Under the pieces are notes generated by a model. That model had not been told where the DNA came from. It saw nothing but the letters and a program-made list of their open reading frames with translations, and did no database searches. This document shows, piece after piece, positions 1 through 64,000 of a DNA stretch of 64,000 nucleotides; positions within the stretch are counted from its first letter, which is position 1; each line of letters starts with the position of its first letter. The position numbers and the translations under genes are program-made. The DNA is from Phenylobacterium sp. (GTDB lineage: Bacteria > Pseudomonadota > Alphaproteobacteria > Caulobacterales > Caulobacteraceae): contig JADBYZ010000007.1 in assembly GCA_020402745.1 (NCBI GenBank), forward strand, positions 1 to 64,000. Direction: 5' to 3'.

Positions 1-280
1 CAAGAGGCAGTCACCGATTCCGTTTTGTTCCCGGTTTTTTGATCGAGCGAGTCTTGCGCAGCCAAGTCGTTCTATAGGCGGAATCTATATGCGATAGCCC
101 TGCCCCTGGGGGGAGGAATTAGGGAGCCCATTGCTCCCCCAAGGGGGAGCTGTCAGCGAAGCTGACTGAGGGGGGCAGCGGAGCTGGCCATCTCATCCCC
201 CCCTCACAGCGGTTGGCGGTTGGCGGGCTTTGCGCTATCTGGGGAGAGTGGCCGGGGGTGGCCCGAGGAGCCGTGTCTTG
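1..280. other. Left-edge non-coding region
   Basis: No convincing reading frame is seen in the first 280 bases. The left half is the only clearly AT-richer stretch nearby. The right half holds a pair of adjacent stem-loops, listed separately. The region is probably the intergenic space in front of the lipoprotein gene; the gene to its left lies outside the window. Confidence 0.6.
133..166. repeat. Double stem-loop intergenic repeat
   Basis: Two perfect inverted repeats sit back to back. The first is an 8-bp stem (gctccccc/gggggagc, 133-150) with a 2-base spacer. The second is a 6-bp stem (gtcagc/gctgac, 152-166) around gaa. From general knowledge this resembles a dispersed intergenic element common in Caulobacterales genomes. 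No second copy was noticed in this window, so repeat status is an inference. Confidence 0.45.
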
Positions 281-841
281 ATGAAGTTCCAACACATCGC
301 GGTCATCGCCGTCCTGGCCGGGGCGACCAGCCTGGCCGGTTGCCAGTCCACCCGCCAGGCCCTGGGCATGACCAAGATCACCCCCGACGAATTCCGCGTC
401 GTCTCCAAGGCGCCTCTGGTGGTCCCGCCGGACTTCGCCCTGCGCCCGCCGGCGCCCGGACAGCCCCGCCCGCAGGAGCTGCAACCCGAGAGCGCAGCGC
501 GCAACGCCCTGATCGGTCGGTCGCTGGCCGAGACCCGGTCGGACGGAGAAAGGCTGCTGGTGGGCAAGGCCGGCGGCGACAAGGCCGATCCCCTGATCCG
601 TTTCGTCATCGACGACGAGAACGGCGATATCGCTCACAAGGAAAAGAACTTCGCCGACACTGTGATGTTCTGGAGGCCGGGCCAACCCCGCAGTCCGGCC
701 GCAGTCGCAGCCGAGGCGGACAATGCGCCCGCTCCCATCGACCCCGTCGCCGAAGAAGCCCGGATCAAGTCGCTGATCGGCGACAAGACAGTGGTGATCG
801 CCCGGGAGCGTAGCTCACGGATCAAGATTCCGGGCCTGTAG
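281..841 (+). CDS. BamF-like DUF3035 outer-membrane lipoprotein
   Basis: A 186-residue lipoprotein with a hydrophobic signal and a lipobox Leu-Ala-Gly-Cys ending at Cys21, so it should be lipidated and sent to the outer membrane. The rest is a hydrophilic region rich in Pro and Arg near residues 40-80, matching the DUF3035 family. In Caulobacter a DUF3035 protein (BamF) is a subunit of the beta-barrel assembly complex; membership of Bam here is inferred from family resemblance. I chose the start at 281 because it gives a clean lipoprotein signal and has an AGGAG stretch upstream; an in-frame start at 230 would put a hydrophilic extension before the signal. The last 20 bases overlap the convergent TraB/GumN gene. 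Confidence 0.8.
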   Translation: MKFQHIAVIAVLAGATSLAGCQSTRQALGMTKITPDEFRVVSKAPLVVPPDFALRPPAPGQPRPQELQPESAARNALIGRSLAETRSDGERLLVGKAGGDKADPLIRFVIDDENGDIAHKEKNFADTVMFWRPGQPRSPAAVAAEADNAPAPIDPVAEEARIKSLIGDKTVVIARERSSRIKIPGL

Positions 842-1904
842 CGCCCGCTGAATCGGCCTCATCAGCCGCCCGGATGACCTCGGGCGCGTCGACGGTGAAT
901 CCCTCCCGGCGCAACTGGTCCAGGACCCCGCCCTCCGACAGGAGCGGGCGCAGGGGGACCACCGCAATGGAGACGCCGCCTGAGGCGAGGGCCCGCCGGA
1001 TGTCAGAGACCAGGTCGGCCTTCACGCGGACGTCAAAGGCCCCTGCGCCGGGCGCAGCGGCGATGCAGCGCTCCCAGGTCCGTTCGGCGGCCAGGGCGCC
1101 GGCCACGTCGCCCCGGGCCCAGGCCCCGGAGGCGGCCCGGATCGCGCCGGGGCCAGCCTCCACCTCCGCCAGCACCGCCTCCAAGCAGGCCCGCCCCGCC
1201 GCCTCAGGCGTCCGCGCTACCGCACCCAGCAGGGGGCCGAGGTCATAGGTCCGCTGGACCACCGCCTTACCCTTCTGACGGGCCAGCAGGCGGATGAGCT
1301 TGGTGGGGTCGGTGGGGGTCAGGTCGTAGCGCTCGCGCCAGTCCCCGGCCAGGATCAGGGCCGCGGCCAGGGAGCTCTGGGTGGGATACCGTCCCGGCGG
1401 CTGGCCGATCGATTCCCGGGCCGCGGCGAAGCGGTCGCGCGGAGCCGGCGCCAACCCGGTCTCAAAGGGCCGCAAGGACCTCAGCCTCAGATAGCTCACC
1501 GCCGCGCCCGGGCTGCCCGCCAGCCGGACCCTCAGGCCGTTGAACGGCAGGATGACCCGGTCGGCTCCGGACAGTCGGCGCTCAAAGAGCTGACGGTCCC
1601 AGTCCTGTCGTTTCGGCGCCAGGGAGGGAACGCCAAGGACCCAGACCCGGGCCTCGCCCCGGCTGACCCGCCAGAAGGCCGGGCCCGGATAGCGGGCCGT
1701 GACCACCAGTTCCTCGATCAGTTCCGCGTCGGGGTCCGGAGGCAGCTCCTGGGCCGCCAGGGTGTAGGGACGCCCTAGGGTCAGTCCTAGGCTCAGGGCG
1801 AGGGTCAGGGCGATGCCGACGAAGACGCGGGGCCACACAGTCCCGCGACGGTCCCGCGACGGTCTGAGGACGGTCGGACGACGGCTCCGGAATCGCGCTA
1901 ACAT
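822..1904 (-). CDS. TraB/GumN family protein, degenerate
   Basis: A 360-residue protein with an Arg-rich N-terminus, one hydrophobic signal or anchor segment at about residues 27-50, and then a soluble domain resembling TraB/GumN proteins (family assignment from overall pattern). These are usually exported and related to metalloprotease-like TIKI proteins. The family's N-terminal Gly-x-x-His signature appears here as V-L-G-V-P-S, so the His is absent and catalysis by the usual mechanism is doubtful. The gene is divergent from mutL, only 22 bases from its start, so the two probably share a promoter region. Several upstream in-frame starts exist, but those would overlap mutL extensively. Confidence 0.6.
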
Positions 1905-1926
1905 GATGTCTTCCGCAGGGCCCCTC

Positions 1927-3795
1927 ATGACCATCAGACGCCTGCCTCCCGAAACGGTCAACCGCATCGCCGCCGGCGAGGTGGTCGAACGCCCGGCCAG
2001 CGCCGTCAAGGAGCTGGTGGAGAACGCCCTGGACGCCGGCGCCCGCCGCGTCACCGTCCAGATCGAGGGCGGCGGCCTCTCGCGCATCCTGGTGGAGGAC
2101 GACGGGTCAGGCCTGACACCGGACGAGCTCCTGCTGGCCGTGGAGCGCCACGCCACTTCCAAGCTCGCACCAAATGCTGCTGGCGACTACGACCTCCTGG
2201 ACATCGCCACCCTGGGCTTCCGGGGCGAGGCCCTGCCGTCGATCGGCTCGGTGGCCCGGCTGACCCTGACCTCCCGGGCCCGCGGGGCGGCGGAGGCCTG
2301 GAGCCTGACGGTGGAGGGCGGCGCAGTCGGGTGCCCGGCCCCGGCCGCCTTCCCCGGACCGCACGGCGCCCGGGTCGAGGTGCGGGACCTGTTCTACGCC
2401 ACGCCCGCGCGCCTGAAGTTCATGAAGTCCGAGCGCGCCGAGAGCCAGGCCATCGCCGAGGAGATGAAGCGCCAGGCCATGGCCCACGAGGCGGTGGCCT
2501 TCAGCCTGGAGATCGACGGCCGCACGGTCCTGCGCCTGCCCGCCGAGGCGCCGGGGCCGGAGGGGCGGCTGGCCCGCCTGTCGGCCATCCTCGGCCGCGA
2601 CTTCGCCGATAACGCCCTGGCCGTGGACCATGAGCGGGAAGGCGTGCGGCTGACGGGCTATGCCGGCCTGCCGACCCTGAACCGGGGGACGTCCTCGCAC
2701 CAGCACCTGTTCGTCAACGGCCGTCCAGTGCGCGACCGCCTGCTGCAGGGCGCCCTGCGCGGCGCCTATGCCGACTTCCTGGCCCGGGACCGCCACCCGG
2801 TGACAGCCCTCTATCTGGAGGTCGATTCCCAGGCCGTGGACGTCAACGTTCATCCAGCCAAGGCCGAGGTGCGGTTCCGCGACCCGGCCCTGGTGCGCGG
2901 CCTGGTGGTGGGCGGCCTGAGGCACGCCCTGGCCGGCGCCGCCCACCGCTCGGCCAGCAGCCACTCGGACGCCGCCCTGGCGGCCCTCCGGCCGGAGGGA
3001 TGGCGCCCCGAGGCCTGGCGTCCGGGCCCCTCGCCGGAGGGCTTCTCCGCCTGGCGGATGGGTGGCTGGAACCCCGTCGCAGGATCGGGCCGCAGCGCCG
3101 TCCTGCCGGGCCTGGAGGCCCTGTCGGCCCGGGCCGAGCCCATAACCGGCCTGTCGGAGCCCGGCGCCGCCTACGATCCGGCCGGGCCCGCGCCCGGCGC
3201 GCCCGATCCTGTCGACCAGCCCCTTGGTGCGGCCCGGGCCCAGGTCCACGCCACCTACATCATCGCCCAGACCCGCGACGGCCTGGTGGTGGTGGACCAG
3301 CACGCCGCCCACGAGCGCCTGGTCTATGAGCGCATGAAGGCCCAGCTGGAGGCCGGCGGCGTCGCCCGCCAGGCCCTGCTCCTGCCCGAGGTGGTGGAGC
3401 TGGACCCGACAGAGGCCGAGCGGGTCGCCGCCCGGGCCGGGGAACTCGAGGCCCTGGGCCTGGTGGTGGAGTCCTTCGGCCCCGGCGCGGTCCTGGTGCG
3501 CGAGACTCCCGCCCTGCTGGGCGAGACCGACGTGGCCGGCCTGATCCGCGACATCGCCGACGACCTGGCTGAGACAGGCCAGGCCCTGTCCCTGCGCGAG
3601 CGCCTGCAGGAGGTCTGCTCGACCCTGGCCTGCCACGGCTCGGTCCGGGCCGGCCGCCGCCTGACCGCCCCGGAGATGGACGCCCTCCTGCGCGAGATGG
3701 AGGCCACCCCCAACTCCGGCCAGTGCAACCATGGCCGCCCCACCTGGGTGGAGCTGAAACTGTCTGACATCGAGCGCCTGTTCGGGCGCCGGTAG
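1927..3795 (+). CDS. mutL: DNA mismatch repair protein MutL (endonuclease type)
   Basis: A 622-residue MutL. The N-terminal GHKL ATPase is clear: the conserved start ([20 protein letters not shown]), NALDAGA near residue 34, DDGSG near 58 and GFRGEAL near 98. A Pro/Gly-rich linker spans roughly 340-430. The C-terminal dimerisation domain carries the metal-binding endonuclease motif D-Q-H-A-x2-E-x4-E starting at Asp457, plus the late ACHGSVRAG and Q-C-N-H-G-R-P (Cys600) motifs. From family knowledge this marks a nicking MutL, expected in bacteria without MutH. Start 1927 is the conserved family start; an in-frame upstream start at 1813 would run into the divergent gene. Confidence 0.97.
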
Positions 3796-3807
3796 AAACG
3801 AGGTCCC

Positions 3808-4512
3808 ATGAGCCGTCCCCCCTTCCACATCGTTTTCGCCCTCTTTCCGGGGCTCACCCAGCTGGACTTCACCGGTCCGCACCAGTTCCTGACCCGCATC
3901 CCCGGCGCGAAGGTCCACGTCGCCAGCCGGGCGGGAGGCGAGATCGAGGCCGAAGGCGGGGTGGTCTTCGCCCGGACCGAGCGGCTGGCGGACATTCCCG
4001 CCTGCGACCTCATCTGCGTGCCTGGCGGGGCGGAGGCCACGGCGGCGGCCCTGGATGCGGACTTTGTCGCCCAGGTGCGGCGGCTGGGCCTGTCCTCGCG
4101 CTATGTCACCTCGGTCTGCACCGGATCGCTGATCCTCGGCGCCGCGGGCCTTCTGGACGGCCGGCGGGCCGCCTGCCACTGGGCCTGGCGTCACCTGCTG
4201 CCCCTCTACGGGGCCATCCCCGATCCCGGCCGGGTGGTGCGCGACGGAAACGTCATCACAGGCGGGGGGGTGACGGCGGGGATCGACTTCGCCCTCACCG
4301 TCCTGGCGGAGGTGGGCGGCGAGGACCTGGCCCAGACCCTCCAGCTGGGCCTGGAGTACGCGCCCGCGCCGCCCTTTGAGTCCGGCCGCCCGGAAACGGC
4401 GCCGGCGAGGATCCTGGAGGCCTACCAGGAACGCATGGCGCCCTTCATGCCCCGTCGCGAGGCCGAGGCCCGCGAGGCGGCGGCGCGGCTGAAGGGGCTG
4501 ACCGGGTCCTGA
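3808..4512 (+). CDS. DJ-1/PfpI family protein, isonitrile hydratase-like
   Basis: A 234-residue protein of the DJ-1/PfpI fold. The nucleophile elbow is V-C-T-G-S with Cys104 and Thr105, and Asp20 sits in the Q-L-D-F-T-G-P motif. This Asp/Cys/Thr set matches isonitrile hydratase (InhA), which turns isonitriles into N-substituted formamides, and also the amidase-like N-domains of GATase-type AraC regulators; there is no DNA-binding domain here. It lies 12 bases after mutL on the same strand and may be cotranscribed. The substrate in this organism is not evident. Confidence 0.75.
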   Translation: MSRPPFHIVFALFPGLTQLDFTGPHQFLTRIPGAKVHVASRAGGEIEAEGGVVFARTERLADIPACDLICVPGGAEATAAALDADFVAQVRRLGLSSRYVTSVCTGSLILGAAGLLDGRRAACHWAWRHLLPLYGAIPDPGRVVRDGNVITGGGVTAGIDFALTVLAEVGGEDLAQTLQLGLEYAPAPPFESGRPETAPARILEAYQERMAPFMPRREAEAREAAARLKGLTGS

Positions 4513-4537
4513 AGCGCCGGCGCCCGGGGGCGGGCGC

Positions 4538-6097
4538 TTAGGCCGCCGTCAGCCGGCCGGCGCCGTTCTCGACCACGAAGGCCGCGCGGGTGCTGAGGAC
4601 GCCGCCAGGTCGGCTGACCTGGTCGAGGACCTTGAACTCCGAGCGCCAGGTCTGAGGGCTCACGTCGCAGACCAGGTAGCCGCGCTGGGCGTTGTTGAAC
4701 TTCAGGAAGGGATTCTCGGCGAGGTAGCGACGCCCGTCGGGGCGCTGGTCCACCCCGTCGCCGCCTGAGCTGATCGAGGTGGAGACGAATTCCACGGCCA
4801 GCGGGCCGCCGGTGGGGTTCCGGCCGTCGCGGAACACCTCGCCGGCATAGTGCTGGTGCTCGTCGCCGGTGAGGATGACGGTATTGCCGATCCGTCGGTC
4901 CCGGAGATGGGCGAGGAGCCGGGCCCGGGGGACGGCGTAGCCCGCCCAGGTATCCAGGTTGTAGCCGGGATCGGGGCCCTCCCGGCGCTCCAGGTCCATC
5001 ATCATCACCTGCTGGGCCAGGACCTTCCAGCGCGCCTGCGACCGGGCGAGATTGCGGAACAGCCAGGCTTCCTGGGCCTCGCCCAGGACCTGGGCGGCGG
5101 GGTCCCGGACCGCGTCGCAGGTGGTGGCCCATTTGTCGCCGCAGGGCTGGTCCGAGCGGTGGGACCGGGTGTCGAGGAAGTTGAGGTCGAGGAGCCCGCC
5201 CCAGGCCGCATTCCGGTAGACCTGCATCCGGACGCCCCGGGGGAAGGACGAGGCCCGCAGGGGCATGTGCTCGTAATAGGCCTGCATGGCGATCTGCCGG
5301 CGGAGATTGAAGATCTCCGGGGGCGTGCCGTCCTGGTCCTTGTCCCCGGCCCAGTTGTTGTCGATCTCGTGGTCGTCCCAGGTGCAGAACCAGGCGGTGG
5401 AGGCGTGGCTGGCCTGCAGGTCCGGGTCCATCTTGTACTGGGCGTAGCGACGGCGGTAGTCGTCGAGCGAGAAGATCTCCCCGCCGAGATGGGCGCGGGG
5501 ATTCCACGGCCGGGGCGGGGCGGCCGCACCGCGGCCCTCGTAGATATAGTCGCCATAGCAATAGATGAAGTCGAGGGACTCCTCGGCGATCTTCCGGTGC
5601 GCCGTGTACAGGCCCTGCTCGTAGGACTGGCAGCCGACGACGCCAAAGCGCGCCCGCGAGGGACTGGCCGACCGCGCCGGGGTGGTCTTCGCGCGGCCAG
5701 GCGGGGAGGCCTCGCCCCCGACCAGGAAGCGGTAGGCGTAGTCCCGCTCCGGCTCCAGACCGGTCACCTCCACATGGACGGAGTGTCCGAGCTCGGGGCG
5801 GGCGAGGGCCTCGCCCCGCCGCACCACCTGGGTGAAGCCCGGGTCGGCGGCCACCTCCCAGACGACGGGAACCGGAACAGGCGGAACGCCGCCGCCGGTC
5901 TCAAGGGGGCGCGGCGCCAGCCGGGTCCAGATCACGAAACCATCCTCGACGGGATCCCCCGCCGCGACCCCGAGCTGGAAGGGGAAGTCCGTGAAAAGGG
6001 GATTGGCCCGGGCCCGCCTCGCCGGCGCAAGGCTCGTTGCGCCTGCGGCGAGGGAGATGAGAAGTCCCCGGCGGGACAGGGGGAAGTTAGGGGACAT
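4538..6097 (-). CDS. phoD: PhoD-like alkaline phosphatase, Tat-exported
   Basis: A 519-residue protein with an N-terminal Ser-Arg-Arg-Gly-Leu-Leu Tat-type signal followed by Ala-rich hydrophobic residues. Next come a PhoD_N fibronectin-like domain (about 35-135) and the metallophosphatase domain with G-D-Y-I-Y-E, the D-D-H-E-I-D-N-N-W motif and a late T-G-D-E-H-Q-H motif. PhoD enzymes are Ca/Fe-dependent phosphomono/diesterases that release phosphate in the periplasm. The start at 6097 puts the twin arginine 8 residues in; an upstream in-frame start at 6151 would add 18 polar residues. A single Pho-box-like repeat lies 38 bases upstream. Confidence 0.9.
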   Translation of the reverse strand: MSPNFPLSRRGLLISLAAGATSLAPARRARANPLFTDFPFQLGVAAGDPVEDGFVIWTRLAPRPLETGGGVPPVPVPVVWEVAADPGFTQVVRRGEALARPELGHSVHVEVTGLEPERDYAYRFLVGGEASPPGRAKTTPARSASPSRARFGVVGCQSYEQGLYTAHRKIAEESLDFIYCYGDYIYEGRGAAAPPRPWNPRAHLGGEIFSLDDYRRRYAQYKMDPDLQASHASTAWFCTWDDHEIDNNWAGDKDQDGTPPEIFNLRRQIAMQAYYEHMPLRASSFPRGVRMQVYRNAAWGGLLDLNFLDTRSHRSDQPCGDKWATTCDAVRDPAAQVLGEAQEAWLFRNLARSQARWKVLAQQVMMMDLERREGPDPGYNLDTWAGYAVPRARLLAHLRDRRIGNTVILTGDEHQHYAGEVFRDGRNPTGGPLAVEFVSTSISSGGDGVDQRPDGRRYLAENPFLKFNNAQRGYLVCDVSPQTWRSEFKVLDQVSRPGGVLSTRAAFVVENGAGRLTAA

Positions 6098-6134
6098 GGG
6101 GTCTCCGCACAAATGCGTCACCAGATTAGATCGG

Positions 6135-6145
6135 ATTTGTGACAG
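6135..6145 (-). promoter_or_regulatory. Possible Pho-box half site upstream of phoD
   Basis: On the minus strand this reads CTGTCACAAAT, one base away from the classic PhoB repeat unit (CTGTCAT plus an AT-rich spacer). It sits 38 bases before the phoD start. The next 11-base unit matches poorly, so only one good half site is visible. Confidence 0.3.
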
Positions 6146-6184
6146 GCCCAATCCGGCGGTCGCGGGTGGCAGGGTATTCCTCTG

Positions 6185-6760
6185 CTACCCCTCGCCGTCC
6201 TCCAGCTGCAGGAACCAGACCTTCGCCGCGCCCCAGGTGCGGGCGTCGAGGAGGGTGTAGCCGGGCGCCAGGGGGGTGGGCTCGGAGGCGCCGGTCTCCA
6301 GGACGGCGAGGGCGCCGGGCGCCAGCCAGCCGCCTTCGCGCAGGCGGGCCAGGGCGATCTCGCCCAGGCCCTGGCCGTAGGGCGGGTCGAGGAAGGCCAG
6401 GGTGAAGGCCGGGCCGTCGGCGCCGGGGCGCACCCCCAGGTCCGTCGCGTCGCGACGGTGGATGCGGGTCCGGCCGAAGAGGGCGAAGGCCTCGGCGTTG
6501 TCGCGGATGGCGCCCCGGGCGGCGGCCTCGGTCTCCACGAAGAGACAGAAGGCGGCGCCCCGGGAGAGGGCCTCAAAGCCGAGAGCCCCAGACCCGGCGA
6601 AGAGGTCGATGACCCGGGCGTCCGCCAGGGGCGGGGCCCAGGCGGCGTGCTCCAGGATGTTGAAGACGGCCTGGCGGGCGCGGTCGGAGGTGGGGCGGGT
6701 GCCCTGCCCCGGCGGGGCGGCGAGGCTGCGGCCCTTCAGGGCGCCGGAGACAATGCGCAT
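6185..6760 (-). CDS. rsmD: 16S rRNA (guanine966-N2)-methyltransferase RsmD
   Basis: A 191-residue methyltransferase. It opens with the typical M-R-I-V-x-G-x-x-K-G-R, then a R-P-T-x-D-R-x-R-x-x-x-F-N segment, the SAM-binding D-L-F-A-G-S-G (about 52-58) and the N2-guanine catalytic motif D-P-P-Y at 125-128. RsmD methylates G966 of 16S rRNA during 30S assembly. I chose the start at 6760 because the family begins exactly at M-R-I-V. In many alphaproteobacteria rsmD lies directly next to the pseudouridine synthase gene; here an enoyl-CoA hydratase gene on the opposite strand separates them. Confidence 0.93.
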   Translation of the reverse strand: MRIVSGALKGRSLAAPPGQGTRPTSDRARQAVFNILEHAAWAPPLADARVIDLFAGSGALGFEALSRGAAFCLFVETEAAARGAIRDNAEAFALFGRTRIHRRDATDLGVRPGADGPAFTLAFLDPPYGQGLGEIALARLREGGWLAPGALAVLETGASEPTPLAPGYTLLDARTWGAAKVWFLQLEDGEG

Positions 6761-6821
6761 GGCGGGCGAGCCTTGGTCGGGTCTAGGGTGACGGGGGATG
6801 GAAACGGACAGGGAGGTCCTG

Positions 6822-7622
6822 ATGAGCCTGGTGACCCGCGAACGCAAGGGGGCGGCGGTCCTCCTGACCTACGCCAACCCGCCCTGGGGCACGATGACCG
6901 CGCCCGGCGCCCGACAGATGTACGCCGAGGCCAAGGCGGCCCTGGACGATCCGTCCGTACGCTGCCTGATCCTGACCGGGGGCGTGCCCGGCATCTTCAT
7001 CCGGCACTATGACGTGGACGAGCTGGCAGACCTGAGCGCCCGCCTGCAGGACGGCCCGCCGCCCGCACCACCGCGCGCCGACGCGCCTGCGCCGACGCCC
7101 GGCTTCCTGGAACTGACGGACATCATCGCGGCGGCGGACAAGCCGGTGGTCGCGGCCATCAACGGGCTTTGCCAGGGCGGCGGCTTCGAGCTGGCCCTGG
7201 CCTGCGACCTGCGCATCGCCACGCCCGAGGCCGAATCCATCGGCCTACCGGAGACCCGGATCGGCATCTTCCCGGGCGGGGGCGGCACCCAGCGCCTGCC
7301 GCGGGTGGTGGGCGAGGCCAGGGCCCTGGAGATCATCCTGCGCGGCCTGACCTTCACGGGCGCCGAGGCCCACGCCATCGGCCTGGTGCACGAGTTGGCG
7401 GCCGACCCCCTGGCCCGGGCCCTGGAGATGGCGCGCGAATGGGAGGGACGCGGGGCCGAAGGCATCGCCGCCGCCAAGCGGCTTACCCGCGCGGCCCTCG
7501 ACCGCCCCCTTTCGGAGGGCCTTTCCGAGGAACGCCGGGCCTTCCTGCAGGTGACGGCGACCGATTCGGCCCGCGCGGCCCTGGAGGCCGCCCGCCAGCC
7601 GGTGGAGATCCAGAAGGTTTGA
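6822..7622 (+). CDS. Enoyl-CoA hydratase/isomerase family protein
   Basis: A 266-residue crotonase-fold protein. The oxyanion-hole segment is G-L-C-Q-G-G-G-F-E-L (115-124), and a Glu at 144 in L-P-E-T-R-I-G-I-F-P-G-G-G-G-T-Q matches the second catalytic Glu of hydratases. A Pro/Ala-rich insertion lies around 78-93. The true substrate cannot be read from the sequence. The start at 6822 is favoured by a strong GGGAGGT Shine-Dalgarno a few bases upstream; an earlier ATG at 6798 lacks one. The last 140 bases are antisense to the C-terminal tail of the convergent rluB-type gene. Confidence 0.85.
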   Translation: MSLVTRERKGAAVLLTYANPPWGTMTAPGARQMYAEAKAALDDPSVRCLILTGGVPGIFIRHYDVDELADLSARLQDGPPPAPPRADAPAPTPGFLELTDIIAAADKPVVAAINGLCQGGGFELALACDLRIATPEAESIGLPETRIGIFPGGGGTQRLPRVVGEARALEIILRGLTFTGAEAHAIGLVHELAADPLARALEMAREWEGRGAEGIAAAKRLTRAALDRPLSEGLSEERRAFLQVTATDSARAALEAARQPVEIQKV

Positions 7623-8724
7623 CCGGCCGCCCCTTGGGCGCCGTCGCCGGCCGGCTGATGTCGGTCTTGCCGGCCCGTTCGGCGTCGGGCTTGCGGGATC
7701 CCGGTTTCCGGGACTCGGGCTTGCGGGACTCGGGCTTGCGGGTTCCAGGTTTCGGAGGCGGGCGCCCACCCGGCGGCTTGGGCTTGGGCCGCGCCCAGCC
7801 GGCCTTGTAGGCCGGGCGGCCGCGGGTTTCGGGAGCCTCGGCGGACACGACGGCTTCGCCGGCGCCCTCCCGGCGCTTTTCGGATACCGGCGCCCGGCGG
7901 CTCCACTTCGGCTTGTCGCCCTTGGGCAGGTCCTCGGGCGGGATCAGGTCGCTGAAGAGCTCGCGGATCACCCGTGGCCCCACCTCCTCGATCTCGCCCG
8001 GCGGCAGGGTAGAGAGGGCGAAGGGGCCGTAGGCCAGGCGGATCAGCCGGTTGACCTTCAGGCCGACCGATTCCAGCACCTTGCGGACCTCGCGGTTCTT
8101 GCCCTCGGACAGGGTGACGCTGATCCAGAGATTGGCGCCGGAGGCGCCATCCCGGGCCTTGTCGATCACGGCCTCGATGGGCCCGTAACGGACCCCCTCC
8201 ACGGTCACGCCAGACTTCAGGGCGTCGAGCCGGTCCTGCGTGATCCGACCGAAGGCGCGGGTCCGGTAGCGTCGGACCAGGCCCGTCGAAGGAAGCTCCA
8301 GGCTGCGGGCCAAGCCCCCGTCGTTGGTCAGGAGGAGCAGGCCCTCGGTGGCCAGGTCCAGCCGGCCAACGGAAATCAGGCGGGGCAGGCCGGGCGGCAG
8401 GGCCTGGAAGACCGTGGGCCGGCCCTGGGGGTCCTTGTGCGAGGTCACCAGGCCCGAGGGCTTGTGGTAGCGAAACAGGCGGACGGGCTCGGCATCGCCC
8501 ACCACCTCGCCGTCGACAGTGAGGATGTCGCCAGCCTCGATCCGGATGGCGGGGGTCGTGAGGGTCCGGCCATTGATGGCGACCCGGCCCTCGGCGATCA
8601 GGCGCTCCACCTCGCGGCGCGAGGCGACCCCGGCGCGGGCCAGGGCCTTGGCGACGCGCTCGCCGCCGCCCTCCGGGGATTGACCTTCGTCGCCGCCAGG
8701 GGTTCGTAACGGATCGTGGACCAT
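7483..8724 (-). CDS. rluB: rRNA large-subunit pseudouridine synthase (RluB/RsuA family)
   Basis: A 413-residue protein. An S4-like RNA-binding domain (about 22-70: R-V-A-K-A-L-A-R-A-G-V-A-S-R-R-E) precedes the RsuA/RluB catalytic domain with the G-R-L-D-L-A-T-E-G-L-L-L-L-T-N-D motif holding the catalytic Asp, then a late E-G-K-N-R-E-V-R-K segment. From about residue 265 onward comes a long, low-complexity basic tail rich in Lys, Arg, Pro and Gly, including near-perfect RKPES/RKPGS repeats. Such tails occur in alphaproteobacterial homologues. The tail continues through the 3' end of the hydratase gene on the other strand until TAA at 7483. The start overlaps the divergent tadA start region by 9 bases. 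Confidence 0.88.
   Translation of the reverse strand: MVHDPLRTPGGDEGQSPEGGGERVAKALARAGVASRREVERLIAEGRVAINGRTLTTPAIRIEAGDILTVDGEVVGDAEPVRLFRYHKPSGLVTSHKDPQGRPTVFQALPPGLPRLISVGRLDLATEGLLLLTNDGGLARSLELPSTGLVRRYRTRAFGRITQDRLDALKSGVTVEGVRYGPIEAVIDKARDGASGANLWISVTLSEGKNREVRKVLESVGLKVNRLIRLAYGPFALSTLPPGEIEEVGPRVIRELFSDLIPPEDLPKGDKPKWSRRAPVSEKRREGAGEAVVSAEAPETRGRPAYKAGWARPKPKPPGGRPPPKPGTRKPESRKPESRKPGSRKPDAERAGKTDISRPATAPKGRPVKPSGSPPAGGRPPGPRGPNRSPSPAGRPGVPRKGPPKGGGRGPRG
7682..7754. repeat. Short tandem repeats in the rluB tail
   Basis: Two exact copies of a 15-base unit (gggactcgggcttgc, 7710-7724 and 7725-7739) are flanked by diverged relatives. On the minus strand they encode the repeated Arg-Lys-Pro-Glu-Ser units of the pseudouridine synthase tail. 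The copy number would be expected to vary between strains. Confidence 0.7.
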
Positions 8725-9216
8725 GATCCGGAGTACATGCGCATTGCGCTGGCCGAGGCGCAAGCCGCTGCGGACCGGGGGGAGACCCCCGTGGGCGCCG
8801 TCGTGGTCGATCCGGCCACCGGCGAGGTCGTCGCGGCGGCGGGCAACGCCCCGATCGGTGAGTCCGACCCCACCGCCCACGCAGAAATCCGCGCCCTGAG
8901 GGCCGCGGCCCGGAAGCGGGGCAACTACCGGCTGACCGGCCTGACCCTCTACGTGACCCTGGAGCCCTGCCCCATGTGCGCCGGGGCGATCAGCCACGCC
9001 CGGATCGGACGGGTGGTGTTCGGCGCCGAGGACGCGAAGGGCGGCGGCGTTGTGCACGGGGCGCGTGTCTTTGACCAGCCCACCTGCCATTGGCGGCCGG
9101 AGGTTTCGGGCGGGGTCCTGGCGGCGGAGTCCGCCAGCCTGCTGAAGGGATTCTTCCGCGCCCGGCGCGGCCGCCGGTCAGGAGAGGCGGCGACGGTAGA
9201 GGGCGAGGAGGGCTGA
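8716..9216 (+). CDS. tadA: tRNA adenosine(34) deaminase TadA
   Basis: A 166-residue (GTG start) cytidine-deaminase-fold enzyme. The zinc site is complete: H-A-E at 55-57 with the catalytic Glu57, and P-C-P-M-C with Cys85 and Cys88. TadA converts A34 to inosine in tRNA-Arg(ACG). An alternative ATG at 8737 (M-R-I-A-L-A-E-A) would remove the 9-base head-to-head overlap with rluB and fits the family start equally well, so the exact start is uncertain. The last 39 bases overlap the convergent dienelactone hydrolase gene, which probably explains the odd Gly/Glu-rich C-terminus. Confidence 0.93.
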   Translation: MDHDPEYMRIALAEAQAAADRGETPVGAVVVDPATGEVVAAAGNAPIGESDPTAHAEIRALRAAARKRGNYRLTGLTLYVTLEPCPMCAGAISHARIGRVVFGAEDAKGGGVVHGARVFDQPTCHWRPEVSGGVLAAESASLLKGFFRARRGRRSGEAATVEGEEG

Positions 9217-10059
9217 CCAGGCGCGCTCGGCCGCCTCGGGGTTGTAGACGGCCGATCCGGGCACGCACCAGCCGTGCTGGGCCCCAGCGTAGACCTCGAC
9301 CTCAGCGGGTCGGCCGGCGGCCCGGAAGGCGGCGCGCAGGACGTCCTTGGCCTGGGGTTCCTTCTGGTCGTCGTTCTCGGCGATGGCGACCAGGTAGTCC
9401 GCCCGGGTGCGTGCGATGAGGCGGTGCGGACTGTCGGGCCCGGCGGTGACGAGACCCCCGCCATGGAAGGAGCCCACTGCGGCGATGCGGTCCGGGAGGG
9501 CGGCGGCGGCCTGGAAGGCCATGGGTCCGCCCATGCAGTAGCCCTGCACGCCCGCACCCTTGCCGGGATCGACGACGGACTGTCCGTCGAGCCAGGCGAA
9601 GCAGGCGATGGCGTCCCGGGCTGTCGCCTCGGCGGTGAGGGCGGACCGCAACTCCATCAGCTTCGCCCGGTCCGCCGGATCGGCCCAGTTGACCGGACCG
9701 GCCGGGATGGGCGCGCGCCCCTTGCGATAGAAGGGGTTGGGCACGAGGACGGCGTAGCCCTCCGCGGCCATGCGGCTGGCCATCTGACGGAAGACGGGGC
9801 GCAGGCCCATGATGTCGGTCCAGACCAGGACGGCCGGCCAGCCGCCGGCGGGGGCCCTTCCCGTGGGGTGGACGAAGGCCGCGTCGCAGAGGCCGTCAGG
9901 CGTCTGGACCTCAACGTCCATCTCCATGACCTTCAGGGGCGCGGCGCCAGCTGTCGATGATGCGGCCACGGCGGCGCCGGCGGCGATGAGGCCGAGATCT
10001 CGCCGGGACAGGCCGGTTTCCGACGGGGGCGAACCGGGGGGTTGGGCGTCGTCTTGCAT
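9178..10059 (-). CDS. Exported dienelactone hydrolase family protein
   Basis: A 293-residue alpha/beta hydrolase. The first 40 residues contain a Ser-Arg-Arg-Asp-Leu Tat-like motif followed by an Ala-rich hydrophobic stretch, suggesting export. The catalytic triad of the dienelactone hydrolase family is visible: nucleophile Cys175 in G-Y-C-M-G-G, an acidic residue at 230-231 in E-N-D-D, and His262 in A-Q-H-G-W. Family members hydrolyse dienelactones in aromatic degradation, but many act on other esters and the substrate is unknown. A start at 10059 places the Tat motif properly. Confidence 0.82.
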   Translation of the reverse strand: MQDDAQPPGSPPSETGLSRRDLGLIAAGAAVAASSTAGAAPLKVMEMDVEVQTPDGLCDAAFVHPTGRAPAGGWPAVLVWTDIMGLRPVFRQMASRMAAEGYAVLVPNPFYRKGRAPIPAGPVNWADPADRAKLMELRSALTAEATARDAIACFAWLDGQSVVDPGKGAGVQGYCMGGPMAFQAAAALPDRIAAVGSFHGGGLVTAGPDSPHRLIARTRADYLVAIAENDDQKEPQAKDVLRAAFRAAGRPAEVEVYAGAQHGWCVPGSAVYNPEAAERAWSALLALYRRRLS

Positions 10060-10114
10060 GGCGGGCTCCTGACCAGACCTTGGAACGTGACTATGCGTGT
10101 GCGCGGGACGCCTG

Positions 10115-11284
10115 TCAGCCCAGGCGCGCCTCGGCGGCGGACAGGGCCGCATCGAGGTCAACCGGCCGGCCCTGGGCCGCGAGGGCGTCGGCCAGGGCGG
10201 TGAGGCAGAGACGGACATGCCAGGGGGTGGCGGAGGCGCCCATGAGGCCGATCCGCCAGACCTGGCCCTTCAGGGGACCGAGGCCGGCGCCGATCTCCAG
10301 GTCCCAGCGCGCCAGCATGTGCGCCCGGACGGCCGCCTCGTCGACGCCCTCGGGGACGCGGACCGTGTTGAGCTGGGGCAGGCGATGCTCGGGGGCGACC
10401 AGCATTTCCAGGCCGAGGGCCTCCAGGCCGGCGACCAGGGCCTCGTGCATCCGGGCGTGGCGCACGAAGACGGCCTGCTGGCCCTCCTCGAACAGGGCCA
10501 CGAGGGACTCATGCAGGCCGTAGAGGGCGTTGATTGGCGCGGTGTGGTGATAGGTGCGGCCCCCCTCCCCGCCCCAGTAGGCCATCAGAAGGCTGACATC
10601 GAGGAGCCAGTTCCGCACCGGCGTGGTGCGGGCGGCCACCGCGTCCAGGGCGCGGCGGGAGAAGGCGACGGGAGACAGGCCGGGGGGCGCCGAGAGGCAC
10701 TTCTGGGTGCCGGAATAGAGGACGTCGGCGTCCCATGCGGCGGCGTCGACCGGCACCCCGCCAAGGGAGGTGACGCAGTCGACGATGGACAGGGCCCCAT
10801 GCCGGCGGGCCAGGGCGCAGAGGGCGGCCGCGTCGGAGCGCACGCCCGTGGAGGTTTCGGCGTGGACGAAGGCCAGCACCTTGGCCGGGCCGGAGGCGAG
10901 GGCGGCCTCGACGGCGGCGACGTCGACGGGTTCGCCCCAGGGCGCGTCGACCCGCACCGCCTCGGCGCCGGCGCGGCCCGCCATGTCGGCCATGCGGCCG
11001 CCGAAGACGCCGTTGACGGCGATCACCGCCCGGTCGCCCGGCTCCAACAGGTTCATCAGGGCCGCCTCCATGCCCGCCGTGCCAGGGGCCGGCAGAGGGA
11101 CACAGGCGTGGTCGGGGGCGTTGAAGAGGCGCGCCAGGGCGGCCTTGATCTCTTCCATGAGGTCCTGGAAGGCGGGATCCAGGTGGCCGACCGTCGGACG
11201 GGCCAGGGCCGCGAGCACGCGGGGGCTGACGTCGGAGGGGCCAGGGCCCATGAGGATGCGCCTCGGCGGCTGGAAGCTCTGCAT
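10115..11284 (-). CDS. Class V aminotransferase, alanine/serine-glyoxylate type
   Basis: A 389-residue PLP enzyme of fold type I class V. The start resembles alanine-glyoxylate aminotransferases (L-M-G-P-G-P-S-D-V near residue 11 and G-H-L-D-P at 33-37). The PLP lysine is Lys195 in S-G-T-Q-K-C-L-S-A-P-P-G. Such enzymes move amino groups from alanine or serine to glyoxylate; phosphonate transaminases look similar. The gene lies 63 bases downstream of the AMP nucleosidase gene on the same strand, and cotranscription is possible but not compelling. The start at 11284 is the family start; an upstream in-frame codon at 11341 adds an Arg-rich stretch. Confidence 0.8.
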   Translation of the reverse strand: MQSFQPPRRILMGPGPSDVSPRVLAALARPTVGHLDPAFQDLMEEIKAALARLFNAPDHACVPLPAPGTAGMEAALMNLLEPGDRAVIAVNGVFGGRMADMAGRAGAEAVRVDAPWGEPVDVAAVEAALASGPAKVLAFVHAETSTGVRSDAAALCALARRHGALSIVDCVTSLGGVPVDAAAWDADVLYSGTQKCLSAPPGLSPVAFSRRALDAVAARTTPVRNWLLDVSLLMAYWGGEGGRTYHHTAPINALYGLHESLVALFEEGQQAVFVRHARMHEALVAGLEALGLEMLVAPEHRLPQLNTVRVPEGVDEAAVRAHMLARWDLEIGAGLGPLKGQVWRIGLMGASATPWHVRLCLTALADALAAQGRPVDLDAALSAAEARLG

Positions 11285-11347
11285 ATCGCCCTCCCTGTTC
11301 GGCGCGCGACGATTAGGCGAAGCGCGGGCCCGTGTCAGCATCCGCGA

Positions 11348-12799
11348 TCAGCGGAAGGGCGGTTCGTCGAAGCTGCGCAGCTTGCGCGAGTGCAGGCCAG
11401 CGCCCTCCCGCCGCAACAGGTCCACGCAGGCGAGGCCGATCTGCAGGTGCTGGCCAATGGCCCGGTCATAGAAGGCGTTAGCCTGGCCGGGCAGCTTGAT
11501 CTCGCCGTGCAGGGGCTTGTCGGAGACGCACAGGAGGGTGCCGTAGGGCACCCGGAACCGGTAGCCCTGGGCGGCGATGGTGGCGCTTTCCATGTCGATA
11601 GCCACGGCCCGGGACTGGTTGAACCGGAGGGCGCTGGAAGAGTAGCGCAGCTCCCAGTTGCGATCGTCGGTGGTCACCACCGTGCCGGTGCGCAGGCGCC
11701 GCTTGAGGGCCTCGCCGCTTTCTCCGGTGATGGTCTCGGCGGCCCGTCCGAGGGCCACCTGGACCTCGGCGATGGGCGGGATCGGGATCTCCGGCGGCAG
11801 GACGTCGTCCAGGACGTGATCGTCGCGCAGGTAGGCGTGGGCCAGGACATAGTCGCCGATGGTCTGGGAGCCCCTCAGCCCGCCGCAGTGGCCGATCATC
11901 AGCCAGGCCTCAGGTCGCAGGACGGCCAGGTGGTCGGTGATGGTCTTGGCGTTCGACGGGCCGACGCCGATGTTGACCAGGGTCACCCCCCGGCGCCCCG
12001 GCGCCATGAGATGGTAGGCGGGCATCTGGTGGCGCCGCCAGGTGGCGTCGGCGACGACCTGTTCGGGGTTAGGCGTGTCCCGCGTAACCAGGACGCCGCC
12101 GGCGGTCGACAGGCCGGTGTAGCCCTCGTCGCTGCGCAGCCGATCACAGGACCAGCGGACGAACTCGTCCACATAGCGGTGATAGTTGGTGAAGAGGACA
12201 TAGGACTGGACGTGCTCGGCCGGGGTCCCCGTGTAATGGGTGAGCCGGGCAAGGGAGAAGTCAGTGCGCAGGCCATCGAAGAGGGCGAGGGGGCGGGCCG
12301 CCTCGGGCGGCGAGACCCAGAGGCCGTCCGCCACCTCGTCGCCGATATGGGCCAGCTCGGTCGTGGGGAAGTACCGGGCGATCTCGACGGCGCCGATATC
12401 GGCCTGGGCGAGGTCGACGGAGGCGTCCAGGACGTAGGCGAAGGGGATTTCCTGTGTCGAACGGCCGACGCTGACCGTGACGTCGAAGTCCGTCATCAGC
12501 AGGGAGAGCTGCTCGACCAAGAACTCCCGGAAATGCCGGGGCCGGGTGACCGTGGTCTCATAGGCGCCCGGGGCGGCCAGGCGGGCATAGGCCCGGGCCA
12601 GGCGCGGATAGTCGAGACCAGAGGGCCAGACCAGCCTGAGACTGGGATAGGCAAAGGCCCCCGAGGCCCGCAGGGATGGATCAGGTGGGACGCCGCCGGT
12701 CAAAAAACCGTTCAGGGCGGTCCTCAGGGCGGTGACGGAGGCGTCGTACTCGGCCTCCAGCGCATCACAGATGCGCACAGCGTCGGCGTTTGGCGTCAT
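11348..12799 (-). CDS. amn: AMP nucleosidase
   Basis: A 483-residue protein matching AMP nucleosidase over its whole length: an N-terminal Amn-specific domain (about 1-165) and a C-terminal nucleoside-phosphorylase-like domain with N-I-G-V-G-P-S-N-A-K, M-I-G-H-C-G-G-L and the purine/ribose-contact region A-I-D-M-E-S-A-T. It hydrolyses AMP to adenine and ribose-5-phosphate, controlling adenylate levels. It is transcribed away from htpX, leaving about 190 bases of shared upstream region. Confidence 0.94.
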   Translation of the reverse strand: MTPNADAVRICDALEAEYDASVTALRTALNGFLTGGVPPDPSLRASGAFAYPSLRLVWPSGLDYPRLARAYARLAAPGAYETTVTRPRHFREFLVEQLSLLMTDFDVTVSVGRSTQEIPFAYVLDASVDLAQADIGAVEIARYFPTTELAHIGDEVADGLWVSPPEAARPLALFDGLRTDFSLARLTHYTGTPAEHVQSYVLFTNYHRYVDEFVRWSCDRLRSDEGYTGLSTAGGVLVTRDTPNPEQVVADATWRRHQMPAYHLMAPGRRGVTLVNIGVGPSNAKTITDHLAVLRPEAWLMIGHCGGLRGSQTIGDYVLAHAYLRDDHVLDDVLPPEIPIPPIAEVQVALGRAAETITGESGEALKRRLRTGTVVTTDDRNWELRYSSSALRFNQSRAVAIDMESATIAAQGYRFRVPYGTLLCVSDKPLHGEIKLPGQANAFYDRAIGQHLQIGLACVDLLRREGAGLHSRKLRSFDEPPFR

Positions 12800-12924
12800 G
12801 CCCCTTCATAGCGTGCTCCTCGCCGAATTCCGAGAGGGCGCCGGGCCCGAGAGGGACGCTAGCGCCGTATCGGCCAAGCAGGAGCACCAGATCAGGGTCG
12901 CGACGAGGCCGGCGTGACCATGGT

Positions 12925-12953
12925 CTTCCACCGGCGCGCCCGTCTCCCCATAT
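12925..12953 (+). promoter_or_regulatory. Heat-shock (sigma-32) type promoter for htpX
   Basis: The element CCCCATAT at 12946-12953 is an exact match to the RpoH -10 consensus (CCCCATnT). It is preceded after 15 bases by CTTCCA, a partial match to the -35 CTTGAA. Transcription would begin near 12960, about 25 bases before the htpX ATG at 12986. This placement also argues against longer htpX starts, which would lie upstream of the promoter. Confidence 0.6.
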
Positions 12954-12985
12954 CCCCGCCGTCAGACTCCATGGGGCGGAACCCG

Positions 12986-13852
12986 ATGCGCAACACTCTG
13001 AAGACCTTCACCCTGCTGGCCGCGTTGACGGCCATCTTCGTGGGGATCGGCTACAGCATGGCCGGCCTGAACGGCATGCTGATCGCTTTTGGCCTGGCCG
13101 TGGCGATGAACCTCTTCAGCTACTGGAACTCGGACAAGATCGTCCTGAAGATGTACCGGGCGGCGCCGGTGGACGACACCCACCCGGACCCGCGCGTCCG
13201 GGCCTACGCCTCGGACGTCCGCGACCTTGCGGCCAGGGCGCAGATGCCGCTGCCCAAGATCTACATCATCGACCAAGACCAGCCGAACGCCTTCGCCACC
13301 GGCCGGAACCCCGAAAACGCGGCGGTCGCGGCGACCCGGGGCCTTCTGGAAATGCTGGACCGGCGTGAGATCCGCGGCGTCATGGCCCACGAATTGGCGC
13401 ATGTGAAAAACCGGGACACCCTGACCATGACGGTGACCGCGACCATCGCCGGCGCGATCTCGACCCTCGCCAACCTCGCCGCTTTCAGTGGGATGTCCGG
13501 AGACGGCGAACGTCGGGGACCCGGCCTGTTGGGCCTTGTGGTGATGATCCTCGCGCCGATCGCCGCCGCCCTGGTGCAGATGGCCATCAGCCGCAGCCGG
13601 GAGTACGAGGCCGATCGGGCGGGGGCCGAGATTTCCGGAGACCCGGAGGCCCTCGCCAGTGCGCTTCGGAAGATCGAGGCCTACGCCCACGGGGTCAGGA
13701 ACCCCGACGCCGAGGCCAATCCGGCCACCAGCCACATGTTCATCATCAACCCCCTGCATGGAGAGGGGATGGACAACCTGTTCTCGACCCACCCGTCCAC
13801 CGCCAATCGCGTGGCCGCGCTGAGGGAGCTGATGGGCCGGCGGACCGCCTGA
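12986..13852 (+). CDS. htpX: Membrane zinc protease HtpX
   Basis: A 288-residue M48-family integral membrane protease. Two N-terminal membrane segments (about 9-25 and 29-46) come before the zinc site H135-E-L-A-H139. Two further hydrophobic segments (about 145-170 and 185-205) follow, and the third zinc ligand lies in the [11 protein letters not shown] region. HtpX degrades damaged membrane proteins in heat or envelope stress. The ATG at 12986 is preferred over 12914 because the longer form adds a polar, Arg-rich start and because a heat-shock promoter lies between the two. Confidence 0.95.
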
Positions 13853-13861
13853 CCGGAGCCC

Positions 13862-14899
13862 CTACTCGGCGGGCTCCGCCGGAACGGTGCGGCGGGTCAT
13901 GAGGCGGTCGAACTCGGTCCAAACGCCGGCCTCGCCGTGCCACTGGCCCCGCGTCGCCGCCTTGGAGTACTCCGTGGAGCGGGCCTCGAAGAAGTTGGCG
14001 TGCTCGACACCTGAGATCATCGATTGCAGCCAGGGCAGGGGGTTTTCCTTCACTCCGTAAACCTCTGGCAGAGCCAGCTGGCGCAGGCGCCAGTCCGCGA
14101 TGAAGCGGATGTAGGCCTTGATGTCGTCGGGGGTCATCCCCTGGACCTCACCCGCCGAGAAGGCCAGGTCGATGAACTTGTCCTCCAGGTTCACCACCGT
14201 CTTGCAGCAATCGACAATGTCGTCCGCCACGGCCGGCGTGACCGCCCCGGTCTCCTGGTTGAAGGCGTGGTAGAGTTTGATGATGCCCTCGCAGTGCAGG
14301 CTCTCGTCGCGCACCGACCAGGATACAATCTGCCCCATGCCCTTCATCTTGTTGTGGCGAGGGAAATTCATCAGCATGGCGAAGCTGGCGAACAGCTGCA
14401 GCCCCTCGGTGAAGGCGCCGAACATGGCGAGAGTGCGCGCGATGTCGGCCTCGGTGTCGACCCCGAACTGCTGCATGTAGTCATGCTTGGCCTTGAGTTC
14501 CTGGAACTCCAGGAAGGCCGTGAACTCGGAATCGGGCATGCCGATGGTCTCGAGCAGCAGGGCGTAGGCGGCGATGTGGATCGTCTCCATGTTGGAGAAT
14601 GAGGCCAGCATCATCTTGATCTCAGTCGGACGGAAGACGCGCGAATAGCGCTCCATGTAGTTGTCGTTCACCTCGACGTCCGACTGGGTGAAGAAGCGGA
14701 AGATCTGGGTCAGCAGGTTCCGCTCACGGTCATTGAGCTTGGTCGCCCAGTCCTTGAGATCCTCGCCGAGTGGCACCTCCTCCGGCATCCAGTGGACCTG
14801 CTGCTGGCGCTTCCAGAAGTCGTGGGCCCAAGGGTAGCGGAAGGGCTTGTAGGCATAGGATGGCGTGAGCAGGCCAGGCAGGGCGGACTTGGCGGACAC
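13862..14899 (-). CDS. nrdB: Class Ia ribonucleotide reductase beta subunit (NrdB)
   Basis: A 345-residue radical-generating subunit. The diiron and tyrosyl radical residues line up: Asp74 in Q-S-D-V-E, Glu105 and His108 in M-E-T-I-H, and the radical Tyr112 four residues after that His. Together with NrdA it makes dNDPs from NDPs. The start is GTG at 14899 with an AGGAG Shine-Dalgarno upstream; no closer ATG is available. It lies downstream of nrdA on the same strand but with 133 bases between, which hold a motif shared with the nrdA promoter, so it probably has its own promoter. It ends 9 bases from the convergent htpX stop. Confidence 0.95.
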   Translation of the reverse strand: MSAKSALPGLLTPSYAYKPFRYPWAHDFWKRQQQVHWMPEEVPLGEDLKDWATKLNDRERNLLTQIFRFFTQSDVEVNDNYMERYSRVFRPTEIKMMLASFSNMETIHIAAYALLLETIGMPDSEFTAFLEFQELKAKHDYMQQFGVDTEADIARTLAMFGAFTEGLQLFASFAMLMNFPRHNKMKGMGQIVSWSVRDESLHCEGIIKLYHAFNQETGAVTPAVADDIVDCCKTVVNLEDKFIDLAFSAGEVQGMTPDDIKAYIRFIADWRLRQLALPEVYGVKENPLPWLQSMISGVEHANFFEARSTEYSKAATRGQWHGEAGVWTEFDRLMTRRTVPAEPAE

Positions 14900-14960
14900 G
14901 GTCAGGCTCTCCTGGGAAAGACGATGGATCTCAGAGGTTCAGCCTGCGATCTAGACACGA

Positions 14961-14978
14961 CTTCAATCCGATATCTAG
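14961..14978 (-). promoter_or_regulatory. Shared nrd motif upstream of nrdB (NrdR-box-like)
   Basis: On the minus strand this reads CTAGATATCGGATTGAAG. The nrdA upstream region has CTAGATAT and TTGAAG in the same order with two extra bases between them. The CTAGATAT core resembles NrdR boxes (ACAC-AT-rich-GTGT type). A further CTAG lies 24 bases closer to the gene. Confidence 0.4.
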
Positions 14979-15032
14979 GGGGTCTCGATTCAACCGCCCC
15001 AACATGTTGTGCACAGCTGGTCGCTGGCCCGC

Positions 15033-16898
15033 CTATTGGCAGGCGAGGCATTCCTCGTAGTCGGTGCGCCCTTCATCGGCCAACACGATGCTGGCCACCG
15101 CCTCGGCGCCCGCGTGAGCGGCGCGCTGCACGGACTTGGAGCGCAGGTAGTAGAGCGACTTGCACCCCTGCTCCCAGGCCGACCAGTGCAGCATGTGCAG
15201 GTCCCACTTATCCACGTCGCCCGGCAGGAAGATGTTCACTGACTGGGACTGGCAGATGTCCGGCGTCCGGTCGGCGGCCAGCTCGACCACCCAGCGCTGG
15301 TCAAGCTCGAAGGCGGTCTTGAAGACATCCTTCTCGTCCGGGGTCAGGAAGTCGAGGTGCTGGACCGAACCCTCGTTCTCGAGGATGGAGTCCCAGACCG
15401 AAGGGACGTTCTGGCCCCGCTCCTCCAGCAGGCGCTCGAGGTAGGGATTGCGGACGGCGAAGGTGCCCGACAGGGTCTTGTGCGTGTAGATGTTGGCCGG
15501 GATCGGCTCGATCCCCGCGCTGGTCCCGCCGCAGATGATCGAGATCGAGGCGGTGGGGGCGATGGCCAGCTTGTGCGAGAAGCGCTCCATGACCCCACGC
15601 TCGGCGGCGTCAGGGCAGGGGCCGCGCTCAGCGGCCAGGACCCGAGAGGCGGCGTCGCACTGGCGGCGCAGGTGCTTGAAGAGGCGCATGTTCCAGGACT
15701 TGGCCATGGCGGACTCGAAGGGCACATTCTGCATCTGCAGGAAGGAGTGGAAGCCCATCAGGCCCAGGCCCACAGATCGCTCGCGGCGCGCGGCGTAGAT
15801 GGCGTTGGCCATGCTGGACGGCGCTCGGGTGATGAAGTCCTCAAGGACATTGTCGAGGAAGCGCATGACGTCCTCGATAAAGGTCGGATGGTCGCGCCAC
15901 TCCAGGAAGGTTTCTGCGTTCACGGACGACAGGCAGCAGACGGCGGTGCGCTCCTTGCCCAGGTGGTCCAGGCCGGTGTGCAGCATGATTTCCGAGCACA
16001 GGTTGGACTGGCGTACCGACAGGCCCAGGTCCCGCTGGTGCTGGGGCATGGAGCGGTTCACGGTGTCGGAGAAGATCAGATACGGCTCACCGGTCTGGAG
16101 GCGGATCTCGAGAATCTTCTGCCAGAGGGAACGGGCGTCCACTTCGCGCAGGACCTCTCCGGTTTTAGGCGAGCGCAGGCCGAAGGGCGCCCCGTCCCGG
16201 ACCGCTTCCATGAACTCGTCAGTGATGGAGAGGCCATGGTGCAGGTTCAGGGACTTGCGGTTGAAATCGCCGGACGGCTTGCGGATCTCGAGGAACTCCT
16301 CGATCTCGGGATGGTGGATGTCGAGGTAAACCGCCGCCGAACCGCGGCGCAGGGATCCCTGGCTGATGGCCAGGGTCAGGCTATCCATGACCCGGATGAA
16401 GGGGATGATACCGCTGGTCTGGCCGGCGCCCTTCACCTTCTCACCGATGGAGCGAACACCGCCCCAGTAGGTGCCGATGCCGCCGCCGTTGGAAGCCAGG
16501 GCGACATTCTCGTTCCAGACGCCCTGGATCCCGTCGAGGGAGTCGTTCACGGCGTTCAGGAAGCAGGAGATCGGCAGGCCGCGATCAGCGCCGCCGTTGG
16601 ACAGGACCGGCGTGGCTGGCATGAACCAGAGGCGGGAGATGTAGTCGTAGACGCGCTGGGCGTGGTCCGTGTCATCGGCATAGGCTGTGGCCACGCGGGC
16701 GAACATATCCTGGTAGGACTCGCCCGGAAGAAGATAGCGGTCCTCCAGTGTGGTCTTGCCGAAGTCCGTCAGCAGGGCGTCCCGCGAGCGGTCCACCTGG
16801 ACCTTCCGCACCAGCTGGAGCGGGGGTCGTCCCGATCGTTCAGACGCGGTCGTCGTCTCCGCCCCAACCTTACGCCTGACTGCTTCACCACCGCTCAT
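15033..16898 (-). CDS. nrdA: Class Ia ribonucleotide reductase alpha subunit (NrdA), no ATP-cone
   Basis: A 621-residue catalytic subunit. Substrate-site cysteines appear in P-I-S-C-F-L-N, S-N-L-C-S-E-I and A-V-C-C-L-S-S. The radical-transfer tyrosine pair is in S-L-Y-Y-L-R-S, and the C-terminal redox pair is Cys617-x-x-Cys620. Escherichia coli NrdA is about 140 residues longer; the missing part includes the N-terminal ATP-cone, and none is seen in NrdB either, so overall activity control by dATP should be absent. The ATG at 16898 was chosen over an in-frame TTG at 16913; neither has a good Shine-Dalgarno. An NrdR-like motif lies upstream. Confidence 0.95.
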   Translation of the reverse strand: MSGGEAVRRKVGAETTTASERSGRPPLQLVRKVQVDRSRDALLTDFGKTTLEDRYLLPGESYQDMFARVATAYADDTDHAQRVYDYISRLWFMPATPVLSNGGADRGLPISCFLNAVNDSLDGIQGVWNENVALASNGGGIGTYWGGVRSIGEKVKGAGQTSGIIPFIRVMDSLTLAISQGSLRRGSAAVYLDIHHPEIEEFLEIRKPSGDFNRKSLNLHHGLSITDEFMEAVRDGAPFGLRSPKTGEVLREVDARSLWQKILEIRLQTGEPYLIFSDTVNRSMPQHQRDLGLSVRQSNLCSEIMLHTGLDHLGKERTAVCCLSSVNAETFLEWRDHPTFIEDVMRFLDNVLEDFITRAPSSMANAIYAARRERSVGLGLMGFHSFLQMQNVPFESAMAKSWNMRLFKHLRRQCDAASRVLAAERGPCPDAAERGVMERFSHKLAIAPTASISIICGGTSAGIEPIPANIYTHKTLSGTFAVRNPYLERLLEERGQNVPSVWDSILENEGSVQHLDFLTPDEKDVFKTAFELDQRWVVELAADRTPDICQSQSVNIFLPGDVDKWDLHMLHWSAWEQGCKSLYYLRSKSVQRAAHAGAEAVASIVLADEGRTDYEECLACQ

Positions 16899-16950
16899 GC
16901 CCTGCACCCGCAATCCTCACCATCGACGGCGCACTGGCCCCAGCCGATAT

Positions 16951-16970
16951 CTTCAAATGTCTATATCTAG
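16951..16970 (-). promoter_or_regulatory. NrdR-box-like motif upstream of nrdA
   Basis: On the minus strand the sequence is CTAGATATAGACATTTGAAG, 53 bases before the nrdA ATG. With the preceding CA it resembles the NrdR box (ACACTATATATAG type) and could overlap a -10 element, with TTGCGT about 18 bases upstream as a -35. Its core and downstream TTGAAG recur before nrdB. NrdR control is an inference; the second box normally about 31 bases away is not obvious. Confidence 0.4.
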
Positions 16971-17027
16971 TGGGCGCCCCGCCCGACTACGCAACATCAT
17001 GGGGCCATGACCCTAACGACTCGTCAA

Positions 17028-17059
17028 CGGGGACGGCGGGTTGTCCCCGGGAGTTTTTT
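17028..17059 (+). terminator. Orphan intrinsic-terminator-like hairpin
   Basis: A 7-bp stem (cggggac/gtccccg) with an 8-base loop is followed by ggag and six Ts (17054-17059), the layout of a plus-strand intrinsic terminator. No plus-strand gene lies immediately upstream, since nrdA is divergent. It could end a small RNA of roughly 60-100 bases, or be a chance structure. Confidence 0.4.
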
Positions 17060-17060
17060 G

Positions 17061-17075
17061 CTAACGGGAGGTTAA
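17061..17075. promoter_or_regulatory. CtrA-like motif
   Basis: The sequence CTAA-N7-TTAA differs by one base from the CtrA consensus TTAA-N7-TTAA used in Caulobacterales. It lies about 160 bases upstream of nrdA. A single near-match in a GC-rich genome is suggestive only. Confidence 0.25.
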
Positions 17076-17205
17076 CAGGGAGCTTGACGCTTGAACATGC
17101 TGGAGTTTCGGATGCCCCTGAAGGGCCGATTCACGAGACTGTGAACGCCAAGACGCTCCAGCCCTCCTCGACTGCGAAACACCAACGGGCGGCGCGTCGG
17201 GCATG

Positions 17206-17234
17206 AAAAAGGGCCCGGTCGCGAGACCGGGCCC
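17206..17234 (-). terminator. Intrinsic terminator of the ompA-like gene
   Basis: A perfect 10-bp GC-rich stem (gggcccggtc/gaccgggccc) with a gcga loop. On the minus strand it is followed by five Ts. It lies 34 bases past the stop codon of the OmpA-like gene. Confidence 0.85.
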
Positions 17235-17268
17235 CCATGTCTCAAGGCGTTTCCGCCTTCGACCGAGA

Positions 17269-18471
17269 TCAGAAGTTGATGTCGATCGTCGAACGGCGGT
17301 TCAGGGGTTCCTTCACGCCGTCGCCGGTGGAGACTGCGAGTTCGGTTTCACCCTTCCAGTCGACCTGCATCAGCTGCTGACCCACGCCCTGACCGACCAG
17401 AGCGTCGGCAACGGCCTTGGCCCTGCGCTCGGAGAGGCGGACATTGTAAGCTGGCGAGCCGGACGAGTCGGTGTGACCAACCACGATCACGCGGGTCGCG
17501 TTACCGGCCTTGGCGTACTCAGCCGCTTCCGTAACGATGGTCTGGGCTTCCGGGGTCAGGATGGACTGATCGAACGGGAAGTAGACCACGAACTGCTTCG
17601 CCTCGTAGGCCGGCGGCGGAGGCGGCGGGGGAGGCGGCGGGGGAGGCGGCGGAGGGGGAGGCGGCGGAGGCGGCGGAGGCGGCGGCGGAGGCGCGAAGGA
17701 ATAACGCAGGCCCAAGGTCAGGGACTGGTCCTCCATAGCGCCGCTAAACGCACCCGGCTGAAGGGCATGACTGCCCTTTGAAGCAAAGGTCAGGTCCGAG
17801 CCGCTGATGTACCGATAGGTGAGATCGGCGTCCAGACGATCCGTGATGGCGAAAGCCACCCCAGCAATCCCCTGCCAGGCGAAGGCCGTGTCATCGTCGT
17901 CGATGGTCAGGTTCTGGTAGGCCGGGTTGGCGACGGTCGCCGCCGGACCCACCGGAGTGATGGTGGAGAACTGGCCGACAATGTTGTCGACCTGCGTCTG
18001 ATTGACACCCACGCCAACGCCAAAGAACGGGTTCAGAGCCGAGTCGGGCAGGATGTCGTAAATGACATTGCCCATCACCGTGAAGGACCTGATCGCGCCA
18101 GAGGGCGAGCCGCAGTTCGGGGCCGCTGCGGTGCGCACCACGCCGGCGGTGCAGAGACCGACGATGGCGTTGCTGGCGCCGCCACGCACCGAGTCGATGT
18201 CGCCGGGGCGATAGCCGCCCTCAAGCTCAACCCGCCAGTTGCTGGAGACCTGGTAACCAAGACGAGCAAAGCCGGTCCAGTCCTCAGACTGGTTGAAGGA
18301 CCAGTCGTAGGGCTTGCCATTCGCAGCGTTGTTGCTGGAAGTCGCATTGATGCCCAGAGGCCACCGGTAGCCAAGGTCCACAGCGCCGTACCAGCCCACT
18401 TCACGGGCGGAGGCCCCCGAGGCGATGGTCACAGCGGCAAGCGCCGCTCCGGCCAGGAGTTTGAATTTCAT
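17269..18471 (-). CDS. OmpA-like outer-membrane protein with polyproline linker
   Basis: A 400-residue protein. It has a signal peptide with likely cleavage after Ala22, then an eight-strand-type beta-barrel domain (about 23-258) with the usual alternating aromatic strands. An uninterrupted run of 27 prolines (261-287) leads into an OmpA/MotB peptidoglycan-binding domain (about 290-400) with G-H-T-D-S-S-G and L-S-E-R-R-A-K-A-V. It should tether the outer membrane to the cell wall. The start at 18471 begins the signal peptide; an upstream in-frame start at 18555 would overlap the promoter. A TATAAA-like -10 lies about 50 bases upstream, so it probably has its own promoter although kefB is upstream on the same strand. 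Confidence 0.92.
   Translation of the reverse strand: MKFKLLAGAALAAVTIASGASAREVGWYGAVDLGYRWPLGINATSSNNAANGKPYDWSFNQSEDWTGFARLGYQVSSNWRVELEGGYRPGDIDSVRGGASNAIVGLCTAGVVRTAAAPNCGSPSGAIRSFTVMGNVIYDILPDSALNPFFGVGVGVNQTQVDNIVGQFSTITPVGPAATVANPAYQNLTIDDDDTAFAWQGIAGVAFAITDRLDADLTYRYISGSDLTFASKGSHALQPGAFSGAMEDQSLTLGLRYSFAPPPPPPPPPPPPPPPPPPPPPPPPPPPAYEAKQFVVYFPFDQSILTPEAQTIVTEAAEYAKAGNATRVIVVGHTDSSGSPAYNVRLSERRAKAVADALVGQGVGQQLMQVDWKGETELAVSTGDGVKEPLNRRSTIDINF
17611..17691. repeat. Imperfect GGN triplet tract encoding 27 prolines
   Basis: Twenty-seven consecutive codons read cgg, agg or ggg on the plus strand (all proline on the minus strand). The mixture of codons makes it less slippery than a pure triplet repeat, but it is still a likely site of length variation and of assembly error. 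Confidence 0.9.
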
Positions 18472-18612
18472 ATCAGAGCCCTCTCTTAACCCTTTGCGGA
18501 TCCTTAACCGCTCAGCCGTCTTTATAACAGGCTGTCGATCAAGGGGAAGTGTCACTAACGCAACATCTAAGTGAATTCGGGTTAAGCGTGGCGGGTAAGG
18601 GCCGTGAATGCG

Positions 18613-20400
18613 TCACTGAGTCGACCCGGGAGCCGGTCGTCGAGCTTTCGCCATGAATCCGTCACCGCGGTTAAGCTCACGGCGAAATTCATCCCGCCGT
18701 TCATGAATGGATGCGATAACCGCGCCAACCGGCGCTCCAACCCCGACAAGCACGGCTTCAGAGAGCTGAAGGCTTGCCTCAACAGTCTCGGGGACAGCAT
18801 CCGTCACCCCCAGATCATAGAGCCGCAGCGCTTGCTGGCTGTCCCGGGCGCGGGCGAAGATGGCGATATCCGGTCGACGTTCTCGAACTGAGGCCACGAG
18901 GGATTCGACGGCTCCCGCCTCGCCGCCTTCGGCGTCGGCGGTAATCACCAGGGCGCGGGCGGTCTCCAGCCCGCACCGCTCGAGGAACCCAGGCCGGGAT
19001 GCGTCACCGAAGTAAAGGCTGCGGCCGGACTTCCTCCCCCTTGTGACCACGGATGCATCCTGATCGACGGCCGACCAGGGCAGGCCATGTCGGTCCAGCA
19101 TCTCGCCGACCAGCCGGCCCACCCGACCAAAGCCGACCAGGAGGATACGACCCTCCGGAGCCCCCACGGGGGCGTTGGGCGCCTCGCCAACTCCAGAGGC
19201 CGCCCGACCCGCAATCCTGAGGCCGAGCGCGGCCAGAAGCGGAATACACATCATCGAAAGGGTGGCGGACACCAGCAGGCTCTGCCCCAGGCCCTGGGGA
19301 ACTATGCCCAGATTCATCGCGGACGCGAGGATAACGAAGGCGAACTCGCCGCTTGCGGCCAGAAGGAGGGCGGTCTCGATAGCGGCCTTGCCGTTCAGCC
19401 CGAAGGCGCGGCCAAGGCCGAAGATCAGCGCCGTGTTCAGGACCATGAGACCAAAGGTGACACCGACAATCTGCAGGGGCTGTTCCAGGATAAGGCCGAC
19501 ATCGAGCCCAATCCCGACAGCCAGGAAAAAGAGGCCCAACAGAAGGCCCTTGAACGGTTCGATGACCTGTTCGACCTCATGTCGAAACTCCGTCTCAGCC
19601 AGCAGCAGCCCGGCGACGAAGGCGCCAAGGGCCATGGAAAGGCCGGCGAAGGCGGCGAGGAGGCCGGACCCGATAACGACCAGGAGACAGGCGGCCATGA
19701 ACAGTTCGTCGCTGCGGGCGCGGGCGACCGATCGCATCATGGGGCGAAGAAGGAATCGCCCGAAGCCGACCAGGGCGGCCACCGCGAGGACAGCCGGGGC
19801 GAAGCTTGTCAGAATGTCCGGGGAAAGGGCCGGCTCCTGGTCCCGACCCATAATCGCAAGGGTGATCAGGATTGGGGCGACAGCCAGATCCTGAAAGAGA
19901 AGGACGGCGAAGGTGACCCTTCCCGCCTGGACGTGCTGCCGGCGATTCTCGGTGAGGATCGGCATGACCAACGCTGTGGAGGAAAGGGCCATGGCAGCGC
20001 CAATGGCGGCCGAGGCGGCGACCGTGGCCCCGAGGAGGTGGGCGGTCAGGGCGACGATCAGGCCGCATCCCAGAACCTGAAGCGCTCCAAGCCCGAAGAC
20101 ATAGCGCCTCATGAGCCAGAGCCGCGCCCAGGAGAGCTCAAGGCCGATCATGAACATCAGAAAGACAACGCCGAGTTCGCCTAACTGGGCGAGTTCCTTG
20201 GGCGAATCGATGGTCAGTTCAGCCGCCCAGGGCGCGTGAGCGCTCAGAGCACCGAGACCTGAGGGGCCCAAGAGGACCCCCGCGACAATGAAGCCGAGGA
20301 TCGGACTGATTCGCAGGCGCCTGAAGAGCGGCACAACAACGCCGGCCGTCGCCAGGAACAGGATGACGTCCTTGAAATCTCCGGGTGCGGGTTGGGCCAT
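18613..20400 (-). CDS. Kef-type (CPA2) cation/proton antiporter with RCK domain
   Basis: A 595-residue membrane protein with about 12 hydrophobic segments over residues 1-390, typical of the CPA2 sodium/potassium-proton exchanger domain, including L-F-Q-D-L-A-V-A-P with its membrane Asp. A cytoplasmic TrkA-N/RCK domain follows with the nucleotide-binding G-F-G-R-V-G-R near residue 415. Relatives KefB/KefC are glutathione-gated potassium efflux systems; whether this one is gated by glutathione or NAD(H) is not visible. It is divergent from the M13 peptidase gene, with 161 bases between. Confidence 0.9.
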   Translation of the reverse strand: MAQPAPGDFKDVILFLATAGVVVPLFRRLRISPILGFIVAGVLLGPSGLGALSAHAPWAAELTIDSPKELAQLGELGVVFLMFMIGLELSWARLWLMRRYVFGLGALQVLGCGLIVALTAHLLGATVAASAAIGAAMALSSTALVMPILTENRRQHVQAGRVTFAVLLFQDLAVAPILITLAIMGRDQEPALSPDILTSFAPAVLAVAALVGFGRFLLRPMMRSVARARSDELFMAACLLVVIGSGLLAAFAGLSMALGAFVAGLLLAETEFRHEVEQVIEPFKGLLLGLFFLAVGIGLDVGLILEQPLQIVGVTFGLMVLNTALIFGLGRAFGLNGKAAIETALLLAASGEFAFVILASAMNLGIVPQGLGQSLLVSATLSMMCIPLLAALGLRIAGRAASGVGEAPNAPVGAPEGRILLVGFGRVGRLVGEMLDRHGLPWSAVDQDASVVTRGRKSGRSLYFGDASRPGFLERCGLETARALVITADAEGGEAGAVESLVASVRERRPDIAIFARARDSQQALRLYDLGVTDAVPETVEASLQLSEAVLVGVGAPVGAVIASIHERRDEFRRELNRGDGFMAKARRPAPGSTQ

Positions 20401-20561
20401 GCGGGTCCTCGTTCCATCTGACTATGGCCCATACCTGGAGAGCGTGCGAGGCCCGGAGCGCCCGGGTCGGCGAAACGCCGACAGGGGTGCAGAATCTTCG
20501 TGCTCGCAGCCGACGGGGCCGGTACGCTGCCCGCCTTCTCGCGTGACTTGCTGAGCCCACC

Positions 20562-22589
20562 ATGACCATCGCCCGATCCCTCCTTGCAGCCCTCGCTGCG
20601 GCCATCGCCCTACCTGCCTCCGCAGGCGACCTTTCGGCTCCCCGGATGGGGACCTGGGGGTTCGACATGTCCGGCCGGAACACGGCCACGCCGGCAGCCC
20701 AGGATTTCTTCCTCCACGCCAACGGAACCTACCTGGACAAGCTGGAAATTCCGGCCGACCGATCGGGCTTCGGCGCCTTCGAAGCCCTGCGCGAGCTGTC
20801 CGTGAACCGCATGCACGCCGTGCTTGAGGCGGCCGCAGCGGACCCGGCGCCGACAGCGGATCGCCAGCGGCTCGCCACCCTCTACCGCAACTTCATGGAA
20901 GAGGACCGGATCGCCGCCCTCGGGGCCCAGCCCATTGCGCCCGCGCTGTCGCAGATTCGCAGGCTCCGCAACCACCGGGACGCCGCCCAGCTGATGGGGC
21001 GTTCGGCCCAGGGCTTCGGGGGTTCGGTTTTCTCGGTCTTTGTCTCCGATGACGCCCGCAACCCGCAGGCCTACGCCGTCTATTTGAGCCAGTCCGGGCT
21101 GAATCTGCCGGACCGGGACTATTACCTCGAGGCGCGCTTCGAGCGGCAGCGTCAGGAATACCGGGCCTATGTCGAGCGCATGCTGGCCCTGGCGGGCTGG
21201 CCCGAACCGGGCAAGGCGGCGGACGCCATCCTCGCCTTCGAGACCCGGATCGCGAAGGCCTCCTGGACCAACGCCCAGCGCCGGGACCGGGACAAGACCT
21301 ACAACCCGGCCTCCCCCGCGGAACTGGCCCGGAGCGCACCGGGCTTCGCCTGGGGCGACTACCTGGCGGGCGCAGGGCTCTCCGGCGTGAAGCGGGTGAT
21401 CCTGCGTGAGCAGGGCGCCATTCCTGAGATCGCGAAGATCTATGCAGAGACCTCGCTGGACACCCTCAAGGCCTACATGGCCCTCAGCCTAGTGGACGAG
21501 GCCGCGCCGTATCTCGCGCCCGAGTTCGACCGGGCGAACTTCGAGTTCCGGGGCAAGGTCCTGACCGGCCAGCCCCAGCAGCAGCCGCGCTGGAAGCGCG
21601 CCGTGACCCTGGTAGATGAACAGCTCGGCGAGGCCCTGGGCCGGGACTACGTGGCCGCCTATTTCCCACCGGAGTCCAAGGCCTTGATGGAAGGCCTGGT
21701 CGCCGACATCAAGACCGCCATGCGCGGTCGGATCGAGACCGTGTCCTGGATGGGACCAGAGACCCGCGCCAAGGCCCTGGAGAAGCTGTCCAAGTTCAGC
21801 CTCATGATCGGCTATCCTGACGCCTGGCTGGACTATACCGGCCTGGAGATGAAACCCGGCGACCTGTTCGGCGATGTCTCCCGCGCCCGGGCCTGGGACT
21901 GGAACCGCCGCGTCGCGCGACTGAACCGCCCGGTGGACCGCAAGGAATGGAGCATGACCCCGGCGACGGTGAACGCCTATTACTCCTCGACGCGGAACGT
22001 AATTGTCTTCCCGGCCGCCATCCTCCAGCCGCCCTTCTTTGACCCCGCCGGCGACATGGCCATCAACTACGGCGCGATCGGCGGCGTGATCGGCCACGAG
22101 ATCACCCACGGCTTCGATGACCAGGGCCGGAAGTCGGACGGCGACGGGCGCTTGTCCGACTGGTGGACCCCGCAGGACGCCGAGCGTTTCAATGCCGAGG
22201 CCGCCAAGCTGGGCGCCCAGTACTCCGCCTTCGAGGCCCTTCCGGGGGTCTTCATCAAGGGAGACCTCACAATGGGGGAGAACATCGCCGACCTGGGCGG
22301 GGTCCTGCTCGCGTTGGATGGTTACCGCGCCTCGTTGAAGGGGTCGCCTGCGCCGGTGATCGACGGCCTAACCGGTGAACAGAGGGTCTTCTATGGGTGG
22401 GCCCAGGTCTGGCGGACCAAGCTCCGGGATGACCGGGCGCGCCAGCAGTTGACGACAGGGCCCCACTCACCGCCCAAGGCGCGGGTCAACCTTCCGGTCC
22501 GGAACATCGACGCCTTCCACGAGGCGTTTGGCGTCAAGCCCGGTGATCCCATGTACCTGCCGCCGGAAGAGCGCGCTCGGATCTGGTGA
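20562..22589 (+). CDS. pepO: Exported M13 (neprilysin/PepO) metallopeptidase
   Basis: A 675-residue zinc peptidase with a signal peptide (hydrophobic to about residue 22). The M13 N-domain (about 45-420) precedes the catalytic domain with H512-E-I-T-H516 and the third ligand Glu573 in E-N-I-A-D-L-G-G. The conserved N-A-Y-Y-S-S-T-R-N-V-I-V-F-P-A-A-I-L-Q-P-P-F-F segment binds substrate backbone. M13 enzymes cleave short peptides, here probably in the periplasm. The protein ends with the expected R-I-W motif, where the family usually has C-x-x-W, so it lacks the disulfide-forming C-terminal Cys typical of eukaryotic members. Confidence 0.94.
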   Translation: MTIARSLLAALAAAIALPASAGDLSAPRMGTWGFDMSGRNTATPAAQDFFLHANGTYLDKLEIPADRSGFGAFEALRELSVNRMHAVLEAAAADPAPTADRQRLATLYRNFMEEDRIAALGAQPIAPALSQIRRLRNHRDAAQLMGRSAQGFGGSVFSVFVSDDARNPQAYAVYLSQSGLNLPDRDYYLEARFERQRQEYRAYVERMLALAGWPEPGKAADAILAFETRIAKASWTNAQRRDRDKTYNPASPAELARSAPGFAWGDYLAGAGLSGVKRVILREQGAIPEIAKIYAETSLDTLKAYMALSLVDEAAPYLAPEFDRANFEFRGKVLTGQPQQQPRWKRAVTLVDEQLGEALGRDYVAAYFPPESKALMEGLVADIKTAMRGRIETVSWMGPETRAKALEKLSKFSLMIGYPDAWLDYTGLEMKPGDLFGDVSRARAWDWNRRVARLNRPVDRKEWSMTPATVNAYYSSTRNVIVFPAAILQPPFFDPAGDMAINYGAIGGVIGHEITHGFDDQGRKSDGDGRLSDWWTPQDAERFNAEAAKLGAQYSAFEALPGVFIKGDLTMGENIADLGGVLLALDGYRASLKGSPAPVIDGLTGEQRVFYGWAQVWRTKLRDDRARQQLTTGPHSPPKARVNLPVRNIDAFHEAFGVKPGDPMYLPPEERARIW

Positions 22590-22593
22590 GGCC

Positions 22594-23799
22594 TCAGCCG
22601 AGCCCGGCCAGGATGTTTCGAGCGGCGTGGACGCCGGTGGCAAAGACGGCCTGCAGGAGGTAGCCCCCCGTGGGCGCCTCCCAGTCCAGCATTTCGCCGG
22701 CGACCCAGGTCCCGGGTCGGGCGCGGAGCTGCAGGCCGGCGTCGAGGTCATCGAAGCGCACGCCACCGGCGGTGGAGATGGCGCGCTCCAGGCCCGCCGT
22801 CGCGATGAGCCGTACCGGCACGGACTTGACCCGTTCCGCCAGGGCGAGCGGCTCCAATGGGACCGGCCCCGCCTCGCGCAGCAGGGCGATGGCGGCGGGC
22901 GACAGGGAAAGCGCCTTGCGCAGCCGGTTTGAGAGACTGGCCTTGCGGTCCTGCCGGGCCAGGCGGGCGGCGAGATCTGCCGCCAGCCGGTCCGGTCGAA
23001 GATCGATGAAGGTCCAGGCCTCGCCGGTGGCCGCAAGGGTTTCCCGGATCGGGGCCGAGAGGGCGTAAACGGCGCCACCCTCCAGGCCCCGCGTGGTCAG
23101 GAGGATTTCCCCCCGGACCTGGCGATCGTCATGGCGCAGGGCTGTGGCCTTCAGCGGGGTCCCGGCGAACCGGCGGGCGAAGTCCGGCCTGAAATCGGCG
23201 ACGAAGCCGCAATTGGCCGGCTGGAGCGGGGCCGGAGGGGCGCCCGCCGCCGAGAGGATGTCTGTCCACCCGCCGTCGGCGCCCAGGCGAGGCCAACTGG
23301 CGCCGCCGAGAGCGAGCAGGAGGGCATCGGCCGGATGAGCGACCGGGTCCACGTCCCCCTGCTGGAAGAGCGGACGCCCCTCGGCGTCCCAGCCGGTCCA
23401 GGTCGAACGCGGGCGGAGCTCCACGCCCAGGCCGTCCAGCCGGGACAGCCAGGCTCGCACAAGGGGCGAGGCCTTGAGGGCCCGGGGAAAGACCCGGCCG
23501 CTGGAGCCCACGAAGGTCTCCTGGCCCAGCCCCTCGGCCCAGTCGCGAAGGGCTTGAGGCGGAAAGGCCTCGAGCAGGGGAGCCATGCGGGAGGCCCGGT
23601 CGCCATAGCGACCCCGCAGGTCCGTCAGGGGCTCGGAGTGGGTCAGATTGAGACCACCGCGACCGGCCATCAGCAGGCGACGGGCGGGGCTGGGCATGCG
23701 TTCGTGCACCACCACCTCGGCGCCGCCTCGGGCGAGCACCTCCGCCGCGATCAGTCCGGCGGGACCGGCCCCGGCGATCACCACCTTCAGATCGGGCAT
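22594..23799 (-). CDS. HI0933-like (TIGR03862-type) FAD-dependent oxidoreductase
   Basis: A 401-residue flavoprotein. The N-terminal Rossmann motif G-A-G-P-A-G (10-15) binds FAD. The M-A-G-R-G-G-L-N-L-T-H-S segment near residue 45 is the signature of the HI0933/YhiN-like family, and the C-terminal G-E-M-L-D-W-E-A-P-T-G-G-Y-L-L-Q motif closes the FAD site. The family is described only as putative NAD(P)/FAD oxidoreductases, so no substrate can be named. It ends 4 bases from the stop of the M13 peptidase gene. A palindrome lies 45 bases upstream of the start. Confidence 0.85.
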   Translation of the reverse strand: MPDLKVVIAGAGPAGLIAAEVLARGGAEVVVHERMPSPARRLLMAGRGGLNLTHSEPLTDLRGRYGDRASRMAPLLEAFPPQALRDWAEGLGQETFVGSSGRVFPRALKASPLVRAWLSRLDGLGVELRPRSTWTGWDAEGRPLFQQGDVDPVAHPADALLLALGGASWPRLGADGGWTDILSAAGAPPAPLQPANCGFVADFRPDFARRFAGTPLKATALRHDDRQVRGEILLTTRGLEGGAVYALSAPIRETLAATGEAWTFIDLRPDRLAADLAARLARQDRKASLSNRLRKALSLSPAAIALLREAGPVPLEPLALAERVKSVPVRLIATAGLERAISTAGGVRFDDLDAGLQLRARPGTWVAGEMLDWEAPTGGYLLQAVFATGVHAARNILAGLG

Positions 23800-23843
23800 G
23801 GGCGAGACCTCCGGGACCAGACGGCGGCAAAGGCCTCAGAAGA

Positions 23844-23861
23844 TTTGACAACTTCGTCAAA
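23844..23861. promoter_or_regulatory. Palindrome TTTGAC-N6-GTCAAA
   Basis: A perfect 6+6 inverted repeat with a 6-base spacer lies 45 bases upstream of the flavoprotein gene start. On the minus strand its TTGACG could also serve as a -35 element. An operator for a dimeric repressor is a reasonable guess; no regulator gene is nearby. Confidence 0.35.
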
Positions 23862-23875
23862 TCCTTAGGCACTGT

Positions 23876-23903
23876 AAAAAACAACCCGCCTCGCGGCGGG
23901 TTG
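23876..23903 (-). terminator. Intrinsic terminator of the hisS-hisZ-hisG operon
   Basis: A 9-bp stem (caacccgcc/ggcgggttg) with a tcgc loop; on the minus strand it is followed by six Ts. It lies about 180 bases beyond the hisG stop. A second 8-bp hairpin (ggcgtttc/gaaacgcc) lies between hisG and this terminator, near 23932-23953, and may be part of the 3' UTR. Confidence 0.8.
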
Positions 23904-24086
23904 CATTGGCCTTCGGCCTTGGAATTAAGAGGGCGTTTCCTCCCCGAAACGCCGGAGATTGATGGTTTAATGTCCACCATGTCTCTCGCAGCTCAAGACT
24001 TGAGGGCAAATCCCGGGTCCTGTCAATCGCTCTGGTTGGCGTCGCCGCCAATCATCCGGCCACGGAGGGGGTTTCTGACACCTGTG

Positions 24087-25037
24087 TCAGTTACGATCCA
24101 ATGCCGCCCGCAGCCGCTCGACTGATGAACAGGCCGTCTCGAACACAAAGTCGGGACGTGAAGCCGTAACGGGGCCCCGCCCTGCTGCAGAGAGGCGGGC
24201 CGCCACGCGGGCCACGAGATCCACCGGCGCCAAGAGGCCATTCGGCCGCCGCACCGCGCCCAGGGCCTCCAGTTCCGGAAGGATCGGATCTTCGTCCCCA
24301 CCCGGCCAGATGAGGGTCGCCGAGGCGTGCGCCGCCGACCGGGCCTCGAGGATTCTGAGGAGCGATTCGGCCGCCGCCAGACCTTCCGCCGTCCAGTCCG
24401 CCCGGAGTCCGGCCGCCAGCTGAGCCTGGCTCCTGAGGATGACCCCGTCCTCAAGGATCTTCAGGTCGTTGGCCTGGAGGGTCGCACCCGTAGTGGTGAT
24501 GTCGACCACGATGTCGGCGGCGCCCGACGCCGGGGCCCCTTCCGTGGCGCCGCCCGATTCGACGATCCGGTAGTCGGTCACCCCATGACGGGCGAAGAAC
24601 TCGCGGGTCTGGACGAGGTACTTGGTGGCGACCCTGAGCCGCCGGCCGGTACGGACCAGGCGCTCGTGAGCCACCTCCTCCAGGTCGGCCAGGGTCGAGA
24701 CGTCCAGCCAGCTCTTCGGCGCGGCGACCACCAGGTCGGCGCGGCCAAAGCCGAGCGCCCGGAGCAGCAGGGCGGCGGCGGAGGCCTCGGCGCCCTGCTC
24801 GCGCAGGAGGTCCTCGCCCGTGACGCCCAGGTGCACCTCGCCGGAGACCAGGGCCGAGGCGATATCCCCGGCGGACAGCAGCCGCACCTGCACTCCGTCC
24901 ACACCGCGCAGGCGGGCGCGGTAGCCCCGGTCGCCCCCGCTCATGGCGAGGCTGAGGCCACAGTCCTGGAGCCAGGCCTCGACCTGCTCCTTCAATCGCC
25001 CCTTGGAGGGGATGGCGAGGGTCAGGGCGTCGCTCAT
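24087..25037 (-). CDS. hisG: ATP phosphoribosyltransferase catalytic subunit HisG
   Basis: A 316-residue first enzyme of histidine synthesis (ATP + PRPP to PR-ATP). The conserved start A-I-P-S-K-G-R-L, the G-V-T-G-E-D segment (71-76) and the PRPP loop D-I-T-T-T-G-A-T-L (179-187) are present. The catalytic core ends near residue 211, as in short HisG proteins that work with HisZ. However, about 105 further residues follow that do not look like the regulatory domain of long HisG. The start overlaps the hisZ stop by 4 bases (ATGA), so translation is coupled. It is the last gene of hisS-hisZ-hisG, ending at the terminator near 23880. Confidence 0.94.
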   Translation of the reverse strand: MSDALTLAIPSKGRLKEQVEAWLQDCGLSLAMSGGDRGYRARLRGVDGVQVRLLSAGDIASALVSGEVHLGVTGEDLLREQGAEASAAALLLRALGFGRADLVVAAPKSWLDVSTLADLEEVAHERLVRTGRRLRVATKYLVQTREFFARHGVTDYRIVESGGATEGAPASGAADIVVDITTTGATLQANDLKILEDGVILRSQAQLAAGLRADWTAEGLAAAESLLRILEARSAAHASATLIWPGGDEDPILPELEALGAVRRPNGLLAPVDLVARVAARLSAAGRGPVTASRPDFVFETACSSVERLRAALDRN

Positions 25038-26167
25038 GATCCCGTCTCCGCAATGGCCCGTCGGGGCAGGACCATGCCGCCCAGGGCCGACCCCTTGGCC
25101 GCACCAGACCCCGACAGGCGCGCAGGAAGACCGTCGTACCGTCCTCCCGCCGCCACGGGTCGGTCCGGGCCCAGGGCCCCGGACAGCACCTCGAACACCA
25201 GGCCGTCGTAATAGGCGAAATCCCCGCGGGGGGCGGCCTCGAAGATCGCCGGCGCAGCGCCGGCGGGGACCGCCTCGATCCGGTCCAGGCGCCGGTTCCA
25301 GTCCGACAGCCTCGCCTGCAGAGCCGTCGCCCCGGGAGCGAGCCGGGCGAGCTGATCGAGAGCGGGGCGAGGCGCATCGCGGATGGCCAGGAAGGTGCGG
25401 ATGGCGTCGGCCTGGGCCCGGGACAGGGCGGGGGCCCGCGCCGCTTCCGCCCGGCGGACCAGGCGGCCAGAAATCTCTGCTGCGCTGCGGCCGCCGACGG
25501 GGGTGATTCCCGCGAGCGCCCAGATCTCCTCCAGAAGGGCTGCAGCCTCATCGGGCGGCAGAGCGCCGAGCCGGCGGGCGATCACGTCATCTGTGTCTGC
25601 GACAGGAACGCCCCCGTCGGTCCGGTCCAGCTCCGCCGCCAGCTGGCTGGGCCGGGCGGCCATGCGGACCAGACGCGAGGCCAGGACAGGGTTCAGGCCG
25701 AGGGTGTCCACGAAGGTCGGAAAGAGGCCGGCGTCGCCCAGGCGCAGGGACAGGTCGCCCCGCCCCCCGGCGACGGCGGCGCGCCAGATGAGATCGACCA
25801 GGCCGGCGTCCGCCACTGCGCGGTTAGCGTCCGGGGCGAAGCGCTCAATGCCGACCTGCAGGACCTCTTCCGGCTCGTCAGCAGAGGCCCGGAAGACCAG
25901 GCCCTCATAGGCATAGTCGCCGGCTATCGCGCCGGACGCCAGGTGCAGGCGGGCGACGGGGGTGGTGAAGTCGGGCCGCAGACAGACCTCCTCGCCGCCA
26001 GCAGCCTGGAGCACGAAGAGTCGCGAGCGCAGGGCCTCTCCAGCCAGGTCGAGGATGAGCGACAAGGGCTGCAGGACCGGCGGCTGCACCCAGGCGGCGC
26101 CGGTGGCGCGGAAGGGTGCGCGGAGGGCTTCGAGGCGGGCCTCCGGAAGGCGCAAACCAAGCGTCAT
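25034..26167 (-). CDS. hisZ: ATP phosphoribosyltransferase regulatory subunit HisZ
   Basis: A 377-residue paralogue of the HisRS catalytic domain without synthetase activity. Motif-2-like C-L-R-P-D-F-T-T-P-V-A-R, a late F-A-Y-Y-D-G-L-V-F-E-V and A-A-G-G-R-Y-D-G-L are seen. HisZ binds HisG and gives histidine feedback control. It lies between hisS and hisG with 4-base overlaps on both sides, which strongly supports a single operon in which the synthetase, its relative and HisG are made together. Confidence 0.93.
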   Translation of the reverse strand: MTLGLRLPEARLEALRAPFRATGAAWVQPPVLQPLSLILDLAGEALRSRLFVLQAAGGEEVCLRPDFTTPVARLHLASGAIAGDYAYEGLVFRASADEPEEVLQVGIERFAPDANRAVADAGLVDLIWRAAVAGGRGDLSLRLGDAGLFPTFVDTLGLNPVLASRLVRMAARPSQLAAELDRTDGGVPVADTDDVIARRLGALPPDEAAALLEEIWALAGITPVGGRSAAEISGRLVRRAEAARAPALSRAQADAIRTFLAIRDAPRPALDQLARLAPGATALQARLSDWNRRLDRIEAVPAGAAPAIFEAAPRGDFAYYDGLVFEVLSGALGPDRPVAAGGRYDGLPARLSGSGAAKGSALGGMVLPRRAIAETGS

Positions 26168-27663
26168 TGCGCCTCTCCGAGGATGCGGCGGACCACGCCG
26201 ACCAGCTGGTCGCGGGGGACCGTCTGCTGGCCCGGGCGCTCGGCCCGCCAGGCCGCGTTGTCGGTCACGTCCGAGGCCAGGGCGCGGCCGAGGTCGAGGT
26301 CCTTCACCGTGACGGTCCCGGCGGCGATCTCGTCTCCGCCAAGGATGACCGCCGCGGGCGAGAGACGGCGGTCGGCATACTTCATCTGCGCCTTCATTCC
26401 CGAGGCGCCGAGATAGACCTCGGCGGCGATCCCGGCGGCCCGGAGCTCGGCGGCCACGCCGAAATAGGCCTCCATGTCGTTGGGCGAGAAGGCGATGACG
26501 ACCACGGGGCCCCTCGCCTCCCGCCCAGCGTCGCGGCCGGCGGCGCGCAGGGCGGCGGCCAGACGGGAGACGCCGAAGGAGAAGCCCGTGGCGGGGGTGC
26601 GCTCGCCGGTGAAGCGGGCGATCAGGTCGTCGTAGCGACCGCCGCCGCCGACGGAGCCGAACCGCGCGGGCTGGCCCTTCTCGTCCAGGATCTCCAGCCG
26701 CAGCTCGGCCTCGAAGACCGCGCCGGTATAGTACTCCAGCCCCCGGACAACCGAAGGATCGAAGACCGCGCGGTCGGCGCCGACGCCCATGCCGGCCAGA
26801 GCCCGGTCAATGCCCGCCAGCTCTTCCAGGCCTGCGTCGCCCTCGGCCGAGCCGCCAATGACCTCGGCGATGCGCCGCAGGGTCTCAGCCCGGTCCCCGG
26901 CCCCGGCGGCGGTGAAGGCCAGGACGGACTCGCCGGCGGCGGCGGAAAGGCCCGCGCCCCGGGTGAAGGCGCCGGACTCATCCTTGCGCCCTTCGCCCAG
27001 CAGCAGGCGGACACCCTCGGGGCCCAGCCGGTCGAGCTTGTCCACGGCCCTCAGGACGGCGAGCTTCTGGCCCTCGTCGGCCACGCCAGCCCGGTCGAGG
27101 AGACCATTGAGGAGGCGGCGATTGTTGATCCGCAGGACATAGCCGCCTTCGGGCAGGCCGGCGGCGGCCAGGCCCTCGGCGGCCATGGCGATGATCTCGG
27201 CGTCCGCCTCGGGCCGGGCCGAGCCCACCGTGTCGGCGTCGCACTGGGTGAACTCGCGGAACCGGCCGGGGCCGGGCTTCTCGTTGCGCCAGACCGGACC
27301 GTAGGCGTAGCGCCGGAAGGGCTTGGTCAGCCCCTCGCGGTTCTGAGCCACGAACCGGGCGAGGGGCGCGGTGAGGTCGTAGCGCAGGGCCATCCACTGG
27401 TCGTCATCGTCCTGCAGGGCGAAGACACCCTCGTTGGGACGGTCGGCGTCGGGCAGGAACTTACCCAGGGCGTCGGCGTATTCCAGGGCGCCGGTGTCGA
27501 GGGCTTCGAAGCCGTAGCGCTCATAGACCTCGGCTACGCGGGCCAGGATCCGGCGCTCGGCGGCCAGGTCGCGGGGGCGGCGGTCCATGAAGCCGCGGGG
27601 GGCGCGGGCCTCGGGCCGGGGCGCGTCCGCAGCGGCTTCGGTGGGGGTGTCGGGGGTGGTCAT
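26164..27663 (-). CDS. hisS: Histidyl-tRNA synthetase, alphaproteobacterial type
   Basis: A 499-residue class II synthetase. Motif 2 reads V-W-R-N-E-K-P-G-P-G-R-F-R-E-F-T-Q-C-D-A-D. The HisA motif is R-G-L-E-Y-Y-T-G-A-V-F-E-A rather than the usual bacterial R-G-L-D-Y-Y, and G-G-G-G-R-Y-D-D-L is motif-3-proximal. These changes match the divergent HisRS of many alphaproteobacteria that charge a tRNA-His lacking G-1 (established for Caulobacter; inferred here). The C-terminal anticodon-binding domain spans about 400-499. It is the first gene of the operon and is preceded by a His-codon-rich leader frame. The overlap with hisZ is 4 bases. Confidence 0.95.
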   Translation of the reverse strand: MTTPDTPTEAAADAPRPEARAPRGFMDRRPRDLAAERRILARVAEVYERYGFEALDTGALEYADALGKFLPDADRPNEGVFALQDDDDQWMALRYDLTAPLARFVAQNREGLTKPFRRYAYGPVWRNEKPGPGRFREFTQCDADTVGSARPEADAEIIAMAAEGLAAAGLPEGGYVLRINNRRLLNGLLDRAGVADEGQKLAVLRAVDKLDRLGPEGVRLLLGEGRKDESGAFTRGAGLSAAAGESVLAFTAAGAGDRAETLRRIAEVIGGSAEGDAGLEELAGIDRALAGMGVGADRAVFDPSVVRGLEYYTGAVFEAELRLEILDEKGQPARFGSVGGGGRYDDLIARFTGERTPATGFSFGVSRLAAALRAAGRDAGREARGPVVVIAFSPNDMEAYFGVAAELRAAGIAAEVYLGASGMKAQMKYADRRLSPAAVILGGDEIAAGTVTVKDLDLGRALASDVTDNAAWRAERPGQQTVPRDQLVGVVRRILGEAQ

Positions 27664-27687
27664 GGTCCTATCCCTTGGGTTGGCCAG

Positions 27688-27733
27688 GGACGGAGCCGCC
27701 GGCCGGCCCCGTCCGCATTGCGCGGGGGCCGGC
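27688..27733 (-). promoter_or_regulatory. Candidate attenuator structures before hisS
   Basis: Downstream of the leader-peptide stop the transcript can form a 9-bp GC-only stem (27725-27733 with 27702-27710, loop of 14). It can instead pair GGACGG (27709-27714) with CCGTCC (27688-27693). The two overlap and exclude each other. A further UCCCU/AGGGA pairing could mask the hisS ribosome-binding region. There is no U-tract, so control may be translational or Rho-dependent rather than by an intrinsic terminator. No folding program was run. Confidence 0.45.
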
Positions 27734-27746
27734 GCCGGAGGTTCGA

Positions 27747-27824
27747 TCAGGCCGAACGCACCCGCCCGCTCCCGCTTTCGCAGGTCGGATGGTGGAGGCC
27801 GTGGTGGTGGACCTGACGGAGCAT
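27747..27824 (-). CDS. hisL: Putative histidine-operon leader peptide
   Basis: A 25-codon frame starting with ATG at 27824 and ending with TGA at 27747, between the SDR gene and hisS. Residues 6-8 are His-His-His and residues 11-12 His-His, so five of seven consecutive codons are histidine. This is the design of leader peptides that sense charged tRNA-His, and it lies 83 bases upstream of histidyl-tRNA synthetase and two his genes. Alternative RNA hairpins follow the stop codon. An AGGGA lies 8 bases before the ATG, and a Caulobacter-like promoter at 27832-27862 would give a very short or leaderless 5' end. Function is inferred. Confidence 0.65.
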   Translation of the reverse strand: MLRQVHHHGLHHPTCESGSGRVRSA

Positions 27825-27831
27825 GGGTCGG

Positions 27832-27862
27832 GTCCCTAGCCCATCGACGCCGGGCCGTCCAG
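27832..27862 (-). promoter_or_regulatory. Candidate housekeeping promoter for hisL-hisSZG
   Basis: On the minus strand a -35-like CTGGACGG is followed after 14 bases by GCTAGGGAC. This is close to the Caulobacter sigma-73 pattern TTGACGS-N10-14-GCTANAWC, with mismatches in both boxes. The -10 is so near the hisL ATG that the transcript would be almost leaderless. Confidence 0.4.
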
Positions 27863-27886
27863 TCCCGGACCCGGCGCCCGCCGGGC

Positions 27887-28747
27887 TCACGGCAGGAGAT
27901 CGAGGTCCGGGGTCCGGTAATCCATGCCGGCGAGGGCCTGGCTCCGGTCGGCGGAGTCGAAGCCCGCCATGATCCCCTGGAAACGCATCTGGACGAAGGG
28001 TCGCATGTCCGGGTGGGTGAAGATGTAGAGGTCGCCGGCCTGTAGGGCCTCCAGCACCCGGGCGCCGACCCGGGCCGGGTCGATGCCGTTCGCCACCCGG
28101 TCGTCCGGGACGATCTCGCGCACCTGGGGCCCGCCGAACTTGGCCGGGCGGTTGCGGCCCGACTGGTTGATGCGGGTGCGCACGAAGCCCGGGCAGAGGA
28201 CCTGGACCTGGATGTTCTCGGCCGCCAGCTGGGCCGCCCAGCCTTCGGTCAAGGCCACGACGGCGAACTTGGAGGCGCTGTAGGCCTCCATGCCCGGGGG
28301 CGACATGTGGCCGGCCATGGAGGCGGTGTTGATGATCGCCCCGCCCTCTCCGTGGGCGCGGATGTGGGGCAGGAAGGCCTCGAAACCGTAGATCACCCCC
28401 ATCAGGTTGACCTGGAAGGTCCAGTCCCAGTCGGCGGGCTTCATCTCGTCTGCGGTCCCGCCGGCGCCCACGCCGGCGTTGTTGCACAGGACGTGGACCT
28501 TGCCGAAGGCGGCCACCGTCTCGCGGGCGGCGGCGACGAGGGCGGCGCGGTCGGTGACGTCGCACTGGACGGCGGCCACGCGCACCTGCCGGGCCTCCAG
28601 CTCGGCCACCGCCCGGGCCAGGGCCTCGGTCTCGATGTCGGCCAGCATGACGTTCATGCCCGCGGCGCCGAAGGCTTGGGCCATGGCCAGGCCAAGGCCC
28701 GAGGCCCCGCCGGTGATGAAGGCGGTCTTTCCCGAAAGGTCCTGCAT
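27887..28747 (-). CDS. Short-chain dehydrogenase/reductase
   Basis: A 286-residue classical SDR. The cofactor loop T-G-G-A-S-G-L-G (12-19), N-N-A-G (89-92), active-site Ser143 and Y156-S-A-S-K160 are all present. Asp37 after the second strand (L-A-D-I-E) suggests NAD(H) rather than NADP(H). It follows the acyl-CoA ligase gene by 20 bases on the same strand and probably forms a two-gene lipid or aromatic catabolic operon with it. The exact alcohol or ketone substrate is unknown. Confidence 0.87.
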   Translation of the reverse strand: MQDLSGKTAFITGGASGLGLAMAQAFGAAGMNVMLADIETEALARAVAELEARQVRVAAVQCDVTDRAALVAAARETVAAFGKVHVLCNNAGVGAGGTADEMKPADWDWTFQVNLMGVIYGFEAFLPHIRAHGEGGAIINTASMAGHMSPPGMEAYSASKFAVVALTEGWAAQLAAENIQVQVLCPGFVRTRINQSGRNRPAKFGGPQVREIVPDDRVANGIDPARVGARVLEALQAGDLYIFTHPDMRPFVQMRFQGIMAGFDSADRSQALAGMDYRTPDLDLLP

Positions 28748-28767
28748 GACGGTCTTTCCTGCTGAGT

Positions 28768-30309
28768 TCAGATCTTGCGGTCGCCCTGCCAGTAGGCGTC
28801 GCGGAGGATGCGCTTATAGAGCTTGCCGGTGGGCAGGCGCGGCATTTCCTCGATGAAGTCGATGGAGCGCGGGGCCATGTAGTGGGCCAGGTGCTCGCGG
28901 GCATAGGCCATCAGCTCGGCGGCGAGGTACTCGTCGGGCGCCACGCCCGGGGCCGGCTCGATCACCGCCTTGACCGCCTCGCCCATCTCCGGGTCCGGCA
29001 CGCCGAAGACCGCTACGTCGGCGACCTTGGGATGGGTGATCAGGGCGTCCTCGATGGCCTGGGGATAGATGTTCACCCCACCCGAGATGATCATGAAGGC
29101 CTTGCGGTCGGTGAGGTAGAGATAGCCCTCCGCGTCCAGGTAGCCGACGTCGCCCAGGGCGTTCCAGTTAGGGTGCTTGGGATGCCTGGACGACCGGGTC
29201 TTCTCAGGGTCGTTGTGATACTCAAAGGTTGGGATCTCACGCTCGAAGTAGATGAGTCCCGTCTCGCCGGGAGGCAGCTCGTTCCCCTCCTCGTCGCAGA
29301 CGTGCAGGACGCCCACCGCCGCCCGGCCCACCGAGCCGGGGCGCCTGAGCCAGTCCTCGCTGTCGATGAAGGTTGAGCCGGAGCCCTCGGTCCCGGCGTA
29401 GTACTCGTAGAGGACAGGCCCCCACCATTCGATCATCTGACGCTTGACCTCAACCGGGCAGGGCGCGGCGGCGTGGATGGCGACCTTCAGGCTGGAGACG
29501 TCGAAGGCCCGGCGGGCCTCTTCCGGCAGCTTGAGCATGCGCACGAACATGGTCGGCACCCACTGGGAATGGGTGATTCGGTAGTCCTGAATGAGCTCCA
29601 GCGCCCGCTCGGCGTCGAACCGCTCCATCATCACCACGGTCCCGCCGAAGGACTGGACGGTGACCACATAGGCCAGGGGGGCGGCGTGGTAGAGGGGCGC
29701 CGGCGACAGGTAGACGGTTTCGGGGCTGAATTCGTAGCGGTTCGCCTGCTGTCGCAGGGCGAAGGCCTCGGCGGGGCTTACCTCTGGCAGGGGCCGCAAT
29801 ATGCCCTTGGGCCGGCCCGTGGTGCCCGAGCTGTAGAGCATGGAATCGCCCATCCACTCCTGGTCGAGGGGCGCAGGCGAGGCGCTGTCGCGGGCCGCCT
29901 CGTAGGACTCCCAGCCCGGGATCACGCCATCCACCATCAGGCGGATCGGGCAGGCGGGGATGAGGTCGGACAGGCCCTCGGCGGTCTCGCGCTTGGCGTG
30001 GGAGCTGATCAGGACCTTGGCCCCGCAGTCATTGACGATGTAGGCGGCCTCGTCCGGCGGCAGGTAGCGGTTGATGGTGGTGATGTAGAGGCCCGACCGG
30101 AAGCAGGCCCAGACCGCATCGAGGAAGGCGAGGTTGTTCTCCATCAGGAGGGCGACGTGGTCGCCGCGCTTCAGGCCCCTGTCACGGAACAGGTTGGCCA
30201 TCCGCAGGGAGCGCTCGTCCAGCTGGGCGAAGGTCACGACCTTGCCGGTATCGGCCGAGATCAGGGCCGGCTTTTCGGGGGTCAGGCGCGCGTGGTCAGC
30301 GAGGTGCAT
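28768..30309 (-). CDS. Acyl-CoA synthetase (AMP-forming)
   Basis: A 513-residue member of the ANL superfamily. The P-loop-like [11 protein letters not shown] spans 159-169, Y-E-Y-Y-A-G-T-E-G is the A5 motif, and the C-terminal hinge [22 protein letters not shown] is followed by the catalytic lysine region P-T-G-K-L-Y-K-R. It activates a carboxylic acid, probably a fatty, steroid or aromatic acid, to its CoA thioester. The start at 30309 matches the family; an in-frame upstream ATG at 30543 would add Arg-rich sequence and overlap pgi. Confidence 0.9.
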
Positions 30310-30398
30310 GGCCCTTCGGTCTCCTCCAGCGGGGGCGCTGACCGCCCCTCTGCCGCCACTGTAACGGAGGCGCCGGAGGCGTAAACCCGTCGCGGGCC

Positions 30399-31964
30399 TC
30401 ACTCGCCGCGCAGGCGGGCGATCAGGGCGGCGGTGGAGGCGTCGTGCGGCGCAAGCGCCCCGCCCTCCAGCTCTGGCAGGATGCGAGCGGCCAGGACCTT
30501 GCCCAGCTCGACCCCCCATTGGTCGAAGCTGTTGAGCCCCCACAGGACGCCCTCGACGAAGACCTTGTGTTCGAAGAGGGCTAGGAGGGCGCCGAGCGCA
30601 GGGGCGTCCAGGCGCTCCATCAGGAGGAAGCCCGAGGGCCGGTCGCCGGGGAAGGCCTTCTGGGCGGCGAGGACAGGGTCGCCACCAGCCGCCGCGAGCG
30701 CCTCGGCCTCCGTCCGTCCGGCCATCAGGGCCTCGGCCTGGGCGATGGCGTTGGCCAGCAGGGCGAGGTGGGCGGCCGGGTCGCCCTCCACGGGCTTGCG
30801 CACAGCCAGGATGTCGAGGGGAATGACGTCGGTTCCCTGGTGCAGGGCCTGGAAGAAGGCGTGCTGGCCATTGGTTCCGGGCTCGCCGAAGACGACGCCG
30901 GCGGTGGGCCGATCCACGGGCTGGCCATCACGCCCGACGCGCTTGCCGTTGGACTCCATCTCCAGCTGCTGGAGGAAGGCCGGAAGGAGGCGCAGGCGGC
31001 GGGCGTAGGGAACCACCGCCCGGGCGGGCCGTCCGAGGATGTCGCGGTTCAGGACGTGGGCCAGGGCCAGGACCACGGGCAGGCTCTCTTCCGGCGGGGC
31101 CGAGAGGAAATGGCTGTCCATCGTCGCCGCCCCCGCCAGCAGGTCGGCGAAGGTCTCGGGCCCCAGGCCGATGGCGCAGGACAGGCCCACCGCTGACCAG
31201 AGGGAGAAGCGCCCGCCCACCCACTCGGCGAAGGGGAAGATGCGGTCGGCGGCGACGCCGAAGTCGGCGGCGGCCCCTGGCGCCGCGGTGACGGCCGCCA
31301 GGCGCGTCTCCGCCCCAGGCGCCGTCGCCAGCCAGGCTCGGGCGGCGCGGGCATTGAACAGGGTCTCCTGGGTGGTGAAGGTCTTGGAGACCACGATCAC
31401 CAGGGTGCGGGCCGGGTCGAGGCCGGCCAGGGCGGCGGTGATCTCGGAGGGATCCACATTGGCCGCAAAGCGCAGCTCGATCCTGGGGACGGCGGGGGCC
31501 AGGGCCTCCCAGACCAGTCGCGGCCCGAGGTCCGACCCGCCGATGCCGATGTGCACCACCGCCCGGATCACACCCTCGTTCCGCACCGCCCCGGCGAAGT
31601 GCAGCATGCGGTCGAGCTCTGACCGCACGGACCCGGCGACCGCCTGGTCGCCGGCGCGCCAGTCCCGGGCCCCGGGATCCCGCAGGGCCATGTGCAGGAC
31701 GGCGCGGCCCTCGGAGGCGTTGACCGCCTCGCCGGCGAACAGGGCCTCCCGCGCCGCCTCGAGGCCGCAGGCGCGGACAAGGTCGAGCGCCCGGGCGAAG
31801 CTTTCGGCGGACCAGGGCTGTTTGGACAGGTCCAGGGCCAGGCCGCAGGCTTCGAAGGTCAGGCGGTGGACTCTGTCGGGCTCAGCCTCGAACAGGCGGC
31901 GGAGCGGCGGATCAGACGCCGCGGTGCGCGCCAGGGTCTCCCAGGGATCGGTCACGGCGCTCAT
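30399..31964 (-). CDS. pgi: Glucose-6-phosphate isomerase
   Basis: A 521-residue enzyme of glycolysis/gluconeogenesis. Seen are the sugar-phosphate-binding [10 protein letters not shown] segment, [11 protein letters not shown], the E-S-N-G-K signature, the [13 protein letters not shown] motif with the catalytic His/Glu, and a late [12 protein letters not shown]. It starts inside the last four bases of dsbD (ATGA overlap), so the two are translationally coupled although functionally unrelated. Confidence 0.96.
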
Positions 31965-34066
31965 CCCCGGGCGGCGTCCTGCACGGCGCGGGCGACGATG
32001 TCCGGGGTCAGGAGTTGGGGCAGGATGCGAGGCTCGCCGCCGCCCGCAGGATAGACGAGGTAGAGCGGCACCCCGGCGCGGCCGAAGCGCGCGAGATCCT
32101 CGGCGATCACCGCGTCGCGCCGGGTCCAGTCGGCCTTCAGGTAGACGGTTCCGCTGGCCTCGAAGGCCTCGGCGGCGATACGTGTGGAGAAGGCGACCCT
32201 CTCATTGACCTGGCAGGTGACACACCAGGCGGCGGTGTAGTTTACGAAGACCGGCCTGCCCTCCGCCTGCAGGGCGGACAGCCGCTCAGGAGAGTAGGCT
32301 TCGTAGGCCAACCCGGAGGCGTCCGCGGCGGCGGGTGACGGCCAGACGGCGGCGGCCACCGACAGTGCGGCGATGACAAGGGCGGTGATCCCCAGGATCC
32401 GGGAGGGCTGGCCAAGGATCGCCCGCTTCTGGGCCAGGCCGGCCAGCCAGCAGGCGAAGGCCAGGAGGACGCCGGCCGCCAGCAGGCGGGCCAGCAGGTC
32501 CGGGCCGGCCTGGACCGCGAGCACCCAGGCCAGCCAGGCGGCGGCTCCGTACATCGGGAAGGCCAGGACCTTGCGGAAGGTGTCCATCCAGGGGCCCGGC
32601 CGGGGCAGCCGGGTGAGGAGACCGGGCGCCAGGGCGGCCAGGGTGAAGGGGGCGGCGAATCCGAGGCCAAGGCCGGCGAACACCGCCAGGGACAGGGCCG
32701 CCGGTTGGGTCATGGCCCAGCCGAGGGCCGGCGCCATGAAGGGCGCCGTACAGGGCGCCGCCACCACCACCGCCAGGGCGCCGGTCAGGAAGGCCCCGAG
32801 ACCTCCCCCCCGGGAAGCCGCTCCCGCGCCGATCCCCTGCAGGGAGGCGCCGATCTCGAACAGGCCCGACATGTTCAGGCCCACCGCCAGCATCAGGAGG
32901 GCGAGGCCCGACACCACGGGTGGAGACTGGAGCTGGAACCCCCACCCCACGGCGGCGCCGCCGGCGCGGACGACCAGCAGGAGGGCGGCGAGCGCCAGGA
33001 AGGTGGCCATCACGCCGGCCAGGAAGGCCAGGCCCTGCTGGCGGGCGGCGCGCCGGTCATGCCCATGTCCGGCCAGGGAGGCGGCCTTCATGGCCAGGAC
33101 CGGAAACACGCAGGGCATGAGGTTCAGGATCAGGCCGCCAAGGAAGGCGAAGGCGATCGCCCCGGCCAGCCCCCCGGCGCCCCCCGCGGCCTGCCCTGCC
33201 GAAGGCGGAGGTCCGAGGCCGCCGGCGCCAGGAGGCGCCTCTCCGGCAGCCGCCTCGATCTCGTAGGCCTTGCCGTCCACCGAGAGCACGCCGGTCAGCG
33301 ACGTCGGCGCGGCGTCGGCGGGAGCGGGTTTCAGGGTCAAGGTCAGGCCGTCGGGCCCGCGATCCACCGACTGCGGTGCAGCGTGGTCGATGACCCCCGA
33401 GGCATAGGGGTAGAAGTAGGCGTCCCGGACCGTTCCGCCCGCGATGACCGCGCCTGTAGCGGCGATCCGGAGTCCGGCCGGTCCGCTGGACAGGACGGCC
33501 TGGACCTGGCCCGGGCGCGGGACCGCCGCCAGGGCCGCCTCGACCCGGGGCGCCCAGACAGGGTCCGGGGCCGGGGCGCCGGCCACCACCTTGAGATCCA
33601 GCTTGAGATCCGCGTCCTCAGGGATGCAGACGTCCGAGCAGACGAGGAAGGCGGCCTTCGCCCGAAGGGTGACCGTGTCGCCGGGCCGGGCGGAAGCCGG
33701 GGCCTGGACGGTCACCGGCAGGAGGACCTCGCCCGAATAGCCATAGTTCATGAGGGGCCCAATGGGCTTGCGCGACGGCGGAGCCCAGACGAGGTCGCCG
33801 GCCGACCAGCCGGGGGGCAGGGTCCAGATCAGCTCGGTCGGCGCGCCGGAATCCCCGGAGTTGCGCCAGTAGGTGTGCCAGCCCTTGTCGATGTCCTGGC
33901 GCAGTACCAGTTGGACCTCCTGGCCGGGCGCGACCCCCACCGTGGCGGCCGCGAGTTCGGCGGTGAGGTGACCGGTGCGCACCGGCCCGGCAAGGGACGG
34001 GGAGGCTGCAAGGCTGGCCGAAAGGGCCAGCAGGGCCACAAGGCCGGCGAGCAGTGTCCTGAGCAT
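31961..34066 (-). CDS. dsbD: Thiol:disulfide interchange protein DsbD/ScsB type
   Basis: A 701-residue inner-membrane electron carrier. The order is: signal peptide, an N-terminal periplasmic domain with Cys143 and Cys147 (C-S-D-V-C), about eight membrane segments (roughly 300-590) with a cysteine in N-L-M-P-C-V-F-P and another in A-A-P-C-T-A-P-F-M, and a C-terminal thioredoxin domain with W614-C-V-T-C618. It passes electrons from cytoplasmic thioredoxin to periplasmic substrates. The enlarged N-terminal domain resembles ScsB-like variants rather than enteric DsbD. It is first in the pair with pgi. Confidence 0.9.
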   Translation of the reverse strand: MLRTLLAGLVALLALSASLAASPSLAGPVRTGHLTAELAAATVGVAPGQEVQLVLRQDIDKGWHTYWRNSGDSGAPTELIWTLPPGWSAGDLVWAPPSRKPIGPLMNYGYSGEVLLPVTVQAPASARPGDTVTLRAKAAFLVCSDVCIPEDADLKLDLKVVAGAPAPDPVWAPRVEAALAAVPRPGQVQAVLSSGPAGLRIAATGAVIAGGTVRDAYFYPYASGVIDHAAPQSVDRGPDGLTLTLKPAPADAAPTSLTGVLSVDGKAYEIEAAAGEAPPGAGGLGPPPSAGQAAGGAGGLAGAIAFAFLGGLILNLMPCVFPVLAMKAASLAGHGHDRRAARQQGLAFLAGVMATFLALAALLLVVRAGGAAVGWGFQLQSPPVVSGLALLMLAVGLNMSGLFEIGASLQGIGAGAASRGGGLGAFLTGALAVVVAAPCTAPFMAPALGWAMTQPAALSLAVFAGLGLGFAAPFTLAALAPGLLTRLPRPGPWMDTFRKVLAFPMYGAAAWLAWVLAVQAGPDLLARLLAAGVLLAFACWLAGLAQKRAILGQPSRILGITALVIAALSVAAAVWPSPAAADASGLAYEAYSPERLSALQAEGRPVFVNYTAAWCVTCQVNERVAFSTRIAAEAFEASGTVYLKADWTRRDAVIAEDLARFGRAGVPLYLVYPAGGGEPRILPQLLTPDIVARAVQDAARG

Positions 34067-34222
34067 GTCATCCCCCGACGGTCCCGCGGACCGGGTCTGC
34101 GCCTAATATGGTCCGACGCCCCGCCATGGCAATCTGCGGCCATCGGATGGGGGGGCTCGATTTCGCGCGCGTCTGCCCCCATGATCGCTGCGTTTGCCAA
34201 ACGGTGAAAGGGAGACCCGCGC

Positions 34223-34615
34223 GTGCCGGGCAGGTTTGACGAGATCGAGATCGGCCAGGTGGCGCCACTTGGCGACTTTCGGGTGGATGGCCGAGCCCTG
34301 GAGGTCTTCATCGAGGCCTTCGCCCCCGGCTGGCCCGCCGACCGCGGAGCGCCGGACGCCATGGTCTACGCCGTCTGGAGCCGGCTGGACGCCCTGGCCA
34401 CACTCGGCTGGCCGCAGACCAAGCGCCTGGGCGTCGACGCCCTGCGCTGGGTCCGCAACCCTCCGGCGGGTGAGGTCCTGCGCGGCCGCATGACCATCAT
34501 GGGCAAGGACCCGGTGGGCGACGGCAAGGGCATCGTCATCGCCCAGCATGACCTGCTGGACGAGGCGGGCCGGCTGGTCTTTTCCTGCCTGACCCGCTCG
34601 GTGTTCTCGCGCTAG
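34223..34615 (+). CDS. Small MaoC-like hotdog-fold protein
   Basis: A 130-residue protein starting with GTG at 34223 behind a GGGAG ribosome site. The order F-D-E-I-E-I-G-Q near the start, then L-G-V-D-A-L-R-W-V-R-N-P-P-A-G-E-V-L and G-K-G-I-V-I-A-Q-H-D-L-L-D-E-A-G, resembles MaoC-type acyl dehydratases. The usual catalytic D-x-N-P-x-H stretch is not visible, so activity is doubtful; it may be a thioester-binding protein. Its stop overlaps that of sapC by 4 bases, tail to tail. Confidence 0.55.
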   Translation: MPGRFDEIEIGQVAPLGDFRVDGRALEVFIEAFAPGWPADRGAPDAMVYAVWSRLDALATLGWPQTKRLGVDALRWVRNPPAGEVLRGRMTIMGKDPVGDGKGIVIAQHDLLDEAGRLVFSCLTRSVFSR

Positions 34616-35421
34616 ACGGCCTGGCCGGCTTCCCGCGCCGCCGCCTCGGACAACTTGTAGATCTGCAGGGCCACCAGGCGATCCCAGCCGAACAGGCTGA
34701 TGATGTGGGCATAGATCTGCTGCAGGGCGCCATTGTCGCGCAGCTCCGCAAGCTTGTCATGCGGCAGGGCGTTGAGCTTCTCTTCCGAGATGCCGAAGTA
34801 CTCGGCGATCTGCTGGGGCTCGCCTGCCGTCCCATCCGGATTGATCGGCGTGTGGAAGGCGCGCTTGACCTCGAACAGGTCGAGTTCCTTCAGCATCTGG
34901 ATGAAGGCGAGGGTCTTCTGTCGCTCAACCTCGTAGTTGTTGCAGAACTCGATGCAGTTCTGGGTGTACTCGCTGGGCGAGCCATCCGGATTGAAGAAGG
35001 GCAGGTCGCCGCCCTCGACGATGAACTCCGCCGAACGGTCGATGCACAGGATCGACTGCTTTGCGGCGTCGTCATTGGCGAAGACAAAGGGATATCGGCG
35101 GATGTAGGCGGGCACGTAGATGCCCGGATCGAACAGCCCATCGTCACGCAGGAACATGTTCTGGTCGGCGTTCAGACCCATGATCGCCAGGGGAGTCTTG
35201 TCCTCGCCCACGAAGATGATTGGGAAGGTCAGGCAGGCGATGCTGAACTCGGTGACCGTCAGGGGCACGGCGTGGCCGGTCCGGGCGAAGCCGAAGGGGC
35301 CATCCAGACGGTTGACTCCCATGCCCTTGTGCAGCTCGGGCGAGAGCGGCTCAGGCTTATTGTAGAACAGGACGTTGCCGCTGATCTGGCCGCCGCGGTT
35401 AATCTGAGTAGGGGTCGCCAT
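34612..35421 (-). CDS. SapC family protein
   Basis: A 269-residue protein of the SapC family (named after Campylobacter S-layer locus proteins). Typical features are the opening segment with N-V-L-F-Y-N-K-P-E-P-L-S and then H-K-G-M-G-V, H-A-V-P-L-T-V-T-E-F with a central I-I-F-V-G-E, and R-R-Y-P-F-V-F. It has no signal peptide or membrane segment. The biochemical role of the family is not established; many alphaproteobacteria carry one or more copies, often near TonB receptors or oxygenases. It is monocistronic here as far as can be seen. Confidence 0.8.
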   Translation of the reverse strand: MATPTQINRGGQISGNVLFYNKPEPLSPELHKGMGVNRLDGPFGFARTGHAVPLTVTEFSIACLTFPIIFVGEDKTPLAIMGLNADQNMFLRDDGLFDPGIYVPAYIRRYPFVFANDDAAKQSILCIDRSAEFIVEGGDLPFFNPDGSPSEYTQNCIEFCNNYEVERQKTLAFIQMLKELDLFEVKRAFHTPINPDGTAGEPQQIAEYFGISEEKLNALPHDKLAELRDNGALQQIYAHIISLFGWDRLVALQIYKLSEAAAREAGQAV

Positions 35422-35567
35422 GGAGTGCCTTGGGTCTGGAGGGCGAAGGTCGGGAGCGCAGGGCGGACAAGACCGCCGGGGCGAGGGTCGCCGCTTCTAA
35501 CCGATTGCGGGATGGGCGGCAAATCGGAGATTTGCGAAGCTTCCCACCGGCCCTACGAAACCCGGAA

Positions 35568-35960
35568 TCACGCGTGATGCAGGATCATCACCAGAGACAG
35601 TATGAGTAACCCGCCGACCAAAAAAGCGTTACCAACGCCTCCGCGCTCACGTGCGAACATGCCCTGCTGGACGAAGTAGGTGGCGTCAAAGATCGCCAGG
35701 AAGAGCATCATGCCCGCCGCAATCAGGGCAATTTTGGAGCCCTGAGCAACGTCGCCCAAACTCGTCAAGGAAGACACGACAAGCAGGAACGCCAGCAGGA
35801 GATCTGGAACAACGAACGCTTGTTCATGTTGCCTGTACCCCTCTGGCCAGGAAGACTCGTCATGCTCGGCCCGGAACCACCAGAACCAAAAGACGACAAT
35901 CCCCAGCGCCGTCGCCAGCTGAAGCCCTATAAGGACAAGGTCAATTGCATGGAGGTTCAT
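35568..35960 (-). CDS. Small four-helix membrane protein, unknown function
   Basis: A 130-residue protein with four hydrophobic segments at about 5-25, 50-70, 75-97 and 108-128. A polar loop after the first helix is rich in acidic and aromatic residues (W-W-F-R-A-E-H-D-E-S-S-W). No family was recognised. It is the third gene of a low-GC cassette: 8 bases separate it from the PLP decarboxylase-like gene upstream. Cotranscription suggests a transport, anchoring or redox-partner role for the product of the two enzymes, but that is inference. Confidence 0.65.
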   Translation of the reverse strand: MNLHAIDLVLIGLQLATALGIVVFWFWWFRAEHDESSWPEGYRQHEQAFVVPDLLLAFLLVVSSLTSLGDVAQGSKIALIAAGMMLFLAIFDATYFVQQGMFARERGGVGNAFLVGGLLILSLVMILHHA

Positions 35961-35968
35961 GGATAACT

Positions 35969-37522
35969 TTAGTCGTCGCCCGTATCGCCTCGCGATTCCG
36001 GTGACCCGAGCAGCCGCAAGGGCACTGTATCGCGGCTGTAGACGTCCTCCACAGTCTCGGCCCGCCTCACCACATCGGCCTGATCGCCGCAGACCAGAAC
36101 CGTCGCCGGTCGGGCGAGCGCATTGAAGTTCGATGCGCTCGATTCCTGATAAGCCCCCGTATCGAGGAGGGCGATCAGGTCGCCCGGCGCAACTTCTGGG
36201 AGCCGGGCGCCGAGTACGATTTGGTCAGCAAAGCAAGAATGACCCACAAGATCGGCGGTCATTGCGCCGGGCCAGTCCGCCTTGTTTGCGACAACATGGC
36301 GGAATCGGCTGCGTTCGAAATGCCCGCCTGCAAGAAAGAATGTCGTGGTGTCGGTCAGAACCCAGGAATAGGGGAAGGGACGGGTCTGTTTCTTGATGGT
36401 CTTGACCCGCGCCAGATGGATGCCCGCATCCCCATACATCGACCTTCCGGGTTCGATCTGTAACCGCACCCCGTCCGTCGAGACGCGCGCCGCCTGAAGT
36501 TCCCGACGAAGAGTACGCACAGCGACAGCCGCATACTCCTCAATCGTCGGCGGAGGCGCGCGGAAGCGGTGCGACGAGAGCACGGGCACCAGACGGTTCA
36601 ACGCCCTGTGATAAACGCTGGCTCCCAACCCGCGCAGGCCCGCCAGGAAGGGAAAGCCCAGCGCGGTCAGCACGAACTCTGAGCGCGGCGTCTCCTCATT
36701 CAGCGGATCGCGTGGGCTGGGCCAGCCGCCGCCGATGTCAATCTCCTGGGGTTGCCAACCGTCCCAGGCGGCGATCAACTCTCCCGCGAGTTTGCCAAAC
36801 TTTGACATCAGGCCTTCCCAGAACCAAAGGCTGGCGTGATGGCGACCCTGATGAACGTGCAGCCCGACCAGATCGATGTTGGGGGACGCAATCGCACGCC
36901 GGCCCATGGCGACCAGAAACTCTGGAGGGATGCCAGACTTATAGACCTGGATCGCGAGATCGATCGGGATGGTCAACTGAGAGAAGTCCGTCGGTCGCCA
37001 TAGATTGGGAACCGTCGGCTTTACGCGAAGGCGGATCTTCGCCGTACGCCCCTGCTCGGCCGCCACAGCCTGAACGAGTTCAATCTCATCGACATCTTCG
37101 ACCGTGATTCTGACCCCTTCGTGCACGCAGTGCGCCAGATACTCACGGCTCTTACCCCCGCCATTAACGGACACGCGCGCCCGGTCTACCGGCGTGCTGA
37201 GGACGCCCTCCAGCTCGCCCGGCGAATAAACGTCGGCTCCGGCGCCTTCATCTGTGAGAATTCGTCGGCTGGCGAGGGTGGTGTTGGCCTTGAACGCCGG
37301 CATCACGTCCACCGGACCTTCCCATTGGGCGGCGAATGCGGCGCGGAATCGTCGCACGTTGCCGCGCAGCTGGCTCTCAGACAGCACGAACAAGGGCGTT
37401 CCAAACCGTGCCGCCAGATCGACGGTATCGAGTTCCTCGACGTACAGATGACCATCGCGCGTGGAGAGGCAGTCTGCGTAACCAGCCAGGTCCGCCCCTC
37501 CGACGACTACTCCTCGTCCCAT
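35969..37522 (-). CDS. Fold-III PLP decarboxylase-like protein (DapDC/ODC superfamily)
   Basis: A 517-residue member of the alanine-racemase/ornithine-DAP decarboxylase fold. The PLP lysine is Lys78 in M-P-A-F-K-A-N. His222/His224 lie in L-H-V-H-Q-G, the phosphate-binding loop is I-D-I-G-G-G-W (261-267), and E-P-G-R is at 357-360. Cys430 and G-A-Y (456-458) then S-N-F-N match the second active-site half. The usual C-E-S-x-D is changed to C-F-A-D-Q, and about 45 extra residues lie between G-G-G and E-P-G-R, so it is not a standard DAP or carboxynorspermidine decarboxylase. It overlaps the dehydrogenase-like gene upstream by 16 bases. Confidence 0.75.
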   Translation of the reverse strand: MGRGVVVGGADLAGYADCLSTRDGHLYVEELDTVDLAARFGTPLFVLSESQLRGNVRRFRAAFAAQWEGPVDVMPAFKANTTLASRRILTDEGAGADVYSPGELEGVLSTPVDRARVSVNGGGKSREYLAHCVHEGVRITVEDVDEIELVQAVAAEQGRTAKIRLRVKPTVPNLWRPTDFSQLTIPIDLAIQVYKSGIPPEFLVAMGRRAIASPNIDLVGLHVHQGRHHASLWFWEGLMSKFGKLAGELIAAWDGWQPQEIDIGGGWPSPRDPLNEETPRSEFVLTALGFPFLAGLRGLGASVYHRALNRLVPVLSSHRFRAPPPTIEEYAAVAVRTLRRELQAARVSTDGVRLQIEPGRSMYGDAGIHLARVKTIKKQTRPFPYSWVLTDTTTFFLAGGHFERSRFRHVVANKADWPGAMTADLVGHSCFADQIVLGARLPEVAPGDLIALLDTGAYQESSASNFNALARPATVLVCGDQADVVRRAETVEDVYSRDTVPLRLLGSPESRGDTGDD

Positions 37523-38529
37523 TTCACCCCCTCAATTCCTTCGAGCAGCGCCCGCCCGTATAGCGCGGGGGTCTGGAAGCCGGGGGACCACCTCCCCGCC
37601 AAGACCGCACGGGTGATCTCCCTGAGACAAAGCACAGTGAACCGGTAGGCTTCCGGTCCCGTCAGGGCGACGCGCACCTGCGCTTTGCCGTTCGATGCGA
37701 TTGCAAGGACATAGGTTCTGCCCTCACGTAACTGCCGCGCAGACGATCCCTCTGGCAGGAGCGGCATCAAATGATCCTGGATCAGATCCCGGAGCCAAAG
37801 CAGGCGTCCCCGCATCATTGCCACGGCAAGCCCCGGAAAGACGGAGTAGGTCGAGATGTTGGGGATGCCGGTCGAGATCCCCGCGGTGAACAGGTCTCCG
37901 ACCCAAGGGTCATAGACCGCTCGGAACTTCTTTCCCGCGACCTGAAACTCCAGTTCCGACTCGGCCGGCCTTGCGGGGACCAGGGCGCCGCCGACACGTC
38001 GATGCCCGGTCTGTTCAATGTGCGCCAGCATTCCCCTGAGGGTTCCGCGCGACACCCCGCCCTCCGTCGCCAGGGCGATCACCAGTTCGTTGGCATCCGG
38101 CAATCTCGCCTTCGCGATCCCTGCGGCGATGTCTGAGGGCGCGACGTTGAAGCCGACGCCGGGCATGATCATGATGTTCGCAAGGCGCGCCCTTTCATCA
38201 AAGGTAAACGCGTGCGAAGTGTCCGCCACCTCACCGGCGAGGTCGACATAGTGGACACCTGAAACCAGGCAGGCCTCGATGAGAAGCTTCTGGGTGGTTA
38301 GGAACTGGCCGGAAAGGTTCAGGAGAAGTCGCACCCCCTGAAGGCGACGCTCGATTTCGCGTGGGTCGCTCAAATCGAAAATTGACGATCTGAGGTCCAG
38401 CCGAGCCGCTAATCCGCGCACGGCGTCCTGTCGCCCGCCAAGGATGGGGCGCAACCCGGCCTCAACAAACCCCTCAGCGCAAATCCGGCCCGTATAGCCC
38501 GCAGCGCCATAGATCAGAACTTCCGACAC
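37507..38529 (-). CDS. Saccharopine-dehydrogenase-like / trans-acting enoyl reductase-like oxidoreductase
   Basis: A 340-residue protein with an N-terminal Rossmann motif (I-Y-G-A-A-G-Y-T-G-R, 6-15) and a G-G-R motif at 31-33 suited to NADP(H). The middle V-H-Y-V-D-L-A-G-E and M-P-G-V-G-F-N-V-A-P-S-D segments are typical of saccharopine-dehydrogenase-like proteins, including mycobacterial trans-acting enoyl reductases. The start is GTG at 38529 with a GGAGGAG-rich upstream. It leads the three-gene cassette. The pair of such a reductase with a fold-III decarboxylase echoes carboxynorspermidine synthesis, but its N-terminus fits the enoyl-reductase branch better. Confidence 0.7.
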   Translation of the reverse strand: MSEVLIYGAAGYTGRICAEGFVEAGLRPILGGRQDAVRGLAARLDLRSSIFDLSDPREIERRLQGVRLLLNLSGQFLTTQKLLIEACLVSGVHYVDLAGEVADTSHAFTFDERARLANIMIMPGVGFNVAPSDIAAGIAKARLPDANELVIALATEGGVSRGTLRGMLAHIEQTGHRRVGGALVPARPAESELEFQVAGKKFRAVYDPWVGDLFTAGISTGIPNISTYSVFPGLAVAMMRGRLLWLRDLIQDHLMPLLPEGSSARQLREGRTYVLAIASNGKAQVRVALTGPEAYRFTVLCLREITRAVLAGRWSPGFQTPALYGRALLEGIEGVKWDEE

Positions 38530-38756
38530 GGCGCCTTCTCTCCTCCAAGATGGATCATCCGATGGGTTAAAGAGAACCCGTTGACGCTATTCCACAACCC
38601 CGAATTCGCCGAGGTCATCCTGGTCCCTCTCGGTCGCAGCAACTGTCTGCGCTGAGAACGCCGCCGCGCTGTGGCGGCTTGCGCAAAGAAGAGGCAGCCG
38701 CTTCAATCCTGCACGGAAAACGGTGGTCCCGCCGCCGCAGGAGAGGAAGCAAGTCC

Positions 38757-39638
38757 ATGGCCATCCATTATCCAGACATCCTTCAGCAGCGCACCGCGCC
38801 GCGGACCTTCTCGTATGGCGACAAGGACGTGATGCTCTACGCCCTCGGCATCGGCCTGGGCCAGGACCCGATGGACGAGACCGAACTGGCCTTTGTCTAT
38901 GAGAAGGGCCTGAAGGTGGTCCCGACCGCCGCCACCGTGCTGGCCGCCGCCCTGCGCGGCGCCGCGGGCCCGGCCCCGGAAATGCCGCCCGGCCACCGGC
39001 CCAGCCAGATCAACTTCCTGATGGTCGTCCACGGCGAGCAGAAGGTCGAACTTCACAAGCCCCTGCCGACCAGCGGGACCTTCACCGCCGAAGGGCGCAC
39101 CATCGGCGCCTATGACAAGGGAGAGGGCAAGGGCGCGGTCATCATCAACGAGACCGTCTGGACCGACGAGAAGGGCGAGAAGGTCGCCACCCTGACGGGA
39201 TCCACCTTCGCTCGCGGCGACGGCGGCTTCGGCGGCCCCTCCGAGGGCGCCCCCGAGCCGCACGCCGTGCCGACCCGGGCGCCGGACATCTCCGTCGACT
39301 TCGCGACCCGCGAGGACCAGGCCCTGCTCTACCGCCTGAACGGCGACCGCAACCCCCTGCACTCAGACCCCGGCGTGGCGAAGAAGGCGGGCTTCGACCG
39401 GCCCATCCTGCACGGCCTGTGCACCTACGGCATCACCTGCCGGGCCATCCTGCAAGAAGTGACCGGGTTCGACGCCGACCAGATCTACTCCCACCAGGCG
39501 CGCTTCTCCTCGCCTGTCTTCCCCGGCGACGTGATCACGGTGGACATCTGGAAGGACGGCAAGACCATCTCGTTCGAGGCCCGGGTGAAGGCCCGCAACG
39601 TCACCGTCATCCGTAACGGCCTGACGGTCCTGCGCTAA
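38757..39638 (+). CDS. MaoC family 2-enoyl-CoA hydratase
   Basis: A 293-residue double-hotdog protein. The second half has the hydratase-2 motif: R-L-N-G-D-R-N-P-L-H-S-D-P with catalytic Asp and His, followed by G-F-D-R-P-I-L-H-G-L-C-T-Y-G. The N-terminal half is the non-catalytic hotdog typical of eukaryote-like multifunctional enzyme 2 and bacterial ChsH-like or peroxisomal-type hydratases. It should hydrate trans-2-enoyl-CoA to the (3R)-hydroxyacyl-CoA in fatty or sterol side-chain oxidation. The ATG at 38757 has GAGAGGAAG upstream; an in-frame start at 38679 would add a basic extension. Confidence 0.88.
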   Translation: MAIHYPDILQQRTAPRTFSYGDKDVMLYALGIGLGQDPMDETELAFVYEKGLKVVPTAATVLAAALRGAAGPAPEMPPGHRPSQINFLMVVHGEQKVELHKPLPTSGTFTAEGRTIGAYDKGEGKGAVIINETVWTDEKGEKVATLTGSTFARGDGGFGGPSEGAPEPHAVPTRAPDISVDFATREDQALLYRLNGDRNPLHSDPGVAKKAGFDRPILHGLCTYGITCRAILQEVTGFDADQIYSHQARFSSPVFPGDVITVDIWKDGKTISFEARVKARNVTVIRNGLTVLR

Positions 39639-40165
39639 AGCCGGGTCGTCCAGACCACGTGCCGGCGAAGGGGGTGTCCCTCCGCCAGGCGCGGGTGGTC
39701 GAAGTCGCGCGTCGGGTCGGCGACCATGCCGATCCGGCGCATGACCGCCTGGGAAGCCAGGTTGGTTGTCGCCGTGAAGGCCAGAATCTCGGGAATCCCT
39801 CCCGGACCCAGGCCCCAGTCCAGGGCCGCCCGGGCGCCCTCAGAGGCCAGCCCCTGCCCCCAGACATCCGGGTGCAGCCGCCAGCCGATCTCCACGCAGG
39901 GACCGACCGGCAGGTTTCCTTCGGCCACGCGGGACAGGCCGATCATCCCCGCCAGTCGCCCGTCCGTGCGCAGCTCCGCCGCCCAAAGACCGAAGCCCTC
40001 CGCCGCGATCCCGGTGTTGATACGGTCGATCAGAGCGTCGGACGCTTCGGCCGAGATGGGCCCGCCGAGCCAGTCGTGGACCCGGGGATCGCCGTTGATC
40101 GCGGCGAAGGCCGGGCGATCGGCCTCCGTCCAGGGCCGCAGGACCAGCCGGTCGGTGACGATCAT
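39635..40165 (-). CDS. RimJ/RimL-type GNAT acetyltransferase
   Basis: A 176-residue GNAT. It opens T-D-R-L-V-L-R-P-W-T-E-A-D, and the acetyl-CoA-binding region is W-R-L-H-P-D-V-W-G-Q-G-L-A-S-E-G-A (Q/R-x-x-G-x-G/A type). A N-x-A-S-Q-A-V-M-R-R-I-G-M segment closes the fold. The gene overlaps the aguB stop by 4 bases, so it belongs to the putrescine operon; a role in acetylating a polyamine or agmatine is possible but the family mostly modifies protein N-termini or antibiotics. Confidence 0.8.
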   Translation of the reverse strand: MIVTDRLVLRPWTEADRPAFAAINGDPRVHDWLGGPISAEASDALIDRINTGIAAEGFGLWAAELRTDGRLAGMIGLSRVAEGNLPVGPCVEIGWRLHPDVWGQGLASEGARAALDWGLGPGGIPEILAFTATTNLASQAVMRRIGMVADPTRDFDHPRLAEGHPLRRHVVWTTRL

Positions 40166-41040
40166 TCAGGCCTCGGCGCCGTCAGCGCCCCGTAGAGGTC
40201 GGTCCGCCGGTCCCGGAAGAAGCCCCAGGCCGCCCGGTGCCCGGCGAGGAAGTCTAGGTCGAAGGTCGCCACGGCCACCCCCTCCTCGTCCCGTCCCATG
40301 TCCGCGACCAGGTCGCCCCGGTGATCGGCGATGAAGCTGGAGCCGTAGAAGCCCTGGCCGCCGCTGGGATAACCCTCCCAGGGCTCGAAGCCGGTGCGGT
40401 TCGCGCCCACCACCGGAATGACGTTGGAGACCGCATGCCCCTGCATGGCCCGGCGCCAGGGCGCGGCGGTGTCGAGGCTGGCGTCGTGCGGCTCGGACCC
40501 GATGGCCGTGGGATAGAGCAGCACCTCGGCGCCCATCAGGGTCATGGCCCGGGCGCACTCCGGATACCACTGGTCCCAGCAGATCCCGACGCCGACGCGG
40601 CCAAAGCGGGTGTCCCAGACCCGGAAGCCGGTGTCACCGGGGCGGAAGTAGTACTTCTCCATGTAACCGGGGCCATCGGGGATGTGGCTCTTGCGGTAGA
40701 GGCCCAACAGGGACCCATCGGCGTCCACCATCACCAGGCTGTTGAAGTAGTGCGGACCCTCGCGCTCGAAGATCGAGATGGGCAGGACGACGCCCAGCTC
40801 CGCCGCGAGGGGCGCCAGGGCGGTGACGCAGGGGTGCTCGCGCCAGGGATGGGCCTCGGCGAACCAGCGCTCTTCCTGGGCGACGCAGAAATAGGGGCCC
40901 TGGAAGAGCTCCGAGGGCAGGATGACCTGGGCGCCCCTGTCCGCCGCCTGCCGGATCAGGTCGGCGGTGCGGGCGATGTTCGCGTCCCGGTCGGCGCCGT
41001 AGGCGCTCTGAAGGGCCGCGACAGTCAGCTTTCGGGTCAT
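40162..41040 (-). CDS. aguB: N-carbamoylputrescine amidase
   Basis: A 292-residue nitrilase-superfamily enzyme with the complete triad: Glu44 (L-P-S-E-L-F), Lys117 (Y-R-K-S-H-I-P-D-G) and Cys154 (G-I-C-W-D-Q-W-Y-P-E). The G-Y-M-E-K-Y-Y-F and G-S-E-P segments match AguB. It hydrolyses N-carbamoylputrescine to putrescine, CO2 and ammonia. The start shares one base with the aguA stop (TGATG), giving tight coupling with the enzyme that makes its substrate. Confidence 0.93.
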   Translation of the reverse strand: MTRKLTVAALQSAYGADRDANIARTADLIRQAADRGAQVILPSELFQGPYFCVAQEERWFAEAHPWREHPCVTALAPLAAELGVVLPISIFEREGPHYFNSLVMVDADGSLLGLYRKSHIPDGPGYMEKYYFRPGDTGFRVWDTRFGRVGVGICWDQWYPECARAMTLMGAEVLLYPTAIGSEPHDASLDTAAPWRRAMQGHAVSNVIPVVGANRTGFEPWEGYPSGGQGFYGSSFIADHRGDLVADMGRDEEGVAVATFDLDFLAGHRAAWGFFRDRRTDLYGALTAPRPE

Positions 41041-42038
41041 CAGGCCGGCTCCTGCTGGGAGATGCAGTGGAAGGACCCGCCCCCGGACAGGAGGGCGTTG
41101 GACGGCAGGGCGATCACCTCACGCCCCGGGAAGGCTTCGGACAGGCCCTGGGCGGCCAGGGTCCCGGCCAGGCCCTCGCCGTAGACTGGCAGGATCACGG
41201 CGCGGTTGGCGATGATGAAGTTCATGTGGCTGGCCGGCGCGCCGCCGACCCCGTCGACCTCCACCCACCCGGGAGACGGGATGCGGACCACCTTCAGGCG
41301 CCGGCCTTCCGCGTCGGTCATGTCGGCCAGGGCCCGGGCCGCGGCATCGTAGACCGCGCCATTGGGGTCCCCCGCGCCGAAGGCCACGGGGCAGAGCACC
41401 ACCCCAGGGGCGGCGAAGCGGGCCAGGTTGTCGACATGGCCGTCCGTATGGTCGTTCTGCAGGCCATCCCCCAGCCAGAGCACCTTCCGGGCGCCCAGGT
41501 CGCGGGTCAGCACAGCCTCGGCCCGCGCCTCGGTCCAGCCCGCGTTACGGTTGGGGTTGAGGAGGCACTGTCGGGTGGTGAGCACCGTCCCTTCGCCATC
41601 ATGGTCCAGGGCGCCGCCCTCGAGAATGGCGTCGCTGCGCGTCAGGACGGCGCCGGGGTGGTCGGCGATCTGCGCCGCCACCTCGTCATCGTGGGGAAGG
41701 TCGTACTTGCCACCCCAGCCGTTGAAGGTGAAGCCTACGGCGACGTCCGACGCCCGAAAGATTGGGCCGGTGTCGCGGAGCCAGACGTCGCCGAATCGAC
41801 CGGGGATGATCTCGATACCCTCGAGGCCGCCCAGCCGACGCCGGGCCTCCGCCTCGCCCGACTCCGAGCCTGTCATCAGGCGCACAGCCTCGCCGCCGGG
41901 ACCGGCCAGGGCGCGGGCCAGGGCCTCCACCTCGTCCTGGGCGGGGGCGAGATTGTCCTCCCAGAGGTCTTCATGACTGGGAAAGCCCAGCCACATGGCC
42001 CGGTGAGGGGCCCATTCGGCGGGAACAGGGCGGGACAT
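41040..42038 (-). CDS. aguA: Agmatine deiminase
   Basis: A 332-residue guanidino-modifying enzyme. The start P-A-E-W-A-P-H-R-A-M-W-L-G-F-P, the W-L-R-D-T-G-P segment, E-G-G-A-L-D-H-D-G-E-G and T-D-G-H-V-D-N are typical, and the catalytic Cys325 lies in G-G-G-S-F-H-C-I-S-Q-Q-E-P-A at the end. It converts agmatine to N-carbamoylputrescine. No arginine decarboxylase gene is seen in the window, so the agmatine source is elsewhere or external. It is first in aguA-aguB-GNAT. Confidence 0.93.
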   Translation of the reverse strand: MSRPVPAEWAPHRAMWLGFPSHEDLWEDNLAPAQDEVEALARALAGPGGEAVRLMTGSESGEAEARRRLGGLEGIEIIPGRFGDVWLRDTGPIFRASDVAVGFTFNGWGGKYDLPHDDEVAAQIADHPGAVLTRSDAILEGGALDHDGEGTVLTTRQCLLNPNRNAGWTEARAEAVLTRDLGARKVLWLGDGLQNDHTDGHVDNLARFAAPGVVLCPVAFGAGDPNGAVYDAAARALADMTDAEGRRLKVVRIPSPGWVEVDGVGGAPASHMNFIIANRAVILPVYGEGLAGTLAAQGLSEAFPGREVIALPSNALLSGGGSFHCISQQEPA

Positions 42039-42106
42039 GGCGCAGTTCTCCCTCAAGGGACGCGGGCAGATGGGCGAGGCTGGCCCCCGCGTCAACCCGG
42101 CGCATG

Positions 42107-42137
42107 AAAAAGGGGCGGCCCGTCGCCGGACCGCCCC
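42107..42137 (-). terminator. Intrinsic terminator of the TonB receptor gene
   Basis: A stem of ggggcgg/ccgcccc with a 12-base interior (42112-42137). On the minus strand it is followed by five Ts (42107-42111). It lies 25 bases past the receptor stop and separates it from the aguA operon. Confidence 0.85.
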
Positions 42138-42162
42138 TCAACTCAGCTGAACCCAGAAGGGA

Positions 42163-45100
42163 TCAGAAAGAGTACTTCACGCCGAACTTGACCTGCCAGA
42201 GCGACCGGTTCGGGGCGTCCGAGTTGGACAGCGTCTTCACCGCCGGCTGGAAGTTCGAATAGGTGTACTTGCCGCCCGCGAGGGTGACCCCGACGATCGG
42301 CGCCGCATAGGGGAAGTCCACCTGCTCCAGGACGCCCCACTCATCGTTGAGCATGTTGCCGATGTTGATGAAGTCGGCGAACAGCTTGAGCTTGGCGCCG
42401 TTCGGCACAAAGGCCGGCAGCTCTTGGCTCAAGCGCAGGTCGAAGCGGGTCACGTCATCCGAGCGGAAGCCGTTCCGGGGCGAGATCTTTCCAGCGTGAT
42501 CGGTCAGGCCAACGCCCTTCAGGTACTCGTTGAAGGCGGCCATGTTGAAGCCCGTCGCGTAGGTGACGATCGGGTCGCTGGTCAGGGTCACATTGCCCGA
42601 GCTGTCCACCCGGGGAACGTAGAACAGCTGGCGGTTTGAGGCCCCGTCTCCAAAGATCGCCATCGAGTTGGCGGAGGACAGGTTGTAGACGAAGCTGTAG
42701 GGCAGGCCCGAACGGTGCTCCATGAACAGGGAGACGTTGGTCTTGTTGTCGTCCCACAGCTCCTTGGTCCAGGACAGGCGCAGCTTGTACGAGTGCTTGA
42801 TCTCGTAGTTCGAGGTCGCCAGGCCCGGGTTGTTCACGTCCGCCGTGGCCAGGTTGCCCCAGTTCGAGAAGGCGACCGAACTGGTGCCCGGGTTCACATC
42901 CTTGGCGTCGGTCAGGGTGTAGCTGAAGCTGCCGTCAAAGCCGGAGTCCCAGGACTTAGAGAGGCTGAAGGCCCAGGCCTGCTGGAAGCCCTGGTCCGTG
43001 TTGGTCAGGACGAGGTCGCTGCCGGTATCGGAAGAGGCGACGTTCGTGACGAACAGGCCGCGCTCGGCGTTCCGGCGGTAGATTGGCCGGCCATCGGGCG
43101 CGAAGTCGATCGGGGAAAGGCCGCCGCGATAGTCCTTCCAGAGGATACCCTTGCGGACGTCGCCGCGCAGGTAGTCCACCGAGAACTCGTAGTTGTCGCC
43201 CAGCCAGCCGAGGTTCAGGTCGCCGGCGAAGGTCAGGCTGCTCTTCCAGGTCTGGATCGGCTCGAAGCTCGGGTCGATGCCGTTGGCGCCGGCCGAACGC
43301 TGGATGTTGGCGATCGAGGGCCGGGTCGGGTCGAGCAGGGCCTCCACCACAGTCGGCAGGTCCCTGAAATTGGCGACCTGGGTGGTGACCTGGTCGAGGA
43401 TGGCGTTGTCCGTCGTCCCAGCGGCGAGGCCGCAGGCAGCGCTCGTGGCGTTGCGCAGACAGGAGACGCTGGCGCCGAGAACGCCCGTGTTGGAGAAGCT
43501 GTTCGACACCCAGACCGTGGCGGCGCCGCCGGAGAAGAGGCCGAAGCCGCCCGTCATCCGGAGGTTGCTGACGCCCATCGCCCCGAAGTTGGCCTCGTAG
43601 TCCGGCCGCCAGTCGAAGCTGAGGCGGGGCATCAGGACAGACTTCCCGTCCAGGTTTTCCGAGTTGGAAAAGCCGTATCGACCGAGGAAGAAGGGGTTGG
43701 CCAGCGGTTTGTCGCTCTGGTTCAGACGGGTGTAGCGGAAGCCGGCGGTTACGGTCAGGTCCGGGGTGATCCGCAGGGTGTCCTGGGCGTAGAGGTTCCA
43801 GGTCTCGTAGTCGAACTGGGCGGCCAGGTCCTTCTCGTTCCGGACGCCATCGCCGTTCGCATCGATAATGGCGTTCTGGTAGACGAGCTGGTTGAGAGCG
43901 CGGTTCTGAAGGTCGGCTATGCTGTTGAAGATGAACTCGCCTTCCGTGCGCTGGGCGAAGAGGTTGTAGACTTCGAGGGTCTCCCTTTCGACGCCAGCGG
44001 CGAATTCGTGATCGCCGAGGTCGTAAAAAACCCGGGCGCGGTAGGTCGTGACAGTGTTCTCGAGTTCGTTGGCGTGACGCGAAACGTCCGGACCCGCGAG
44101 GATCCGGGTGGCCGTGTTGGACACCGCCGGGTTGGCGCCGATGGAGAACTGGCCGTACTCGGCCGCCTCGTCGCCATTGCCCGAGGCGTTGCCGGAGACG
44201 CCGCCTACCGGGATCTGCAGGGTCACCACCTCCTTCTGAGTGGCGGTCAGCTCGGTGCGGAGGTTGTCGGTCCACTCCGAGTTCAGCTGGGCGGTGTAGA
44301 CGGTGAGGTCATCGCCCTTGGTGTAGTAGTGCGAGTACAGGGCCAGCTGGGTGGAGGACGAACGGTTGCCCTCGATCAGGCGGGGGCCCTCGTTGGACTG
44401 CCAGGTGAAGGCCAGGCGGTGGTTGTCGGTAATGTTCCAGTCCAGCTTGACGAGCCTCTTGGTGTCCTCTTCCTGCAGTGCCAGGTTGTTGAGGATGGAG
44501 CTTTCCGAGTCGACGCCATAGCCGTAGACATTCTTCAGGATATCCTGGACCTGGGTTACCTGGGCGGGGGTGATGAAGGGGATGGCCGCGGCCGGGTTGC
44601 CGGCGATGACCGGCTTGCCCGAACCCACGGGGCCCGCGATCGTGCCGCGCTCGGCGTCGAACTGCTCGTAGGAGGCGAAGAAGAAGAGCTTGTCCTTGAT
44701 GATCGGCCCGCCGAGGGTGGCGGCCCAGGTCGTCTCCTCGAAGATGTTGGTGAAGGGCCGGCCGTTGGCCCTATCGCCGATGTAGTCCTGGTCGGAGTAC
44801 TCGTAGACTAAGGTGCCCGTGAAGGCGTTGGTGCCGGACTTGGTCACGACGTTGATATTGGCGCCCTGGAAGTCGTTGTAGAGCACCGAATACGGCGCGA
44901 GGTTCACCGACATGGCCTGGACGGCGTCTGTCGAGATCGGGCTGCGCTGGGTCGGGTAGCCGTTATTGTTGAGACCGAAGTCGTCGTTCTGCTTCACGCC
45001 ATCGACGGTCAGGCTGTTGAAGCGGTTGGACACGCCGCCGGCGACGACCGCGTCGAGGTTGGAGGGGTCCAGCACCACGAAGGGGTTGAGGCGGGCGACG

Positions 45101-45567
45101 TCCTTGAGGTCGCGCTTCAGGCTGGGCAGGTCCTGGATATCGCCAAGGCCGTAGTTGGAGGTCGGTCCGCCGTTCTCCTCACGCTTGGCCAGGGCGGCGG
45201 TGACGACCACCTCCTCAACCTGGTTGCCTGCAAAGGCGACGTTGACGGTGACCGGCGCGCCGACGCCCACCGACTGAATGCTGGAGGACTCGGAGCGACC
45301 CGAAGCGGTGACATCAATCTTGTAGGGGCCGCCAACCCGCAGGCCGCGGGCCGAGTAGAAGCCGTCCGGGCCGGAAAGGGTGGTCACGGTGGTTCCGGTG
45401 GGAACGTGGGTGATGGTGACTGTGGCGCCGGCTACGGACGCGCCTGAGGCGTCGGTAATGCGACCCCGGATGGCGCTGGTGGTTTCCTGCGCAAAGGCCG
45501 GCACGGCCATGGCGCACATCAGGGCGGCGACCGCCGCGCTGTTGGCGAGCGTTCTCGTGGACATCAT
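42163..45567 (-). CDS. Oar-like TonB-dependent outer-membrane receptor
   Basis: An 1134-residue protein. It has a signal peptide (cleavage near residue 26, A-F-A-Q), a carboxypeptidase-regulatory-like/beta-sandwich domain (about 30-110), a plug domain with V-D-G-V-K-Q-N-D-D-F-G-L-N-N-N-G-Y-P-T (about 120-260), and a large beta-barrel ending in a terminal phenylalanine (K-Y-S-F). Such Oar-type receptors import oligosaccharides, peptides or protein fragments and can act in adhesion; the ligand is not readable. The start at 45567 has AAGGGG 6 bases upstream. Two palindromes lie in the upstream region. Confidence 0.92.
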   Translation of the reverse strand: MMSTRTLANSAAVAALMCAMAVPAFAQETTSAIRGRITDASGASVAGATVTITHVPTGTTVTTLSGPDGFYSARGLRVGGPYKIDVTASGRSESSSIQSVGVGAPVTVNVAFAGNQVEEVVVTAALAKREENGGPTSNYGLGDIQDLPSLKRDLKDVARLNPFVVLDPSNLDAVVAGGVSNRFNSLTVDGVKQNDDFGLNNNGYPTQRSPISTDAVQAMSVNLAPYSVLYNDFQGANINVVTKSGTNAFTGTLVYEYSDQDYIGDRANGRPFTNIFEETTWAATLGGPIIKDKLFFFASYEQFDAERGTIAGPVGSGKPVIAGNPAAAIPFITPAQVTQVQDILKNVYGYGVDSESSILNNLALQEEDTKRLVKLDWNITDNHRLAFTWQSNEGPRLIEGNRSSSTQLALYSHYYTKGDDLTVYTAQLNSEWTDNLRTELTATQKEVVTLQIPVGGVSGNASGNGDEAAEYGQFSIGANPAVSNTATRILAGPDVSRHANELENTVTTYRARVFYDLGDHEFAAGVERETLEVYNLFAQRTEGEFIFNSIADLQNRALNQLVYQNAIIDANGDGVRNEKDLAAQFDYETWNLYAQDTLRITPDLTVTAGFRYTRLNQSDKPLANPFFLGRYGFSNSENLDGKSVLMPRLSFDWRPDYEANFGAMGVSNLRMTGGFGLFSGGAATVWVSNSFSNTGVLGASVSCLRNATSAACGLAAGTTDNAILDQVTTQVANFRDLPTVVEALLDPTRPSIANIQRSAGANGIDPSFEPIQTWKSSLTFAGDLNLGWLGDNYEFSVDYLRGDVRKGILWKDYRGGLSPIDFAPDGRPIYRRNAERGLFVTNVASSDTGSDLVLTNTDQGFQQAWAFSLSKSWDSGFDGSFSYTLTDAKDVNPGTSSVAFSNWGNLATADVNNPGLATSNYEIKHSYKLRLSWTKELWDDNKTNVSLFMEHRSGLPYSFVYNLSSANSMAIFGDGASNRQLFYVPRVDSSGNVTLTSDPIVTYATGFNMAAFNEYLKGVGLTDHAGKISPRNGFRSDDVTRFDLRLSQELPAFVPNGAKLKLFADFINIGNMLNDEWGVLEQVDFPYAAPIVGVTLAGGKYTYSNFQPAVKTLSNSDAPNRSLWQVKFGVKYSF

Positions 45568-45607
45568 GGATACCCCTTCTATCGGATCAATCCGGCCTGC
45601 AGCCTGC

Positions 45608-45621
45608 CCCGACCGGTCGGG
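45608..45621. promoter_or_regulatory. Perfect 14-bp palindrome in the TonB receptor leader
   Basis: The sequence CCCGACCGGTCGGG is a perfect palindrome, 40 bases upstream of the receptor start, in the presumed 5' UTR or promoter. It could be an operator or form a cruciform/hairpin; no regulator is identifiable. Confidence 0.35.
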
Positions 45622-45640
45622 CGTGCGTATACCGTGGATT

Positions 45641-45657
45641 GTCACATTTGGTGTGAC
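45641..45657. promoter_or_regulatory. Inverted repeat GTCACA-N5-TGTGAC upstream of the TonB receptor
   Basis: A perfect 6+6 inverted repeat with a 5-base spacer, 73 bases upstream of the receptor start. A plausible TATAC -10 element lies just downstream on the minus strand, so a bound dimer would cover the -35 region. The arms point opposite to a CRP site (TGTGA-N6-TCACA), so CRP is not implied. Confidence 0.45.
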
Positions 45658-45743
45658 GGTTTTTTAACAGTTCGCTCCATGTGCGGGAGTGCTGCAAAAA
45701 CGCCACGCTCCGAGGCTTCTGACGCCCGTTTGCGAGGCGCCCT

Positions 45744-46337
45744 TCAGCCCCGTCCCGACCAGACCGCACGGATGCGCGCGTCGCGGCCACAACCCACCCT
45801 GTAACGGTTGTAGTGGGCGGGATTCTTGATCGCGTAGTCCTGGTGGTAGCCCTCACCCACCCAGAAGGCCGAACGCGGAAGGATCCGGGTGGCGACGGGC
45901 CGCCGGATCTGGCGGGCGACGTCGGCCTTGACCTGTTCAGCGACGCGCTTCTCGGCATCGGTCTCGACAAAGACCGCTGTGCGATAGCTGGGGCCGATGT
46001 CGCAGATCTGGCCGTTGGGATCGGTGGGATCGATGTTCCGGAAGAAGGCTGCGACCAGGGCGGGGTAGGTGGTCCGGGACGGGTCCCAGGTCACCCGGAT
46101 CGCCTCCAGGTGCCCCTCGTGATTCTCGTAGGTGGGGTTTCGCTTGGCGCCGCCCGAATAGCCAACGACGACGTCGACCACCCCACGCACCTTTTCCATC
46201 TCGTGCTCGGCCGACCAGAAGCAGCCGCCAGCGAAGATGGAGGTCTTCAGGTTCGAGCCCTTGGGCGGGGCGGATGCCGCGGGAACCGCGGCGCCGGCCA
46301 TCAGGACCAGGCACAGGGCCAGGAAGACACGGAACAT
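45744..46337 (-). CDS. msrA: Exported peptide methionine sulfoxide reductase MsrA
   Basis: A 197-residue MsrA with a signal peptide (hydrophobic 5-22, A-S-A cleavage), so it should act in the periplasm. The catalytic G-G-C-F-W with Cys39, the Y-x-G-G near residue 60 and the H-L-E-A-I segment are conserved. The C-terminus (R-Y-R-V-G-C-G-R-D) holds a possible resolving Cys. It reduces methionine-S-sulfoxide. Its likely electron source would be a periplasmic thiol system; a DsbD/ScsB homologue is encoded 12 kb away. It lies 28 bases after scoB and may share its transcript. Confidence 0.92.
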   Translation of the reverse strand: MFRVFLALCLVLMAGAAVPAASAPPKGSNLKTSIFAGGCFWSAEHEMEKVRGVVDVVVGYSGGAKRNPTYENHEGHLEAIRVTWDPSRTTYPALVAAFFRNIDPTDPNGQICDIGPSYRTAVFVETDAEKRVAEQVKADVARQIRRPVATRILPRSAFWVGEGYHQDYAIKNPAHYNRYRVGCGRDARIRAVWSGRG

Positions 46338-46365
46338 GGTTGCGCCTCCGTTGCGGCGGACCGGA

Positions 46366-47010
46366 TCAGGCCAGATCGGTGACGAAGTCGGCCTCGGTCC
46401 GGGCCCGGACCTCTTCCAGCGTAACGCCCGGGGCCAGTTCCACAAGCCGAACGGAGGAGCGGCCACGGTTGATCTCGAAGACTCCGAGGTCGGTGATGAG
46501 GAGGTCCACCACCCCCTTGCCCGTCAGGGGCAGGGTGCACTGGCGCACGAGCTTGGAGCGGCCGGTTTTCTCGCAGTGCTCCATGACCACGATGACACGC
46601 TTGACGCCGGCCACCAGGTCCATGGCGCCGCCCATGCCCTTGACCATCTTTCCCGGCACCATCCAGTTCGCCAGGTCGCCGTTGGCCGCCACCTGCATGG
46701 CGCCGAGCACCGACAGATCGATGTGCCCGCCGCGGATCATGGCGAAGGATTCGGCGCTGTTGAAATAGGACGAGGCGTCCAGCTCGCTGATCGTCATCTT
46801 GCCGGCGTTGACGAGGTCGGGATCTTCCTCGCCCTCGAAGGGATAGGGACCCATGCCCAGCATGCCGTTTTCGGACTGCAGGGTGACCTGCACGCCGGGC
46901 GGGATGTGGTTGGCGACCAGGGTCGGAATGCCGATGCCGAGGTTGACGTAGAAGCCGTCCTTCAGCTCGCGCGCCGCCCGGGCGGTCATGTCGTCGCGGG
47001 TCCAGGGCAT
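46366..47010 (-). CDS. scoB: 3-oxoacid CoA-transferase subunit B
   Basis: A 214-residue beta subunit. The catalytic glutamate is Glu47 in Q-S-E-N-G-M-L-G-M-G-P, and G-I-G-I-P-T-L-V-A is the usual N-terminal motif. With subunit A it transfers CoA from succinyl-CoA (or another donor) to acetoacetate or a 3-oxoacid. Its start shares one base with the scoA stop (TGATG). Confidence 0.93.
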   Translation of the reverse strand: MPWTRDDMTARAARELKDGFYVNLGIGIPTLVANHIPPGVQVTLQSENGMLGMGPYPFEGEEDPDLVNAGKMTISELDASSYFNSAESFAMIRGGHIDLSVLGAMQVAANGDLANWMVPGKMVKGMGGAMDLVAGVKRVIVVMEHCEKTGRSKLVRQCTLPLTGKGVVDLLITDLGVFEINRGRSSVRLVELAPGVTLEEVRARTEADFVTDLA

Positions 47011-47729
47011 CAGGCGCTCGCCTTCTCAGTGCGGGGGCGGGTGGTCAGGCGCTCGATGCGCTTCTCGTAGGCCGGGCCCTTCAGGATTCGGTGCACGTAG
47101 ACGCCGGGGGTGTGGATCATGTCCTTGTCCAGGCTTCCGGTCCCGACCAGGACCTCGACCTCGGCGACGCAGACCCGGCCCGCCGTCGCCATCATCGGAT
47201 TGAAGTTCCGCGCCGTCTTCCGGTAGATCAGGTTGCCCTCGGCGTCGCCCTTCCAGGCCTTGACGATGGAGAGGTCCGCCTTGAGCGCCCGTTCCATGAG
47301 GTAGGTCTCGCCATCGAACTCGCGGGTCTCCTTGCCCTCGGCGACCACCGTGCCCACGCCCGTGCGGGTGTAGAAGGCCGGGATGCCGGCGCCGCCCGCC
47401 CGGATGCGCTCGGCCAGGGTGCCCTGGGGCGTGAACTCCACTTCCAGCCGGCCCTCGATGTAGAGCCGCTCGAAGAGCTCGTTCTCGCCCACATAGGAGC
47501 TGATCATCTTTCGGATCTGGCCGTTCTCGAGCAGCAGGCCGAGGCCAAAGCCGTCGACGCCGCAGTTGTTCGAGACCACCGTCAGGTCCTTCACCCCGGA
47601 CTCCCGGATGGCCAGGATGAGGTTCTCGGGAATGCCGCAGAGGCCGAAGCCTCCGGCCATGACCGTCATGCCGTCGAACAGCAGGCCGGAAAGGGCGGAG
47701 GCCGCATCAGATTGGATCTTGGTCGCCAT
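47010..47729 (-). CDS. scoA: 3-oxoacid CoA-transferase subunit A
   Basis: A 239-residue alpha subunit with the CoA-transferase signature [13 protein letters not shown] near residue 26 and the S-N-N-C-G motif near 53. It is first in scoA-scoB. A TTGCAATGCAG sequence at 47744-47754, between the start and the divergent oxygenase gene, has the TGC/GCA symmetry of sites bound by PhaR-type regulators of polyhydroxybutyrate metabolism, which would fit a ketone-body enzyme; this is only a suggestion. Confidence 0.93.
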
Positions 47730-47829
47730 GGGCTCACCTTACGTTGCAATGCAGCATTTGAAAACGCCCCGGGCGCCCTGGGAGGCCTCCGGATTGGCGC
47801 GGAGGTCCGCCCCGGTGTAGGAGGCGGTC

Positions 47830-48777
47830 ATGACCCAGCTCCCCTCCCCGTCCGGCCTGCCGCCGGTGGATTTCAATGACTGGTCCGCCGACTTCGAAGG
47901 CTTCTCCCGCCGCCTGGGCGACAGCTTCGTCCGCTATGGATTCTGCGTCATCGCCGACCACGACCTGGATCTGGCCCGGATCGACCGCGCCATCGCCGCC
48001 TCGCAAGCCTTTTTCGCCCTGCCGGAGGCGGTGAAGCGCAGTTACGTCACAGGCGTCGGTGGCCAGAGGGGCTACACGCCCTTCGGCGTGGAGACCGCCA
48101 AGGACTCCCCGCACTTCGATCTCAAGGAGTTCTGGCACATGGGCCGGGAGCTGCCGGCGGGTCACGCCTACGCCCCGGTCATGCCGCCGAATGTCTGGCC
48201 TGAAGAGGTCGCGGATTTCCGCGAGGAGATCACCTGGCTGTTCAATGCGCTGGAGGATTTCGGCCTTCGGGTGCTGCAGGCCCTGGCCGCATACCTCGGA
48301 CTGGAGCGCCGCTGGTTCGACGATCCCGTCCGCGACGGGAACTCGATCCTGAGGCTCCTTCACTATCCCCCGGCGCCGCCGGATGGCCCCAATATCCGGG
48401 CCGGCGCCCATGGGGACATCAACGTCATCACCCTGCTGCTCGGAGCCGAAGAGGCGGGACTTGAGGTCCTGGACCACGACGGGCGCTGGCTGGCCGTGAA
48501 CCCGCCCGCCGGCTCCCTGGTCTGCAATATCGGCGACATGCTGGAGCGGCTGAGCAACCGGGTCCTGCCCTCGACCATTCACCGGGTGGTCAATCCGGCG
48601 CCGGAGCGGCGGGGCTTCTCGCGCTATTCGACGCCCTTCTTCCTGCACTTCCGGCCGGACTTCGAGGTCCGGACCCTGCCCGGCTGCGTCACGGCGGACC
48701 GGCTCGACGCCTTCCCCGAGCCCATCACCGCGGACGCCTTCCTTCAGCAGAGGCTGAGGGAGATCAAGCTGGCCTGA
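47830..48777 (+). CDS. Isopenicillin N synthase family Fe(II) oxygenase
   Basis: A 315-residue non-haem iron dioxygenase with the facial triad His194-x-Asp196...His251 and the 2-oxoglutarate-anchoring R265-Y-S267. The N-terminal DIOX_N region (about 10-130) contains G-F-C-V-I-A-D-H-D and Y-T-P-F-G-V-E-T-A-K. The family includes gibberellin and ethylene-forming enzymes and many bacterial members of unknown substrate. The gene is divergent from scoAB and its end overlaps the carbonic anhydrase stop by 14 bases. Confidence 0.88.
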   Translation: MTQLPSPSGLPPVDFNDWSADFEGFSRRLGDSFVRYGFCVIADHDLDLARIDRAIAASQAFFALPEAVKRSYVTGVGGQRGYTPFGVETAKDSPHFDLKEFWHMGRELPAGHAYAPVMPPNVWPEEVADFREEITWLFNALEDFGLRVLQALAAYLGLERRWFDDPVRDGNSILRLLHYPPAPPDGPNIRAGAHGDINVITLLLGAEEAGLEVLDHDGRWLAVNPPAGSLVCNIGDMLERLSNRVLPSTIHRVVNPAPERRGFSRYSTPFFLHFRPDFEVRTLPGCVTADRLDAFPEPITADAFLQQRLREIKLA

Positions 48778-49393
48778 CTCCAGGCTGCAGGGCCTCAAGC
48801 CCGCCGACGTCGGACACGGTGACGGACAGGTCCGTCAGCAGGCCGTCGTGGATGGCGTAGATCCAGCCGTGGACGCTGACGTCCTGGCCGCGCGCCCAGG
48901 CGTCCTGGACGAAGACGTCCGAGGCGACATTGCGGACCTGGCGGATGACGTTCAGCTCGCAGAGCCGGTCGAGGCGCTGCCCATCGGCCAAGACCTCAAG
49001 CTCGCTGCGGTTCTCGGCGTAGACGTCGCGGATGGGATGCAGCCAGTGATCGACCAGGCCGCGCCTCTTTCCATCGACGGCCGCCGCCACGCCGCCGCAC
49101 CCGTAATGCCCGACCACCATGATGTGCCGGACCTTCAGGACGTCGACCGCAAACTGGAGCACAGACAGGTAGTTGGCGTCCTGCGGCGGGGCGAGGTTGG
49201 CGACGTTCCGGTGCACGAAGAGTTCGCCGGGATCGAGACCCACGATCTCATTGGCGGGCACCCGGCTGTCGGCGCATCCGATCCAGAGATACTCCGGGCT
49301 CTGCTGCCCGGCGAGACGCTGGAAGAAGCCCGGGTCCACGGACAGCTTGGCGGCGGCCCAGCGCCGGTTATTGGCCTTCAGGTCCTCAAGCAT
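48764..49393 (-). CDS. can: Beta-class carbonic anhydrase
   Basis: A 209-residue beta-carbonic anhydrase. Zinc ligands Cys40, His96 and Cys99 lie in G-C-A-D-S-R and G-H-Y-G-C-G-G, and the catalytic Asp42-Arg44 dyad is intact. It interconverts CO2 and bicarbonate in the cytoplasm. It is the last gene of a three-gene run after an FAH-family gene and maiA; its start shares one base with the maiA stop. Why tyrosine-type catabolism is coupled to carbonic anhydrase is not clear from the sequence. Confidence 0.95.
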   Translation of the reverse strand: MLEDLKANNRRWAAAKLSVDPGFFQRLAGQQSPEYLWIGCADSRVPANEIVGLDPGELFVHRNVANLAPPQDANYLSVLQFAVDVLKVRHIMVVGHYGCGGVAAAVDGKRRGLVDHWLHPIRDVYAENRSELEVLADGQRLDRLCELNVIRQVRNVASDVFVQDAWARGQDVSVHGWIYAIHDGLLTDLSVTVSDVGGLEALQPGVRPA

Positions 49394-50037
49394 CAGGGTT
49401 TCGGCGCTCCCGGCTGGTTCCTGGGATGGGCGGCCTCAAAGGCGGGATGGCCCGCGGCGTGGTCGGCGACGGCCTTCAGAGCTGGCCAGCGGTTCATATC
49501 CAGGTCGTAGCGGGCGGCGGCATAGACCTGCGGGATGAGCAGGCAGTCGGCGAGGCCGGGTGCATCGCCATAGGCGAAGGCCCCCCCATGCCGGGCGACC
49601 ATGGGCTCGAGGGCGTCGAACCCGTCGCTGACCCATCGGGCCGACCAGGTGGTGACCGCCTCAAGGTCGACGCCCAACCCCTGCAGGGCCCGGTGGACCC
49701 TCAGATTGTTCAGGGGATGAATGTCGCAGGCCACGATGGCGGCCATGGCCCGGACCTGGGCGCGGCCCAGGGCGTCACGCGGCAGGAGCGGGGGCTCGGG
49801 GTGGGTGTCCTCCAGCCACTCCAGGATCGCCAGGCTCTGGGTCAGGAGGTCGCCGGAATCCGTCTCCAGGGCGGGGGCCAGGCCCTGGGGGTTACGGGCC
49901 CGGTAGGCCTCGCCATGCTGGTCGCCGGCGCGCAGGTCCACGGGGACGATCTCATAGGGCAGTCCCTTGAGGGCCAGGCCGATGCGGACCCGGTAAGGGG
50001 CGGTGGCGGCCCAGAAGCTGTAGAGGGTCAGGGTCAA
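49393..50037 (-). CDS. maiA: Maleylacetoacetate isomerase-like (zeta-class) GST
   Basis: A 214-residue zeta-class glutathione transferase. The N-Q-G/P-Q-G-L-A-P-A-L-E glutathione-site region and the P-L-N-N-L-R motif are typical of maleylacetoacetate isomerase. The usual catalytic S-S-x-x-S/A-x-R-V-R-I motif is A-T-A-P-Y-R-V-R-I here: the first serine is Ala and the second Thr. Activity may therefore be altered. It is followed at 1-base overlap by the carbonic anhydrase gene and preceded by an FAH-family gene 5 bases away, the order expected for the last two steps of tyrosine/homogentisate breakdown. Confidence 0.8.
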   Translation of the reverse strand: MTLTLYSFWAATAPYRVRIGLALKGLPYEIVPVDLRAGDQHGEAYRARNPQGLAPALETDSGDLLTQSLAILEWLEDTHPEPPLLPRDALGRAQVRAMAAIVACDIHPLNNLRVHRALQGLGVDLEAVTTWSARWVSDGFDALEPMVARHGGAFAYGDAPGLADCLLIPQVYAAARYDLDMNRWPALKAVADHAAGHPAFEAAHPRNQPGAPKP

Positions 50038-50042
50038 GGCGC

Positions 50043-50735
50043 TCAGTCCAGCCGGAAGGCTAGGGCGCCAACGCCCTCAACCTCGCCCTCGACCCGGTCG
50101 CCCGCCTGCAGCGGCCCCACGCCTTCCGGCGTGCCGGTGAAGATCAGGTCGCCGGCCTGGAGGGTCCAGAGCCGGGAGGCCTCGGATATGATCTCGGCCA
50201 CGTTCCAGATCATGTCCGCGACAACGGCGTCCTGGCGTACGCCGCCGTTGACCGAAAGGCGGATGGCCCCCTGGGGCGGGGCGTCCGTCCAGGGGCGGAT
50301 CGCCGACATGGGGCCCGAGGCGTCGAACCCCTTCGCGGCCTCCCAGGGCTGACCCTTGTCCTTGGCCAGGGCCTGCAGGTCCCGCCGGGTCAGGTCCACC
50401 CCGACGGCGTAGCCGAAGACGTGCTCCTGGGCCCGGCCGACGGGAATATCCGCACCGCCGGACTTCAGGGCGACGACGAGTTCGATCTCATGGTGCAGGT
50501 TGGTCGTGGCCGGGGGGAAGGGAACCTTACCGCCTGGGGGAACGATGGCGTCCGCGGGCTTGGCGAAGAAGAAGGGCGGATCCCGGTCATCGCCCCCCAT
50601 CTCGCGGCGGTGGGCGGCGTAGTTCCGGCCCACGCACAGCACCCGACGGACCGGGAAGAGGGCGTCGGAGCCCTCGACAGGGACCAGGACCGGAGGCGGC
50701 GGCGTGTGCGTGAAGCGGGTCATGGAGGGCGGCAT
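50043..50735 (-). CDS. Fumarylacetoacetate hydrolase family protein
   Basis: A 230-residue FAH-fold protein. The core C-V-G-R-N-Y-A-A-H, the metal-binding H-H-E-I-E-L-V-V-A-L segment, and late T-G-T-P-E-G-V-G-P are conserved. The small single-domain size fits bacterial FAH-family hydrolases such as fumarylpyruvate hydrolase, so with maiA it may serve either the homogentisate or the gentisate route. The start at 50735 has an AGG just upstream; ATG at 50723 (226 residues) is also possible. Confidence 0.85.
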   Translation of the reverse strand: MPPSMTRFTHTPPPPVLVPVEGSDALFPVRRVLCVGRNYAAHRREMGGDDRDPPFFFAKPADAIVPPGGKVPFPPATTNLHHEIELVVALKSGGADIPVGRAQEHVFGYAVGVDLTRRDLQALAKDKGQPWEAAKGFDASGPMSAIRPWTDAPPQGAIRLSVNGGVRQDAVVADMIWNVAEIISEASRLWTLQAGDLIFTGTPEGVGPLQAGDRVEGEVEGVGALAFRLD

Positions 50736-50845
50736 ACGCCTGTCGGGCGGGAAGGAAAACCCCGGAGCCGCCAAAGGGGCAGCCCATGATTGACACCTTT
50801 CCCGGCCTGCGGCCTAGGTCCGCTCGAGTGGAACCGGAGCGCGCC

Positions 50846-52060
50846 ATGACCGACCAGATCCCGAAGGGACCCCTGTCCGACCTGAAGGTCGTGGAGATGG
50901 GCACCCTGATCGCCGGCCCCTTCTGCGGCCAGGTGCTGGGCGACTTCGGGGCCGACGTGGTGAAGGTCGAGGACCCCGGCAAGGGCGACCCCATGCGCCA
51001 GTGGGGCCGCTCCCTACCCAAGGGCCTTTCGCCTTGGTGGCCAGTCATCGGGCGGAACAAGCGCTCGGTAGCCCTCGACCTGCGCCAGCCCGAGGGCCGC
51101 GAGCTGGCCCTGGCCCTGATCGACCAGGCCGATGTCCTGATCGAGAACTTCCGTCCCGGCGCCATGGAGAAGTGGGGCATGGGCTACGAGGCCCTCGCGG
51201 CCCGCAACCCCCGCCTGGTCATGGCCAGGGTCTCGGGCTTCGGCCAGACCGGGCCCTATTCGGAGCGGGCCGGCTACGGCCTGATCGGCGAGGCCATGGG
51301 CGGCCTGCGGTACGTGACGGGCGAGCCCGACCGTCCGCCGGCCCGGGCGGGAATCTCCATTGGCGACAGCCTGACCGCCCTGCACGCCGTGATCGGCGTG
51401 ATGATGGCCCTGCACCACCGCGAGCGCACGGGGCGCGGCCAGATGATCGACGCGGCCCTCTACGAGAGCGTGCTGTCGGTCATGGAGAACCTGGTCACCG
51501 AGTACGACCTGACCGGCTATGTCCGGGAGCGCTCGGGCTCCATCCTGCCCGGCATCGCGCCCTCGAACGTCTATCCCTGCGCCAACGGCGAGAGCCTGCT
51601 GATCGGCGGGAACGGCGACGCCGTCTTCGCCCGCCTGGCCGCCACCATGGGCCGCGAGGATCTGGCCGCCGACCCGCGATACGCCACCCACGCCGCACGG
51701 GGCGAGAACCAGGCCGAGCTGGACGCCATCGTCTCGGCCTGGACCCGCAACTGGCCCCTGCCGGAGCTCCTGGCCCTGCTGGAGGCCAACGGCGTTCCCT
51801 GCGGCCGCATCTTCCGCGCCCCGGACATGCTGGAGGATCCGCAGTTCGCCGCCCGTCAGTCCATTGTCGAGGTGGACCACCCGGTCTTCGGGAAGGTGAA
51901 GATGCAGAACGCCTTCCCGAAACTGTCGGAGACCCCGGGAAGCGTCCGCTGGCCGGGCCCGGCCCTGGGCGAACACACGCGCGAGGTGCTGGAGGGCCTG
52001 GGCGTCGACGCCAGCCGCCTGGCCGACCTGGCGGCCCGGAAGGTCACCGCGCTGGGGTGA
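50846..52060 (+). CDS. CaiB/BaiF family (class III) CoA-transferase
   Basis: A 404-residue class III CoA-transferase. It opens L-S-D-L-K-V-V-E-M-G-T-L-I-A-G-P-F, has D-F-G-A-D-V-V-K-V-E with D-P-M-R, R-N-K-R-S-V-A-L-D-L-R, and an aspartate in the H/S-I-G-D-S-L/A region around residue 170 as catalytic candidate. It moves CoA between organic acids; the substrate is unknown. The ATG at 50846 (GGAG six bases before) fits the family start, but ATG at 50786 with AAGGGG is also well placed and would add 20 residues. It abuts the proB stop by one base, tail to tail. Confidence 0.88.
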   Translation: MTDQIPKGPLSDLKVVEMGTLIAGPFCGQVLGDFGADVVKVEDPGKGDPMRQWGRSLPKGLSPWWPVIGRNKRSVALDLRQPEGRELALALIDQADVLIENFRPGAMEKWGMGYEALAARNPRLVMARVSGFGQTGPYSERAGYGLIGEAMGGLRYVTGEPDRPPARAGISIGDSLTALHAVIGVMMALHHRERTGRGQMIDAALYESVLSVMENLVTEYDLTGYVRERSGSILPGIAPSNVYPCANGESLLIGGNGDAVFARLAATMGREDLAADPRYATHAARGENQAELDAIVSAWTRNWPLPELLALLEANGVPCGRIFRAPDMLEDPQFAARQSIVEVDHPVFGKVKMQNAFPKLSETPGSVRWPGPALGEHTREVLEGLGVDASRLADLAARKVTALG

Positions 52061-54222
<2,162 letters not shown>

Positions 54223-54244
54223 CTAGCATGTCCCGCCGGCAAAA

Positions 54245-54778
54245 TCAGGCCAGCCAGATCATCGCGCGGGAAGGCAGGGCCTCGCCGCGGGAGGTCACGA
54301 GGGTCTGGCGACGTTCGCCGGTGTAGAGGAAGCCCGCCTTCACCAGGACGGCGTCCGACGCCGGGTTCTCGTCCAACCGCCAGGCGCGCACATAGGTCCG
54401 GCCCCAGTCCCGGGCGGCCCAGACCAGGGCCGCCTTCACGGCCTCGGTCATCAACCCGGCGCCCCAGTAGGGGCGGCCCAGCCAGTAGCCGATCTCCGTC
54501 GCAGGGGCGGGCTCGCCGAAGAAGGACAGGATGCCGACCAGGCCTTCCTCCGGATGCTCGAGAGCGAAGCGCGCCTCCAGGCCGGGGTCGAGCCCGTCGC
54601 CGGACGCCAGGAAGGCCTCGGCGTCCGCCAGGGAATAGGGATGGGGAAGGCGCGCCGTGGTGCGGGCCACATCGAAGTCCGAGCAGAGGGCGGCGATCCG
54701 GGCGGCGTCGCTGCGCCGGGGCGCACGCAGGCGCAGGCGGGGCGTCTCGATGACGGATTCAGGGCGGAAGGGGCGCAT
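54245..54778 (-). CDS. GNAT acetyltransferase
   Basis: A 177-residue RimJ/RimL-like GNAT: E-T-P-R-L-R-L-R-A-P-R-R-S-D near the start, G-Y-W-L-G-R-P-Y-W-G-A-G-L-M-T-E-A as acetyl-CoA site and E-N-P-A-S-D-A-V-L-V-K-A-G-F. It sits between obgE and rpmA in the order conserved in Caulobacteraceae. A protein-N-terminal or ribosomal target is plausible from the neighbours but not shown. The start at 54778 gives the family's usual beginning; an upstream in-frame start at 54949 would span the rpmA terminator. Confidence 0.82.
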   Translation of the reverse strand: MRPFRPESVIETPRLRLRAPRRSDAARIAALCSDFDVARTTARLPHPYSLADAEAFLASGDGLDPGLEARFALEHPEEGLVGILSFFGEPAPATEIGYWLGRPYWGAGLMTEAVKAALVWAARDWGRTYVRAWRLDENPASDAVLVKAGFLYTGERRQTLVTSRGEALPSRAMIWLA

Positions 54779-54813
54779 TCGGGGGGCCTCCCGGCCCACC
54801 TGGCGGGGGCCTG

Positions 54814-54850
54814 AAAACGAAAACGGGGAGCCCGGCGTCCGGGCTCCCCG
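54814..54850 (-). terminator. Intrinsic terminator of rplU-rpmA
   Basis: A perfect 12-bp stem (54824-54835 with 54839-54850) closed by a three-base loop. On the minus strand it is followed by TTTT-CG-TTTT. It lies 56 bases past rpmA and shields the downstream GNAT-obgE-proB genes. Confidence 0.9.
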
Positions 54851-54905
54851 CTTCGGGAGATCCACCGGTCCGCCAGGCAGGCGGACCTTCGGGAAGAGGT
54901 CCGCG

Positions 54906-55166
54906 TCAGCCGGCTGCGTTTTCCACACAGACGTAGGTGCGGTCATCACGCTTGGTGATGAACTTCACGGCGCCGTGGGCGGTCGCGAAGAGGGTGTGGT
55001 CCTTGCCCATGCCGACATTGTCGCCCGGGAAGAACTTGGTGCCGCGCTGGCGCACGATGATGTTGCCGGCCAGGACCGCTTCACCACCGAACTTCTTCAC
55101 GCCGAGGCGGCGGCCCGCCGAGTCGCGCCCGTTGCGCGAGGAACCACCGGATTTCTTGTGAGCCAT
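54906..55166 (-). CDS. rpmA: Large-subunit ribosomal protein bL27
   Basis: An 86-residue bL27. The N-terminal [16 protein letters not shown] and [12 protein letters not shown] are diagnostic. Its N-terminal tail reaches the peptidyl-transferase centre. It lies 30 bases after rplU in the universal rplU-rpmA pair. There is no Firmicutes-type cleavable N-terminal extension. Confidence 0.98.
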
Positions 55167-55196
55167 GGGGGCCTCCTGAAACTGGGTTTCCGACGC

Positions 55197-55772
55197 TTAT
55201 TCGGCGTCGGTCTTCTTGGCCGCGGCCTTCTTGGGCGCAGCCTTCTTCGCGGCGGGCTTCTCGGCCGGAGCCGCCTCGGCGGCCTCCGCCGGAGCGGCCT
55301 TGGCCTTGGCGGGCGCCTTGGCCTTCGCGGCCTTGGCCGGCGCGGCGACGGGCGCCGCAGCTTCCAGCGAGGCGACCACGGCCTTCAGGTTGCGGGCCTT
55401 GGCGTCCAGCAGGGCCTTGGGCGTCAGGTCGACCACGCCGTCCCAGGCGGCGGTCTTGCCGGCGCCCGTGATGGAGGTGACGCGCAGCACGGTCTCGGGC
55501 TGGCGGTGGCCGCGGGTACGGCGATAGCCCTGGCGGCGGATCTTCTTGAAGATCCGGACCTTCTCGCCCTTGCGGGTCTCGATCAGGGTGGCGTTGACCG
55601 CAGCGCCCTCGACGGTGGGGGCGCCCACGGTGACCGCGGCGCCATCGCCCAGCATCAGGACGTCCGAGAAGGCCACGTCCGCACCGGGCTCGCCGCCCAG
55701 CTTTTCGACCACCAGCACGTCGCCAGGTTCGACCCGGTACTGTTTGCCGCCGGTTCTGATCACCGCGTACAT
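55197..55772 (-). CDS. rplU: Large-subunit ribosomal protein bL21 with long tail
   Basis: A 191-residue bL21. The core (1-103) starts M-Y-A-V-I-R-T-G-G-K-Q-Y and contains the R-R-Q-G-Y-R-R-T-R-G-H-R-Q signature for 23S rRNA binding. Residues beyond about 103 form a tail rich in Ala, Lys and Pro, doubling the usual length of about 103; such tails occur in many alphaproteobacterial L21 proteins. It is first in rplU-rpmA. A good promoter and a GC-rich hairpin lie in the 5' region. Confidence 0.97.
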   Translation of the reverse strand: MYAVIRTGGKQYRVEPGDVLVVEKLGGEPGADVAFSDVLMLGDGAAVTVGAPTVEGAAVNATLIETRKGEKVRIFKKIRRQGYRRTRGHRQPETVLRVTSITGAGKTAAWDGVVDLTPKALLDAKARNLKAVVASLEAAAPVAAPAKAAKAKAPAKAKAAPAEAAEAAPAEKPAAKKAAPKKAAAKKTDAE

Positions 55773-55807
55773 GATTGGCGTCCCGAAGAAATAGCAAAGA
55801 AAGCAGC

Positions 55808-55829
55808 GCCCGCAGGGAACCCCGCGGGC
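55808..55829 (-). promoter_or_regulatory. Hairpin in the rplU 5' leader
   Basis: The transcript can form GCCCGCGGGG against CCCTGCGGGC, a stem of at least 6 strong pairs, within the leader between the promoter (55841-55868) and the rplU start at 55772. It could be a binding site for feedback control by L21, as known for other ribosomal operons, or simply stabilise the mRNA. Confidence 0.35.
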
Positions 55830-55840
55830 GGAAGCGCGCT

Positions 55841-55868
55841 CTTATACAGACCGACCCGTCCGAGTCAA
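55841..55868 (-). promoter_or_regulatory. Promoter of rplU-rpmA
   Basis: On the minus strand TTGACT (55863-55868) is followed after 16 bases by TATAAG (55841-55846), close to the sigma-70 consensus. Transcription would start near 55834, giving a leader of about 60 bases. Confidence 0.65.
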
Positions 55869-55878
55869 CGCGTGGGGC

Positions 55879-57231
55879 TCAGTCCGCCCGGTCCGAGTCC
55901 GGTCCGGCGCCACTGGCGGCGACCTCGATCCGCCAGTGGCTGACCAGGGTTGAGGAGACATTCTGGAACACCCTGAGCCGCAGTGGAGACCCTTTCGGGA
56001 CCTGGGGCGCCAGGACGGCGACGGCATAGACCCGGCCGTCCGGAGCGGTCACCAGGCCGACGTCGTTGAGCCCGAAGGTTTCGCCCCTGAAATCCTGGCC
56101 CGTTCCCGTCTTGTGGGCGGCGCGCCAGCCTGGCGACAGACCCCCGCGAAGCCGCATGGGTCCGGTCTTCACCCGTCCCAGGGTTTGGAGGATGAAGTCC
56201 GAGGATCCCGGGGACAGAATCTCGCCGCGGTGCAGGGCGGCAAGGGCGCGCACAACGCCGGCGGGGGTGGCCCCGTCGAAGGGACGATCAACATAGGCGG
56301 CGAGGGAGGCTGCGCGCGCCTCGGGGTCCAGACGCGCCCGGGCGGCCTCGAAGGCGCCGTAGGCGGAAAGGTCCGGGCTCCAGGTCAGACCGGCGATCCG
56401 GGACTGAAGGCGGCGCTCGTCCTCGGCCAGGCGAATGCCGGACATGCCCCGGGACGTCAGGAAGGCCTGCACTGTCGCCGGCCCGCCGGCCAGGGCCATG
56501 AGCTTGTCGTTGGCCGCATTGTCCGACTGGATCAGGGCCCGGCGGATCAGGTCCCGCAGAGTGGTCTCGAAGATCCCGTTCTCGATCAGGTGGGTGACCG
56601 GCTGGTTGAAGACGCTCCGGTCCGCATCCGTCAGGATCACGGTCTGGTCGAGGGACAACCGCCCGGAGTCGACCTGGTCCATCACGGTCAGCGCCACCCA
56701 GAGCTTGGAGACGCTCTGCTGGGGAAAGGCCTGGTCCCCGTTCGAGGCGGCGATCCAGCCGCGTTCGACGTCCATGACGGCGATACCCACCGGCCGGCGG
56801 AAGCCGGGGTCCAGGCTGGCCAGCCGGGCGGCGAGTTCGGGGGGGGGCGGCGGCGTGGGGCGGGCGGCGAGATCGCGGTCCCTCCTGGGCGGCGGCGGGG
56901 CGGGGGCATCCCCTACGGCGGGCCTGGCCGGCTCGAGAGTCCGGAACAGCGGGGAGGCGACGGCGATCGGGCCGGCGGTCACAAGCAGGACCACGGATAG
57001 GGTCGCCACGGGCCGCCGGAAACCCAGCAGGAGAGCCGAGACGCCCAGGTCCATGACGCCTTCCGGGAGGCGACGCACGGACCCTGGAAGGTTCCTCAGC
57101 ATCCGGACGCCGGACGCCGGGGCCAGCCAGAAGAAATCCGCGACCCGCCAGAGGGGCTGCATCATGCGCCACCCCAGCCCGGGGGGCCGCGGCGCAGGAG
57201 GCAGGACTGAACGGAGGTGCGGCTCGGACAT
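55879..57231 (-). CDS. Membrane-anchored serine hydrolase, class A beta-lactamase fold
   Basis: A 450-residue protein. The first ~95 residues carry an amphipathic region and a hydrophobic anchor near 76-95, then a Pro-rich linker (110-131). The catalytic domain has all three penicillin-recognising motifs: S173-V-S-K176, S236-D-N238 and K374-T-G376, plus D-G-A-T-P (319-323) where class A enzymes have D-T-T-T-P. The omega-loop E-x-x-x-N is not clearly present, so true beta-lactamase activity is doubtful; a cell-wall or housekeeping hydrolase is equally likely. The start at 57231 is the nearest good ATG; upstream sequence overlaps the CDF gene. Confidence 0.82.
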   Translation of the reverse strand: MSEPHLRSVLPPAPRPPGLGWRMMQPLWRVADFFWLAPASGVRMLRNLPGSVRRLPEGVMDLGVSALLLGFRRPVATLSVVLLVTAGPIAVASPLFRTLEPARPAVGDAPAPPPPRRDRDLAARPTPPPPPELAARLASLDPGFRRPVGIAVMDVERGWIAASNGDQAFPQQSVSKLWVALTVMDQVDSGRLSLDQTVILTDADRSVFNQPVTHLIENGIFETTLRDLIRRALIQSDNAANDKLMALAGGPATVQAFLTSRGMSGIRLAEDERRLQSRIAGLTWSPDLSAYGAFEAARARLDPEARAASLAAYVDRPFDGATPAGVVRALAALHRGEILSPGSSDFILQTLGRVKTGPMRLRGGLSPGWRAAHKTGTGQDFRGETFGLNDVGLVTAPDGRVYAVAVLAPQVPKGSPLRLRVFQNVSSTLVSHWRIEVAASGAGPDSDRAD

Positions 57232-57280
57232 GCTCGGTTTTTCAGCCCTGATCCGGGGCGCGCCGTCAACCCGCAGGGGG

Positions 57281-58204
57281 TCAGAGAAGGTCCAGACTGA
57301 GGCGGCTGACGCCCGGAAGGTCTTCGATGGCCCGGCGGATCGCCTCCGGCGCCTCGGAGTGCGGCGACTCCAGTGTGATGGAGACGGCGCTTCTCCCGGG
57401 ACCGGTTCTCCAGGCCCGGACCTCCCGGACACCAAGGCCGGAGGACTCCAGCCGGCGGGCGATCTCCGCCTCCAGGGCGGGATTCTGGCGGACGTCCAGC
57501 AAGGCGGCGCCCGCGCGTCTCAGGATGGTTCCGGCGAAATGGGCGATCAGGGCGGCCCCGATAAGCGCCATGACGGGATCCGCCCAGGCCCAGCCCAGGC
57601 GCCAGGCCGCCGCCAGCCCCGCAAGGGTCAGGGCGGCGACGACGGCGTCCGCCATCACATGCAGATGCGCCGCCGAGAGATTGATGTCTCCGGAGGCGCC
57701 GCGACGGTCGGCCTGGGCCGGACGGAGAAGGGCCATGCAGGCCAGGTTGAGGACCAGGCCGCCGGCGGCGGCATAGAGGGCGGCCGGGTACTCGGGACTC
57801 TCCGGATCGAGCAAGCGGGACACGCTCTCGGCGGCCAACCCCAGGGCCGCCAGGGCCAGGAGCATGGCGTTGGCGAAGGCGGCCAGGTCGCCGATCCGGC
57901 CAGTTCCGTGGGCGAAGTGCACATTGCCCTCATTCCGACGCGCCACCCAGTAGGCGGCTCCCGCCACAGCCAGGGCGGCGACATGAGCGCCGGAATGGGC
58001 GCCGTTGGCCACCAGCGCCACGGAACCGAAGGCTAGGCCCGCTCCGACCTGCACCAGGGAGGCGAGGGCGACCAGCAGGGCGGCCAACCAGGTCCGCCGT
58101 TCGTTCCGATGGAGGTCGACTGGGGCGCCGGGCTCTTTGGGTCGGGGGCCGGTGGAGGACACGAAGGGATCACCCTGAACGGCGGCGGGGAAAGAAAACT
58201 GCAC
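57281..58204 (-). CDS. Cation diffusion facilitator, DmeF-like
   Basis: A 307-residue CDF exporter with six hydrophobic segments (about 38-225) and a cytoplasmic C-terminal domain (about 225-307). Metal-site residues are visible as N-G-A-H-S-G-A-H in helix 2 and H-V-M-A-D in helix 5. The R-N-E-R-R-T-W-L start and the H-G-T-G-R-I-G-D-L-A-A-F-A-N-A segment resemble DmeF (Co/Ni efflux), but the His-rich N-terminus of DmeF is missing. The start is GTG at 58204; a shorter GTG start is possible. It is divergent from a CobW-type metallochaperone gene. Confidence 0.8.
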   Translation of the reverse strand: MQFSFPAAVQGDPFVSSTGPRPKEPGAPVDLHRNERRTWLAALLVALASLVQVGAGLAFGSVALVANGAHSGAHVAALAVAGAAYWVARRNEGNVHFAHGTGRIGDLAAFANAMLLALAALGLAAESVSRLLDPESPEYPAALYAAAGGLVLNLACMALLRPAQADRRGASGDINLSAAHLHVMADAVVAALTLAGLAAAWRLGWAWADPVMALIGAALIAHFAGTILRRAGAALLDVRQNPALEAEIARRLESSGLGVREVRAWRTGPGRSAVSITLESPHSEAPEAIRRAIEDLPGVSRLSLDLL

Positions 58205-58284
58205 CTGCGATACATGCTTGACGGGAGAGGACCAAGCCGGGTCCGAGGTTTCCCCCAGCCGTCCGAAGGTCTAGAACGCAGGCC

Positions 58285-59400
58285 ATGAGCCAGAAGACAC
58301 CTGTCACCGTACTCACCGGCTACCTCGGCGCCGGCAAGACCACGCTCCTCAACCGGATCCTCTCGGAGGACCATGGCCGGCGCTATGCGGTCATCGTCAA
58401 CGAGTTCGGGGAGGTGGGGATCGACAACGACCTCATCGTCGGCGCCGACGAGGAAGTGTTCGAGATGAATAACGGCTGCGTCTGCTGCACGGTGCGCGGC
58501 GACCTGATCCGGGTGCTGTCGGGGCTCATGAAGCGCAAGGGCGGGTTCGACGCCATCATCGTCGAGACCACTGGCCTGGCCGACCCCGGCCCGGTCGCCC
58601 AGACCTTCTTCGTCGATGACGATGTCCGGGCGCGGACGGAGCTGGACAGCGTGACCACCGTGGTCGACGCCCTGCACCTTCCCCTTCGCCTGGGGGACTC
58701 GAAGGAGGCGGTCGAGCAGATCGCCTTCGCCGACCAGATCATCCTGAACAAGACCGACCTGGTGACCGAGGCCCAGCTCCGGGACATCGAGGCGCGGATT
58801 CGCCGCCTCAACCCCCTGGCGCCCATCCACAGGGCCCAGAGGTCAAATGTTCCCCTCGAAATGATCCTCGGCAGGGGCGGGTTCGACCTGGAACGGATCA
58901 CTGAACTCCAGCCAGAATTCCTGAATGCGGCGCACGGCGAGCCCGGGCATGTCCACGACGAGTCCTGCGACCACCATGGTCACGAGCACCACGGGCATGA
59001 CCATCACGGGCACGACCATGACGGGCACGACCATGACGGGCACGACCATGCCGGGCACGACCATCATGGCCACGCGCCTTCCACCCGGGACCACGCTGCT
59101 GACGCGGGCATCTCAAGCGTCTCGCTGACCTTTGACCGTCCGATGCACGGGACGCGGGTCAGCGCCTGGCTGAACGATGTGCTCCAGACCCAGGGTCCGG
59201 ACATCCTGCGCGCCAAGGGCATACTCAGCGTGGCGGGGGAGGACCAGCGCCTGGTGTTCCAGGCGGTTCACATGATCCTGGAAGGCGACCTGCAGCGGCC
59301 CTGGCGAGAAGACGAGCCGCGCGTCTCACGCCTGGTCTTCATCGGCCGAAACCTTGACCCGGAGGCCCTGAAAGCCGGCTTCGAGGCCTGCGCCGCCTGA
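58285..59400 (+). CDS. CobW/G3E-family GTPase metallochaperone with His-rich loop
   Basis: A 371-residue G3E GTPase. The Walker A is G-Y-L-G-A-G-K-T-T (12-20), C65-V-C67-C68 is the family metal motif, and N-K-T-D gives guanine specificity. Between the GTPase and C-terminal CobW_C domain lies a stretch from residue 217 to about 270 with 22 histidines, mostly in HDH-x-G pentapeptides made by a 15-base tandem repeat. Family members deliver zinc, cobalt or nickel to apo-enzymes. Pairing with a CDF exporter on the other strand suggests a metal-balance module. Confidence 0.9.
   Translation: MSQKTPVTVLTGYLGAGKTTLLNRILSEDHGRRYAVIVNEFGEVGIDNDLIVGADEEVFEMNNGCVCCTVRGDLIRVLSGLMKRKGGFDAIIVETTGLADPGPVAQTFFVDDDVRARTELDSVTTVVDALHLPLRLGDSKEAVEQIAFADQIILNKTDLVTEAQLRDIEARIRRLNPLAPIHRAQRSNVPLEMILGRGGFDLERITELQPEFLNAAHGEPGHVHDESCDHHGHEHHGHDHHGHDHDGHDHDGHDHAGHDHHGHAPSTRDHAADAGISSVSLTFDRPMHGTRVSAWLNDVLQTQGPDILRAKGILSVAGEDQRLVFQAVHMILEGDLQRPWREDEPRVSRLVFIGRNLDPEALKAGFEACAA
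58981..59070. repeat. Six-copy 15-bp tandem repeat in the CobW gene
   Basis: Six consecutive 15-base units of the form cacgaccatgacggg, the third and fourth identical. They encode the His/Asp/Gly pentapeptides of the metal-binding loop. Copy-number change would alter metal capacity without shifting the frame. Confidence 0.9.
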
Positions 59401-59428
59401 CCCTGGCCTGAAGCAGGCTGCGACATTG

Positions 59429-59460
59429 AAAAGGCCCGCCCGGCAAGCCGGACGGGCCCT
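59429..59460. terminator. Bidirectional terminator between cobW and exbD
   Basis: A stem of GGCCCG...CGGGCC with inner CCGG/CCGG pairs is flanked by aaaa on the left and tt on the right. On the minus strand it ends in TTTTC, so it fits best as the exbD terminator and may also stop transcripts of the CobW gene. Confidence 0.65.
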
Positions 59461-59484
59461 TCCATCCCCGGCAGGGGATGAAAA

Positions 59485-59913
59485 TCAGAGCTCTTCGTTG
59501 ATCAGCGCGACCTGGAAGTAGCCGTTGCCCTGCAGGGTGTTCATCACCTGCATGAAATCACCGTAGCGGACGTCGCGGTTGGCGCGGATATAGACGCGCT
59601 CCTGGGTCGGGTCCGGCTTGTCCAGCTTGCGGGCGAGATCGGCGGGGAGCGTGTCGATGGTCGTCGCCGCCTCCCCGATGAAGATTCCGCCATCCTGAAT
59701 GTTGATGACCGTCGGCTCCTCGGTCTTGGCCCCGGGCGGCGGCGGCACCGCCGGCGGCAGGTCAAGCTTGATGGACACCGTGGCGGCCGGGATCGCCACC
59801 ATGAAAATGATAAGGAGCACCAGCATCACATCGACGAAGGGCGTAACGTTGATCTCGCTGTTCTGGCCGAGATCGAAGCGTCCGCCGCCCCCGCCGCCAA
59901 CCTTCGCACCCAT
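59485..59913 (-). CDS. exbD: ExbD-type biopolymer transporter (lone gene)
   Basis: A 142-residue ExbD/TolR protein. A short Gly-rich cytoplasmic start is followed by E-I-N-V-T-P-F-V-D-V-M-L-V-L-L-I-I-F-M (the single membrane helix with the essential proton-path Asp) and a periplasmic domain. It drives TonB-dependent import together with ExbB. No exbB or tonB is next to it here. The start at 59913 has AAGGAA upstream. A large TonB receptor lies 14 kb away. ExbD and TolR cannot be told apart with certainty, but the E-I-N-V-T-P start favours ExbD. Confidence 0.88.
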   Translation of the reverse strand: MGAKVGGGGGGRFDLGQNSEINVTPFVDVMLVLLIIFMVAIPAATVSIKLDLPPAVPPPPGAKTEEPTVINIQDGGIFIGEAATTIDTLPADLARKLDKPDPTQERVYIRANRDVRYGDFMQVMNTLQGNGYFQVALINEEL

Positions 59914-60050
59914 AAAACATTCCTTCCCTTCAGGACGCCGCCAAGCGTCCGGCTGTGTTGAAAAACCCATCGCCAATCGGATCGGGATTGTAAAGCCCCA
60001 ACCCGACACACCCCCTCCCCTCGTAGGAGCGGTGGAGTTATGGAGAAGAG

Positions 60051-61022
60051 ATGACCCACGCATTTGAAGCCTTCGTGACCGCCGCCCTGTTCGACGCTTC
60101 CGGACGGGCCTGGTTCGCCCTCGGCGACGGAACGGTCAGGCGCGAGGATGGCCTGGCGATCGAGGCCCACCAGGGCGCGGTCCTCTGCGCCGCGGCCCAC
60201 CCGACGGGGGCGGGCGTCCTGACCGGCGGTGACGACGGCGTGTTGGCCTGGAGCCGGGACTCCGGCGCCGAGGTCCTGGAGAAAAACCCCGGCCGCTGGA
60301 TCGACTCGGTCACGACGAGCCCCGCCTCGGGCCTGATCGCCTGGGCCAGCGGGAGGCAGGTCGAGGTGCGCGACGCCGCCGACCCTGACTTCCGGCGGGG
60401 CTTCGCGCACGAGAGGTCGGTGGCGGAGCTGGCTTTCGACCCCCGGGGCCGGCGCCTGGCGGCGGCCACCTATGGCGGGGCCTGGCTGTGGTACGCCCGT
60501 ATTGCAGAGCAGAAGCCCGAGATCCTGAAGTGGGCGGGCAGCCACATCGCCCTGGCCTGGAGCCCGGACGGCAAGTTCCTCATGAGCGCCATGCAGGAGA
60601 ACCAACTGCACGGCTGGCGCGTGGCTGACGACAAGAACCTCAAGATGGGCGGCTATCCGGCCAAGGTGAAAAGTCTCGCCTTTCTGTCTCGGGGGCAGAT
60701 GCTGGCCACCTCCGGCGCCAACGGGGTGGTCGTCTGGCCCTTTACGGGACCGGCCGGCCCCCTCGGCAAGCAGGCGGCCGAGGTCGGCTATGATGAGTCC
60801 GCCCTCGTCGCCCGGGTGGCTGGTGACCCGGGTTCCAAGCGGGTCGCGGCGGGCCTGGAGGATGGCCGGGTCTGGATCTGCGACCTGACCGGCCAACGCA
60901 TCGACATGCTCAAGGCGGAGAAGGGCGAATCGATCTCGACCCTCGCCTTCAGCAAAGACGCCCGGCGCCTGGCCTGGGGCGACGAGGCGGGCGGCGCAGG
61001 GGTCTTCGACCTTTCGACCTAG
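60051..61022 (+). CDS. WD40-repeat beta-propeller protein
   Basis: A 323-residue protein without signal peptide, built of about seven imperfect WD40-like repeats (for example A-L-A-W-S-P-D-G-K-F-L, L-A-F-D-P-R-G-R-R-L-A, L-A-F-S-K-D-A-R-R-L-A-W-G-D). It should form a beta-propeller that holds other proteins together in the cytoplasm; the partner is unknown. It is divergent from exbD. Its stop overlaps the nitroreductase stop by 4 bases, tail to tail. Confidence 0.8.
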   Translation: MTHAFEAFVTAALFDASGRAWFALGDGTVRREDGLAIEAHQGAVLCAAAHPTGAGVLTGGDDGVLAWSRDSGAEVLEKNPGRWIDSVTTSPASGLIAWASGRQVEVRDAADPDFRRGFAHERSVAELAFDPRGRRLAAATYGGAWLWYARIAEQKPEILKWAGSHIALAWSPDGKFLMSAMQENQLHGWRVADDKNLKMGGYPAKVKSLAFLSRGQMLATSGANGVVVWPFTGPAGPLGKQAAEVGYDESALVARVAGDPGSKRVAAGLEDGRVWICDLTGQRIDMLKAEKGESISTLAFSKDARRLAWGDEAGGAGVFDLST

Positions 61023-61678
61023 AAGCCGCGCAATTCTCCCCAGGCCTCGAAGGGATCGCGTGCGGAGCGCAGGGTGTTGATCGGCGCGGACTCATCGCGC
61101 CATCCTAGGGCCATGCCGGAAAAGAGCATGTGGTCGTCCGGCAGACCGAGGATGTCGGCGACCGTCTTCGGATAGCGCGCCCAGTACTCCTGGGCGCAGG
61201 TGTCCAGGCCCTGTTCGAGGGCCAGCAGCATGACGGTCTGCATGTACATGCCGACGTCCGACCACTGTGGCGGCCCAAGCTTGCGGTCGAGACAGAAGAA
61301 GAGGCCCACGGGGGCGCCGAACAGCTCGGTGTTCCGGGCGAGCTGGCGCAGGCGGGCCGCCTTGTCCTCGCGCGGGATCCCGATCGTGGCGTAGAGGTCC
61401 TCGCCGTTCTGGAACCGCCGGGTCCGGAAGGGATCCCAGAGATTGGACGGATAGACATCGTACTCGGGGGTTTCACCCATGGGATTGGCGGCTGCGCGGG
61501 CCTTCAGCGCCTCAAGAGGCTCACCCGCCAGGGCGTAGACTTTCCAGGGCTGGAGGTTGCCTCCCGAAGGCGCCCGGGCCGCCGCCTCGAGGATCCCCCG
61601 CACCATGTCGGCGGAGGGGCGTTCCGGGCGAAAGGCCCGAATCGAGACCCGGCGTTCGACCGCTTCGCTGACCTTCAT
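61019..61678 (-). CDS. Nitroreductase family protein
   Basis: A 219-residue FMN-dependent oxidoreductase. [10 protein letters not shown] near the start binds FMN phosphate, [10 protein letters not shown] is the second FMN contact, and A-L-G-W-R-D-E near the end closes the site. Such enzymes reduce nitro compounds or quinones with NAD(P)H. No regulator or partner lies next to it, so the physiological substrate is unclear. Confidence 0.88.
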
Positions 61679-61792
61679 GTTGACCTCCCTGGCGCCGGTC
61701 CCTCCGGCGCTTGCAGCCTAAAGAACTATCACCCGGGCCATGGGATTGTCAGCGCGTTTGCCTCGCCGCTGGCTTGGCCTATCCTCAGGCGC

Positions 61793-62515
61793 ATGGCGCG
61801 AGGCGACAGGATGGGCGGGCCCAAGGGGCGGTGGCTTCGAAGACTTCTTGTGGCGGCCCTGTGCCTGTTCGTCGGCCTGCCCCTGGCCCTGGTGGCCGTC
61901 TATCGCTTCGTCCCGCCGCCGGTGACGATCCTGATGATCCAAAGGTCGCTGGAGGGAAAGGGCTTTTCCCGCACCTGGCGGCCCCTCGACCAGATGTCAC
62001 CCGCCCTCATCCGCTCGGTGATCGCCGCCGAGGACGCCGGCTTCTGCAGCCACCGGGGCTTTGACTTCGAAGCCATGCAGGAGGCCTGGGCCCATAACGA
62101 GACGTCGGACCGGGTCCGCGGCGGCTCGACCATTAGCCAGCAGACCGCCAAGAACGTCTTCCTTTGGCCCCAGAGGTCTTATGTCAGAAAGGGCCTCGAG
62201 GCGGGCTTCACCGTGCTGATCGAAGGGGGTTGGGGCAAGCGCCGGATCCTGGAGGTCTATCTCAACACCATCGAGTGGGGCCCTGGGATCTATGGCGCGG
62301 AAGCCGCGGCCCGTCGCAACTTCGGGGTGGGCGCCGATCGCCTGACGCCGGCCCAGGCGGCGAGACTGGCCGCCATCCTTCCGAGCCCCCTGAAGTGGCG
62401 GGCGGCCAAACCGGGGCCATATGTTAAGCGTCGGTCCGGGCGGATCGGTGCAGCTGCGGGAACCGTCCGCCGGGATGGCCTTGCCGACTGTATACTCACC
62501 AAACGCACCCGCTGA
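61793..62515 (+). CDS. mtgA: Monofunctional peptidoglycan glycosyltransferase MtgA
   Basis: A 240-residue GT51 enzyme. A basic N-terminus and one membrane helix (about 18-37) come before the catalytic domain with Glu80 in [14 protein letters not shown], the [15 protein letters not shown] motif, and the [15 protein letters not shown] motif. It polymerises lipid II glycan chains and has no transpeptidase domain. Another ATG at 61811 is possible. The alanine dehydrogenase gene follows 27 bases downstream. Confidence 0.92.
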
Positions 62516-62542
62516 GTCCGGGCGCAGATCAGGAGAAACTTC

Positions 62543-63655
62543 ATGCGGATCGGGGTTCCACGGGAGATCAAGTCCGACGAGCATAGGGTGGGGCTCGTTC
62601 CCGCCGCCGTCCGGGAGCTCACCGCCCAGGGCCATGAAGTCCTCATCCAGGCGGGCGCGGGCGCAGGCTCGGGCTTTTCGGACGCGGCCTATCTCGAGGC
62701 GGGCGCCGCGCTGGCGGCTGACGCCGCCGCAGTATTCGGGGGCGCGGATCTGATTGTGAAGGTCAAGGAGCCCCAGGAGCCGGAGTGGGAGCAACTGACC
62801 GCCCGCCACATCCTGTTCACCTACCTCCACCTGGCGCCGGACCCCGCCCAAGCCGAGGGACTGGCGAAGTCCGGCTGCGCCGCCATCGCCTACGAGACCG
62901 TGACCGATCCCTCCGGAGGGCTGCCGCTTCTGGCCCCCATGTCCGAGATTGCGGGACGGCTGTCCATCCTGGCAGCAGCCCAACACCTGCAGAAGCATAA
63001 CGGAGGCATGGGCCTTCTGCTGCCCGGTGTCGCAGGTTCACCCCCAGGTCGGGTGGCGATCCTTGGGGGCGGCATGGTCGGCGCAAACGCCGCCCGCATG
63101 GCCCTGGGGCTCGGGGCCCAGGTGACGATTCTGGATCGGTCGATTCCGAGGCTCCGGGTCCTGGACGACCTGTTCGAAGGCCGCGCTCGCACCCGCTACG
63201 CCAACCTGGACGCCGTCGAATCGGAGATCCTGGCCGCTGACGTTGTGATTGGCGCCGTACTGGCCCCGGGCGCGGCGGCCCCGCGGCTCCTGCGACGGGA
63301 ACACCTGGCGCGGATGACCCCGGGCTCTGTGATCGTCGATGTCGCTATCGATCAGGGCGGATGCTTCGAGACCAGCCGGCCGACGACCCACCATGAACCG
63401 ACCTTCGTAATCGACGGGGTCGTGCATTACTGCGTGGCCAACATGCCGGGCGCGGTTCCGCGGACAGCGTCCGAAGCGCTTGGCAACGCCACCTTGCCCT
63501 ATGTGCTGAAACTCGCGGACCAGGGGCTGGAGGCCCTGAGGGCCGACCGCCATCTGGCGCGCGGCTTGAACGTACTGGCCGGGGACATCACGCACCCGGC
63601 TGTGGCGACGGCTCTCGGGCGTCCACCGGCCGACCCTTACGCGGCCTGGGTCTGA
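62543..63655 (+). CDS. ald: Alanine dehydrogenase
   Basis: A 370-residue enzyme oxidising L-alanine to pyruvate and ammonia with NAD. The start M-R-I-G-V-P-R-E-I-K, the H-R-V-G-L/K-E region, F-T-Y-L-H-L-A, the Rossmann G-G-G-M-V-G (about 173-178) and the late V-A-N-M-P-G-A-V-P-R-T are all typical. A good AGGAG site lies 7 bases before the ATG. It is the second gene after mtgA; alanine supply for cell-wall precursors is a possible link. Confidence 0.96.
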   Translation: MRIGVPREIKSDEHRVGLVPAAVRELTAQGHEVLIQAGAGAGSGFSDAAYLEAGAALAADAAAVFGGADLIVKVKEPQEPEWEQLTARHILFTYLHLAPDPAQAEGLAKSGCAAIAYETVTDPSGGLPLLAPMSEIAGRLSILAAAQHLQKHNGGMGLLLPGVAGSPPGRVAILGGGMVGANAARMALGLGAQVTILDRSIPRLRVLDDLFEGRARTRYANLDAVESEILAADVVIGAVLAPGAAAPRLLRREHLARMTPGSVIVDVAIDQGGCFETSRPTTHHEPTFVIDGVVHYCVANMPGAVPRTASEALGNATLPYVLKLADQGLEALRADRHLARGLNVLAGDITHPAVATALGRPPADPYAAWV

Positions 63656-63659
63656 GGCC

Positions 63660-64000
63660 TCAGGCCGCCGCCCAGGCGCTGGAGTCGAGAGCGTCGGGAT
63701 CGTCGATGGCCATGTTGTCCCAGTCGAGGTCCGGCGGCGGACTGGCCGCAGCGGCGACGATGGCGTTGAGTTCGGCGACCGAGGCGACCGAAACCAGCAC
63801 AGCAGAGGCCTCCGGACGGGACAGGGCGAAACCCAGGGCGGCCTGCAGCGGGTCGGAACGCCCCTCGGCGATCATGCGGCGGGCGCGGGAGATACGCGCG
63901 GCGGCCTCGCGGAGGTGGCTGGGCGCCCGGTCAGGCGGGAGGAGCAAGAGGCCGTTGAGGAAGATGGAGCGGAGGTGAACCTCCATGCCGAGGCCCGCGA
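63660..64000 (-). CDS. Aldo/keto reductase, C-terminal part (cut by window edge)
   Basis: The last ~112 residues of a protein that continues past the right edge. The order V-H-L-R-S-I-F-L-N-G-L-L-L-L, then D-P-L-Q-A-A-L-G-F-A-L-S-R-P-E-A-S-A-V-L-V-S-V-A-S-V-A-E-L matches the end of aldo/keto reductases, where the conserved segment before the cofactor loop precedes an N-E-x-N region. Catalytic residues lie outside the window, so function cannot be refined. Confidence 0.7.
   Translation of the reverse strand, partial: AGLGMEVHLRSIFLNGLLLLPPDRAPSHLREAAARISRARRMIAEGRSDPLQAALGFALSRPEASAVLVSVASVAELNAIVAAAASPPPDLDWDNMAIDDPDALDSSAWAAA

Follow-up and report, generated by a model that had tools for sequence, protein, structure and literature searches.

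A His-codon leader before hisS in Caulobacteraceae as a likely translational attenuator

Does the short, histidine-rich open reading frame that lies directly ahead of hisS in this DNA act as a sensor of charged His-tRNA, and if so, what does the sensor control? In the window, which here means the whole stretch of 64,000 nucleotides that was analysed, the frame runs on the minus strand at 27747..27824 (25 codons plus TGA, MLRQVHHHGLHHPTCESGSGRVRSA; the frame as read here and kept in relatives). His codons 6-8 of this leader frame lie at 27801..27809 and codons 11-12 at 27789..27794. Frame, His codons and stop were re-read as the original prediction had placed them, and the GC-rich inverted repeats that it described after the stop are present.

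A gap of 83 nt separates the leader stop from the ATG of hisS (27663) on the minus strand. The gene encodes a histidine--tRNA ligase of 499 aa (26164..27663, minus strand; NCBIfam TIGR00442, 385.3 bits against a cut-off of 286.75) and shares an ATGA overlap with hisZ, for the ATP phosphoribosyltransferase regulatory subunit (25034..26167, minus strand), whose best NCBIfam match, NF008949, scores 402.8 bits, slightly under the cut-off of 420. A further ATGA overlap joins hisZ to hisG, for ATP phosphoribosyltransferase (24087..25037, minus strand; TIGR00070, 169.1 bits against 75.75). Upstream of the leader, the minus strand also carries an SDR oxidoreductase gene, whose end lies at 27887.

Conservation of the leader frame and its upstream region

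Within the window, only 2 of the 277 ATG or GTG ORFs of 20-30 codons hold at least five His codons, and HHH occurs solely in the leader ORF. Similarly, in 80 hisS loci with 2571 ORFs counted, ORFs of 20-30 codons with five or more His and an HH pair gather ahead of hisS, where 37 lie no more than 320 nt from the hisS match, as against 5 in all other positions. The original prediction depended on the frame and its His codons being conserved in relatives, and this was borne out: a His-run ORF of 23-26 codons was found in 113 of 181 hisS upstreams, the window included (80 named loci, 100 family genomes and the window, the two sets partly overlapping). Removal of 21 duplicates left 92 rows that are distinct over 150 nt, and 51 representatives were kept at <85% identity. 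The covariance model R1, built on these 51 representatives, adds 4 leaders (L107, L045, L134 and L167) among 65 of the 68 remaining upstreams; L045 and L134, with the same score, seem to be one record. Four ORFs had failed the leader filter (L072, L076, L078 and L107), of which L107 was later recovered by the model, and three loci with at most 122 nt upstream (L060, L064 and L075) were scored as leader-less and kept out of the model search. When the fetched genomes are grouped by genus label and R1 matches are counted, the leader is present in all 36 genomes of the window's genus, in all 35 that carry the label g22 and in 8 of the remaining 29.

The codons themselves are informative. Between five and seven His codons are found in 88 of the 92 leaders, and among codons 4-15 in the 51 representatives, those of the CAN type comprise CAC 178, CAT 117, CAG 5 and CAA 1, or CAY 295 against CAR 6. 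The fourfold third positions of the same 51 ORFs are G 309, C 271, T 79 and A 11. Judged by its sequence, the codon run is maintained as His codons, and conservation together with the codon pattern rules out a chance ORF. As such, the locus has the short ORF of cognate codons, kept in relatives, that is expected of an attenuator.

The original prediction also suggested that the transcript would be nearly leaderless, which fits the upstream region of relatives. The CTA of a -10 element resembling GCTATAG lies 14-17 nt ahead of the leader start in 82 of the 92 distinct sequences, so that the transcript is expected to start at or near the leader start codon, and 4 of the 92 have a Shine-Dalgarno-like sequence ahead of the leader. 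In the window, the candidate -10 element is GCTAGG (27835..27840, minus strand; 11-16 nt before the leader ATG), a weak form of the relatives' GCTATAG. A sigma-70-type scan, the model of which is of the E. coli type, found no promoter, and the near-leaderless claim therefore rests on the conserved -10-like element of the relatives. Leaderless mRNAs are described as frequent in Caulobacter (PMC4117421).

A second promoter-like pair stands close before the hisS-proximal ATG in 51 of the 181 upstreams (49 at -35/-36 and -13/-14). It consists of TTG at -35/-36 with CTA or GTAA at -13/-14, for example in L015, L016, L017, L018 and L019, and it suggests an additional leaderless hisS transcript, in which case the leader would not be the sole control at those loci. 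By eye, no such pair was seen in the window.

Predicted competing helices and the hisS start

The strands of the enteric his leader are named A to F, and its logic sets the pairings A:B, C:D and E:F against B:C and D:E. Six strands in the same order can be laid out in the window, all on the minus strand. Strand A (CCGACCTGC, codons 13-15) lies at 27780..27788, strand B (GCGGGAGCGGGCGGG and the next leader codons) at 27753..27775, strand C (from the leader stop to GCCGGCCCCCGC) at 27722..27746, strand D (GCGGACGGGGCCGGC) at 27702..27716 and strand E (GGCTCCGTCCCTGG) at 27684..27697. Strand F (AAGGGATAGGACCATG) at 27661..27676 contains the Shine-Dalgarno-like AAGGGA, which pairs in E:F, and the hisS start codon.

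To examine these pairings, the native duplex energy was compared across the 51 representatives with 5000 partner permutations, which disregard kinship. A:B was weak, with z -2.2 (68 of 5000 permutations as good), and the other neighbour pairings reached z -4.6 (B:C), -6.7 (C:D), -7.2 (D:E) and -4.7 (E:F), with 0 of 5000 as good in each case. The non-neighbour controls A:C, B:D, C:E and D:F, which share the same kinship, gave z 0.4, -0.3, 0.3 and -1.3 in the same representatives and so no specificity. In alignment A1, the share of cells that can pair is 85.5% for A:B, C:D, E:F and 86.4% for B:C, D:E, and it drops to at most 55.0% once the columns are slid by 1-3.

The covariation counts are more mixed. 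Cells changed on both sides number 38 against 14.0 in shuffles for the first form and 49 against 22.2 for the second, with 0 of 500 shuffles as high, and at the D:E pair 106-134 the 51 rows show UA 24 times and CG 22 times, with four rows unpaired and one gapped. This pair sits in a bulge of C:D and thus supports D:E. On a hisS tree of 34 rows, which omits L023, L036 and L051, it is concordant in 34 of 34, with 3 changes needed and 1 forced by supported branches. Double-change pairs, on the other hand, show no clear excess (66 of 500 and 23 of 500 shuffles as high in the two forms), and further pair types in the form B:C, D:E show none (361 of 500 as high). Of the alignment proposed in the original prediction, in which both the His-run frame and the paired stems of the hisS upstreams should be retained and covary, the frame and the neighbour pairings were upheld, but some of the covariation counts were not in clear excess.

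In the window itself, the whole leader is no more stable than its shuffles (z -0.52, 58 of 200 as good), so that folding of the single sequence would have revealed no structure. Folded by itself, the E:F stretch reaches -15.6 kcal/mol and pairs the Shine-Dalgarno AAGGGA (z -1.25 against shuffles); when D is added, D:E replaces E:F at -29.9 kcal/mol (z -2.72), and the two helices thus compete for E. Mutually exclusive helices, as expected of an attenuator, are backed by comparison, with A:B as the weak member. They include a helix over the Shine-Dalgarno sequence and start together with a competing helix that frees them, which is the arrangement of a translational attenuator.

The consequence of ribosome position was modelled at equilibrium and 30 C by masking the leader from its 5' end to 12 nt beyond the A-site codon and reading out the cost of opening the 18 nt before the controlled start plus its ATG. 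Across the 51 representatives, the mean opening cost was 6.65 kcal/mol with the ribosome on His codons, 9.52 with the ribosome on the leader stop and 8.8 without a ribosome, and the minimum, 5.5, was found when the A site stood in the His run, 14 codons short of the stop. His positions were cheaper than the stop in 48 of 51, by >1 kcal/mol in 42 (Wilcoxon p 1.7e-9, kinship ignored), and L109 was the sole representative reversed by >1 kcal/mol. By computation, a ribosome on the cognate codons thus shifts the switch towards expression in those 48. The effect was lost on shuffling the stretch from the leader stop to the start region (six sets, mean difference -0.43 to 0.47), and a cruder accessibility measure agreed in direction, with a weaker signal (32 of 51). 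For the window, opening cost 11.9 kcal/mol with the ribosome at the stop and 11.7 with none; on the His codons the cost was 6.5 (codons 11-12) and 7.4 to 9.7 (codons 6-8). The minimum, 4.5, lies at codon 19, so that the optimum does not fall exactly on the His codons.

The start codon that would be controlled in this way lies next to F, 79-101 nt past the leader stop in 51 of 51 representatives. It reads into hisS in 40 and opens a separate ORF of 17-27 codons in 11 (L008, L010, L011, L012, L014, L022, L051, L090, L094, L098 and L124), the stop of which falls at -10, -9 or +4 of the hisS ATG. Such an intervening short ORF would suit translational coupling to hisS.

The reading that we favour, and hold to be likely, is that of a ribosome-dependent attenuator which senses His-tRNA and governs where the ribosome starts on hisS, that is, the initiation of its translation; the ATGA overlaps probably extend this control to hisZ and hisG. 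We infer that the transcript would begin at the leader ATG or a few nt away. With ample His-tRNA, the ribosome would reach the leader stop and cover B, whereupon C:D and E:F would form and the Shine-Dalgarno sequence and start of hisS would be concealed. With scarce His-tRNA, it would stay on the His codons, covering A and leaving B exposed, so that B:C and D:E could form, F would be freed and the operon could be translated. The last helix would conceal the ribosome-binding site rather than end transcription. The earlier reading of a His-sensing leader is supported, and four observations are added to it here, namely the six-strand chain, the spacing of 79-101 nt, the second promoter-like element of relatives and an Rfam annotation on the opposite strand.

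Alternatives to translational output

The same His sensor could instead have a transcriptional output, in which C:D would be a terminator or Rho would act when hisS is untranslated, with E:F secondary. The competition of B:C with C:D does resemble classical attenuators, and a T-run follows C:D in related-looking leaders of other genes (e.g. L187, L189 and L227). However, a terminator scan of 27600-28000 returned 0 sites, which agrees with the absence of a U-tract noted in the original prediction. In the 51 representatives, the stretch after strand D has a maximum of 5 T per 8 nt and reaches at least 4 T in just 10, and E:F pairs specifically with the start region. We consider this output unlikely, though it deserves more weight than the other alternatives; C:D as an ordinary terminator was rejected, the downstream stretch being T-poor in most of the 51. 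The original prediction had left the mechanism as translational or Rho-dependent, and the position of the last helix over the hisS start region fits that expectation.

Another explanation is that the conserved element is, or is also, an antisense or independent sRNA on the strand opposite hisS. The Rfam family RF01528 (CC3513), described as an sRNA, spans the leader interval in relatives on the strand opposite the hisS leader and scores above the gathering score in five of them (L032 2757-2930, L038 2789-2951, L017 2677-2840, L008 2685-2849 and L011 2712-2878, minus strand in each). The CC3513 sRNA reportedly goes back to Landt et al. in 2008. The match in the window (27711-27848, plus strand) is weak, at 15.4 bits where the gathering score is 40, and L164, L147, L158 and L037 are likewise under the gathering score, with no match at E 1 in L162 and L120. 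Furthermore, the codon pattern, the -10 element and the pairing of the Shine-Dalgarno sequence are all meaningful when read on the hisS strand, which is also favoured by the G-U against A-C cells of D:E (85:11), whereas the other ratios are undecided on strand (A:B 8:17, B:C 17:18, C:D 13:13, E:F 9:5). We hold this explanation to be very improbable. Either Rfam lists RF01528 in the wrong orientation or there is an antisense RNA as well, and both RNAs may be made; the finding calls into question the strand or the nature of an Rfam sRNA family.

A role of the ORF by reinitiation or through a peptide product, with no histidine sensing, can practically be set aside, for although a reinitiation role of leader genes has been proposed in general (PMC4833913), it leaves unexplained the 5-7 His codons of 88 of 92 leaders, the gap of 79-101 nt and the competing helices.

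The proposed translational attenuation in response to His-tRNA has several counterparts among known systems. Identity with a T-box or with the Rfam his leader, which we take to be RF00514, was rejected, with no match at 27400-28200 up to E 5. The element shares the His-run leader, and the strand logic given above, with the enteric his attenuator (hisL). It differs in having no intrinsic terminator with a U-tract in the window or the 51 relatives, in placing the last helix over the ribosome-binding site and in having hisS, and not a biosynthetic gene, as its first gene. In enteric his, the ribosome is described as reading His-tRNA along a His-run leader (PMC3896937). In bacilli, His leader peptides precede hisZ and a hisS paralogue, which is similar in having a His-run leader ahead of genes of the hisS family; they were found through terminators, in Firmicutes, and the source reports no likeness of the leader sequences beyond that group (PMC2965389). 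The leaderless polycysteine ORFs of mycobacteria (Canestrari et al., 2020), which are described as setting downstream translation by attenuation (PMC9031893), resemble the present leader, which is probably near-leaderless, as short ORFs with runs of cognate codons. They differ in amino acid, phylum and controlled genes; the comparison covers the ORFs and their output.

Attenuators in which a structure hiding the ribosome-binding site replaces the terminator are an acknowledged kind (PMC9413887), and an output through a hidden ribosome-binding site would be shared with translational attenuators and T-boxes as these sources describe them (PMC9413887, PMC1262725, PMC3896937). For example, the leader of hisDCB in C. 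glutamicum may hide the Shine-Dalgarno sequence in a T-box-like manner (PMC3896937). Unlike the present leader, the actinobacterial examples named there are T-boxes that bind tRNA directly. Within the same family, leader CDSs are described before the amino-acid genes trpS and ilvIH of Caulobacter, and the main text of that source does not name hisS (PMC4117421). A literature search of main texts, with few subscription papers among them, found no hisS leader described for Caulobacteraceae. The sensing principle is already known; the novelty lies in the output and the setting. If the proposed mechanism is true, the locus would be a compact natural case of the textbook his helix chain ending in translational control, in a group that is rich in leaderless mRNAs and includes the model organism Caulobacter crescentus, and a single sensor would serve both the synthetase and HisZ-HisG, the first biosynthetic enzyme.

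Operon context and distribution

Among the 80 named loci, hisZ lies downstream on the same strand in 37 of 37 loci with the leader, and 30 of 36 leader-less loci of at least 6.9 kb have neither hisZ nor hisG there. Of 100 fetched genomes, 21 are leader-free, one of these (L183) having just 332 nt upstream. In 17 leader-free genomes that were tested, hisZ gave no match in 8, which are all eight that were tested under the genus labels g3 and g14 (4 each), and stands beside hisS with no leader in the other nine (9 of 9). A hisZ elsewhere with a leader of its own, which had been expected in leader-free genomes, was thus rejected. Since hisZ may lie beside hisS with no leader, the operon arrangement alone is not decisive, and the association of leader and hisZ may be largely attributable to kinship. 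In leader-bearing relatives, the sRNA CrfA (RF01527) is annotated by Rfam about 2.3 kb after the hisS match on the same strand (L032 6750-6884, L038 6769-6904, L036 6714-6848, L008 6682-6807, L017 6686-6812 and L011 6670-6797, plus strand in each).

Beyond the family, R1 has matches in 8 of 385 genomes of the class, the window's included, and hisS was absent by tblastn from the 8 other R1 loci (L186-L193, 7 genomes). In a draw of 100 genomes of the order, 17 have R1 matches, comprising 11 hisS leaders (E <1e-10), 5 of the asd type and 1 (G652) that is unconvincing. With gene names assigned by eye from the translations, Thr-rich leaders precede a thrS-like ORF in L186, L189 and L191, and the Thr/Lys leader of L193 precedes an asd-like ORF. 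Of that set, these readings cover L186-L189, L191 and L193, and L187 gave no clear result. Leaders with Thr, Lys and Ile stand before asd-like genes, also by eye, in L193, L228-L232, L234 and L235, with the exception of L229, which is of the same type; L188 was read as L234. Elsewhere in Alphaproteobacteria, L227 appears by eye to carry a leader before a GNAT-like gene with an ilvC-like gene further on.

When the energy model was applied to 11 other leaders, with the cognate residues of L227 and L233 guessed, the supposed cognate codons were cheaper than the stop in 8 and dearer in L229, L230 and L189; given these mixed results, the wider set is not claimed as shown. A broader proposal, which we offer tentatively and would not expect to hold in full, is that Caulobacteraceae made the six-strand his attenuator purely translational with a leaderless leader. 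It would be a member of a wider alphaproteobacterial set (thrS, asd and GNAT leaders) with shared strand order and spacing, in which either a terminator or a helix that locks the ribosome-binding site serves as the exchangeable output, and CC3513 would be a wrong-strand entry or a tuning antisense RNA.

In other families, a compact His-rich ORF near hisS was found in L220 alone among 13 hisS upstreams from 12 genomes. In this small genome, MKNIVLNHTHHHTHAKHGLGN precedes the hisS match by 202 nt, and a tRNA-His gene (507-583) occupies part of the interval. An ORF flagged in L208 (TTG start, -414) was rejected as not leader-like, and of six further upstreams of the family (L221-L226), one (L225) has the leader. 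A second leader copy in the window's genome was sought and rejected, the hisS copy alone being clear (E 4.9e-15; next 0.047). That next match, L233 (G000:C42:25600-25742, minus strand; R1 E 0.047), has MVRAEALAGSNSNGPPGVVRTRTP before a GNAT-like gene and a stop-to-start distance of 92 nt, like that of the hisS leader, and reads as a possible non-His leader.
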